Program-made: the position numbers and the translations under genes | Notes under the pieces: generated by a model | Databases searched by the model: none | Told to the model about the DNA's origin: nothing | Seen by the model: the letters and a program-made list of their open reading frames with translations, nothing else | Source of the DNA: Opeltia flavorubescens | Taxonomy: Eukaryota > Ascomycota > Lecanoromycetes > Teloschistales > Teloschistaceae | NCBI GenBank assembly: GCA_000442125.1 | Contig: KE546965.1 | Location: 1,488,001 to 1,552,000 of the forward strand | Length of the DNA: 64,000 bases | Direction of reading: 5' to 3' | Part shown: one piece after another, positions 1-64,000 of the stretch | Layout of the letters: each line of letters starts with the position of its first letter | Numbering within the stretch: position 1 is the stretch's first letter

Positions 1-3000
1 ATAAATAGTATATAAAAAAAATTAAAATAGATATTATAGCTCCTATAATAATAATTAAAAATAAAAATAAAAAATTTAAATTATTATTTCTNTTAATTAT
101 ATTTTTTAAATATAAATTTTTATAATATTTATAGTATAATACTAGTAACGCGATATTCTTTCTAGCCTAATATATATTAGCTTATTTAGTATTTAAATTA
201 AAGATAGTTTTAATTTATTATCTTTTTTAAAATAATTTTTATATTCTATTATAAAATAATTTATTTTTAATTTCTTTATTTTATTAAATTTTTAGGTTAA
301 CTTTTTAAAATTTTAATTACGCTAATATATCTATACGGTATTAAAGTTTATATAGCCTATAAATTAATTAATAATTAATAGAAAACTTTTTATATATTAG
401 AATATACTAGGATTACTTTTATTAAGAAGGTGGATTTATAGGTAGTAGAAATAAAATTTTATTACTATAATTAGAGAATAGATAATCTAGGTTATAGAAC
501 TTTAGCTTTATAATAGATATATCAATAAAAGAATAATTTCGATATAGTAGATTAATAAAAAATAGAGTTCTATAATATTTAAAATATTAATATTAAAAAT
601 TAAACGTTTATTTTTAATTTTATATTAGAGATAATCTAATCTAATATTAATTATTAAAATAGAAATTTTATACTTTTATTATATAAATAGATTAAAAGAT
701 ACTATATATTATATTAATATTTTTATTAACGGTTAACCAGTCTTTAAAGTTAAATAGAAAATATAAATACTCGAAGCTTATAAAGTTTTTAAATAAATAT
801 TTTTAAATAAAATAATTTAAAAAATTTAGGAAAAGTTATTTTCCTATTATAAAATAACTACTATTTTTTTATTTATTAATTATATTAAAAATAAAAGTTT
901 CTATTATTATTTTACTATTTAAATATTTATAAATAATATTAAAATCGATTTTTACTTTAATATTAACTAGTTAAATAATAATATAAATAATATCTTTTAA
1001 TTTATTATTAGGTATTTATTAACCGCATTTAGAATTAAGATCTACTTTAAAGATTTAGTTATAATATTAATATTTTTTTATTAATCTAAAGCTTAAATAA
1101 ATATTCAGCGAGTTTATTTTTATTAAAAAGCTAGTTAGTTTAATTATTTAAAAGGATAGTAGTTTAATTTATTATCCTTTTAATTTTCCTATTAATAAAT
1201 TCGAATAGTATTAAAAATTATATACTTTATAAATTAACTAATAATTATTAGAGTTTCTATTATATACTAGAATATAAAATTTAAAATATTAATATTAACC
1301 AACTACTAGCGCTTCCGCGATTCTTTTAATATATAAATAAGCCGTTAGAGTATTAAAAAGATAATAAAATTAGAAAAAATACTATTAAAAAGTTTAAAAT
1401 AGTATATAAAGATTATAAAATATAAAAATAATTAGAAAATATTTAAATATAGAAAATTATTTAAAAAACGATATTAATAGTAATAAAAAAAAAGAAGTTT
1501 ACGAGATATATAGCGTAAACGCCTATAATACGGCTTAAATAGAAAAATTCGAACTATATAATTTATAGTAATTATCTTTTATATAAAATAAAATATATAA
1601 TAATTATATTAAATAAGGAGGAATATTATTATAGTATTTATTCGGCTACTAATATATATAATAAATATTTAATATTATATATATATAGTATAGATAATAA
1701 GTTTAGAATATTTAATAATTATTAATTATTTAAAACTATATTTAATATTTATTTTATATTAATTTAATTCTATTAAGCTTTATATATAAAAGTTTCTTTT
1801 AATTTTTTTTAAAAGATTATTTTAAATTTATAAAACGATTATAATTCTAATAAAAGGTATTTTTTATTATTTAATATAGTTTTTTATTATTAAAATCAGC
1901 TAGTTTAGTAAAACGAGGGTCGAAGTTTATAAATATTAGTAGAGATTAATTAGATGATTAATTAAATAGCTATTATATACTAATCTAAAATTTATAGTTA
2001 TAGGCGTATTTAAAAATATAAAATTATATTATTAATTATACGGTATCTATTAATAATAAATATATTAAAATTATATTTATTTATTAACTTTATAAATTTA
2101 CTATTATTAGAGATAAAAAATAGAGATTTTTATTTATTATTATACTTTATTCGCTTTTAAAGTATTATTAAAAATTTATTAAAAAAATATTTTTTAATAT
2201 TAAAGTTAAAGAAATAGGAATATATTATTTTATATTAATGTATATATTTTTTTTAGTTATTAATATAAATAATAATACTTTTAATTATATATACTATAAT
2301 TTTTAATTAATTAGAATTCTATTATAAATAATATAGTTCGTTTATAAAATTATATTTAAAAAACTAGAAGTAAAGAAATAGTTTATATATTAATTATTCA
2401 ATCTAAAATACTAAATATATTATCGCTACTAATCGTTAAATTATACTATAAAAAATTAATTACTAGTTTAGTATTACTAGTATTAATTAATTAGATAATA
2501 AAACTATTTATTTACTATCGAATTAATAAATAGATATATATAAATATTAAATACTTATTAAACCTAATATTACTAGTAATAATAGATTAAAATAAATTTA
2601 AAATTAGTTAGCTATATTATCAAAATTCGATAGTAGTATAAAATATAATATATTATTAAAATAAAATTTTTAAAGTTAGTAATATAAAGTATAGTAGAAT
2701 TAATAAAATAAAAATTTAATAATATATTTAATAATTTAAAAAAGACTAATATTTATAATAAATAAATAAAGCGATACTATTAGTAATAAAATAAAAAAAT
2801 AATAATCGAAAATTTATAGTTTAATTAATATAAGTATAGCTTTTAGATAAATATTATAATAAATTTAATAATAGAGATTATAAGGAAGCGTTTATAATAA
2901 TCTAATAGTTAAATTTATAAATATATAAGTAGTAAAGGAAAATAATTAATAGTTATACTAGCGATTTACTTTTATAGCGAATTTAAATTTAATAATTAAT

Positions 3001-3544
3001 AGTAAAAAGTATAATATATAAAAAAGGTAGAGGAATAGAACTTATAAATATTATTTATATAAATAAACGATAGTTTTAAAACTTTTAATAAAAAAATTAA
3101 TAGATAAATATTTTAAAATTATTTCTAGTTAAAAATAGGAGTTAATAAAAAGTTAATATTTAATAGTTTTAATATAGATTTCTATTTTTATAATTTTACC
3201 TAAATAGATTATATAATAGTTATTATTATTAAATACTATAATATTAATAATATTATTAATCTTTAATTTAATTATTTTATTTTTTATAGATTATATATTA
3301 AATAAAAATACTCTAGTCGGTTTAATTATACCTCTAGCTATAATAAAATACTACTATTAATATCTTATTAGACTATTAAGCTATATAATAATTTTTTAGT
3401 ATTATAATATCGTTCGATTTTACTACTATATATTATTTAAATTACTATTTATAATTATTAGATTAATAATTAGTAAAGATAGCTTTAAAATATATAGATA
3501 TTATAGTATAATATTACTTTTTAAAGGTATATATATAGTCCAAT

Positions 3545-3706
3545 CTATTTTATATACTATAGCGGCTGTTTAATTAATAATAGTACTAGTTATTTAATCT
3601 TTTTTATATATTATAGCGGCTGCTTAATCGATAATAATATTAGTTATTTAATTTATTTTATATATAATAGCGGCTATTTAATCGATAATAATATTAATTA
3701 TTTAAT
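3545..3706. repeat. 54-bp tandem repeat, three copies
   Basis: Three adjacent copies (3545-3598, 3599-3652, 3653-3706) share a core reading atagcggct followed by an A/T-rich arm that ends in tatttaat. They differ at a handful of positions, mostly transitions. The 54-bp period is 18 codons, as expected if the array lay inside a protein-coding region whose protein had an 18-residue repeat. No flanking frame could be assigned to a family, so the coding origin is inferred from the period only. Confidence 0.85.
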
Positions 3707-4953
3707 TATTAAATCTAGAATTATTTATAGCACGAATATTAATCGTTAATTAAAGCGGACTTAATATATAAATTATATTATTAAAGAGAAAGTATACTTT
3801 AGTTATTATCGTCTCTATTATTAGCGCCCTACCTATTTACGGGCTATATTTAGTCTAGTTAGTAAAGCTATAATAATTAGTATATAAATTTCGTTAGTAA
3901 AAAAAGAAATTATAATTAATATAATTTATTTATTTAATTATCTATTTATTAGGTTATTCTACTTTTATATACCTATAAGATTACTATATAATATTTTTTT
4001 TTTTTTATTTTTATTCGATATATTATCTTTATTATTATTTTTAATTATATTATTTATTATCTATTAGTTTACTAATATAGCCTATTTATAAGCGAAAAGT
4101 TTAATAATATAGGTATTACTTTTATAAAGTTATTTTAAGTAGTTTATTTAAATAAAAATAGATTTTATTTTAAAGCGATCTATTAAGCTATTTAATATAT
4201 TTATTTATTTATAATATTCTTATCGCTAGTATAAGATATAGTTATATATATAAACGAAACTATTTTTTTATTTAATTTAAGGCGGTTAATATTTAATTAG
4301 CCTTTATAAAATCGAGATATTCGATAATAGTTATAATAATAATAAGGAAGCTTATTTTTATATCTAAATATTTATTTATAATATTTATATTAATAAGTTT
4401 AAGCGATTATTATTTTAAATCTAATATTATAGAAAATTAAATTATTTATAATAAAAGGAAAGAATTATAATTTCTTTTATTTTATAGTTATACTTTATAA
4501 GGTATTTTATTAGGTATATCGCGGTAATAAATTTATTTAGATTTTATTTAAAATAGGTCGGGTTTATTTTTTAATTTTTAATATTAATATAGTTTATAAA
4601 AGCGAAAAATTTATTAATAATTTTTCTAGTAAATTTATAAATTATAGTTATTATAATAATAATATTTAAATGTATTAAAAGATTTATATTAGAATATAAA
4701 TTATTATTATAGAATATAGTAAGTATTTTTATAATATTTAGTATAATATAACGCTAGATATTTAAAAATATATTATAATTAAAAAAATTCTATTTTATAA
4801 ATTTTATAAAATTATCGCCGCTATTATATTTAAAATTAATTTAATAAATATCGCTATTTAAATATTTAGCTATATTTTTTTTACTAGACTGGTTAAATTA
4901 CGCGAGGATTATTAGAAATTTTTTATAGTTTATACTACCCGCTTTTTATAGAA

Positions 4954-4958
4954 TTATA
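4954..4958. repeat. Target-site duplication (left), copia
   Basis: TTATA lies immediately before the 5' LTR and is repeated at 12289-12293 immediately after the 3' LTR. A 5-bp duplication is normal for Ty1/Copia integrases. The identical match fixes both element ends. Confidence 0.88.
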
Positions 4959-4985
4959 TATCAAAATACGTGTGCAGATCAATTC

Positions 4986-4997
4986 TGACGTCACGTG
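4986..4997 (+). promoter_or_regulatory. CRE palindrome overlapping an E-box in the copia LTR
   Basis: TGACGTCA (4986-4993) overlaps CACGTG (4992-4997). TGACGTCA is the classic bZIP (CREB/ATF-type) site and CACGTG the bHLH E-box. They lie about 30 bp upstream of the TATA-like motif in the LTR, where retrotransposon enhancers usually lie. Function is inferred from the motifs only. The 3' LTR is more mutated over this stretch. Confidence 0.55.
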
Positions 4998-5023
4998 ACC
5001 CCAGCCACTTCGGACGAAAACCG

Positions 5024-5032
5024 TATATATAG
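5024..5032 (+). promoter_or_regulatory. TATA-like box in the copia 5' LTR
   Basis: A TATATATA run, followed about 25-30 bp later by sequence that both LTRs keep exactly (the ctagggctttcgtcc stretch), fits a core promoter with the transcript starting in the second half of the LTR. The equivalent position in the 3' LTR reads GTATATA. The start site itself cannot be read from sequence. Confidence 0.5.
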
Positions 5033-5090
5033 CTAGGGCTTTCGTCCTTTAGAATAATCAAGCAAGCTTTTTATATACGTGATTTCAATA

Positions 5091-5102
5091 GGTTATAAGC
5101 CC
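5091..5102 (+). other. Primer-binding site matching the initiator-Met tRNA anticodon loop
   Basis: GGTTATAAGCCC begins at the first base after the LTR. It is one G/A transition from GGTTATGAGCCC, the complement of the anticodon arm (GGGCUCAUAACC) of eukaryotic initiator-Met tRNA. Drosophila copia and yeast Ty5 are known to prime from this internal half-tRNA rather than the tRNA 3' end. The position and the 11 of 12 match make this a good call. The following bases (GAAGTAGGC) do not obviously extend the match. Confidence 0.75.
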
Positions 5103-5324
5103 GAAGTAGGCTTCTTATTTATATACTTATAGTACGCGTGGCTCCCTATAGTACACGCCGAACTTACTAGTTTCCTTTACGAGTTCTTCAGCCAAAATGC
5201 CCTTTTTTAGTTGATAATTCTAGCTACTAATTTTTGAATTCCAGGCTCCCAGCCTCCGGATTTTCGCTTAGGGGCAAAAAACCTTATAGGCAATTTCGCT
5301 AAATTAAATCTTCTGCTATTAACC
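5103..5324 (+). other. Copia 5' leader, little RIP
   Basis: Untranslated stretch between the primer site and the likely gag start. It keeps clearly more G+C, including CpA and TpG, than the internal region that follows. It has a short ATG at 5197 with no long frame behind it. The shift into the AT-rich state is gradual, over about 5400-5650, rather than sharp. Confidence 0.6.
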
Positions 5325-7340
5325 ATGTTTCAGGGATCCAGCTCTACTAGAAACAAGCTAACTATTTTAAAATACTAAAGGCTTCGGAAAATTCCTTTGG
5401 GCACTTGGTTAAAGGCTTAGACCGCCTATTATAGCGTTTCTATTATATTTTATATCCCTCCGGTATTAAAATCATTGGCCGGATATATTAATAGACTTCT
5501 ATATCTATAAATATTATAATTACTCCGCTAATACCTCTTTCCGGGCCCTCCTAGTAATTACCCCTATAAAATTCGGGTGGTTAGGCTTTTTACCTTCTTT
5601 TTTACCTTCTATTTTTACTATTATATTAGAATTTAGATTTTTTAGTTATTAATTAATCTTTTTATTATCTATTTTACTATAAATTTATTTTTATAATATC
5701 TAGAAATTAGTTAAGTCTAGCTACTCTAAGGGCTAGGTTATTTTTTAAAGAGGCTAAGGCCGTTAAATAGGAAGCCTATAAATTAAAGGGTTAAGAACGA
5801 GTATAAGATATAAAATACCGCTGAAATACTCTCCTTTAACTAATTCGTTTTTATAATTAATTATTTATATCTTTAATTTCTTAAGGTAGAATAGCTAGTC
5901 TAAATATTTTTTACCGCTTCTATTTAAGGGGATTTTTAGGTAATTTTCGCTAAAATTAACTCTAAAATTTTAAATATCTTTTAAAAGATATTAAATATTT
6001 AATTCTACTTTTTAACCCTTTATATTTATTTAAATCTAATTTAGAAATTAGTAAAATTTTAATTTATAATCTATAAGTTAGTTAATTTAAAATTCCTTTT
6101 TTTAAAAAAAATTTTTTTAATTTAATAATTATTTCTATTATAGATTAGAAATACTTTTTATACCGTTAAAGCCTATTTTTTAAGTTAAATTATTATAATA
6201 ACGACGATTTTTATAATATTATACCTATTAATATACCTATAAATATATTTATAGGTACTTCTTAAACTTTAAAGTATTTTTTTAAGTATAAAAATTTAAT
6301 TTAAAGTTTTAAAAAGTTAATATAATTATTAAACTTTCTAATTTATTTAACTATTATAAATAGTAATATAACTACTAATAATTTTTTATTAGTAACTAGC
6401 CTAAATATTTAGTCTAAATACCTTTAAATAAAAATTCCTATATTTAAAGGTAGTAATATATATCGCCCGTAGCTCCGTTAAATTAATAAATTCTTTAGAT
6501 TTAATAGCTTTAATAACTATTTATATAGCTTTATTTTTTAAAATACTTTAGGAGATATAAAGACTCGAATAGAAATAGCCTATTAAATTATTTAGGTAAC
6601 CTATAATAATAATTTAGCCTATTCTATTATTAAAAATATATTAATAAGAAATATTTTAGTAATAATATAAGCCTTTAAAAAGAATTTTACCTTTAAAAGT
6701 AATAAATTTTTTATTATTTTTTATAACTAATACCGCTAAATTTATTATAATATTTTTCTTAGTATTAAAGCTTTTATTTAGAAATTACGGCGTATTATTA
6801 ATAAATTTAGTATAATAAGTATTCCTTTTTTTATAATCTATATTATTAATAACTTTTTTATTATATTTAAACCTTTTTTTAAATACTTTCGTATAATTTT
6901 GATTTAAATTTATTAAATAATATTCTTTAATAATCCCTTTAATAAGTTAATAGTTATAATCGATGAGATAATTAGAGAAGCTATTATTTTTTAAAGAAAC
7001 TAATAGTCTACTACTAGCGGCTTAGTATTATTATCTATAAATTTTCTCCTAAATAAAATTATAGATAATAAATAGTAAATTATTATTAAAATCGATTATT
7101 ATATTATTTATAGTAAAAACGGTTATATATTAGCTATCTATTATTAAATTTACCCGGAACTCCGGAAAGTTTAAATTAAGAAGTAAAATGTAAAAGCCGA
7201 TTTTAAAGATAAAAATAAGGATAATAATCGCGTTAATAAAAATCGGCGCGATAGTAAAAATAAAGGTAAAGGAAAAAATAAAGACGATAAATTTAAAAAT
7301 AAAGATAAGGATATTAAAAAGAAAGAAAATAATAATTAGA
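5325..7340 (+). pseudogene. Copia gag region (fossil)
   Basis: A frame opens at ATG 5325 in a CC-ATG context, reading M-F-Q-G-S-S-S-T-R-N-K, a plausible gag start 234 bp after the LTR. The middle is too decayed to align by eye. The last part (about 7160-7340) reads as a hydrophilic run rich in Lys, Asp, Asn and Arg, as gag C-terminal tails often are. No CCHC zinc knuckle could be picked out with confidence. The region is broken in many places. Confidence 0.6.
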
Positions 7341-7419
7341 ATACTACCTAACTATATTTAGGAAATTAGATAATATATATAATATTATTTTTATTAAATA
7401 TTTTTTTTTTTAAAGACCG

Positions 7420-7660
7420 CTTTAAATTCTAGTTTTTAAATAGTTATTATAGTTAGTATACTATTTTTTAGCGGGACCTTTTTATAGATTTCCGTTCTAT
7501 TAACGGCCTTTTTTTTAATAATATTAATAGACTAGGCCTTAAACCTTTTAATATTAGAATTATTAAATTCCCTTATATAATAGGAGGTAAAGTATCTATT
7601 TTTACGCTTACTAATATATAATATATATCGGGGATTATAGTTAACCTTATTTTTATAAAA
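7420..7660 (+). pseudogene. Copia aspartic protease region (fossil)
   Basis: Just after gag, one frame reads R-D-L-F-I-D-F-R-S-I-N-G, which fits the stretch that follows the D-S-G/A active-site motif of copia proteases, and the downstream residues (I-I-G-G-K-V-S-I-F) fit the beta-hairpin that follows. The active-site triplet itself is not legible. The call rests on position between gag and integrase and on this partial match. Confidence 0.5.
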
Positions 7661-7859
7661 TAACTAATAAAAAAGAAAATATAATTTAAAATAGAGTTTA
7701 ATAAAATAAACTTTTAGATTATTTTTAAAAATAAAATTACTACTTTCTTATATAGGAACGTTTTTATTTTTTAGTAGTACGAAAAAACTGCTATTAATAT
7801 AGGATAATATATTATAGCTATAGTTTTAATTTATTTTAATATTCTAGACCTTTAATATT

Positions 7860-8560
7860 AAAGAATAGGCTATTTTAGAGAATAAAATATTAAAAAATTA
7901 ATAAATAGAATAGCTATAGGTATTAATCTTTTTAAAAAAATAAAAAAGGAATACTGCAAAGCGTATATACTAGGTAAATAATACGCTAAATTATATTAAA
8001 ATCTAATAGAGTCTAGAGACTATATTATAAATCTAATTAATTTAGATATTATAAGTTTTATTAATAAATATAAACTATTTACCGCCTATAATAGTAGCCT
8101 ATATATTTTTATATTTATAGACGACTATATTTAATTTATTAAAGTTTATTATATAAAAATTAAAAACTTCTTTAAAATCTTTTTTAAATTTATAAAGTTT
8201 AAAAAAAAATATAAATATTTAAATTTTTTAATTAAAAAATTCCGTAGTAATAATAGTAATAAATATAATAATTATTTTTTTTAGGCGGTATTTCGGGATA
8301 TAGATATTTAATAGGAGTTAATTATATTTTATAATTTATAAAGAAACGGCGCTTTAAAATACTTAAACCTAGCTTTTTTAGAAAAAGCTCGTTTATTATT
8401 CCTCGATAGCGGTATTTTTTTTAAATTTTAGCTTTTTTTTATTAACGTTATAGTTTTTTTAAAATTTTAGTTTTTATTATTAAAATTAGGTATAACACTT
8501 TATAAAAAACTTTAAGGAGTTAAGCTTAACTTTTTAAATACTTATATACTAGAGTGTAAT
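7860..8560 (+). pseudogene. Copia GAG-pre-integrase and integrase core (fossil)
   Basis: The zinc-binding pre-integrase part is seen at about 7865-8010 (a leucine/histidine-type LWHxRLGH region, then E-Y-C-K-A-Y-I-L-G-K). The catalytic core follows: 8099-8128 reads L-Y-I-F-I-F-I-D-D-Y, matching the hydrophobic strand and D-D-Y motif of copia integrases, and the R-S-D-N-G-x-E-Y type motif lies near 8245. Further on R-N-G-A marks the region of the catalytic glutamate. The enzyme would have cut and joined the cDNA ends. This is one of the more readable parts of the element, but it is broken. Confidence 0.82.
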
Positions 8561-9169
8561 ACTTTTATATATAAAGATCTTAAAATAAAGATTAAAAAGT
8601 TCGATTTACGCGTTATTAAATAGAAGTTTTTAGATTATACTAGCTTTTATATTTATAAATTTCTTAGTTTTAATAAAAAGATTATTAGATTTATAAATAT
8701 AACTTTTTATAAAAAATATCTTTATAACGACTTAAATAATTATTTAAAAGAGTTACTTCCTTTAAAATATTCTAATTTTAAAAAGTTATAGAATATTATA
8801 ATTAGAGTTCCGTTTAAAATTATTCTTATATTTTAACCTACGAATTAATTTTATATAAAAGAATTTTTAGATTCGGAAATAGATTTAAAAACTTATTAAT
8901 TTTTTAATCCTTTTTTTAGTTTTTTAAATTTTTAGATAAATTATTAAATTTATTAGTTAAATAGCCGATTAAACTTTTCTATTTATTTTTAATACTTTAA
9001 TAAATTTTAAGTCTATAATATTAATAAACTCTCGGTTATATTATATTAATACCTAAAGTTATAGATTAACCGTATCTTTTTACTAGATTTTATTAATTTT
9101 TTATTTATATTATTTACTTATATTTTTAACTATAATAAAAATCCCTAGAATTATAGGGAAGCTATAACC

Positions 9170-9870
9170 TCTAATTTCTAGAATAAATAGATGGCCGTTA
9201 TATAAACGGAAATCGATTTATTAAAAGAAAATAGGATATAGATTTTATAATCCTTTTTTAAAGGCTAGAACGTAGTATTTACTAGAAAATAAATATATAA
9301 AATTAAAAAAGATACCTATAATAACGTTCTTTATTTTAAAATTTAATAGATTATTTAAAGATTTAAATAATAATAAAGCGTTAATTATAATAAAGCTTTC
9401 GCTTTAATAATTAAATTTATAAGCTATAAAACTATTTTTATAATTATTATAATAATAGATTAGAATTTTAAATAAATAAATATTATTACTATTTTCTTAT
9501 ATAATATTATTAAAGAAGAATTTTATATTATATAGTTTATAGGTTTTAAAGAANGTTCCTTTAAATTTATTTATAAGCTTAATAAAGCCTTTTATAATTT
9601 TAAATAATCCCTTTAAATATAATATACCTATCTCGCCGGTTTTTTTTAAACCCTCGGTTTTAGCCCGCTACTAGCTAATTATAGTATCTTTATAAATAGA
9701 CGAATAATTATTAGAGTTTATATAGACGATATTCTTTTAATAGGCTTTAATATCTTTAAAATTAATAAAATTAAGTAACGTTTATTATAAATTTTTTAAA
9801 TAATAGATATACATCTTTTAAATTTCTATTTAGGTATAAAAGTTATTTATAATAGGTTAAATCGAATTCT
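9170..9870 (+). pseudogene. Copia reverse transcriptase (fossil)
   Basis: The copia-specific RT start (the W-x-x-A-M...E...L...N-x-T-W block) aligns at about 9170-9245, followed by a K-x-x-W-V-F / K-A-R-x-V type block near 9260-9390. The catalytic YxDD box is legible at 9716-9751 as V-Y-I-D-D-I-L-L-I-G-F-N, the usual copia form. One N base sits at 9554. The RT follows the integrase, which confirms the Ty1/Copia order. The region is broken in many places. Confidence 0.88.
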
Positions 9871-10149
9871 TTAATTTAGCTAGGCTAGCTATATTAAATA
9901 GGTCTTTAAAAATTATAAATTTTAGGATTATAAACCTATCGCTACGCTTATAAAAACTATTTATCGCCTAAAATCTACTCTTTTTAAGTATAACTATCTA
10001 TTTAAACTTCGTAAATAATATTAATCTATCGTTAGATCCTTTATATATATTATACTTAGAATCCGCCTTAATATCGCCTATACTATTTTAATTATTAATC
10101 GCTATAGTTTAAATCTATTAAAATATTATTAAACGAATCTTCTAGTATT

Positions 10150-10640
10150 TTAAAAGGACTTTTTATTAGGTTCTTGCTTATAAAAGCGATTTATAAGCTT
10201 TTATAGATTATATAGATTCTAATTAGGCGGGTAATTAATCTACGCGATAGTTAACCTCTAGGTATATCTTTAATATAAGGAGTGGAGCTTTTAATTAGTT
10301 TTTAAAGCGTTAAGTTATAATAGTTCTATTTATTTATAAAACTAAAATAATTAGATAAATTTAAGTTATTAAAAAAATTATATAGTTTTAAAATCTTTTA
10401 AATTAAATATTATTAAAATAGGAAACCTTTAAATCTAAAATCGTTATTATTTATAATAATAACTAAAGCGTAATTATTTTAGCTAAAAACCTCTAGTTTT
10501 ACGGGTATTATAAATATATAAATATTTAGATTAAATAGTTTAAAGAGAAAGTCGATAATAAAATAATTAATCTTTATTTTTTATTTATTAATAAAATAAT
10601 TATAGATAGCTTTATAAAACTTTTAAATTAAATATATTTT
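10150..10640 (+). pseudogene. Copia RNase H (fossil)
   Basis: Around 10205-10330 the reading A-G-N-x-S-T-R followed by T-S-x-Y-I-F matches the copia RNase H block D-W-A-G-x-x-x-x-R-x-S-T-S-G-Y. The S-T-A-E-x-E-Y region would follow near 10310. It lies at normal spacing behind the RT and completes the pol order. The domain is broken. Confidence 0.8.
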
Positions 10641-12156
10641 AAAGCTTTTTAAATAATATTAGACCTAGAAGAAGGCTTTAAAACGGTACTTAATCTTATT
10701 TAATATATTTTAAAATACTTATATATATATTTCTAAAGGAATATAAAATATCTAGAATATAAAGAAATTTCTATTTAAAACTCCCGTTAGGTTTTAAATA
10801 AAAGGCCTACTAGAAATTTATTCTAAAAACTTTTTATTTTTTTTAAAAATCTTTTAGAAATCTATTAATAAAACTATTTAAAATAAATTATTAAAATAAA
10901 GTTAAATAATACTACTAAAGGCTTTTATAAGGAAGTATACTTATATTTATATAGTCGAAATATAAATTAGAGGTTTTTATAAAACTTTTATCCTTTAATT
11001 TATCTTTATTATTATAATCGACTATAATTATTAAAAAATACCTAGAATCTTACGCGTATAATTAGACTTTTTAGGCTAGAAGCCGCTATAAAATATACCC
11101 TATAATATAAACCCGTTAAATAATTAATCGTATTAATTATAATATAATATATAATAGGGCCTATCTATTTATTTTTTATTATAAATTCCCAGGGTTTTTT
11201 TTTAAAATATTATTATTTATAGCTTCGGACTAAAAAATAATAAAATCTATTTATTACGTTTTAAAACGGATTCCTTTATAATTATCTAAAATTTTAATAT
11301 ATTAGAATTAACTCGGTCTATTATAACTTTTTTTAATTTCTAATAATATTATTTAATAAATAGCTAGCGGAGGTTATATTAATAGCGATATCCGTTTAAA
11401 TAAAGTATATTTAATCTTTTAAAATATATAATTATAAATTATAATATCTAGTTAGATTTTATAGGCTAGTAATATCCCGGAATATTATATTTAAATATAT
11501 ATTTAAAGATATAAATACCCTTAAAATATCTATTAGACCTATTAGATAATATACGTCTAGATTATTTACTATATATAAATATACTACTAGATCTAATTCG
11601 CTATTATTAGAATAATAGATAAAGAGTATTACTTCTTTTATATATTCTTTAGATATATTTTTATTTAAAATTTATAAATCTAGATTTATAGTAAAATTTT
11701 ATTTTTAAAATATATAGAAAAATATATAAATAATACTTTTTTTAAAAATTTTATATAAAGTATATTTTATATAATAAAAAATTTAGTTAAAATTAAAATA
11801 CTATTTATTAACCTTTTTATATTATTAGCGTACTTCTAAGTTTTCTATAGCGCTATAATACCAATACTACTAATATTATAAGGGGTCGATCGTCTAAAGT
11901 TTTTAGTACCCTTATAAGGGCCTATTACCTAAAGGTCGCCTGGATTATCGCCTAAATTATACCCCTAGTTTTTCCGGTTTTCTTTATTCAGTTTTTTCGT
12001 TTAATATAGTATTTAGACTAGATATAATACTAGTAAGAGCTGCCCTTATATACTTATAGTAGAAGCTTATATTATATACTTATTTTTATTTACCTAATAT
12101 ATTTATTATATAGTTTTTTATTTTTATTATATTATAGGTATTTTTCTAAGTAGAAG
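10641..12156 (+). other. Copia 3' region between RNase H and 3' LTR, unassigned
   Basis: About 1.5 kb lies between the end of RNase H and the 3' LTR, longer than most copia elements need. No domain is recognised. The distal part (about 11870-12010) is less RIP-mutated and richer in G+C than the rest. A short purine-rich stretch (aagtagaag, 12148-12156) directly before the LTR is the likely polypurine tract. It could be a long 3' UTR, an extra ORF or an older insertion; there is too little left to choose. Confidence 0.45.
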
Positions 12157-12288
12157 TATTAAAATACGTATATAGATTAATTCTAACGTTATATAACCCT
12201 AGTCACTTCGGACGAAAACCGTGTATATAGCTAGGGCTTTCGTCCTTTAGAACAATCAAGCAAGCTTTCCATACACGTGATTTCAATA
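12157..12288 (+). repeat. Copia 3' LTR
   Basis: 132 bp, the same length as the 5' LTR, aligned without gaps. About 17 positions differ, all C/T or G/A, some in each direction, so both copies were mutated separately after insertion. It is followed by the TTATA duplication at 12289-12293. Confidence 0.95.
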
Positions 12289-12293
12289 TTATA
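12289..12293. repeat. Target-site duplication (right), copia
   Basis: TTATA, identical to 4954-4958 on the other side of the element. Confidence 0.88.
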
Positions 12294-15200
12294 TAGTTAG
12301 TAGGAAAATTAAAAGCTATTATTCGCGATTTAATAAAAATTATATAAATTAATATATCTATATTATATTAGAATGTTTTTTTTTTAAATTTATAAAGAAG
12401 TTTATTAAATAATTATATATTTTAATAATCGAGCGGAATCTTTAAATTTTTTTAATAATAGAATAAAGTAGTAAATAGGGCGTATATATATTAATATATA
12501 TTAAATTATTACTTTCAGCCTTTAATTATACGGAGGGTATTATATTACGCTTACTTTTATTTATATATTAGTTTCTTTAGTAAATTAAGTCGAGGCGTCT
12601 ATTTATTATAGTTATTATAATTTAAAAAATCTTTTAAATCGTCGTCGCTATTAATATAGTCGTTTTTATTTCTATTTTTAAATTAGATTTAAATATTTAA
12701 AAGGTAACTACCTTTTAATAAAATAGGGATTATATTTAATTTCTCGAGTAGATCTTTTATAAAAATTCCTGCGGTTGGATTTATAGAAGAAATTATTAGG
12801 TATTTATTAGATTTTAAAATAGGTTTATTAATAAAGTTTTAAAGCTTTAAAGGATAATTTTTCAATAATTTTTAATTTAATAAACCGGCCCTTTTAAAGA
12901 TATATATATAAAGGTTATTTTTAAAGTTTTAAAAATATTTATTTTTAATTTTAAATGCTTTAGTTATTTTTTTTTTCGCTAGTAGATATATTATTAAATT
13001 AAATTTTATAATAGAATTATATAATTTATTTTAATATTATTTTATAGGATTAACCTTATTAATAATATATTTTTTAATATTATTCTATACCGTATAACGT
13101 TTTATAGTTCGTATATTTAAATATAGGATTTTTTTATTTTAAAAAAATTTAAAATTAAATTTTATTAATTTTTATAATATAGTTTTTAGCTATTTTAAAA
13201 AACGATTTATTATATTATTTAAAAAGCTATTAATCTAGATTTTATAACTATAACTAATAAATAGTAGGTAAACTATTTTATTAATATATAACTTCCTATT
13301 TTTAAAAACGCCTTAAATAATTTGAAGGCCGTTAAAGTATTTAATTAGGTATGTAATAATATAAAGTTATTCTAGAACTAGTTTAATATATTATCGATTT
13401 AAAAAATATTTAATTTTATCTATTTTTAGAGTATAAAAAATATTTACTTTATATTACGGTTGTAGATTTTAGTTAAGGTAGAACTTTATAAATTAGCTAA
13501 AAAATATAAATTACCTTTTATTTATATATACCGGGTTCTATTTCTTTAAGGCTATTAAATAATAGTTTTTATTAGTATCGGAGGATTTAATATTAATCTA
13601 TATAATATTAGATAAATTAAAAGCGTTGAAATTAATAATTACTTTTTTAATTAGTTTTTTATAAAAATCGAATTTATAAATAAAATTTTTAATTATAAAG
13701 CTTTTTTCAACTTTATAAAATCATTTAATAATTATAGTAATATCTATTATAATAAAATACTAAAGAGATTATTTAAGTACTATTATAGGCCACTTTTTAT
13801 TTTTATATTTAATAATAATATATTCGTTAGATATAAAATAATAAATAAAGTCCTAGTAAAAATATAGAAGACCGATATATAGCTTATTACTATTTTATAT
13901 AAATAATAATACCTATAGATTATATTCGAGCTTTTATAATTATTCGATTTTTTTCTATTTTTTTTTATTATTTTATATAATTTATAGATTAAAAACCAGA
14001 TTCTATTTTATAAAATTTTTAAAAATTTTATAATAGGGTTTGATAACTAGATAGGATCGCTAATCCGGCTTATATAGATACTAGCTATAATCGATTTAAT
14101 ATTTAAAATATAGTATATAATTAAAATATATTTTATAGAATAAATATAGGCGATTTCATTTAAAATAGTAATTAAAACTATATACTAGATATATAAAAGC
14201 GTTTAGCTATTGAATTATTAAAAATATATTTATTATAGCTAGTTCAGATTTAGTATTTTAATAATTAATTAATTTTTTAATAATAAAATAAGCTTTTATA
14301 AGCTTAAATATCGATTTAAATTTTATATATATCTTATAATAAGGTCTATAATTAGATATAAAGCTAGGTAGATCACTAATATAGATACTTTATATATAAA
14401 TTTTATAAATATTAAAGCGGAATTAAATAAATTAAAGGCTCTCTTATATATAAATTATTTTAACCTTTTTTATCCCTTTTAATAGAGCCTATATTTTATA
14501 AAATACTTTTATATTAATAGCTTTATTACTATTTAGGAGCTGTTTATTATATTAATAAAAAGCTGTAAATTATAAAAAATTAATAGATTCGAAAATAAAG
14601 ACCTATTTATAAGGAATATTATTATATATTTTTTTAGTATTTTTAATTAAATTATAAAGTAAGATTTCTAAATAAACCTCGTTTAGCTAAGTGCGATTAA
14701 ATAAAAAAATAATAAATTTCGTTTAATAAAAATATATATTTTTTTTAAATTTAAATTTTTTAAATCGACTAAATATCGGAATAAATATATTTTTATACTT
14801 TATAGCAGGTGTATAATACTAGGCTAAAGTAGATTTCGGATTATTAAAGATATTAATCTAAACCTCGGCAGATTTTAGATTATTAAAATTACTACTTTAT
14901 ATATTAATAGATTAAAGTTTATTAAAATTATTACTCTAAACTTTACTAAATTTAAATTTCACTAGATTAGCGTTATATTTTAGTTTATAGTCTATAATAT
15001 AGACGGTTTTTTACGTATTCACGAGTTATATATTAAAAAGGGTTATTATCCTTTTATTAGAATCATTTACTTACCTCCGCGATATATTAATAAAGTTAAA
15101 AAGAAGCTATTACTAGAAGATTAATAAGTATTTAAAATGCTATAATATATATATAAAATACTTTAAAGTTATAGCTTTTATAATAATAAAAATCTAAAAA

Positions 15201-16462
15201 AAAATATAAATAATCTGGAATTTAATATAATTAAATCTATAAGTATTTAAATATAAAAAAAATAAGGTAATAGAAATAGTAATAGTAATAAATAGATATT
15301 AATATTAAAGAAAATTAGATTCTATTAAAGAATTAAATAAATTAAAGGAAGAATTTATAATAAACTAAAAACTTTAATATTTATAATACTTTAAATAGAA
15401 TAGAGTATATTTAAAAACTATTATATATTTAATAATAAAAATAATAGTAAAAAAAATTTTATTATTTATCTAAAAGATATTCTTTAATAATTTATAATTA
15501 AAAAGTTTAAAATTATATTAATAAAAAAATAGAGCGATATAAATTAGTTAAATAAATTTACTAATTAGTTAATAAATTTATAAAACGTAATATTACTATA
15601 ATTTAATATTCGAAAATAAAATAAAAAGATAATTCTAGGTATAAATAGGAATTAAATCTAATTATTAAATATAAAAAAAGTAGAGTTTAGTATAAAATAA
15701 GAAGAGTTAGTAAAATAAATATATTAAGTATATAAAAAAGGATTGAATAAAATAGTACTACTAGATTTAGTAGACTGGGAGGTTATATAAAAAAATTTAA
15801 AAATTAATTAAGTATATAAAGAAGGGATAAACTAATAATATTAATATTAGATATAATAGGCTAGCGGGTTATATAAAAGGATTCAATAATTTAATAAATA
15901 TATAAAGAAGGATAATTTACTAATACTAATACTAAATTTAATAGACTAATAGAAGATATAAAAAAATTTATATAAGAATTTAAAGCTTAAAATAACCGTT
16001 TAAAATAAAATTACTAATTAATTAAAATATTTTTAGCCGTTAATAATACTAGAAGAAAAAATTTAGATATAAATAAAAAATAAATAAAATAACCGATTAT
16101 AAAAGTAGTAAGCTATAATATCAAATAAAAAGAATTAATAGGATAATATATTAGATATATAGAAATAAGTAATACTAATACTAGATTTAATAGGCTAGTA
16201 GAAGATATAAAATATTTAAAAGCTTAGTATAAATTAATAAACAATAGTTGAATATAGGTATTTAATATATATTAAATTAATTATTAACTTCTATTTACTA
16301 TTTTTATTATCTATATAACTATTTACATTTAGAAAATATTAGCTTTAATTTATTAAATTTAAATAAAATTTAAATAGTATAATATCTAATTTAAAGTATT
16401 AAAAACGGTAAATAATAAATATAGATAATTTAAATATTTATAATAAAAAACGAATATTATTA
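12294..16462. repeat. Unassigned RIP-decayed DNA between copia and Gypsy copy A
   Basis: This continues the older sequence that was split by the copia insertion. No RT, integrase or transposase motif could be recognised on either strand. It contains an 84/86-bp tandem array (about 15726-15985) and scattered G+C-richer spots near 12490-12560, 14030-14090 and 15005-15120. It is probably an old mobile element; the family cannot be given. Confidence 0.5.
15726..15985. repeat. Degenerate tandem repeat, period about 84-86 bp
   Basis: The landmark aagtatataaagaagg recurs at 15726, 15810 and 15896, giving spacings of 84 and 86 bp. Within each unit an A/T-rich block ending in agatttagtagactgg or close relatives follows. 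A fragment of the same block reappears at about 16165-16215, outside the regular spacing. The 84-bp spacing equals 28 codons. Confidence 0.65.
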
Positions 16463-16675
16463 TATAAGGCCGGAGGCCCAGCGGGTGTGAAATTCGTAGA
16501 AGATAGGGCTATACTTAATACGGGTAGCGCCTATATTTAATAAAAACCCTACGAACTTTAAGCTATTAATTCTTTAGTAATTAGTTCTACTATTATCTAA
16601 ATAAACGTCTTCTATATTCTACTACGCAGCTCTATTAACCCGAGGTTCGCAGACTATTTATCTAACGATTTTATA
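16463..16675 (+). repeat. Gypsy family 1 copy A 5' LTR
   Basis: 213 bp. The termini read TGTAAGGCC...GACCTTACA when transitions are allowed, a 9-bp imperfect inverted terminus. Equal-length relatives lie at 23641, 44553, 51731 and 57566. The LTRs keep blocks of G+C (for example the tctactacgcagctc and cgaggttcgcag stretches) that are among the most conserved sequences shared between copies. Confidence 0.95.
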
Positions 16676-16699
16676 ATTTTAATTACTCTTTAATTACGA

Positions 16700-17950
16700 G
16701 GAGTTACCTAATAAAATAGCGAGAGAAATCTAAGAAGAAAAACCTCGCGTATAGGCTTTAAAATAACTAAAAACCTTATAAAAGGACTAAATTATAGAGT
16801 TTAATAATAATAAGTAAAATCCGCTTAAAAACCCGGGCGGAAATAATAAAAATAATTTAATAAATAAATCTTCGTCTAGTGAAAAAAATATTAGAATAAT
16901 AAATAATTAAATAAATAAAATCTCTAGTAAATTAATTCTATTAAAGAAAAAAACTAAAGTATAAGTATTATAAGTTTAATTTTATATTTAGGAACTAGAA
17001 TTAAAAAACGAATTATTAAAAACTCGCTTATAAATTACCGAGCTAAAAATTAGCGCGGGCTATTAAAGATAATATAGCGATAATTATTATCGGTTTTTTT
17101 TAAATATTAAAAAGAAAGTTAATAGATTAAAAATATTTAATAAATAGTTATATACTAAATATAAGGATTTAATATAGTAGTTTACTAATTATAAAAAATA
17201 TATTAATATTTTATAAAAAGATTTTTTTATTAAAAAAAAAAAGATTTATTAAATAGCTTTTAGACTTAATAATAAATCTAAAATTTAATAACGCGATTAG
17301 ATTAAATTATTAAACGCTAGAAATAAATTATCTATTTAAAATAATTTTATTAAATATTATAAAAATATATTTAATAACCCGGCGATCCGGAATATATAAA
17401 TAAAAACCCGGCTAGAATTTATAAAATAACTAGAATTGTAGTTAGTATTTATATTCGACTAGTATTTATAATAATAATATAGCGATTTAGATTATTTAAT
17501 AAATAAATTTATAAAAATTTTTTATCTATAAATTAAAATAAATAAACGAATTAGTAATAAAGCGCTATAAAATTTTAAAAAATTAAAAACCTATTAAGCC
17601 CTTTTAATATAATATATTATACTAGAATAATATTTATAAAAAATAAATACTATATTTAAATTAAGGTATAAAATATTTAATAAAAATATTTAATCTTTTA
17701 AATAAAATAATTAAAAGAGAAATTTATAAAAAAAAAAAAAAGATTTAAATTATAATAAAAATAGTAGTTAGAATTTAATTAAACGCTTAAAGGAATATAA
17801 AAAAATAATATCTAAAATAAAATATTAGACCTATAGGGTAGAAGGGTATAAAACGGATAATTCTATATATCCTAAATTTATAAAAAGGTAGGAAAAATAT
17901 AATAAAGGAAAAGGAATATAAAAAAAAAGTAAGTTTTAATATATACTACT
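16700..17950 (+). pseudogene. Gypsy family 1 gag region, copy A (fossil)
   Basis: The region between the 5' LTR and the start of pol is where gag must lie. The readable stretches are charged and Lys/Asn-rich. Near 17826-17870 all three copies share a reading close to E-G-x-K-T-D-N, which resembles part of a zinc knuckle, but the cysteines are not legible in any copy, so no CCHC motif is claimed. Broken. Confidence 0.45.
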
Positions 17951-18639
17951 ATTATATTAGAGTTATTTATAATTAAATAGTAAATATTTACTATAATAGT
18001 TTTTTTATATATTAATACTTTTATAGGGCTTTAAATAGCTTATTATTTAATTAATTTTAATATAAAAAAAAATTTTATTTTATAAACGTTTATTAAGAAA
18101 TTTTTTTTATTTAAAAACTAAATAGCTTTAAAGTAAATTAAAATAGTAAATAACCGTCGAATTCTGTTTTATAATTCCTATCTATTAAATACGAATTTAA
18201 TAGATAATTATAAAGTAAAAAAATATTAAAAAAATAATTACTATATAATAAATATATATAAATATAATATAATTTTAGGCTACTTTTAATTAATAAAAGT
18301 AGATCTTAATATTCGCTAATAAGATTAGAAATAAATATATAAAAGTACTTCTATTATTTATAAGGCGGTATTAAACTAGGTCGGTATTTATATTATAAAA
18401 GAATTTACTAAATTAGTAATACTAATAATAAATAGAAAAAATAATATATAGATCGTATATTTTTATTAATTAATATTTAATCTAAAAATAAAGATAATTA
18501 TTTTAAAAATAGCGAGATATAGTATAATATAAACTAAAAATTTTAAAATTCCACCGGCTTTATAAAACTTCGTAGAATTCTTTTTAAAAAAATTTACTAA
18601 TAATTTAAATATATATAATTAAATAGAATATCCTATAAA

Positions 18640-19230
18640 TTTTAAGCTAAATAAATAGTTAAAAATAGATCTAATCTATAATATATTATTAGATAAATTA
18701 ATAATAATTTAAAATTACTTTATTAATATATAAACTAAAGGCTAGATAAAGCCTTTAAATAATCTAATTAAAATATTAATACTATTCGTTAAAAAAATAA
18801 ATAGTAACTTATAATTATATATAAATTATAGGGGTTTTAATAAAATTATTATTAAAAATAAATATTTTTTACTTTTATTATTAGAAATTTTAAATAGATT
18901 TATATATATAAAACGATTTATTAAAATCGATATTTATAATACCTATTATTATATTTAAATTAGATAAAAAAATAAATAAAAGACTACGTTTTAAATTTAT
19001 TATAAATAGTTTAAATACTAGATTATACTATTTAATCTTATAAATACTTCTATTATATTCTAATTATATATTAATAAGGCGTTATAACCTTATCTAGATA
19101 TATTCTATATAATCTACCTAGATAATATACTAATCTATTCTAAAAATAAGGAGAAGTACTAGAAGTAAATTTATATAATTATTAAAGCTTTATTAAAATA
19201 TCGTTTATATATAAAATTATTAAAATATAC
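18640..19230 (+). pseudogene. Gypsy family 1 reverse transcriptase, copy A (fossil)
   Basis: The order of motifs is that of Ty3/Gypsy RT: a V-D-Y-R-x-L-N-x-x-T block near 18815-18860, the I-D-I-Y-N-A-Y-Y block near 18925-18960, and the catalytic box at 19109-19141 read as I-I-Y-L-D-N-I-L-I-Y-S (family form VYLDDILIYS). The Gypsy placement before RNase H and integrase is clear. The region is broken in many places. Confidence 0.88.
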
Positions 19231-19549
19231 TTTTAATTATACCGAAATTATATTTTTAAACTTTATAATAGGTTAATAAAAAATTTATATAGAGTTTTTA
19301 AAAATTAAGGCTATTAGCGAATAACTAGTACTAGAAAATATAAAAGATATCCTAATATTTCTAAAATTCGTAGGATTTTATAAGCGATTTATAAAAGGCT
19401 TTTTATAAATAACTACCCTTTTAATTAACCTAATATAAGGTACGAAAAAAGAATAAACTAGGCCTAAATTTATTTAATTTAAAAAAATATAAAAAATTTT
19501 TAAAAAATTATAAAGACTTTTTACTTTAACCTCTATTTTATAGTATTAT

Positions 19550-19950
19550 AATATAAATACTAAAATTTATATAAAAACGGATATATTAAAACGTAAAATA
19601 GAGGAAATTTTTAGTTAAAAACTAAAAAAAAGTTTATACTAGTATTTAATAGTATTTTTTAACTATAAATTTAAAAGCATAAAATTCTACTAGAATATAT
19701 ATAATAAAGAACTTTATACTATAATATTAGATTTTAAAAATTAATTATATTATTTATAAAGAGTTAAAAAAGTAATTTATATAATTATAAATTATAATAA
19801 TTTTAAATACTTTATAACTATAAAAGAGCTTATTATAAAGTAAGTATAATAAATAGAAAAACTAGCTACGTTTAATTTCTATATAAAATACTAGAAGAAT
19901 TCGCTAAACCTAGTCGATATATTATCTAAAAAGCCTAATATTATAAAATT
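19550..19950 (+). pseudogene. Gypsy family 1 RNase H, copy A (fossil)
   Basis: Following the RT at normal distance, the frame contains the region equivalent to E-T-D-A-S, the K-E-L-x-x-I-I-L block near 19705-19735 and the T-D-H-x-N-L-x-Y-F block near 19775-19815, typical of Gypsy RNase H. It ends around the S-K-R/K-P stretch near 19930. Broken. Confidence 0.78.
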
Positions 19951-20389
19951 TAATAATAATAAGAATAATAATAATAACTTTCTATTTACTTTATAAAATA
20001 AACTTTATAATAAAAATTACCAGCTTAAATTATAAAAAAAAAATAGAATATCTATAATAATTAAATTTATAGTAATCTTAATAATATAACTAGGTAGTAT
20101 AATTATTATAAATACCCTCGTTATTTATAAAAATAAAAAAAAATTTAAAAAAATTTATAAATTTTTAAATTTTATAAATTTCCGGTTTTTAATTTAATAA
20201 ATTATTAAATCGGAGAGATTTTTTTTAAATATATAATTACCTATAATAGAATAGTTTTCTAAGTTCTAATAAAAGGACGCCTTTATTATAAAAAAAGAAT
20301 AGCGCTAAAAATTTACTACTAATTAAAAAAAACTTTTAAAATAGAGGATTAAAAAGGATAAACTACTTTAAAAAAACCTAATAGTTTAT

Positions 20390-21230
20390 ATATCTAATAA
20401 TCCAGTAATAAAAAAAGAAATTCTTTATATAAATTATAATAATTCCGGAACGGATTATTTTATAAAAAAAAGAATAAAGGATTTAATTTATAGAAAATAT
20501 TATTAATTAAATATAATTAAAAAAATATAAAATTATTATAAAATATACTTTAACTACTAAAAAATATAAATCTACTATTATAGGCCTTATAGCTAGTTAG
20601 AATTAATTTTATTAAAAAATATAAGGCCGTTTTATATAATAATAATAGATTTTATTACTAATTTATTATCTATAATCGACTTTTATATAGGAAAGACCTG
20701 CGATTTAATTCTTATACTAGTAGATAAATTAACTAAATATATAATTTATATTCTTACTATTAAGGATATTAATATAAAAAGGTTTATAGAGCTATTATAA
20801 TATAAATTTATTAAATATTATAAAATTATATAAGAAATTATTAATAATAAAAGGTTACTTTTTATAAATTAATTCTAAAGTATTTTTTATTACTATTTAG
20901 GTATTAAAAGAAAATTTAATATTATATTTTATTTTTAAACTAACGGCTAAATAAAGTATTAAAATTAAATTTTAAAATATTACTTACGAGTTTATTATAA
21001 TTATAAATAAAATAATTAATTAAAATTATTATTTTTAACGGAGTTTACCTATAATAATAATATATATATAAGTACTAGTAAACCGCTAAATAAATTATTT
21101 AAAGGGTATATTACTACTTTAGAAATTAAGCTTAAAAATATAGCTTTTAAAAAAAAGGCGCTTTTAGTATTTAAAAAAGTAAATTAATTAAAGAATTTAA
21201 AGAAATATTTAATTAAGCTTTATAAAAAAG
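20390..21230 (+). pseudogene. Gypsy family 1 integrase, copy A (fossil)
   Basis: The zinc-binding part lies at about 20390-20580. The catalytic core starts with D-F-I-T-N-L-L from 20647 and continues with I-L-I-L-V-D-K-L-T-K-Y near 20710-20742, the Gypsy DFITxLP...VVVDRLTK pattern. The D-R/x-x-F and the glutamate-bearing T-N-G-Q-x-E-x-x-N region fall near 20850-20960. A well-aligned C-terminal part runs to about 21230. Broken. Confidence 0.85.
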
Positions 21231-23640
21231 TTTTTAAATAATAGGTAAAGTATTATAATACCTATTATAAAGCTGCGAATTTTTAAAAAAAATAATAAAG
21301 TATTATTATAGAATATTAATATCTATATTTTAAGATTTAAAAAAAAGCTGGACTATAAATAATTAAGGCTTTTTAAAGTTCTAAAAAGAGTTAATAAATA
21401 AACTTATTTTTTTAAATTATTTAAATAATATAAAAGGATCTACTCTATATTCTATATTAGTTTATTTAAACTATAATATTCTTATAATAAAAATTTTAAG
21501 CTTTAATTTATTTTAATAAAAAGTAAAAAAAAATAGGAGGTAGAATAAATACTTAATAAGTTTATAATTAAAGGTAAACTTTAGTATTTAATTTATTAAA
21601 TTAATATTATACCTTTTAAAAATTTTTAAAAGCTAATTAATAACTTAAATAATATAAAAAAATCTATTAAAAATTTTAAATAGATAAAACTAAAAGTAGG
21701 TATACTAAAAAAAATAAAAGCTAGAATAAAAAATATATTTAAAGGTAAAAGGAAAAAGAATAAGCTATATAAAATCTAGTAACTACTTAGAAAATTATTA
21801 CTAGAAATTTATATATAAATTAAAAAATTTATATTATTATATTAATTTAAATAATTATTATTCTTATAAACTAGTCTATAATATATCTATATTTTTAGGC
21901 GAAATTACTAATTATTATATTTAAAAGTAAATTATTAGTAAAAATTTTAAATAAATAATTAAAAAAGTAATTACTAATATATATTTTTTTAGCGATTTAT
22001 TAAATATTATTTACTATATTTTATAGCAAAGTAGAAGCTTTTTTTATTATAGAAATAGAGGGTTTAATTATACTTACTACTATTAAAATAATAATATTAA
22101 TAAGCACGCGTTTTATAAAAAACTTTATTTTAAATTTTTAAAAATATTATTATTAAAAAGCGAAAATAATTTTAAAGTTCGCTTTTAAATAAAAGTACTA
22201 GTAAAAATTTTTAAGTATATATTATTCTTTTAAAAGGTAGATATTCTATTTATATTAGTAGTTAATAAAAAAATAGTAATTATATTTAATAATTTTTTCT
22301 ATAGACGTATAATAAATATACGTAAAATTTATTATAAAGCGTTTAATATATTATATATATTAAATTAAGCTTTTACTAGTTAAAAAAAATTATATTAATA
22401 TTTAATTAAAAAAACTTAAAAATTTAAATAATTATTTAAAAATACTATTAAAATTATAAATCGCGGGATTATAATTTAAATATTTAAGAAATCTATTTTT
22501 TATATACCTCTAAGCTGCGGTTTCTTTTTATAGTTTTTTTTAGATAAAAGGGTTATAATAAAGATTATATAGAAAGTTAGAAAAAATTAATTTTAAATTT
22601 ATTTATCTATTAGATTAACTAGAATTTATAAAATTAAGCGAAAATTTTAAGGAAATAAAAGAAATTTATAGTTTTAATACTATAATTTAATAAATAAATT
22701 ATAATAATAATTAAAAATTATATTTATATAATAGATTATAACTTTAAGCGTAAAATAAAAGGAAAAGCTATAAAAAATTTATAATTTAATAAAAAATAAA
22801 AATCTAAAAAAAGATATAATTATCTAAATATCTTAAAGAATATTCGCTAGAAAAATATTATAAAAATAAAAAGGGGCTTAATAAATAGTAATTAAATAGA
22901 AAAGTAATTATTTATCTTTTTACTATATTTATAGCTTATTAGAGAATATAATTCTAAGAGGAATTCTAGCCTATTCTATATCTACTACTATATACTTTCT
23001 AGAAGTAAACCGAGGCCGAAAATCGAGCTTTAAATAATCTTATATAATAAAAAATAGCTTAATATTACTAAAGTAAATTTAAAATATTTTATTACTATAT
23101 AATAAATAAAATAATATTTTAAAAAGAGAAATTATATAATAAAAGTATTATTTATTTATAAATTTAATTTCTTAAAATAATTTAATATAGTTAAAAATTA
23201 AAATTTATAAATTTTACCTTTTAAAAAAGTTTTAAAAGAATTTTATATTATTTTAAATTATTTTATAGTAAATAAAAAAATAAAATTTTAGTATATTTAC
23301 CTACGAGTTTAATTTTTTAGACTTTATAGAATAACGCTAAATAGATATTATAAATAAAAAGCCTATAATTTATAAATATCTAAATAAAGTTAAGATAATT
23401 AACTTAATTTATTTAAATTAATTAAATAAATCGAGAGAACGATTACGCTTTTAGCTAAATTATAAAGTATTTAGATTTTATAATTATATATAAAGTCCGT
23501 TTATCTATAATTTATAAGGTTAACCCTTATAGATTTTAATATAGCTATATACTAGCTAGTAGAAGGTAGAAGTATACTATATAAATTTATTACCTATTAA
23601 AAGGACTTAAAAGACTAAGTCTAGTTAAAAAAAATATAGT
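21231..23640 (+). other. Gypsy family 1 region 3' of integrase, copy A, unassigned
   Basis: About 2.4 kb separates the integrase from the 3' LTR, long for a Gypsy element. A basic stretch near 21715-21790 (R-I-K-N-I-F-K-G-K-R-K type) could be a chromodomain remnant, but the Trp and acidic residues needed to call one are not visible. The last 1.7 kb is shared by copies A and B, so it belongs to the element and is not a later insertion in one copy. It may be an extra ORF or a long 3' UTR. Confidence 0.45.
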
Positions 23641-23853
23641 TATAAAGCCGGAGGCCTAGCGGGTATAAAGTTTATAGAAGATAGGGCTATACCTAATATA
23701 AGTAGCGCCTATACTTAATAAAAACCCTACGGGCTTTAAGCTACTAATTCTTTAGTAATTAGTTCTACTATTATTTAGATAGGCGTCTTTTATATTCTAC
23801 TACGCAGCTCCGTTAACCCGAGGTTCGCAGGCTGCTTGCCTAGCGACCTTATA
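23641..23853 (+). repeat. Gypsy family 1 copy A 3' LTR
   Basis: 213 bp, followed by TATTA. It keeps more G+C at its right end (aggttcgcaggctgcttgcc) than any other LTR of the family in the window, so it is the best guide to the ancestral LTR end. Confidence 0.95.
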
Positions 23854-26800
23854 TATTATTTCTTTTAAATTTCTAATATATTATAATATATAGCTAAATA
23901 AAACGTTTAATTATATAAATTAAATTTATTATATTTAATTTCTAATAAAGGAAAAGAATTAATATAAATATTCGTTGAATATAGTAACTATAAGATTATA
24001 AATAGGATATAATAATAAAAAATATTTTATTATATAAATTAAGCTATTTTTAGTTTATTAATATTTAAGTTTTTAATTTATTATTTTTTATCTATATATA
24101 TTTTTATATTTCTACCCCTTTTTTATAATATAATTTCGAGTAAAAAAAAATTATTCGATTTTATTTTATTTTATATTCTATTTAAAAATTTATTAGCGGA
24201 TTAAATAGATTAAATATAAGAATAACTAAAAAATAAAGTATAATTCGAAATTTATATATTTTAAATATTATAATTAATTATAAAAGGTTTTTAGTAATAG
24301 GAAAATTTATAATATACAACTAAATAAGCTATTTTAAAGATATAATTTACTATTTTTAGACTAGAATAGCTTTAATTCTTTATTATAATATTACTACTAG
24401 TTTATTAATATTATCTATATATTATATAAAATATTAAAGGCTATAAATAATAATAAAATTAATAATTTTCTTTTAATATAAAAGGTTTATATTAATTAAA
24501 AGGCGAGAATTAGTATTTAATAATAGAGCTTTCTAAATATTAAAAATAAAGCTAGTATTTAATTATATTATTTAAACTATAGCGTACTTATTTAAAGAAT
24601 TTAATTTAATATTTAATCCTATTATTTTTATATAATATAAATAGAAATATAAAAATAATAATATTATTATTTTTTTTTAAATAGCTAGTAAGCCTTTAAA
24701 TAAGTTTATTATTTATTTTAGTTAGATATAATTTATTATCCGATTTAAAATAAAATAGAAATTTCGGCTAAAATTAATTTATATTAGATTAGATTTTATA
24801 TTTTAATTATTTATATAATAGTTTATTTAATTTTTTTTATAATAATAAGGATAAGCTAGCTTTAATATAAAATAGATTCGATATTATTAAAGATTGAAAA
24901 TTTGATATAATTTTTATATTTTTTTATCTTTAGTTTTTTATATAATAAATCCTACTTTAAAAGTAACTTTTAATCTAAATATTCCTTTATTTTTCTAAAA
25001 TTAATAGAGAATTAGAGAATTTAAATAAAAACTCGGTTATAAAAAAGATAATAAATATTTATTATTTTATAATAAGGTTAAAGAAGCTATATAAAAAGTT
25101 AATTTATTAATAATATAGTTTTTAGCTAGTTATAAGAGTAAAATTAAATTATATACTATTTATAATAAAATCTACGCGGGCGCCGATTAATTTATAATAG
25201 TAGATATTTTAAATTATAAAATTTTTTATTAGTTAATATATAGAATTAATATTAATATTAAGTATTAATTAAAAAAATAAAAGATTTATATAAAGTTATT
25301 TATTATAGTAATAGCGGCTAATTTAAGTTTATAAATTTATATAGATAATTTAAAGGTAATAAAATATATTAAATATATATTATTTAATATAATAATATTA
25401 GATTTTTAATTTAATAATAAATTAAAAGTTTTTTTTATTTATATAATAATTAAAATAAAGTTTATTTAAAATAATAAATTTATTAAATTAAGCGATTTAA
25501 GTTTTATTATTTTATAATTTTAATTTAAGGAATTTATATAAAATTTTATTAATAATAAGATTTAATAGGAAAATTTATTAATTAAAAATAAAAATAACTT
25601 TTATACTATAATTTATTAAATATTAAAAAATAAACGATTAAAATTTAAATTTTAAATTAAGCCTACTAATTTATATATATTTTATTTAATATTTAAATTT
25701 TTAATAATTAACTATAGAAGTAGATATATTTATTAGACCTATATAATATAAGAAGAGGAAGGTATAGTAATTATATAACTAGGTTATATAGTTGTAATTA
25801 TAGAAGAAAAAAGGAAAAATAATATAGAAGTAATATTTCTAATAATAAATCTACCGTCAGTTTTATATTCGATTTTATTATTATAAAATATTATTTAATT
25901 ATCATTAATCGCGACTTTTATATAGGCGTTATTATTCTAGCTTTTATTTATTAATTATACACTTTTTTTTACTTTTTATTTATAGCTTTATCCTTATTTT
26001 TATCCATATTTACGACTTTAAATATTTTTTTCTAATTTTCTCTTTAATTTTATAGCACTACTAGCTATTAATATATATTTAATAGGGTTAGGTAATTTAA
26101 TTAAAATAAAAATTTTAAAAAAGTAGTACGGACTTTATAATAGGTTATATTTTATTAGAATAGGGGTAAATATAAAATTAAAGGAGTTAGATTAAAAAAA
26201 AATAGAGTTAAAATATTTATATTAACTTTTATATACTAGTATTAAAATAGATATTATAGGAAGCGGTTATAATTTTTATTTAGAAAATAGTAAATTTATA
26301 TTAAATATATTTACTAGATTATTTTTATTATATTAAATATTCCTTTTAAAGATTTTTAAAAACTTATAATATTTTTTAAAATAGTTTTTTCGCTATATTT
26401 TTTTTTTTATAATTTAGTTCTACTAAATATTTAAATTAATTATAGCTAGCTACTTTTATATAAGAATTATTAAATTAATAAAGTAATTAGATAAAATATA
26501 CTAAATCGGCTTTAATAGAATTATATCTTCTGTTTAATTATTACCAGCTTTTTTTTATTAAAAAATTAGAGACGTTAAATAATAGAATTATAGTTTTAGG
26601 TTAAGTTTAGTAGTCGAAGCTATAATTATATTAGAAAAACTATTTTTAAGCTGTATTAAACGACTTTTAGTCTTAATAAATAGATTTTTAACCTAGGAGA
26701 TAAATAGTTCTACATCTAAAAATTAATATTTTTTATATATTTTAAATTTATTAAGATTATAGCCTTTTATTAAAATTAGGTTAAATTTAAATATAACTTT

Positions 26801-27289
26801 TTTTATATTAAACTTTAATAGTAATTACTCGGTTTTATAACCGGTTATTTTATAATATCTAGTTATATTATTTCGACTAGCGGAAAGATAATTACTAATA
26901 TTATCCGTAAATACTAGTAGGAGTATTAATAATACTAAATTTTATAAACGGGAAAAAAAAAATTTACTAAATTTTATATTAATATATAGATCTATAAAAG
27001 TAAGTAGGAAAATAAATAAAATATCTTTAATAAACTTTTTTAAAATAGTAAGTTTATCTATATTATAAATAGTATATACTAAAATAATTAATTAAGTATA
27101 GATAATAGGGCGGTTATATTTTATAATTAGATTTAAAATTAAAAGGGTTTTTTAATAAATATAAATAAATTTAAATAAAATAGGAAACGAATATTTATAT
27201 ATTAAAGTTATTTATAGCTATAATTTTAGTTTCTATTATAGTGGTTTGGACTTATTAATATTATAGTTTAAATATTATACTTTTATAAA

Positions 27290-27577
27290 AGATAGCCTTT
27301 AAATTTTCGATTTATATATTAAATTTTAATAAACGATCTATAGTATCGTTTAAATTATATATATTTCTTTTTATAATACCTAATACTAGCCCGGTACTAA
27401 TTGTTTTTTAGTGAAAATTAAATTTCTATAAGAAATAGCGCTTATATTATTTTACTTATACGTCGTTTTTTAATAAGCGATTTATAGCATCGCTTAAATC
27501 ATATATTTTTTTTCTTTTTATAATATCTAATACTAGCTTAATAGTTATTAGTTTTAAGTGAAATATAATTTTTTATT
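27290..27577. repeat. 144-bp tandem duplication
   Basis: Two adjacent units, offset by 144 bp, share the block cgat-ctatagt-atcg, then an A/T arm with ataatacctaatactagc and a closing agtgaaa. They differ mainly by transitions. Each unit carries a small perfect dyad (aaacgat/atcgttt at 27331; aagcgat/atcgctt at 27475). A third, much weaker unit may begin near 27610. The period is 48 codons. Confidence 0.75.
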
Positions 27578-30500
27578 TTTACTCCTAATAAAATCTTTTT
27601 TTTTAAGCGAGAGCTTTTAAATTATAGTCTTTATTTTTATATTTAAAAGGATATTATAAAATATAAAACTCGATTTAATATTATTATATTTAAAAAACTT
27701 TATTTATATTTTAATAGTAATTATAGTACTTTTTTTTATTAATTATATTTAGATTTTCCGGTATTCGACTTTATAAACGTAAATTACCTCCGATTTTAAA
27801 ATCTATATTATAAAGATTATAGAAGAAGGTAAGTATATTATTTTTAGTTATATATTATTAATATCTAGTAGTTAAAACTCGTATTAAAAAGTTTATAAAA
27901 TCTGGCCGTTATTAATACTATAATTTATTAGGGCTTTATAACTAATAAATATTAATATTTAACTAAAATATTAACTTTTAGCTTTAGGATAATATTAGAG
28001 AATTCGAGTTGAATAATAGTAATATATTTAATAATAAAATATTTACTAGTAAATTAGATATTAATAAGCTTTAAGTTATTATTAAAATTATTAAATTAAT
28101 ATTTAATATATTCTATAAATAATAGAGCTAATATATATTATAAAAAAATTATAAAATATTTTTTAAGTTAAAGTTAGTTATATAAATATAATATAGGTTA
28201 TACCTTTTATATAGTATATAGGATAGTAATTTAGCCGGATTAAATTAATTTAAATTAGAATAAAGCGATTTAGATAGTTTAAATAGCGAGTTTATATAAT
28301 AATTATTATAGGACGGTATTAAACGGTACTAGCTTTTTTAATTAATAAAAATATATATACCTATTTTTAAATTTATAAAAACTATAATTATAGTTTATAT
28401 CTTTTTAAATATTAAATATAAAGGAATCTGGTTAAAAGGTAATCTAATTAAATTAAATACGTTAATACGGAATAAATAGAATAAAATAGCTTAATAATTT
28501 AGTTAAAAATTTAAGAAGTCGGATTTAAATATCGGATTAGAACTAATAAAAAAGGAAATATATAAGGTTTATTTAAGCTATCCGGATTATAAACGATACC
28601 GAGCTAATAGCTAGTAATAGATTTATAATTTAATAGGCGAGTACCGGGTTTATATAATAAAGCGTATTTAAAATATAGACCGCGATTATTATAGTTTTAT
28701 TAATAAAGAATCTATTTATATTATTTAGATAATTAAACTATTAGATAAAAATATTTTTATTTATTATATTCTAGATAGTAAATTATTTAAAAATATATAG
28801 TATTTTATTATTATATGCGGATTTAGATTTATTATTTATAGAATAAATTATATTTTTTTATAGATATAATTATAAAAGTATTAATTATTATTTATTTTTA
28901 AAATATAAAGTATAGTTTAAATTAATATTTAAAAACTATTTATATTTTTAAAATTATTAAATTTAAGTTTTTAATTATAGTTATTATTAGTATTCGCTAT
29001 ACTTTTATTAAATATTTTTATAGTAGTAAAAGGTAAATATTAAAGTTTAAAGGTAAATAAATAAAAGATATATTATTATAATATTTAACCGCGATACTAA
29101 TTAAATTATTAATTAATATTATAATAGATATTTATATATAAATATTAAATATTTAGGAAAATTAAATAGATATTTATAAAGATAGGATTTTTAAAATATT
29201 TACTAGAAAAGTAAAAAAATAGAAGGGTTTTAAAAATAAAGATGTTTCGTTTATTATATACCTATTATTAAATTATTTTAAAGATTATATTATAGATTTA
29301 AATAAATTAATAAAATTAAAACTATTTAATACTAGGATATTATTAATACTTTTTTTTTAAATTTAAAATAGAATTTATAGTTAAGTATTTATTTTAAAAA
29401 CAGGCCGTTAATTATATTTATTTCGCTAGCCGTAAATCGAAACTTATAGCTAAATTTTTATTATAGTAATAAAGCGGGATTAGAAATATAAATAAATACC
29501 TATTTATATTTTTATATTATTAAAAGTTTTTTCTTATTTTTAATATAATAGATTTAAACGGATAAATTAGAATTTACGGCTATAATAATCGATAATTAAT
29601 AGAATAATTTAAAGCGGGATTTATTATTATAAAAGCGTATATATATATTATTATATCTTTTAATAGTATTAAAAACTATTAATAAAAATATAGAAGTAGA
29701 ATATTTATATACGAGTTTCTTTAGATTTAAAGCTTTTATAGGGATAGTAAATATATAATATTTTAAAATTTAGTATTAAAAAAATTATTATAGTATAAAT
29801 AACCTTATAAATAATAATAATAGTTATTTAAAATTTATTAAATATATAAAAAAATAAATAAAAGTTAAAATCGAGTTTAATATAGCGAATAATTTTAAAG
29901 ATTCTAATATATAGTTTATATAAATATTTTATTAAATTCGCGTATTAAACTATTTATTTAGTTTATTAAATAAATTATTTTAGTAAATTTTAAATAATAT
30001 ATATACGCTTCTTTTATAAAATCTATTATAGTTTAGTAAATATTTTATTGTATAATTTAATTTTATATTTAATTTAACTCGAAATTTTATTAATATATAA
30101 ACTTTATTAATTTTAGTTTAGCGGTTATTATTAACCCGATAATCTAGATTTTTTTTTTAAATATATTTTAATAACGAATATATATTTTATAGACCTAACT
30201 TTATTTTATTTATATTATATCTCGTTTATTATTTTCGCGTTTAAGGTTTAAGCCCGGTAATAGTAGTTATTAATTATTAGAGATAGTATTTTTATTAAAT
30301 ATTAGGTAAAGGATAGTATAAAAATAATAATTTTTTTTTAAAGCTTACTAGTTTATTAATAAAATACTACTTTTTAATTCTTTATTATTATATATATAAT
30401 TAATATATTTAGTTTATTTTATTTTTATTAGAATTATTATTTATTTTTTATTTAATTTAATATTTTAATTAACTAATTTTTTTTTTATTATTAAACTGCC

Positions 30501-31604
30501 TGTTTATAAATTATTTTATATAGCGAGTTCGACCCTATTAAATTTTAGCTTATCTTTTTATTTTCCCGTCTGTTACTAGTCTAGAAAATTAGGTTTTTTA
30601 TTACGATTTTTATTATTTTATATTTATATCGAAGGCTTTATTAAAAATATATTATAATTTTTCTATTATAAAGATAAATCCTTAAATTACTAGAATTTAT
30701 TCCTATTAGACTTTCTATATAAATAATAATATTATAGACTTTAGCTAGCTTTTTTTTAATATACTAGCTATATTATTATTATATTATAATTTAATTTCTA
30801 CTATTTTAATAAGTATTTATTATAATTTAAAATTGTAAATTAAATTTTATAAATATTACTAATATAGTTAAAAAGATATTAAACTATATAATAATAGATA
30901 AATCGATTATAAATTCTAATTTAATTATATTATTAGTTTATTTACCTTTAAGTATATTTTAATAGGATATAATATAGTAGGTTATAACGGTTTTTTCCTA
31001 TTAAATTAAGTATTATTAAAAATTTAAAAAATTCTTTTTCTTTAACCTTTAAATTAACGAAACCTAATATCTTATATAAATTATAACTTATCTTTAGTTC
31101 GTTATATAAAAAGCTAAATAGCGAGTAGATATACGAACTAGGCGAGAGATTATAGAGTAAATATAATAGTTTTTTTATTCTTATAAAATATTTATAGTAG
31201 TATATATTTTAATTTAAATTTTAGTATTTTTAATAGTTTAATTTATCGCGGAATATAAAGAATTTTATAACTAAAAAAAGAAGTAAAATTATTTAGGAGT
31301 TTTTTTACTAATTATATTATTTAAATATTTTCTTTTAAAATTAAATAAGTATATTATAAAATATAAAATATTATTAGTTAAAATTAATTTTTTTAAGAAC
31401 TTTTAAGGAAATTATATATATTATAAAGGCTTCGACGCTTATTTTAAGTTTATAAATATATTTTTATTAATTATTTATATTAATCCGATTTATTATTAAT
31501 TATATCTAGAATAAAAAAATTTTATAAGAAGTAAATTATTTATAAATTTAAATATCTAGAATATATTATTTTAATTAAATAATATCGGATATTAATTAAA
31601 AATA

Positions 31605-31667
31605 ACCGATATTAAAAGAGTATTAAATAGAATAATTATATAATAAGTATTTAATACTAATATCGGT
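31605..31667. repeat. Imperfect palindrome around ccgatatta
   Basis: The left arm, ccgatatta then gtattaaat after a 5-base gap, pairs with the right arm atttaatac-taatatcgg across an A/T loop of about 20 bases. A further inverted copy of ccgatatt lies just upstream at 31582-31589. It could be the joined ends of an old inverted-repeat element or a chance hairpin in very AT-rich DNA. Confidence 0.5.
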
Positions 31668-34600
31668 ATTAAAAAAAAGATCCGCTTTTAGTATATTTAG
31701 TTATTATTATTTTTTATTTATTAAAAAAGGAAGCGCTATACTATAAATCTTTAGATTAATAAAAGCGCTTTTTTTTAGTTTTTATTTTTTATTATCGATT
31801 AATTACTTATTATATAATATTTTTATTTATATATTTTTAATAATTTAGTTTATATATATTTTTAATAAAAATCTTTTAACCCGCCTTTAATACGATATTT
31901 TTATACTAAATTCTATATTTTATTATAAATAGCTATATTATAATATTTATAATACCGCTATTTAATTATACTATTTTTACTTTTTTAAACCCTTATAAAG
32001 ATACACGTATATATTATTATCCTTTTTTTTTATTTTATTTAGTATTTATTCTCTTTTTTTTTATTTAAAGGATAATTTAAAGTATATAATAGTTATAAAT
32101 TAGAATTCCTATATTAATAGCTATTATAGTCTATTATATTTAATTTTATTTATTAAATAAACGATTCCCTAATCGGTTTATAAAATTAATAGAAGTTTAA
32201 GAATAAGGTAAATAGTTTAATAAACTAGTAAACCTTAATATTAAAGCGATATATAAAAGTAGAATAAAATTATAATAGATTAGAGTTTTATAGCCCCCGG
32301 TATTTTATAAAGCTAGTTTAGTTTAGAATCTAATTATTATATAGAAAGTAGTTATTAATTTATTCGGGAGTATTTAAAATTAATAATAGTTTTATTAATT
32401 TATTATATATTTTATTTTAAGGTGGCCCTTTATATTAAATAAATAGTAGGTAACTAGGCGAACTAGTAGAGCCTTATTCTAATATAGTATAGTAAAAGTT
32501 TAGCTAAAAGAAATAAATATTATTTAAAAGTTATAAAATTTAAAGGTTCTAATTATTTTATTATTATAGTAATATTACTATAATATAATTAAATATTTAT
32601 TAAAAGTTTAATTATAATTATTTTTAGTATTCCAATAATATAATAAAGAATCGGCGTTATAAAAAAATTATATATAAAAAAAGGTAGTATTTAATATTAT
32701 TATTATTATATTTTTATTTTTATTTTTAAATATAAATTTTTTTTTATTTATTTTTTTATATTAATTTTCTAGAATTACAGTACTCGATTTTATTATACTA
32801 GACGTTTTTATTTTAGATATATATTTTATTTTTTAATTTTTTCGCTATATTATATTATATTTATATTTTTAACCCGGTTCTTTTATTTTTATTTATTTAT
32901 ATTTTTATAAGTTTATTAAAGAATATTTTCCTTTAATATAACTAGCTATAAGGATAGTAAATTAATAGTTTTTTTTAAATTTAAAACCGTATCTTTATAT
33001 TAATATAATTTAAAAAATATTATAATAAATCTTTTAAATAAAACGGGTCTTTTATCTTTTTAATTTTAATATAGTCTATTTTAGTAAAAATAAAATAATT
33101 AGATTTTATTTAAAAGGTTTTTTTATAAATAATAAACTCTATTTTTTATTTATTAAATATAGACTAGTTTTCTGGTTTAAAAATAAGGTAATTATAAAAT
33201 AATATATAAATTATAAAAAAGTTACGCTTTTAAATAATTACTCGGAGTATTTAATAGTCGAGAGTTTAATAATATTAATAAAAAAGGAAAATTATTAATA
33301 ATATTACACGTATTAAATAATTAAGATTTTAAATTATAAAAAGAGTTAAATAATTTTTATAATTTAGTAAAATCTTTAATTCTTATTTTATATAGTAAAA
33401 TAATATAATATAATATTTTTCTATTATTAGACCTATTGTTTAATTTAATATTAGATTTTTATTATATAAGAACTAGATCGCTAGTTAATTTATTATCGCG
33501 ATATTTAATTAAAACTATAATATTTATTAAGTAAATCGGAATATTTTCGCTAATTATTTCTATAATAGCGATCCTACTATTATATAAAATTAAAGTAGGC
33601 GGCGGTTTTTTTTTTAAATTTAAAAACTGTTATTTAAATATAAAACCTTTTTATATAAAGAATAATATTATATAAAAATATACTTTTTTAATAATAAAAC
33701 GATTATTTAGTTATTTTATACTATTTTTTTAAAAACTAAGGAAAATAGAGTAAAATTTCTTTTTATAATTTTAGAGATAGAGTTAAAACTTATATATATC
33801 TGATTAAAGTTAAGGGCTAATATTAAAATTAGTAAATTTTATTTCGAGTTATTAATAGCTATAAGTTAGTAATATTAATTAGTACGAATTTTACTTTTAT
33901 TATATAGATAATAATTAGTTTTTTATTTAAAAATTAAACTTTTTAAATTAAATATATATTTAATATCTTTTAAATAATAAATTTTAAATATTAAAAAAGT
34001 TATTAAAAGAATTATATACCTTTAATCTTTAAATATAATTTTTATTTAATAGAATTTTTTTTTTATTAATTATTAAAGGAGTATTTATTTAAATTCCTTT
34101 TAAATTAAAATATAACTTTATTTATATAGACTTTCGCGAGTTTATTTTTATAAAGAATTTCTAAATTAACGGACTATTATAAATACTATTCTATTATTTT
34201 TTTAAAATATTCTAGGTATCGATTTTATTATATATTTTAATAATTCAAATATTAAACTTATACTATTAAAACTATATATATTTTTTAAGATTAGCCTTTT
34301 AAAAATTTTAAAGTTATATAATATTATATAATACTTCCGCGATTTAAATATAAAAGTAATCTTATCTTTTAAAAAAAACCTTACTAATTTTTAAAATTAG
34401 TATTTATATTTATATTATTAGAAAAGCTCGGTCTTTTAACTAGTATAATATTAAATTATTACTTATATTATTTATAAAGTAGAAATCGAAGGGAAAAAAA
34501 ATAATAACTACGCTTATTATTTAATATAAGATTTTAGCTATTAATTTTCCTTTTTAAAATATAAGCGGGAGTATAAGTTTACTAATATTAATAAAATATA

Positions 34601-36414
34601 GACTATTTAATTATTAATAATAAAGTTTCCTATTTAATATATAATTTTAGGACCTGATTTTTAATTAAACATCCTATTTTTATATTAAAAGAAGTTATTA
34701 TAGTAAATTTATAATATAAAGTACTAATATAATATTATATTTTAAAAGAACTTTATATAATTTCAAGGCGGAAATTAAGAAAGGTCGAATAAAGAAGGTA
34801 AAGGAGATTAATTTAATAATAATAAATATATTAATAAAATATAACCTATTTTTAAATAAATATCGTTTTATAATATATAATATTATATATACTAATTTTA
34901 TTTTAAAGCCTATAAAATAAAATTTTAAATAGAAAGATTACTACTTTAAAGGATACTATAATAAAAAAGCGTAAAAAATTAAATATAGGAGCTTTTACGA
35001 CTAGTTTAACGGCTATAGGCTTTAATAAAAATATTAGCGTTTTAACCCGCCCTAAATATAGAATTATAAGAACCTTTATTAGTCTTTATATAAACTATTT
35101 TAACCTCTAGTTTAATTAAAAGAAAAAGATTGTTTAATAAAATATAAAAATATTAAATCTAGAAACTCTAGAGTTTTATAAAAGAAAGCAATTTTTTTTA
35201 ATTATATTTTAAAAAAATTTTAATTATAATATAGTATTTAAAGAATATTATTTAATAATAAATTATATAAAAATTTAAATTATAATTAAAAGATTTAACT
35301 TTAAATTTAATAATATAATAAAGTATTAATTAAAATATTATAAAAAAAATAAATTACTATAATTAAATATAAAGGTTTTATTAGTTTAAATCTTTTTTTT
35401 AAATTTTATATCTATATTTAAAATATTGAAATACTTTTAAACTATATTAAATAACTCTTTAGATTTTTTTAATTATATAAATAGCATTATTTAAGCTATA
35501 AATATCGCCGTAAATATTACGCTAAATAAAAGTTCTATTATATACTAGTTTATTTATAATATTTTTACTAACTATCCTTTTAATAGTAGTATTTATATTA
35601 TAGATATTTATAATAAAAATAATTTCGGCGGCGGTTTTATTAAAGTTTAAAGGAATTATTTAAATATTAAGATATTTATAGTATAGATACTACTTAATAT
35701 ATACGGATAAAGAAGTAATAGCTTTTAATTAAAGAAAAAAAGTTTAATAATAATTAATTTTTTAAATAAACCCTATTTCTTCTTTTTTATTAGGTTAACT
35801 ACGTGTTTTTTTATTTAAAATTAACGGCTTCTATTATAAATATTAAAGCCCGGTAAGAGTATTAATAATTATTAGCGTTTTTATATAATTTTTAATAGTT
35901 ACTAATAATAGAAGATTAAAATAGGTATAATAGGAATATAAATCGCTAGTTTATATATTTAAAGGAGGTTTTATAGATATATTTATAGTAATAGAAATAG
36001 TAGTTATACTATAACTAGTATTACTAATAAGTATTAAAAACTTTTATATATTATAATTCCTATTAAATATATAATAGAAGTTAAATAAAGTATATAAATT
36101 ATTTTATCTACTAATATTAATATAATAAAGTAATAAAATTATACTATTATTTAATAAATATCTATAAAAGTCTATTAAATAAAATATATTATAGTATTAA
36201 AATATATATTAATGTACGATTAAAAGTTTTACAGTATCGTTATTATAGATTAGAATAATATAAATAATATAAATAATATTATAATTTAATAAAACATTAT
36301 TTAAGTTTATTAAATTAAAGATAAATATAAATATATTTATTTATAATATATAAAAGATATTTAAAGAATAATCGTTATTAGTTATCTATTTATTAGTAGA
36401 ATAGCTTAATTTAG

Positions 36415-36525
36415 GGACCGAAAGGGCTAGTTTAACAGCTAAAGGCGCGTCTAGCGGCTGGAGCTAGCTCTACGCCCCCTGAACCGGATAGGGCTCGTTT
36501 TACAATCTTAAGATGGCTTAAATAA
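36415..36525 (+). other. Weakly mutated island in the family 2 Gypsy
   Basis: About 110 bp with ordinary G+C and intact CpA/TpG inside strongly RIP-mutated sequence. One frame reads KARLAAGASSTPPEPDRAR, an Ala/Pro-rich linker-like stretch, in the same direction as the downstream pol. It may be a low-copy or late-acquired segment, or a part that RIP missed. Confidence 0.55.
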
Positions 36526-37427
36526 GTCTATATTCGGAATAATTTACTATTCCCTATTTAATTAACTATAAAAATTTTACTAGGTACTATTTATAAATAC
36601 GAGGCTAATAAATACTATTAAATTAGCTCGAAAAACTATAAACTAGCGATTAAAACGTTAAAATAAAAGCTTGAATAGTTTTTAAAAAACTTTAAACGCT
36701 ATATAATAGCCGTTATAACAGCTATTATAGCCTTAAATACCGCTATTCTACTATTTATAAACTTTAACTATCGGATAAAAGTAGTATATTCTATAAAAAT
36801 AATAATCTTTAGTATATAAACGGAATAAGCTATTTTAGCTACTTTAATTAAACGCTACTCGCGCTTATAATAAAATACCGGTAATATAATTAATATACTA
36901 GAGTTAAAATATATTGATATTATACTAATAAAAAATTAAAAATAGATTTATAAATTTAGATAAGCTTATATATATCCTATTAATATTTATAATAAAAAAG
37001 TTATTAATAAAGCCTTTAATAAGCTTTATAAGTAAAATCGAATAAAATAAATTATTATAACTACTTTATTTTTATTCTTTTATTTTATAATTTAGAAAAA
37101 GACCGATTAAAGTTCTAAAAACTATATTATTATTAATATTCAGGCACTTAATAAGATTATAATACTAGATATCTATCTAGTTTTATTATAAACGGAAATT
37201 CTAGCGTAAATTTATAATACTAAAGTTTTTTTTATAGTTAACCTTATAAACTTCTTCTATTAATAATAGATTAATTAATAGTACCGCTACCGTTTAATAA
37301 TAATTTTATATTAAAAATAAAAAACGTTTAAAATACCGGTAATAGGTTACCGTAATTTATCAACTTATATATAGCGGATAATAAATAGGATTCTATATAT
37401 ATTTTATTTCTTCTATAAAGCCTACGT

Positions 37428-37435
37428 TAATAATA
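37428..37435. repeat. Direct repeat left of the inverted-repeat element
   Basis: TAATAATA, repeated exactly at 37882-37889 on the far side. Because the sequence has an internal period of three, shorter duplications (TA or TAATA) are also formally possible, but 8 bp is the longest and is the reading that keeps normal spacing of the surrounding RT motif. Confidence 0.7.
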
Positions 37436-37448
37436 GGGAAATAATCCT

Positions 37449-37471
37449 CGAATCCCCAATTATCGCTAAAA
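37449..37471 (-). repeat. Subterminal repeat unit, left arm of the MITE-like element
   Basis: On the minus strand it reads ttttagcgataattggggattcg, the partner of the right-arm units at 37824 and 37846. Only one unit is present on this side. Confidence 0.7.
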
Positions 37472-37823
37472 TATATCTATCCCAATATTTACAGAGCTCC
37501 ATATAGCGTAATAATATAGATATTAAAAATTTGAAGAGTACGTTTTAAAGAGCTAAGTAAGCCCGTTCGATGTATCTAGTTTTTACTAGAATCCGAGCTT
37601 TCCTTATAAAGATATTCCACGGTGAAAGTTTACTACCGTAAAGAAGCCTTAGTATTATTTATAGAGTTAAAATCTTATAATTTAGCGCTAAATTAATATA
37701 AATTATTATTAAAAAGTTTATTTATTAAACGGGCTTGCTTAACTCTTTAAAACGTACTCTTTAGATTTTTAATATCTATATTATTACACTTTATAGAGCT
37801 CTGCAAATATTGGAATAGGTATA

Positions 37824-37868
37824 TTTTAGTGAAAACGGGAGTGTGTTTTAGTGATAAATGGGGGTGCG
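37824..37868 (+). repeat. Two tandem subterminal units, right arm of the MITE-like element
   Basis: Unit 1 (37824-37845) and unit 2 (37846-37868) share ttttagtga at their start and a G-rich end (ggg-gtg-g). They are 22 and 23 bp long. Short repeated motifs just inside the ends are the usual binding sites of hAT and some other transposases, which would explain their upkeep; this role is inferred. Confidence 0.75.
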
Positions 37869-38299
37869 AGGAGGTGCTCCCTAATAATATTATAATATTT
37901 TCCTTTTTAGTAGAAAAATACGTAAAATATTTTAACTAGATTTTTAGTATATTTAATACTATAAATCTATATTTATTATTTATAAAATCGTTTATTAATT
38001 ATACGTTTATATATCTATTAAATTAGAAAATTAATATTTTCGGGCTTATTATAGTAAAAAATAAACTAGAAGTGATTTTAAAGCTTTTATTTCTATATAT
38101 ATTCTAATAGTTAGAAAAATATTTAAATTTAATAAATTACCTTCGATAGTATATTAATAATTATATAGCTATTATAAAACTATTCTAAAAATGTAAAATT
38201 TATATAAACCGCGATATTACTATTAAAAATAACGCTTATAAAAAAACTACTATTTAGAATCTACTAGTAATATTTATATCTAAAAAATTTAACGTATTT

Positions 38300-38760
38300 T
38301 ATTATCTATAGAAACTTTTTTTATCGCTATTAATTCTAGTCTATTTTAATAAAAGCTTAGTATTATATATAAATCCAAACGCTAGTAAAAAGTTTAATTT
38401 TATAGCTTATATCTATTATAATATAAATAAAGCTATTTATAAAATAAATAAAAAATTTAAATAAAAATCTAAACGATCGATTCTATTTTTTAACCGCTTA
38501 TTATTAAACGCTAAAATACGCTATTAGTTTATAAAATTAAAGGTTATAGGTATTATTTAAATAGTTAAAAAAATCCGATTTATAATTAAAATAGTTAAAT
38601 ATATTATTATTATTTATATAAACTATTCTACTGTAATTAGTATTTTATACTAGACTAGCTTAAATATAGTATTTATAGAAAAGTTTAACTTCCGCTTAAT
38701 ATAAACTTTTAAATATTTTTAATACTTTAAACTTAATATTTATTATAAATCTAGAGTTAT
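38300..38760 (+). pseudogene. Gypsy family 2 RNase H (fossil)
   Basis: About 400 bp behind the RT, the frame contains an L-Y-I-N-x-x-A-S/N region near 38365-38400 and I-I-I-Y-I-N-Y-S-T-V-I-S-I at about 38607-38645, equivalent to the Y-T-D-H-x-A motif of this Gypsy group. Broken. Confidence 0.72.
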
Positions 38761-39039
38761 AAATACGGTTTTAAATATATTATTAAAGCTTATTAATTAT
38801 AAATACTATCTAGAAATAGACGAATCGCTAACCATAAAAGCTTTTATAATATATTACTTTCTAATAAGCCTAGTAGAAATATTAACTAAATTCTACTAAT
38901 AATTAATTAATAAATATATAAAAAAAGGTTATTTAACTAAAGTTAAAGAATTTATTAAAATTAATATAAAACTAGATAATAATATTATTAAACTACTATA
39001 TTATATTATTAACGCGCTACTTTACTTTAATAGTAATAA

Positions 39040-39800
39040 ACGAGGCCTATACTTAGTAATACCTACGAATATAAAAAAGAAAGTATTCTAGCTAGTATAT
39101 AATAAAATAGGCTATTTTAGCTATATATATATATATAAATATTTAACGGAAGGCCTTTATATATATAATATATTAACGAAGCTATATAAATTTGTTTACT
39201 ACTATTTATAGTACTAAATTAATTAAATACCGCGCTACCGCTTATATAAAGCTCTATAGCTAGTTTTTAACTCGATAAAACTATTTTATATATTTATTAT
39301 CGATTTTATTCTCGTTTTACTAAAATTATATAAAGGATATAATTATTATATATTAATAAGAAATAAATTTATTAAAATAGTTATTTATATATTTAAAAAA
39401 ATTATTTAAAGCGGTAAATAGTAGGTTAAATAGCTATTAAATAAACTAATAAAATTAAATTAGGGCGTATTAAAAGTAGTAATTTTAGATTATAATAGAA
39501 AATTTATAGATTAATTATAGCGCTAGATATTTAAAATATTAAAAATAGATTTATAATATTCTATTATTTAATATTTATAAACTAATAGTTTATTAAAATA
39601 GTTTAATTAAACTACTAAAATTATTATACGCTATTATATTATTATACTAAATAATTTTAAATTATAGGCTATTATTTTTTTATAAATATTAGCGGTTTTT
39701 AATAATTTTATAAACTATAGCTTTATATTTAAAATATTTAATTAAATATTATTTAAATTTAAAATTTATAAAATATTAAATTTTTTATATTTATTAAATC
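39040..39800 (+). pseudogene. Gypsy family 2 integrase (fossil)
   Basis: The zinc-binding region occupies about 39100-39240 with R-Y-R-L-Y at its end. The catalytic core reads I-I-D-F-I-L-V-L-L-K-L-Y-K-G-Y-N at 39296-39343, then R-N-K-F-x-K, matching the fungal form DFILALPxSxxGYD...TDKFTK. The second aspartate block (I-L-D-Y-N-R-K-F) is at about 39482-39510, and the region of the catalytic glutamate (N-Q-T-x-E type) at about 39590-39625. Broken. Confidence 0.85.
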
Positions 39801-40339
39801 CTAAATAAACTATTTAGTTAAAAAATACGCTAGGCTTTAAAACTCCCGTCGATATTTTTATTAAGGAGCTAGCTGCTTTTCTAGCTATAATATAGATAGC
39901 TTATTCTTATAACCTGACTATTTTAAAGGCTAGCGAGCCCGTAAATATACCTATAATAGAAAATACTATAATATTAGTAATTATAAAAGAATACTAACCT
40001 ATATATATTAATATTAAAAATACTATTACTTTTATTATAATAAAGATAAAAAAATATTATAATATATATTATTAACTAGTCTATTTTAAGATTAGTAATT
40101 TTATAAAAATACGCTTATATTAAAGCTATAATATATTAAAGTTTACTTCTAAAAAAATTAAATAATAGCTAGTAGGCTTTTTTAAAATTATTAAATATAT
40201 TAAATTATTATTTTATTATTTAAAGCTACTATCTACTATAAAAATTTATAATATAATATTAATAATATATTTAAAGTCTATTACTAATTTTAGTAATAAT
40301 TTCTACTAGCGCTATTATATATCTATATCCCTAATTATT

Positions 40340-40550
40340 ATTAATAGTAATAAAGAATTTAAAATCGAACGAATCTTTTATAAATACTATATTTATAAAA
40401 GTAGAGATTTTTCTATTTAATATTTTATTTATTAGATTAGTTATAGGTTTAAAAATAATTAGTAGATATTTAAATACCGCTTAAATAATATTAAAATACT
40501 AGTAGAAGAATATAAGCGCTATTTTAACCCGAAATCGGCTTTAAATTATA
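40340..40550 (+). pseudogene. Gypsy family 2 chromodomain (fossil)
   Basis: E-F-K-I-E-R-I-F-Y-K-Y-Y-I-Y-K-S-R-D-F is legible from 40355, matching the start of chromovirus chromodomains (E-Y-E-I-E-R-I-L-x-x-R...R-G-x-x-F-L-V-R-W). It lies behind the integrase as expected. Such domains are known to steer integration to histone H3 K9-methylated chromatin, which suits the setting of this window. Broken. Confidence 0.72.
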
Positions 40551-42544
40551 ATAAGGCTATTAACGATACTAATACTAATATTAAATAATAGGAATAAGCT
40601 AAAAAGCCGTTTATCGGCGAGAAAAAGCCTATTATTAGAGGCTAATAGCTTTATTTATTACCGGTATCTATTATAGCTATATTATATAGGTAAAAGGCTG
40701 ATAAAGTAGATAGGGTTGAATAGTTACTATAGCCCGAAGGAGGCCTTTAAGTATATTTATCTAGTTAGGTTTAGCGCCTTTTAGCGCCTATATTTATTTA
40801 GTTATAGATTCTATAAATAGATAATCCTTTACCTTTAATATAATAATATTACCCTATACCTATTATATAATAAAACCCCTTAATTTACTATTTTTATTTT
40901 TTTTTAATTAGAATTATTTAAAATGTAATTTATATTAAAATATTATATTAATATAAATAATAAGCGCGCGAATTTAAACTATTATTAATAATTTAATTCT
41001 TTTTAATATATTATTTTATTATATTATTTTCTTTATTATATTTAATAGTTTTATATTAAAATTATTAAAATATTTATTCTTTAAATTCTAGTTTAAAGTA
41101 TTATTTATTATTTATAATCCGATTACTATAATAAAATCTTAAATTATAAAATTAAAAATATAGGCTAAATATAGTAAAAAGTTTTTAGTTTTTTTCTATC
41201 TTTATTTAAATTAAGAGAGTTTATTTTTTAATTTTATTTTTAAAATACTATTCGAGTTTATATTATTAATAAAAAGATTAAAAAGTTTTTATCTAATTCA
41301 ATAATAATTAATAAAGGTTAATATTTTATTATATTATATTTTACTAAAATAATCGGTATTTAATAATATAAATCTAAATAATCGTTTTTAAAACTAATAT
41401 CGATTATTAATTTAATATACTAGTATTTCTAGGTATAAAATCTTTTAAAGGCTAGACTAGATATTTATTATAAAAAAAACTCGATTTATATTTAATAGCT
41501 TATTATAGATTTTTTTATAAATATTAATATAATCCTTTTTAATTTAATTAATTAAAGTTATTTAATTATTAAACTATAGATTAAAATAAAATATTTAAAG
41601 GAGATCTCGAAAAATAGAATTATTAATAATTTATAAAAGGAAGTTAAATTATATAAAGATTTTATATAGCTAACGGTTCTAAGTTTTTTAATTAAAATTT
41701 TTATTTTTATCTATATAACTTTTCTTTTAAAATAATATATTAATAATATATTATTTTAAAATATTATCTAGTATATTTATATACTTAAAACTTGCTTTAA
41801 TATTTAACTAGAATTTTTATTATTTAGCTTTTTAATAAAAAGTAAAGATTATATATTTATATATATTTAATATAATCGATAAATTAAAAATAATAAAATA
41901 TTTAAAAACTTTAATATAATTTTTATAAATAATTATAAATCTATTATTAAAAATCGAAGCGGTTTATTTAAAATCGGACTAATATTTTAAATAATTTTTA
42001 TTTAAACTATTTATTTTTCGTATTTAAAAGGAATTTATAAATTTATTAAAAAAGTTTTTAATTTATATTACTATAAAAATAGTTAATTATAAAATTTTAA
42101 AGGTTTTATAAATATTATTATACTATTAAATATATTCGCTATTAATCCGGAAAATTAAAGTTAGATATTAAAATTAATTTTCTTCTATTTTTATTTAAAT
42201 TTACTCTCGTTTTTTCTAATATAAATATATTAGTATAATAAATATACTAGTATTTTAATTTAAAAATTGATTTATAAATTAGTTTAAATAAGTATTATTA
42301 ATTAATAAATTTAATATTAATTCTTTACTAGATTTATTTAGATTATTTTTTTTATAAAAAAGACCTAATTAATTCTATAGTAATAAATTAATAGTACTAT
42401 AATTAGATATAGTTTTATTTTTATATAATAGTAATATAATAGGGTAATATAATTAGATAATATATAAATAATAATTATAATTATTAAATACTAATACGAT
42501 TTTAATTATAGTAAAGAAAACCAGTACTATAGAACTTATATTAT

Positions 42545-42765
42545 AGGTTATATTATTAAATTCAAGCGAGCTTTTAACGGGTTAATCGGATTAAATCTAA
42601 CCCGGAATTAACCCGCTAAAAATCCGACCCGATTTGAAACTAACCCGCTAAAAATTCGACCCGATTAGAATCCGATTTAATTCGAATTAAATTTTAGAAT
42701 TTTTTAACCCGACTCTAATCGATTTTAGATTCAGATTTTATTTATAAAACCTGGTCGAGTAACCA
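42545..42765. repeat. GC island with 32-bp direct repeats
   Basis: About 220 bp of better preserved sequence rich in AACCCG and CGGGTT words. The phrase taacccgctaaaaa-tccgacccgatt occurs at 42609 and again at 42641, a 32-bp offset, with further partial copies (taatcggattaaatctaacccgg before it, attagaatccgattt after it). Such CCCGA-rich repeat clusters are known just inside the ends of some hAT elements, so this may be one end of a hAT relative starting near 42552. No matching second end was found, so the class is a guess. Confidence 0.5.
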
Positions 42766-44547
42766 GTCTATAGATAAATATTATAAAAATATTTAATAGT
42801 AGTAATAATTTATTAAGTATTTAAGATAATAGTAGTATATTATTTAAATTTTATTTAAATAATATTATTTTATTAAATTTTCGATATAATAGATAGTTTA
42901 TTAAATATAAAATATATAAACGATAGTTTATTAAAATATATATTATAATAAACTACTACTACTTTTTAATCTATATAATTATTTTTTACTAGATTCGCGA
43001 AGTCGTTTAAAAAGTTAGAAATATCCTTTTTAATATATTTAATTTATTAACGCCGTTTTTATATAAAAATCCGCTATATACTTTTATTTTTTTAAAAAGT
43101 CTAGATAATAGAGTAAATTATAAAATTAAAAGTTGTATATATTATTTAAATATTAAAAGTTCTTTTTATTATTTTTTTTATTAATTAAAAAACTAGCGCT
43201 AATAATATAAATACTACGTTAGATTACTTTTATAAAATAAAAATATTTATAATCTAAAGATTATAGTATTTTTATAGTACTTTTAAACTAATTTTTAATT
43301 TTATATATATTATAATAGTCGTTTAAAATTCTTTTTATTTAAAACTAATTTATTTTAATTAAAACGCTATTATATTAAAAGTAGTTCTTATAATTATTAT
43401 ATTTATATTGATTAATAATTTTAACTATTAATTAAAGATTACCTATTTTTATTTTTTAAATAATTTTTCGTTTTTTTAGCCTAGTTATATTACTAAGCTT
43501 ATTATTCGGTAGAGAATATAACTAAATATTATTTTTTTCCTATTAACCACTAACGCCGCTACTAATAGATAAGTACCGAATCTTTTTTAAAGTTGTAGAT
43601 TCTATATTATTAAAATTAATACTATTATACTTTTGTATTATTATTAATCTATAAATAGATATTATATAACTTTTAATCTAGATAAAATTTTAATCCTATA
43701 TTTAATTTTAATAATATTTTATTTTAAGATCTTTTTATTATTAACGATATTCTTATATAAAAACCGCTAGAGCTTTAATAAGATTTAAAATTTAAAAAAT
43801 CCGTTAAATAAAAATTATAAATTATTATATTTTTTAATTTTAAATACTTAATTATTTTAACTAACTAGCTTTTTAAAATATTAAAGGTAAGTATAAAAAA
43901 TAATTTATATTTATCTCTTTTAATACTCTAGCGAATTTTATTTTTTAATTTATAAAAACTTTAATTTTTAGTCGAATAATATAGTTTTTANTATAATTCC
44001 TTATTATAAGTAGTTTAATTCGTTAGAAATTATATTAAAAAATTTATTTAAAAAACCCTTTATTATTAGTTCTTTTATAAAATACTTTAATATAATATTT
44101 ATATACCGCCTTTTTATATTCTATATAAAACCCGTCGTAATATTTAAAAAAATTAATTATATCTAGATAATAGGCTATTCTATAGAATTCTTGAAGATTA
44201 AACCATTTTATTACTATATTATCTATATAATATTTTTAGAAGATAGAATAAATAAAATAAATTATTTATAAAAAATATTATTTAATAAAATCGATTATTT
44301 TTTTATTATATATTTTATATTATACTAATATTATAAAATCGACTATTATTTATATAAAGTATATAATAATAAAGGTTTTCTTAAATAATAGCGCTAATAT
44401 AGGTATTATTTATTTACTAAACGTTTTTTATTCTACTTTTATTTATTAACTTATAATACTAAATTTTTTAAAAATCTTAAATTTAAAAAATTATAGTATC
44501 TATTAAAATTTTATATTAAACTATAAGAAACTTAATATTTTAATAAT

Positions 44548-44552
44548 TAAAA
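44548..44552. repeat. Target-site duplication (left), Gypsy copy B
   Basis: TAAAA, repeated at 51944-51948. Confidence 0.82.
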
Positions 44553-44765
44553 TATAAAGTCGCTAGGTAAATAGCCTGCGAACCTTGGGTTAATAGAGCT
44601 GCGTAGTAGAATATAGAAGATACCTTTTTAAATAATAATAGAACTATTTACTAAAAAATTAGTAGTTTAAAATTTATAGGATTTTTATTAAATATAAACG
44701 CTACCCGTATTAAATATAGCTCTATTTCCTATAAATTTTATACTTATTAGACCTCCGGTTTTATA
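44553..44765 (-). repeat. Gypsy family 1 copy B 3' LTR
   Basis: 213 bp; it is the 3' LTR because the element runs right to left. The element-orientation sequence before it reads ctagttaaaaaggatataat, the region of the polypurine tract. Confidence 0.94.
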
Positions 44766-47175
44766 ATTATATCCTTTTTAACTAGATTTAGCCGTTTAAA
44801 TTTTATTAGTAGATAATAAATTTATATAATATACTTCTACTTTTTACTAGCTGGTATACGGCTGTATTAGAATCTATAAGAGTTAATCTTATAAATTATA
44901 GGTAAACGGATTTTATATATAATTATAAAATTTAAATATTTTATAGTTTAACTAAAAGTATAATTATCTTTTTAATTTATTTAACTAATTTAAATAGGTT
45001 AAATTAATTATTTTAATTTTATTTAAATATTTATAAATTATAGATTTCTCGCTTATAATATTTATTTAATATTATTTTATAAAGTTTTAAAAATTAAACT
45101 TATAAATAAATATATTAAAATTTTATTTTTTTATTTATTATAAAATAATTCGAAATAGTATAAAACTTTTTTAAAACTTTTTTAAAAAGTAGAATCTATA
45201 AATTTTAATCTTTAACTATATTAGATTATTTCTAAATATTAAATTTATAAATAAATAATATTTTTATTATATAATTTCTTTTTTTAAAATATTATTTTAT
45301 TTATTATATAGCGATAAAATATTTTAAACTTATTTTAATAATATTAAACTATTTTTTATTATATAAAGTTATTTAAAGCTTAATTTTTAACTTTAATTTA
45401 TTTTTAAAAAATATATAGTAATAAATATAGAATAGGCTAGAATTCCTTTTAGAATTATATTCTTTAACGAGTTATAAATATAGTAAAAAAGTAAATAATT
45501 ATTCTTTTATTTAACTACTATTTATTAAGCCTTTTTTTACTTTTATAATATTTTTTTAGCGAATATTTTTTAAGATATTTAGATAATTATATTTTTTTTT
45601 AGATTTTTATTTTTTATTAAACTGCGAACTTTTTATAGTTTTTTTTTTTTACTTTAAATTTAAAGTTATAATCTATTATATAAATATAATTTTTAGCTAC
45701 TATTATAATATATTTATTAAGTTATAACGCTAGAATTATAAATTTTTTTTATTTTTTTAAAATTTTCGCTTAATTTTACGAATTCTAGTTAATCTAGTAG
45801 GTAAATAAACTTAAAACTATTTTTTTTTAATTTTCCGCGTAACCTTTACTATAGTTTTTTTATTTAAAAGAAATTATAAGAAAGAACTATAATTTAAAAA
45901 TATATAAAAAATAGATTTTTTAAATATTTAAATTATAATCCTACGATTTATAGTTTTAATAATATTTTTAAATAATTATTTAAATTTTTAAACTTTTTTA
46001 ATTAAATACTAATATAATTTTTTTTAATTAGTAAAAATCTAATTTAGTATATATAATATATTAAACGCTTTATAATAAATTTTATATATATTTATTATAT
46101 ATTTATAAAAAAAACTATTAAATATAGTTACTATTCTTCTATTAACTATTAATATAAATAGGATATCTGCTTTTTAAAAGGGTAATATATATTTAAAATT
46201 TTTTATTATTACCTCTATTTAAAAGCGAATTTTAAGGTTATTTTTACTTTTTAATAATAATATTTTTAGGAATTTAAAATAAAATTTTCTATAAAATATA
46301 GGTTTATTAATATTACTATTTTAATAGTAGTAGATACGGTTAAACCCCCTACTTTTATAATAAAAAAGGCTTCTATTTTACTATAAAATATAATAAATAA
46401 TATTTCATAAATTATTAAAAAAATATATATTAATAATTATTTCTTTAACTATTTATTTAAAACCTTTACTAATAATTTTACTTTTAAATATAATAGTTAG
46501 TAGTTTTATTTAAAAATATAGGTATATTATAAACTAATTTATAAGAATAATAATTATTTAAATTAAGATAATAATATAAATTCTTTAATTTATATATAAA
46601 TTTCTAGTAATAATTTTTTAAATAATTAATAGATTTTATATAGTTTATCCCTTTTTTTTTTACTTTTAAATATACTTTTTATTTTAACCTTTATTTTTTT
46701 TAATATATCTATCTTTAACTTTATTTACTTAAAATTCTTAATAGATTCCTTTATATTATTTAAGTTACTAACTAGCTTTTAAAAATTTTTAAAAAATATA
46801 ATATTAACCTAATAAATTAAATACTAGAACTTACTTTTATATATATATTTATTAAGTACTTATTCTATTTTCTATTCTTTTTTACCTTCTATTAGAATAG
46901 ATTAAAATTTAGGATTTTTATTATAAAAGTACTATAATTTAAGTAAACTAATATAGAATATAAAGTAGATCTTTTTATATTATTTAAATAGTTTAAAAAA
47001 ATAAATTTATTTATTAACTCTTTTTAAAACTTTAAAAGGCTTTAATTATTTATAATCTAGCTTTTTTTTAAATTTTAAAATACGGATATTAATATTCTAT
47101 AATAATATTTTATTATTTTTTTAAAAGTTTATAATTTTATAATAAATATTATAATATTTTATTTATTATTTAAAA

Positions 47176-48016
47176 ACTTTTTTATAGAATTTAATTAAAT
47201 ATTTTTTTAAATCTTTTAATTAATTTACTCTTTTAAATATTAAAAGCGTTTTTTTTTTAAAAGTTATATCTTTAAATTTAATTTTTAAAATAGTAATATA
47301 CCTTTTAAATATTTTATTTAATAGTTTACTAATATTTATATATATATTATTATTATAAATAAACTCCGTTAAAAGTAATAATTCCGATTAATTATTCTAC
47401 TTATAATTATAATAAACTTATAAATAATATTTTAAAGTTTAATTTTAATATTTTATTTAGCCATTAATTTAAAAATAAAATATAATATTAAATTTTCTTT
47501 TATTATTTAAATAATAATAAAAAATACTTTAAAATTTATTTATAAAAAACGATTTTTTATTATTAATAATTTCCTATATAATTTTATAATATTTAATAAA
47601 TTCACGCTATAATAGCTTTATAAACCTTTTTATATTAATATTTTTAATAATAAGAATATAAATTATATATTTAATTAATTTATCTACTAATATAAAAATT
47701 AAATTATAGGTTTTTCTTATATAAAAATCGGTTATAAATAATAAATTAATAATAAAATCTATTATTATTATATAAAATAACTTTATATTTTTTAATAGAA
47801 TTAGTTTTAATTAACTATAAAACCTATAATAATAAATTCGTACTTTTTAATAATTAAAGTATATTTTATAATAATTTTCTATTTTTTTAATTATATTTAA
47901 CTAATAATATTTTCTATAAACTAAATCCTCTATTTTTTTTTTTATAAAATAACCTACTTTAAAATTATTATAATTTATATAAAGAATTTTTTTTTTCTTA
48001 TTAGATTATTAGATAT
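47176..48016 (-). pseudogene. Gypsy family 1 integrase, copy B (fossil)
   Basis: Placed by the internal offset that fits copy A and supported by matching minus-strand sequence, for example the D-F-I-T-N-L-L region near 47750-47780. Broken. Confidence 0.72.
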
Positions 48017-48455
48017 ATAAATTACTAGGCTTTTTTAAAATAGCTTATCCTCTTTAACTCTCTATTTCGAAAGTTCTTCCTAATTAATAATAAATCTTTA
48101 GCGTTATTCCTCCTTTATAATAAAAGCGTCTTTTTATTAAAATTTAAAAAGTTACTTCGCTATAGATAATTATATATTTAAAAAGAACTTTTTTAATTTA
48201 ATAACCTATTAAATTAAAAACTAAGAGTTTATAAAATCTAAAAACCTATAAATTTTTTTAAATTTTTTTTTATTTTTATAAATAGCGAGGGTATTTATAA
48301 TAGTTATACTACTTAATTATACCACTAAAATTACTATAAATTTAATTATTATAAATACTTTATTTTTTTTTTATAATTTAAGCTAATAGTCTTTATTATA
48401 AAGTTTATTTTATAAAATAAATAAAAAATTATTATTATTATTTTTATTACTATTA

Positions 48456-48856
48456 ATTTTTATAATATTAAACCTTTTAAATAATATATTAGTTAGATTT
48501 AATAAACCTTTTTAATATTCTATATAAAAATTAAATATAATTAGTTTTTCTACCTATTATACTTATTTTATAATAAGCTCTTTTATAATTATAAAATATC
48601 TAAAATTATTATAATCTATAATTATACAAATTACTTTTTTAGTTTTTTATAAATAATACCGCTAATTTTTAAAACTTAATATTATAATATAAAGCTTTTT
48701 ATTATATATATTCTAATAGAATTCTATATTTTTAAGTTTATAGTTAAAGAATACTATTAAATATTAATATAAACTTTTTTTTAATTTTTAACTAAAAATC
48801 CCTCTTATTCTATATTTTAATATATCTATTTTTATATAAATTTTAATATTTATATT
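48456..48856 (-). pseudogene. Gypsy family 1 RNase H, copy B (fossil)
   Basis: The minus-strand sequence parallels the RNase H of copy A block by block. Boundaries are transferred from copy A. Broken. Confidence 0.68.
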
Positions 48857-49175
48857 ATAATATTATAAAATAAAGGTTAAAGTAAAAAATTTTTATAATT
48901 TTTTAAAAATTTTTTATATTTTTTTAAATTAAATAAATTTAGATTTAATCTATTTTTTTTTTATACCTTATATTAAATCAATTAAAGGGGTAGCTATTTA
49001 TAAAAAACCTTTTATAAATTACTTATAAAATTCTATAAATTTTAAAAATACTAGGATATTTTTTATATTTTCTAGTACTAGCTATTTATTTATAGCCTCG
49101 ATTTTTAAAAACTCTATATAAATTTTTTATTAACCTATTATAAAGCCTAAAAATATAATTTTAATATAAGTAAAA

Positions 49176-49766
49176 ATATATTTTAATAGCTTTATATATA
49201 AATAATACTTTAATAAAGCCTTAATAACTATATAAATATATTTCTAATATTTCTCCTTATTTTTAAGATAGATTAATATATTATTTAAGTAAACTATATA
49301 AAATATATTTAAATAAAATTATAACGCCTTATTAATATATAACTAGAATATAATAAGAGTATTTATAAAATTAAATAGTATAATCTAATATTTAAACTAT
49401 TTATAGCGAGTTTAAAATATAATTTTTTATTTATTTTTCTATCTAATTCGAATATAATAATAAATATTATAAATATTAATTTTAATAAATCGCTTTATAT
49501 ATATAAACTTATCTAAAGTTTTTAATAATAAAAATAAAGAATATTTATTTTTAATAATAATTTTATTAAAACTTCTATAATTTATATATAATTATAAACT
49601 ACTATTTATTTTTTTAATAAATAGTATTAATATTTTAGCTAGACTATTTAAAAACTTTATTTAGCCTTTAATTTATATATTAGCGAGGTAATTTTAAATT
49701 ATTGCTAATTTATTTAATAATATATTATAGATTAAATCTATTTTTAGTTATTTATCTAGCTTTAAA
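49176..49766 (-). pseudogene. Gypsy family 1 reverse transcriptase, copy B (fossil)
   Basis: The catalytic box lies on the minus strand at about 49265-49297 (gtttacttaaataatatatt, the YLDD region), 2649 bp from the element start, exactly the offset in copy A. Broken. Confidence 0.8.
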
Positions 49767-51730
49767 TTTATAAAATACTTTATTTAATTATATATATTTC
49801 AACTATTAATAAATTTTTTTAAAAAAATTTTTACTAAATTTTATAAAGCCGGCGGAATTTTAAAATTTTTAGCCTATATTATACCGTACCTCGCTACTTT
49901 TAATATAATTATTTTTATTTTTAAATTAAGTATTAATTAATAAAAATATATAATTTATATATTATTATTTTTATTTATTACTAGTATTATTAATTTAATA
50001 AATTCCTTTATAATATTAATACCGACCTAGTTTAATACCGTTTTATAAATAATAAAAGTACTTTTATAAATCTATTTCTAATCTCGTTAATAAATATTAA
50101 AGTTTATTTCTACTAATTAAAAGTAGTCTAAAATCGTATTATATTTATATATATTTATTATATAATAATTATTTTTTTAATATTTTTTTATTTTATAATT
50201 ATCTATTAAATTCGTATCTAGTAGATAGAAATTATAAAATAGAATTTAGCGGCTATTTACTGCTTTAATTTACTTTAAAGCTATTCGGTTTTTAAATAAA
50301 AAAAAATTCTTAATAAATATTTATATAATAAAATTTTTTTTTATATTAAAATTAATTAAATAATAAACTATTAAAAGCTTTATAAAGGTATTAATATATA
50401 AAAAAACTATTATAATAGATATTTACTATTTAATTATAGATAATTCTAATATAATAGTAGTATATACTAGAATTTTTTTTTTTTTATATTCCTTTTCTTT
50501 TATTATATTTTTTCTGCTTTTTTATAAATTTAAAGTATATAGAATTATTTATTTTATACCTTTTAGCCCTATAAATTTAATATTTTATTTTAAATATTAT
50601 TTCTTTATATTTTTTTAGATATTTAATTAAATTTTAACTACTATTTTTACCGCGATTTAAATTTTTTTTTTTTTTTATAAATTTCTCTATCGACTATTTC
50701 GTTTAAAGGATTAAATATTTTTATTAAATATTTTATATTTTAATTTAAATATAGTACCTATTTTTTATAAATATTATTTTAGCGTAATATATTATATTAA
50801 AAGAATTTAATAAGTTTTTAATTTTTTAAAATTTTATAATATTTTATTATTAATTCGCTTATTTATTTTAATTTATAAATAAAAAACTTTTATAAACTCG
50901 TTTATTAAATAATTTAAATTACTATATTATTACTATAAATATTAATTAAATATAGATACTAATTATAATTCTAGTTATTTTATAAATTCTAGCCGGGCTT
51001 TTATTTATATATTCTAGATCGCTAGATTATTAAATATATTTTTATAATATTTAATAAAATTATTTTAAATAAATAATTTATTTCTAGCGTTTAATAATTT
51101 AATATAATTATATTATTAAGTTTTAAATTTACTACTAAATTTAAAAGTTATTTAGTAAATTTTTTCCTTTTTTATAAAAAAATCCTCTTATAAAATATTA
51201 ATATATTTTTTATAATCGGTAAACTATTATATTAAATTTTTATATTTAATATATAATTATTCGCTAAATATTTTTAACCTACTAGCTTTCTTTTTAATAT
51301 TTAAAAAAAACCGGTAATAATTATTATTATACTATCTTTAATAGCCCGCGCTANCTTTTAGTTTAGTAATTTATAAGCGAATTTTTAATAATTTATTCTT
51401 TAACTTTAGTTCCTAAATATAAAACTAAACTTATAGTATTTATATTCTAGTTCTTTTTTTTTAAAAAAATTAATTTATTAAAAGCTTTATTTATTTAATC
51501 GCTTATTATTTTAATATTTTTTTTACTAGATAAAGATTCGTTCGTTAAATTATTTTTATTATTTCTATTTAGGTTTTTAAATAGATTTTACTCGCTATTA
51601 TTAAATTCTATAATTTAGTTTTTTTATAAGGCTTTTAGCTATTTTAAAGTTTACACGCGAGGTTTTTCTTTTTAAACTTTTTTTATTATTTTTACTAGAC
51701 AACTCCTTATAATTAAGAAGTAATTAGAAC

Positions 51731-51943
51731 TATAAAACTACTAGGTAAATAGTTTATAAACTTTAGATTAACGAAGCTGCGTAGTAGAATATAAAAGACG
51801 TTTTTTTAAATAATAATAGAATTAATTACTAAAGAATTCGTAGTTTAAAGCTTATAGAGTTTTTATTAAATATAAACGCTATCCGTATTAAATATAGCCC
51901 TACTTCCTATAAACTTTACACCCGCTAGGCCTCCGGCCTTATA
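51731..51943 (-). repeat. Gypsy family 1 copy B 5' LTR
   Basis: 213 bp. The end adjoining the outside retains G+C (acccgctaggcctccggcctt), the inner end is more mutated. It is followed by TAAAA at 51944-51948. Confidence 0.94.
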
Positions 51944-54900
51944 TAAAACCCGCTTTTTTTTTATATTTATTTTTATATATTTTTTTTAATATAACTTTAA
52001 TCTATTTTTAATAATATATTACTATTTCTTTATATAGTTAATATAATAGATTCGGTATAGAATATTAATAGATATTAATATACGTATAGCTCTATATAAA
52101 AATCTTTTATTTATAAATTTATAAATTATTTATAATTAATATATTATCCCGCTACTACTATTTAATCCATTTCTATATATTAGTAAAAATCCATTCTAGC
52201 TAATATTTAGTAAAGTCGCTACGTTTATTTAAAGAAATTGTATATATAGAATACTAATAGTTACTTTTAATCCTTATAATTATAATTTATTCTTTATAGT
52301 TTACTATTATCATTTTTATAATTAGAAAATATTTTTTTATTTTTTTATTAGTATATTTTTATAAAATTTCTATTTTTATAACTTTATCTAATACTATATA
52401 TATAGATTAGCTACCTTTTAACTTATAGTATTAGCGCTAGATATTTATAATTAAATATAGCTTTTATAACGCGGTAGTAGATTTTTATTTTTATTTCCAG
52501 TTGTAAATTTTTAATAATAAAAATAAAATCTAGTAATATTATTCTAAAGGTAGTTTATTTATAGTATATAGTATATTTAAAATTAGTAATTATTATATAA
52601 ATAAAATAGGTATTTTAATTTCTATAAAACTATATTAATTAAATTTTATTATTTATTTAATTAAGTAGAATAATTGTTATATTTTTTAATAATACCTATT
52701 ATTTATTCTACTACTAATTCGCGATATATATTTTATTATATATTTGTTTTTTATTATTATTTTATAGTTATATAGAACTATAATTAAAATAAAAAGCGAA
52801 TAGTTTATATCTAATTATAAATTCTAGAATATTTAATATATTATAGTATATAATTATATATATACTAGATTTTTAGTTTATATATAATAGTTCGACTTTT
52901 AAATCTATTATTTTATATTTATTATAGTTTTTAAAGCCGTATAAAATCTAGTTATTTCGAGCTAACTATTTATTAGTATTATAAAAAGTTAATAGCTTTT
53001 ATTTATTATTTACTATAATAATATTAAAAAAATTTTAGATTTTATTTTTAATATATTCGCTATTAAAGAACCAGCTAGCTAGATATTATTTATACTTTAA
53101 AGTAAATAGAATAAAATTTAATATACCCGGATATTATTTATTTTATTCCGCGGTATAAATATTATTCTATATACTTTTAAAAATATAATTTAATCGAATA
53201 TTCCCTTTAATTTTTAGATTATAAAATATATTAAAACTATTTTTTTATATTATTAACTATTTAAATATTATTTTATATAAATTATAGAGATTTAATATTT
53301 AATATACCTTATAAATATATACCGAGTAATTAATCGATTCTTTAACTTTTACTTTTATTATTTTAAAACATATTTCTATCCTCGCGGTACTAGATATTAA
53401 TAGTACTTTTAATTTATATAAAATAATATTATAGCTTTTATCTTTTAATCTATTATTATTTTATATTATAATATAATTTTATTAAATTTAAGGTTTTAAA
53501 AAAATTAGACTATTATATTAAAGCTCCTTTGAATTATTTTTTATAAATTCTCTAATATTTAAACTATTTCGTTAGTAAATTCTAAAATTAATCAAATATT
53601 ATACGCGCTATAATATTTATTATAATATTTTTTTTTATTAAATCCTATATATAAATAAATATTTAATTAGCCTTTAAATAGCTTTTATTAATTTTTTAAA
53701 AAATCTCTACTCGCGATTAATAATATTAATATATTATTTAAAATACTGGCTTATAGTTATTATAATTAAAAATAATAGTTTACCGTGTTTAAAAGCTATA
53801 TTTTATTATATATAGCGGGCGTAAACTAGCCGTTTATTAAAAAAGATATATCTTTTATTATAAATTATAAAGTATCTTTTTATTTAATATTTATTAAACC
53901 TTTATATATTTAAAAAGGTTTTATTTTTAAATATTCTCTTTATAAGCTATTTTAATAAGATTTTATACTAGAAAAAATCTAAAGCCGCCGATAATAGGAC
54001 GTATTTTATATATTAGGTAGTTTATAATTAACGTTTAAAATTATATATTAGTTTTTAATTTATAACTAATTTCTATTTTTAAAAACTATATAATCGCTAT
54101 TTATACCCTATTATAGTCTTTAATATTTATTAATAGGTTTTATATTTTAGTAAATAAGAATTTATAGAATTAATCTATACTATAATAGAGTTTTAAATAT
54201 ATATACCCGAATATATACTAGTTTAATTTTATATTTTTTTTTTATTTTAATTCTATTTTATTACTTTAAAATATATTATTACTTTTACTATATATATTAG
54301 CTTTAACTTAATTTTTAATATAATAAAATATATATTTTTTACTATATACTTTTACGACTTTATTATTGCAATTTTAAATAATATTATAAATAACTCTATA
54401 TTTAATACCTTTATTTATAATAATAAGGTCGAGCTTTAAATATAAATATAGAATACGCTATATTACTATAGGTTTTAGGCTATTAATGCGGTTAATCCTA
54501 GTTTTAATTTATAGCTCGTTTTTTACCTTTTATTTAGAGTTAAAAAAGATAAATTAGCTAGCGATTTAAAGATTAAAACCTATTTTAATATTTAAAATAA
54601 TATTTAAAAGGATTTATATTCTATATAAATAATTAAAATTTTTAAAAGTATTAGTAATATTTCTTTTTAATATATCGTTTAAAACTAATACAATATTTTT
54701 TTTTAAATTATTAGAATAAAATTATATTAGATAAGATATTATATAAAGTATTATTAGATATTATATTTATTTAGTATAGAATATATACTTTATATAGTAT
54801 TAATATATAAATTATTATTTTTTTATCTATTTTTTATTATATTTCTATTTAATATTTAAACGTCTAGATTTTCAAATTATTTTTAATAATATAAATTTTT

Positions 54901-55731
54901 TTAATATTTTATTTAATAAAAAAACCTTTTTTAAAATTATAAATAAATCTATTTTTAAATTTTAATTATTATTTTAAAGTTCGATCCGATTTTTTTATTT
55001 TTTTTTTAAAATATATATAAGTTTTTTTTAAATTTTTAGACCGTTAATAAATTAGAAAAGCTTTAGAATATTTTGAATTATTAAAAATAAAAGAGAGCTA
55101 TATTAATATTCGCTATTAATTTTAGTTTATAAACTTTATTTTAATAGTTATTTTTTAATATATTATTTTTATCAGCTTTTATAATTTTAGAAAAAACTTT
55201 TTAAAATTTTTTAATAAGTATATAACTAATATTCTTTTTAAAATTCCAAAAAATATTTTAGTACTAATTTATTTATTTATAATATAAAAGTTTACTAAAT
55301 ATTTTTAGAAGTAAAATCCGCGCTATTATTATTATAGAGAAGAACGTTTTAAATTTATTTATAAAATCTTTTTAAATTTATTTATTTTTTTTCTAGACTA
55401 TTTTATTTATTACGTTACTATTTTTAGTAAATATTATAAAAGCCGGTTTTTATTCTTTATTTATAGCTATTATTATTAAGGTTTTTAAAATTCTCGCGAT
55501 ATATATTTTATACCTTTTAATTAATTAAAAGGGGATTAGCTTATTTAATAAACTAATTGTATATAGTATATATCTATATTATTATTAATTTAATAGTAGT
55601 ATTAAATAGTATTTTAAAACTAAGCTATTTAAATATTTCTAAGTTTTTAATTAATATTTATAGCGGTATCGTTTTTAGTTTAATAAATTAGTATATTTTA
55701 TTTATAATTATTCGTCTTTATTAAATAAAAT

Positions 55732-55733
<2 letters not shown>

Positions 55734-55762
<29 letters not shown>
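55734..55762 (-). repeat. 29-nt T run, possible poly-A tail of a minus-strand retroposon
   Basis: An uninterrupted run of 29 T, the longest homopolymer in the window. Read on the minus strand it is an A tail following ...aaaaaaacggacg. A LINE or SINE ending here would extend to the right, from 55763. No RT of a non-LTR element was recognised there and no target duplication was found, so a slippage-grown T tract is equally possible. Confidence 0.35.
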
Positions 55763-56930
55763 CGTCCGTTTTTTTATTTAAATCGGGTATTAATTTAAAA
55801 GAAAATATATTATAAATATTCCTTTTATATAATTAGGGAGTAGATATAATAATTATATTTTCCTACTCTAGTCGCGGTATAATTTTTTAATATTTATCTA
55901 TTTTTTTTTACTCGGGGTAGATATATTCGCGATATTTTATATCTAATCTTTTAAACTCGCTCTTTATAAGTTATTTATAATTAAAAAAAATCTTTTATTT
56001 AAATAGGTCGAGATATTTTTTAATCTATTCTAGCTATTAATTTAAAAGTTATAAAAGGATTAAAATAAAGATAAATCCTTTGAATAGCTATATATTATTA
56101 ATAGGGTTGGCTAAAATATAAAAGTAATTAATAGTTATATTATTAATAAAAGGGTAGCGCGTTTTTAGAATTTACTTTTATTAAATCTAATATATTTATT
56201 ATCTAATTTTTTTTAATCTTCCTCGATTTAATAAAATATTTAAAATATTATTATATTTATAATAAATAAAGTAAATATAATAAAAATTTATAATATTTAT
56301 TAGCTTTTATTTATTAAGATATTTTTATAAAATCCTATTTTTCCTAAACTTATTATATCCGCGAGGAAACTACCATTTTATTAGACCTTTATATATAATA
56401 TATAATATACGCTATATATTTAATAAAGTATAAAATTTAAATTTTTTTTTAACCTATTTACTTTTATAAACTCCTATAATATTATAAATTTTTCAAAATT
56501 TTCGAACCTATTATATTTAAATACCCGAGTAAACTTTATAAAATCGCGTTATTAAAGTAATTAGCTATTATAATAGCTTTAAATCTATTATATAGATTTA
56601 ATATATTTTAATAAATATATAGTATTTTAAAGTCGAATTTATTTAGCGATTTTATATATATTTTTATTTTTATTATTACTATTAATAGGTTTCTTTTTTT
56701 TTTATTAAAGAGGGATAATATATATATAGGTTTTCAATATTATATTAGGAGGTAGATTTTTATAATTAATATTAAAATACTTTAAACCTTTTTTAATATT
56801 TATAAAAACTTTTATTATTAATTTATTATTTAAATTTATTAAATTATATTTTATTTTATAAATCATTATATTTATAGTCGATATTATTTTATCGGTAAGC
56901 TTATTTATTATATTTATTATCTTTTATATA

Positions 56931-57290
56931 AACGGGTTAAACTAGAATTTATTAATTATTATTTTATTTATTATATTTTAATTATTATTATTAGTTGTTT
57001 TTCAAGCTTTAAATATTAAATTAATCTTTAATTTTAGTCTTTTATATTTTTTATTTATTAAATAACGCGGGGAATATTCCTAGTTTTATTTATTTTAATA
57101 TTTAGTATTAGGCGATTCTAATCGGAATATATTAATCGTTATTTTATTTACTATATCCTAATTATTATTATTATTAGCTACTTCTACTTTAAATTTCGGG
57201 CTATTTTTTAATTTAGGTTTTTTATATTATTTATTTATTAAATAAAGCGGAAAGTTTTTTTAGTTTTATTTATTTTAAAACCTATTACGA
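56931..57290. repeat. 180-bp tandem duplication, two copies
   Basis: 56931-57110 and 57111-57290 align at an offset of exactly 180 bp, with landmarks attttatttattatatt, ttatttattaaataa-cgcgg and tagttttatttatttta in the same order. Differences are mostly transitions plus a 3-base shift within an att microsatellite. The period is 60 codons. No protein family is recognised. Confidence 0.82.
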
Positions 57291-57565
57291 AATATATAAA
57301 TATTATTATTATAAAAAGTATCCACGCTAAAAATTAAGCCTTTTTTTTTCAACTTTATTAAGTTTTTATTTATTTCTAAATGATAAAATTTAAAATTATT
57401 ATTAAATCTAATAATATACTATTTATTAAAAGAAATATATTTAATTTTACTATTTTACTTTTAAAAATTTTTATAAACTATTTTTAATAAAATATTTAAT
57501 TATTCAAATTTATTTATAGTTTAAGCTTTTTTTAAAATTTAATTATATTTTTTATTATTAGAAAA

Positions 57566-57778
57566 TATAAGGCCGACGGCCCAGCGGGTATAAAATTCGC
57601 AGAAAATATAGCTATATTTAATATAGGTAGCGTTTATATTTAATAAAAACCCTACGGGCTTTAAACTACTAATTCTTTAATAATTAATTTTATTATTATC
57701 TAGAAAAATATCTTTTATATTCTACTACGTAGCTCTATTAACCTAAAGTTTATAAGCTATTTATCTAGCGACCTTATA
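57566..57778 (+). repeat. Gypsy family 1 copy C 5' LTR
   Basis: 213 bp, aligned without gaps with the other four LTRs of the family in the window; the start reads tataaggcc and the end gaccttata. Confidence 0.95.
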
Positions 57779-59743
57779 GTTTTAATTATTCTTTAATTAC
57801 GAGGAGTTATCTAGTAAAAATAATAAGAGGAGCCTAAAAAAAAAGCCTCGCGTATAAACTTTAGAATAACTAGAAGCTTTATAAAAGGATTAAATTATAA
57901 AATTTAGTAATAATAAATAATATCTATTTAAAAACCTAGATAAAAATAATAAAAATAATTTAATAAATAAATCTTTATTTAATAAAAAAAATATTAAAGT
58001 AATAAATAATTAAATAAATAAAACTTTTAATAAATTAACTCTATTAAAGGAAAAAACTAGAATATAAATATTATAAGTTTAGTTTTATATCTAAAAATTA
58101 AAGTTAAAAAATAAATTATTAAAAATTTACTTATAAATTATTAAGTTAAAAGTTAGCGCGGGTTATTAAAAGTAGTATAGTAATAATTATTACCGGTCTT
58201 TTTTAAATATTAAAAAAAAAGCTAATAGATTAAAAATATCTAGCGAATAGCTATATATTAAATATAAAGATTTAGTATAATAATTTACTAATTATAAAAA
58301 ATATATTAATATTTTATAAAAGAATTTTTTTATAAAAAAAAAAAAATTCGTTAAATAGCTTTTAAATTTAATAATAAATCTAAAATTTAATAGCGTAATT
58401 ATATTAAATTATTAAGTACTAAAAATAAATTATTTATTTAAAATAATTTTATTAAATATTATAAAAATATATCTAATAACCTAGCGATCTAAAATATATA
58501 AATAAAAGCCCGGCTAGAATCTATAAAATAGCTAGAATTGTAATTAATATTTATATTTAATTAATATTTATAATAATAATATAATAATCTAAATTATTTA
58601 ATAAATAAATTTATAAAAATTTTTTATTTATAAATTAAAGTAGATAAGCGAATTAGTAATAAAGCGCTATAAAATTTTAAAAAATTAAAAATTTATTAAA
58701 CCCTTTTAATATAATATATTATGCTAAAATAATATTTATAAAAAATAGATACTATATTTAAATTAAGGTATAAAATATTTAATAAAAATATTTAATCTTT
58801 TAAATAAAATAGTTAATAGAAAGGTTTATAAAAAAAAAAAAAAAATTTAAATTATAGTAAAAATAATAATTAGAATTTAATTAAATATTTAAAAAAATAT
58901 AAAAAAATAATATTTAAAATAAAATATTAAATTTATAGAATTAAAAAATATAAAGCGGATAATTTTATATATTCTAAATTTATAAAAAAATAAAAAAAAT
59001 ATAATAAAGGAAAAGGAATATAAAAAAAAAATAAATTTTAATATATATTACTATTATATTAAAGTTACCTATAATTAGGCGGTAAATATTTATTATAATA
59101 GTTTCTTTATATATTAATATCTTTATAAAGCCTTTAATAATTTATTATTTAATTAATTCTAATATAAAAAAAAACTTTATTTTATAAATATTTATTAAAA
59201 AATTTTTTTTATTTAAAAATTAAATAGTTTTAAAATAAATTAAAGCGGTAAATAACCGTTAAATTCTATTTTATAGTTTTTATTAATTAGATATAAATTT
59301 AATAAATAATTATAAAGTAAAAAAATATAAAAGAGGTAATTATTATATAATAGATATATATAGGTATAATACAATTTTAGGCTATTTTTAACTAATAAAA
59401 ATAAACTTTAATATTTACTAGTAAAATTAGAAATAAATTTATAAAAATACTTTTATTATTTATAATACGGTATTAAACTAGGTCGATATTTATATTATAA
59501 AGGAATTTACTAGGTTAATAATATTAATAATAAATAAAAAAAATAATATATAAATTATATATCTTTATTTATTAATACCTAATTTAAAAGTAGAGATAAT
59601 TATATTAAAAATAGTAAAATACGGTATAATATAAATTAAAGATCCTAAAATTCTACTAGCTTTATAAAATTTAATAGAGTTCTTTTTAAAAAAATTTACT
59701 AATAGTTTAAATATATATAATTAGGTAGAATATCCTATAAATT

Positions 59744-60334
59744 TAAAGCTAGATAAATAATTAAAAATAAACCTAATTTATAATATATTATTAAATAAAT
59801 TAGTAGTAATTTAAAATTATTTTACTAGTATATAAAATAAAAACTAGATAAAACCTTTAAATAATCTAGCTAGAGTATTAATATTATTAATTAAAAAAAT
59901 AAATAATAGTTTATAATTATATATAGATTATAGAGGTCTTAATAAAACTACTATTAGAAATAAATATTTTTTATTTTTATTATTAGAAACTTTAAATAGA
60001 TTTATATATATAAAATAATTTATTAAAATTAATATTTATATTATTTATTATTATATTTAAATTAGATATAAAAATAAATAAAAAACTATATTTTAAACTT
60101 ACTATAAGTAGTTTAAATATTAAATTATATTATTTAATTTTATAAATACTTCTATTATATTCTAGTTATATATTAATAAAATATTATAATTTTATTTAAA
60201 TATATTTTACGTAATTTATCTAAATAATATATTAATCTATTTTAAAAATAAAAAAAAGGATTAAAAATATATTTATATAATTATTAAGGTTTTATTAAAA
60301 TATTATTTATATATAAAACTATTAAAATATATTT
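59744..60334 (+). pseudogene. Gypsy family 1 reverse transcriptase, copy C (fossil)
   Basis: Colinear with copy A. The YLDD region is at about 60211-60243 (gtaatttatctaaataatat). It is more strongly mutated than copy A. Broken. Confidence 0.78.
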
Positions 60335-60653
60335 TTAATTATATTAAAGTTATATTTTTAGATTTTATAATAGGTTAATAAAAAATTTATATAGAATTTT
60401 TAAAAATTAAAACTATAAGCGAATAACTAGTACTAGAAAATATAAAGAATATTCTAATATTTTTAGAATTTATAGGATTTTATAGGCGATTTATAAAAAG
60501 TTTTTTATAAATAACTATCCTTTTAACCGACCTAATATAAGGTATAAAAAAAAGGTAGGTTAAACCTAAATTTATTTAGTTTAAAAAAGTATAAAAAATT
60601 TTAAAAAAACTATAAAAACTTTTTATTTTAAGCTCTATTTTATAGTATTATAA

Positions 60654-61054
60654 TATAAATATTAAAATTTATATAAAAATAGATATATTAAAATATAAAA
60701 TAAAAAAAATTTTTAATTAAAAATTAAAAGAAAGTTTATATTAATATCTAGTAGTATTTTTTAACTATAAATTTAAAGGCGTAAAATTCTATTAGAAGAT
60801 ATATAATAAAAAGCTTTATATTATAATACTAGATTTTAAAAATTAGCGGTATTATTTATAAAAAGTTAAAAAAGTAATTTATATAATTATAAATTATAAT
60901 AATTTTAAGTATTTTATAATTATAAAAGAATTTATTATAAAGTAAATATAGTAGATAAAAAAACTAGTTATATTTAATTTCTATATAGAATACTAGAAAA
61001 ATTTACTAAATCTAGCTAATATACCGTTTAAAAAGCCTAATATTATAAAATTTA
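60654..61054 (+). pseudogene. Gypsy family 1 RNase H, copy C (fossil)
   Basis: Colinear with copy A; boundaries are transferred from it. Broken. Confidence 0.65.
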
Positions 61055-61493
61055 ATAATAATAAGAATAATAATAATAACTTTTTATTTATTTTATAAAA
61101 TAAANTTTATAATAAAAACTATTAGCTTAAATTATAAAAAAAAAATAAAATATTTATAATAATTAAATTTATAATAATTTTAATAGTATAATTAAATAGT
61201 ATAACTATTATAAATACTTTTATTATTTATAAAGATAAAGAAGAATTTAAAAAAATTTATAGATTTTTAAATTTTATAAACTCCCGGCTTTTAATTTAAT
61301 AAGTTATTAAATCGGAAAAATCTTTTTTAAATATATAATTACTTATAATAAAATAGTTTTTTAAATTTTAATAAAAAAACGCTTTTATTATAAAGGAAGA
61401 ATAATATTAAAAATTTACTATTAATTAAAAAAAATTTTTAAAATAAAGGATTAAAGAGAATAAACTATTTTAAAAAAATTTAATAATTTATAT

Positions 61494-62334
61494 ATTTAAT
61501 AATCTAATAATAAAAAAAAAATTTCTTTATATAAATTATAATAATTTTAAAGTAGGTTATTTTATAAAAAAAAATAAAGGATTCGGTTTATAAAAAATAT
61601 TATAAGTTAGGTATAATTAAAAAAATAGAAAATTATTATAAAATATATTTTAATTATTAAAAAATACGAATTTATTATTATAAACCTTATAATTAAATAA
61701 AACTAATTTTATTAAAAAGTATAAAACCGTTTTATATAGTAATAATAGATTTTATTACTAATTTACTATCTATAACTAATTTTTATATAGGAAGGACCTA
61801 TAATTTAATTTTTATATTAGTAAATAAATTAATTAAATATATAATTTATATTCCTATTATTAAAAATATTAATATAAAAAAATTTATAAAATTATTATAA
61901 TATAAATTTATTAAATATTATAGAATTATATAAAAAATTATTAGTAATAAAAAGTCGCTTTTTATAAATAAATTTTAAAATATTTTTTATTATTATTTAA
62001 GTATTAAAAAGAAATTTAATATTATATTTTATTTTTAAATTAATAGCTAAATAAAATATTAAAATTAAATTTTAAAGTATTATTTATAAATTTATTATAA
62101 TTATAAATAAGATAATTAATCGAAATTAATATTTTTAATAGAATTTATTTATAATAATAATATATATATAAATACTAGTAAACCACTAAATAAATTATTT
62201 AAAAAATATATTATTATTTTAAAAATTAAATTTAAAAATATAATTTTTAAAAAAAAAGCGCTTTTAATATTTAAAAAAATAAATTAATTAAAAAATTTAA
62301 AAAAATATTTAATTAAATTTTATAAAAAAAATTT
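61494..62334 (+). pseudogene. Gypsy family 1 integrase, copy C (fossil)
   Basis: Colinear with copy A. The D-F-I-T-N-L-L-S-I region is still legible at about 61749-61775. Broken. Confidence 0.72.
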
Positions 62335-64000
62335 TAAATAATAAATAAAATATTATAATATTTATTATAAAGTTATAAATTTTTAAAAAAATAATAAAAT
62401 ACTATTATAAAATATTAATATCTATATTTTAAAATTTAAAAAAAAACTAGATTATAAATAATTAAAGCCTTTTAAAATTTTAAAAAAAATTAATAAATAA
62501 ACTTATTTTTTTAAATTATTTAAATAATATAAAAAGATTTATTTTATATTCTATATTAGTTTATTTAAATTATATTATTTTTATAATAAAAATTTTAAAC
62601 TTTAATTTATTCTAGTAAAAGATAAAAAAAAAATAAAAAATAGAATAAATATTTAATAAGTATATAATTAAAAATAAATTTTAATATTTAATTTATTAAA
62701 TTAATATTATATTTTTTAAAAATTTTTAAAAATTAATTAGTAATTTAAATAATATAAAAAAATTTATTAAAAATTTTAAATAAATAAAATTAAAAATAGG
62801 TATACTAAAAAAAATAAAGACTAAAATAAAAAATATATTTAAAGATAAAAAGAAAAGAAATAAATTATATAAAATCTATTAATTATTTAAAAAATTATTA
62901 CTAAAAATTTATATATAAATTAAAAAATTTATATTATTATATTAATTTAAATAATTATTATTTTTATAAACTAGTTTATAATATACCCGTATTTTTAAAT
63001 AAAACTATTAATTATTATATTTAAAAATAAAATTATTAATAAAAATTTTAAATAAATAATTAAAAGAATAATTACTAATATATATTTTTTTAATAATTTA
63101 TTAAATATTATTTATTATATTTTATAATAAAATAAAAGCCTTTTTTATTATAAAAGTAAAAAATTTAATTATATTTATTACTATTAAAAAAATAATATTT
63201 ATAAGTTTATATTTTATAGAAAGCTTTATTTTAAATTCCTAAAAATATTACTATTAAAAAGTAAAAATAATTTTAAAATTTATTTTTAAATAAAAATACT
63301 AATAAAAATTTTTAAATATATATTATTTTTTTAAAAGATAGATATCCTATTTATATTAATAATTAATAAAAGAATAATAATTATATTAAATAGTTTTTTT
63401 TATAAATATATAATAAATATATATAAATTTTATTATAAAACGTTTAATATATTATATATACTAAATTAAACTTTTATTAACTAGAAAAAATTATATTAAT
63501 ATTTAATTAAAAAAAATTTAAAAATTTAAATAATTATTTAAAAATATTATTAAAATTATAAATTATAAAATTATAATTTAAATATTTAAGAAATCTATTT
63601 TCTATATATTTTTAAACTATAGCTCCTTCTTATAATTTTTTTTAAATAAAAAAACTATAATAAAAATTATATAGAAAATTAAAAAAAAAATAGTTTTAGA
63701 CTTATTTATTTATTAAATTAGCTAGAATTTATAAAATTAAATAAAAATTTTAAAGAAATAAAAGAAATTTATAATTTTAGTATTATAATTTAATAAATAT
63801 ATTTTAATAATAACTAAAAATTATATTTATATAATAAATTATAATTTTAAATTTAAAATAAAAAAAAAAACTATAAAAATTTATAATTTAATAAAAAATA
63901 AAAATTTAAAAAAAAATATAATTATTTAAATATTTTAAAAAATATTCGCTAAAAAAATATTATAAAAATAAAAAAAAATTTAATAAATAATAGTTAAATA

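Follow-up and report, generated by a model that had tools for sequence, protein, structure and literature searches.

The window, i.e. the whole stretch of 64,000 nucleotides from Opeltia flavorubescens that was analysed (contig KE546965.1, positions 1,488,001 to 1,552,000; C1 in the following), contains an inverted-repeat element that begins with the letters GGGA at 37436, ends with TCCC at 37881 and is bordered on both sides by the same 8 bp (Table 1). A first-pass annotation had described the length, the ends and the exact flanking repeats of this element, here called M446, and all of these were confirmed to the base. M446 is located in a degraded Gypsy reverse transcriptase frame that reads ...YKAYVNN ahead of the element and NNIIIFS... 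behind it, and that continues through the insertion site in six of the seven paralogs fetched (e.g. YKAYIDNIIIFF), the seventh, L114, being out of frame at that point. On the reading of these frame halves and paralogs, M446 thus interrupts the YxDD box, which is the active-site motif, in a Gypsy reverse transcriptase degraded by RIP, in line with the earlier placement of the insertion in the catalytic region.

Table 1. Features of the M446 locus (positions in the window) and related elements elsewhere in the genome (contig:positions)
Feature	Position	Strand	Remarks
Degraded Gypsy reverse transcriptase frame, upstream part	36538..37434	+	25 stops in 299 codons, the fewest among six frames
YxDD box (TAC GTT AAT AAT)	37423-37434	+	closes the upstream frame part; from the frame reading
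Left target site duplication, 8 bp, TAATAATA	37428..37435	+	occurs once in the empty sites of paralogs
M446, non-autonomous MULE-type element	37436..37881	+	446 bp; same boundaries in at least 5 further full-length copies
M446 left terminal 43 bp	37436..37478	+	related to MULE ends; GGGA followed by TCCTCGAAYCCC and a sub-terminal CTAAAA unit
M446 left fold-back arm	37460..37588	+	partner 37707-37835; 109 of 129 positions complementary
M446 inter-arm stretch, 118 bp	37589..37706	+	from self-comparison and folding of the element
M446 right fold-back arm	37707..37835	+	partner 37460-37588; gapless pairing with the left arm
M446 right terminal 64 bp	37818..37881	-	homologous to MULE terminal inverted repeat; 76.6% over 64 bp against the MULE at C1:1033101-1036018
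Two sub-terminal units TTTTAGTGA, right side of M446	37819..37857	+	direct repeat D2; units 22 bp apart
Right target site duplication, 8 bp, TAATAATA	37882..37889	+	exact match to the left duplication
Same Gypsy frame, downstream part (NNIIIFS...)	37883..38781	+	RNase H region; 14 stops in 299 codons
C1 MULE	C1:1033101-1036018		2,918 bp; PF10551 at C1:1034828-1035121; exact 8-bp duplication TTTTATTA
C9 MULE	C9:1433720-1436913		3,194 bp; PF10551 at C9:1435751-1436002; exact 8-bp duplication GAAAAAAA
C11 MULE			RIPed; identity with the C1 and C9 MULEs 80-86%; duplication AAAAATAA; ends placed by eye
N701	C2:1751722-1752422		701 bp; same ends; own 8-bp duplication AATAAAAA

The Gypsy host and its empty sites

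Profile evidence for the host frame is weak, as is expected after RIP. No Pfam family matched the upstream part, and the downstream part matched RT_RNaseH_2 (E 0.0093) and RT_RNaseH (E 0.025), neither of which reaches the curated cut-off. In the Protein Data Bank the upstream part found two entries only, both weakly, namely 8r0s (E 0.046; 'enzymatic polyprotein'), presumably of the caulimovirus type, and 4ol8 (E 1; reverse transcriptase/ribonuclease H), which we take to be Ty3. The window copy and the 39 other host copies considered below are absent from a genome-wide list of RVT_1 matches (40 matches from 43 candidates). The reverse transcriptase assignment therefore rests on the YxDD context, the frame read-through in six of seven paralogs and the weak profile and structure matches taken together. 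The same AT-rich region contains another reverse transcriptase match, at window positions 18821-19264 (C1:1506821-1507264; RVT_1 E 1.8e-8), with ten stops.

Paralogs of the host were searched with a query of 2,046 bp around M446; the best 40 of 209 candidates were scored and yielded 85 listed stretches, from which 39 right-flank paralog stretches were counted after the window itself and five short rows had been set aside. Among these listed matches the site is empty, i.e. the left flank adjoins the right flank without M446, in 39 of 39 paralogs. The two flank alignments overlap by exactly 8 bases in 32 of them, by 6 in four and by 7 in one, and in the remaining two they end before meeting, yet the sequence across the site is continuous. 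The site itself reads TAATAATA in 32 and CGATAATA in four of 36 tabulated paralogs; three that were read separately carry CGATAATA, CAATAATA and TAATAATA, one each. The order proposed earlier, Gypsy first and then M446, is borne out by the nesting together with these empty sites.

Ends, arms and fold of M446

Counted from the ends of the element, the paired stretch extends up to position 153 on the left and position 175 on the right. The right arm is 22 bp longer because of the two sub-terminal units on that side (37819-37835 and 37841-37857), and the arm lengths given in the first reading, 133 and 155 bp, differ by precisely this repeat spacing. Similar units are visible in the ends of the MULEs and of N701 described below, and we regard them as putative transposase binding sites. 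As single-stranded DNA, M446 folds with -99.8 kcal/mol, whereas 100 dinucleotide shuffles average -36.2 (z -15.4) and none of them folds as stably as the native sequence. With its 446 bp the element is too small to encode a transposase, and it is multicopy with fixed boundaries.

Copies in the genome and their target sites

M446 was searched against its own genome (34.4 Mb, 23 contigs), which returned 25 stretches, of which many are matches of the palindrome to its own reverse strand; only the best candidates were scored, so that the copy counts are lower bounds. At least six full-length copies were recovered, namely the one in the window, those on C15, C12, C13 and C7, and a second one on C1, and a seventh, on C4, is split in two. 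The six share the same boundaries, are 82-94% identical to each other and have, as judged by eye, unrelated flanks; the C7 copy measures 448 bp, and RIP-type changes have altered the terminal letters of the C15 copy (which ends TTCC) and of the second C1 copy (AGGA...TTCT). The latter (C1:1474835-1475280, GC 0.249), which is more heavily RIPed, is situated about 13 kb ahead of the window. A sister family of 448 bp (M448) has two copies (C3 and C12), with 60-68% identity to the 446-bp copies. A weak match of 118 bp at C4:1901555 was set aside from the family count. The same-genome search that had been proposed thus finds a multicopy family, rather than the single copy, or the copies extending past GGGA/TCCC, that would have spoken against it.

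The flanks of related insertions were compared at 11 sites, nine of which have identical flanks in 8 of 8 positions, the other two being the second C1 copy (7/8) and the C13 copy (6/8). Among 110 cross-paired left and right flanks, none agrees in 8/8, three in 7/8 and ten in 6/8. The 8-bp duplication is therefore not due to chance, although the C13 match on its own means little, since 13 of the 110 cross-pairs reach or exceed 6/8. The C12 copy was kept out of this count on account of a 448-bp relative at its left edge; when this nest is allowed for, the copy has its own duplication TTGTTTAA on both sides and the nested relative has TAAGGGAA. The length of 8 bp is the same for elements of 446, 448, 701 bp and about 3 kb. 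Pooled over the 12 exact duplications, the G+C content is only 0.083, while most of the insertions sit in DNA of 40-52% G+C.

Longer relatives and the superfamily

A genome-wide search with the terminal pattern GGGANNNNNTCCTCNNACCCC (at most one mismatch) gave 34 places, against 9 for the reversed pattern that served as control, and some of the 34 are clearly chance matches with one mismatch. Longer elements of 2.9-3.2 kb have GGGA...TCCTC..ACCCC ends as in M446, 8-bp duplications and a MULE transposase domain (Table 1). Four loci in the genome match this domain, PF10551 (C1, C9, C11 and C15), and the fragment on C1, with stops read as X, matches with E 1.6e-14. The search for a transposase with the same GGGA termini, as suggested at the outset, thus leads to a MULE domain between matching ends. 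Partial matches to the MULE were also found on C2, C4, C8 and C21. No intact transposase with M446-type ends was found in the genome; the PF10551 domains on C1, C9 and C11 contain stops.

The fourth match belongs to a different MULE family, at about C15:444492-446911. It has inverted ends of 133 nt that are 93% alike, an apparent 8-bp duplication by eye (CAGATCGG) and a frame of 704 codons with one TAG break and one ambiguous residue, in which the MULE and ZSWIM RNaseH-like domains exceed the cut-off, which a SWIM zinc finger narrowly misses.

In the case of N701, both ends match the C1 MULE, one with 77% identity along 442 bp and the other with 71% along 212 bp, which indicates an internal deletion derivative of the MULE. 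M446 and the MULEs are homologous only in the terminal ~65 bp, with 75-78% identity (for instance 78.5% over 65 bp for the right end of the C7 copy against the C1 MULE), and no particular MULE copy can thus be designated as its direct parent. The end cores of the C7 and C12 copies of M446, TCCTCGAACCCC and TCCTCGCACCCCCA, are those of a split MULE on C4, whereas the corresponding core of the C1 and C9 MULEs is TCCTCTCACCCC, with TCCTTTCACCCC at one C9 end; end to end, the C7 copy and the C4 MULE agree in 31 and 37 of 43 positions. These likenesses are no more than suggestive of a MULE subgroup with asymmetric ends (C4 and C2) as the nearest partner of M446.

The ends and 8-bp duplications shared with elements that carry a MULE domain, together with the N701 derivative, identify M446 as a MULE-type MITE. 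We are highly confident that it is a MITE-type non-autonomous member of this MULE group, with ends that a transposase of the group would have bound in trans, and that the Gypsy copy was there first; the enzyme that moved it was probably supplied by the longer relatives that have since decayed. In the mechanism that we propose, the transposase of the group would bind the ends of M446, cut the element out and insert it into A+T-rich sites by 8-bp staggered cuts, which would leave the 8-bp duplication. One such insertion would have hit the YxDD box of a pre-existing Gypsy copy, and RIP would have acted on M446 as well.

Two other origins have to be weighed. Mobilisation by a hAT transposase, which the first-pass annotation had suggested from the duplication length, is compatible with 8 bp, a length that is not specific to hAT, and the target sites TTAATCAA, TTGTTTAA and TTTTAAAA fit the form nTnnnnAn of hAT elements, but TAATAATA, TTATATTA and TAAGGGAA fall outside it. 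hAT elements have short TIRs, to which neither the long arms nor the GGGA ends of M446 conform, and the ends are those of elements with a MULE domain; hAT MITEs thus share the duplication length with M446 but differ in ends, arm length and partner transposase. The hAT dimerisation domain Dimer_Tnp_hAT (PF05699) has no match in the genome, which weighs little by itself since the control genomes are silent too. We consider a hAT origin very improbable. KDZ (Zisupton-type) elements also make 8-bp duplications; their transposase domain PF18758 has no match in this genome, nor in the control genomes.

The annotation had itself offered Mutator-like or fold-back elements as an alternative, and rightly so: M446 has Mutator-like ends, partners with a MULE domain and a strong fold-back at the same time. 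A free-standing fold-back element, spread without a MULE transposase by, for instance, slippage or recombination, with ends that resemble those of MULEs by convergence, would account for the strength of the fold and for the inner arms, in which no MULE homology was detected. It would hardly account for fixed boundaries, for a duplication length equal to that of the MULEs, for the excess of the end pattern over its control, or for the graded series from MULE through the 701-bp derivative to the 446/448-bp elements with the same ends, and such an origin is to our mind scarcely credible.

RIP and the order of events

The weaker RIP imprint that had been noted on M446 is real: its composite RIP index is 0.71, against 1.27 and 1.26 in the flanks, and its GC content 0.305, against 0.226 and 0.161. 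As a yardstick for RIP we used the majority of the three M446 copies that lie in GC-normal DNA. The window copy differs from this majority at 49 positions, 43 of which are C>T or G>A, and 25 of these 43 lie at CpA (44 CpA being available). The corresponding C>T/G>A counts are 67 for the second C1 copy and 24 for the C15 copy, and 7-12 for each of the three GC-normal copies, a figure that is biased low because these copies themselves define the majority. The pattern of C>T and G>A changes points to the operation of RIP in this genome and to a filamentous ascomycete as its source. M446 is itself RIPed along its whole length, less so than its host, and has no clear gradient from edge to centre, so that a simple leakage of RIP inward from the flanks is not visible. 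Matches to a DNA methylase domain make up five stretches, with long open frames, at three loci (C5:1136660, C5:817279 and C1:624866), which are candidates for RIP or DNA methylation enzymes.

Length seems to affect RIP, as in GC-normal DNA the short members (446-701 bp) have a GC content of 0.39-0.43 and the MULE copies of ~2.8-3.2 kb have 0.353, 0.217 and 0.160, a comparison of present rather than original GC contents. The surroundings seem to matter as well, since those short members that lie in AT-rich DNA have been RIPed (GC 0.249-0.352). As a consequence, a weak RIP imprint is no clean clock, and from the relative date proposed earlier the order of the two insertions stands, but not the weak RIP as a sign of youth, which is confounded.

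A different timing, which is compatible with the MULE-type origin, is that M446 entered the Gypsy copy before RIP and was RIPed more lightly because it is short, not because it is young. The GC contents of short and long members in GC-normal DNA, suggestive of a length effect, and the RIP over the entire element without a clear edge gradient are in keeping with this timing. Both duplications, however, read TAATAATA, i.e. the RIPed form of the CGATAATA found in 5 of the 39 listed paralogs, and fewer changes are needed if the target had been RIPed before the insertion; this counter-argument is a weak one, since 33 of the 39 listed paralogs carry TAATAATA anyway. An insertion before RIP is a serious possibility, albeit on balance an unlikely one.

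Nested insertions and the C4 island

The split copy of M446 on C4 is rearranged, and its halves bound, exactly to the base, an AT-rich island of ~90 kb (C4:404189-494106). The copy has the outer duplication TTCTTCTT and contains a MULE with the duplication TTTTAATA, which is in turn split by roughly 86 kb of AT-rich DNA. In the interior of the island all 18 probes of 301 bp have GC contents of 0.06-0.30, against 0.47 and 0.54 for two probes outside, and in the first 1 kb on either side of the M446 copy the values are 0.485 and 0.406. The pieces of the copy measure 361 and 175 bp, which is ~80 bp more than one copy plus duplication, an excess that is due to an extra element end in the right piece.

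C4 404550-493931 was also considered as a mobile segment of 89 kb and rejected, as its ends are the outer parts of a C2-like MULE of ~2.85 kb (93% over 159 bp and 83% over 758 bp against the C2 MULE). With MULE parts at the ends and AT-rich probes in between, the segment appears to be a MULE into which repeats were inserted later, a reading that covers the 18 inner probes and the two edges. The M446 insertion seems to have been the starting point of the island.

The second nest, in GC-normal DNA at C12:786841-787737, is the two-step one mentioned above, with the 448-bp sister MITE inserted right at the border of an M446 copy. Of 14 insertions, two (the C4 MULE and the C12 448-bp relative) are thus located in M446 copies, where the 14 comprise the twelve with exact duplications, C13 and the second C1 copy, and exclude the C2 MULE (7/8 by eye). 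The nine M446 and M448 copies found amount to ~1.2e-4 of the genome, and the chance of two such nests in 14 is ~5e-4 even if a twenty-fold preference for A+T-rich targets is allowed for; this is a post hoc calculation on two events. That members of the MULE group prefer to land in copies of their own MITEs, and that a heterochromatic island can start from such a nest, is a speculative idea that we think doubtful.

Comparison with known systems

For MULEs in general, the part of the literature consulted documents long TIRs and duplications of 8-11 bp (PMC6446971). The fungal MULE Hop is described, in the available portion of its report, as an element of 3,299 bp with TIRs of 99 bp, 9-bp duplications and no apparent site specificity (PMC2725143). 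As far as these descriptions go, the partners of M446 resemble MULEs such as Hop in their PF10551 domain, TIRs of ~90 bp and a length of ~3 kb, and differ from Hop in their 8-bp duplications and A+T-rich targets; unlike in such MULEs, the three scored transposase domains of the group are degraded.

A close parallel by description is MuTAnT, a MULE MITE of Medicago, for which the accessible text gives a fold-back of 292 bp with TIRs of 144 bp, G-rich ends and A+T targets (PMC4486113). Like M446 it is a short non-autonomous fold-back with G-rich ends and A+T targets that has been assigned to the MULEs; unlike M446 it has, according to the same excerpt, a plant host, 9-bp duplications, TA-microsatellite targets and 218 related elements, against 8-bp duplications and at least seven copies here. 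In Mycosphaerella graminicola, one of 13 MITE families has duplications of 8-9 bp in the portion of the study seen (PMC4522978). Those MITEs are likewise short inverted-repeat elements, a likeness by description that involves neither superfamily nor end sequence, and the words 'Mutator' and 'GGGA' have no occurrence in the main text of that study. Excerpts of papers on maize and rice MULEs, which report nested insertions into MULEs (PMC3903597), and on the repeats of Cochliobolus heterostrophus (PMC4112212) decide nothing for M446.

Compared with the literature by description, M446 appears to be a new family of a well-known kind, with which it agrees in every feature examined. Among the papers listed by searches that used words rather than sequence, and as judged by titles and the beginnings of abstracts, there was no fungal MULE MITE with 8-bp duplications.

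Implications

With the assignment of M446 to the MULE group, a superfamily can now be named for an otherwise orphan MITE and a probable source of its transposase is indicated. At the same time, the base-exact orders of nesting can be used to date repeat islands, and the group provides a natural comparison of RIP between its short and its long members where their surroundings are similar, from which follows the caution that a weak RIP imprint on a short element should not be taken as youth. If the tentative preference for nesting were true, a RIP island would have arisen from a single insertion of ~0.5 kb, in a chromosome region of otherwise normal GC content.
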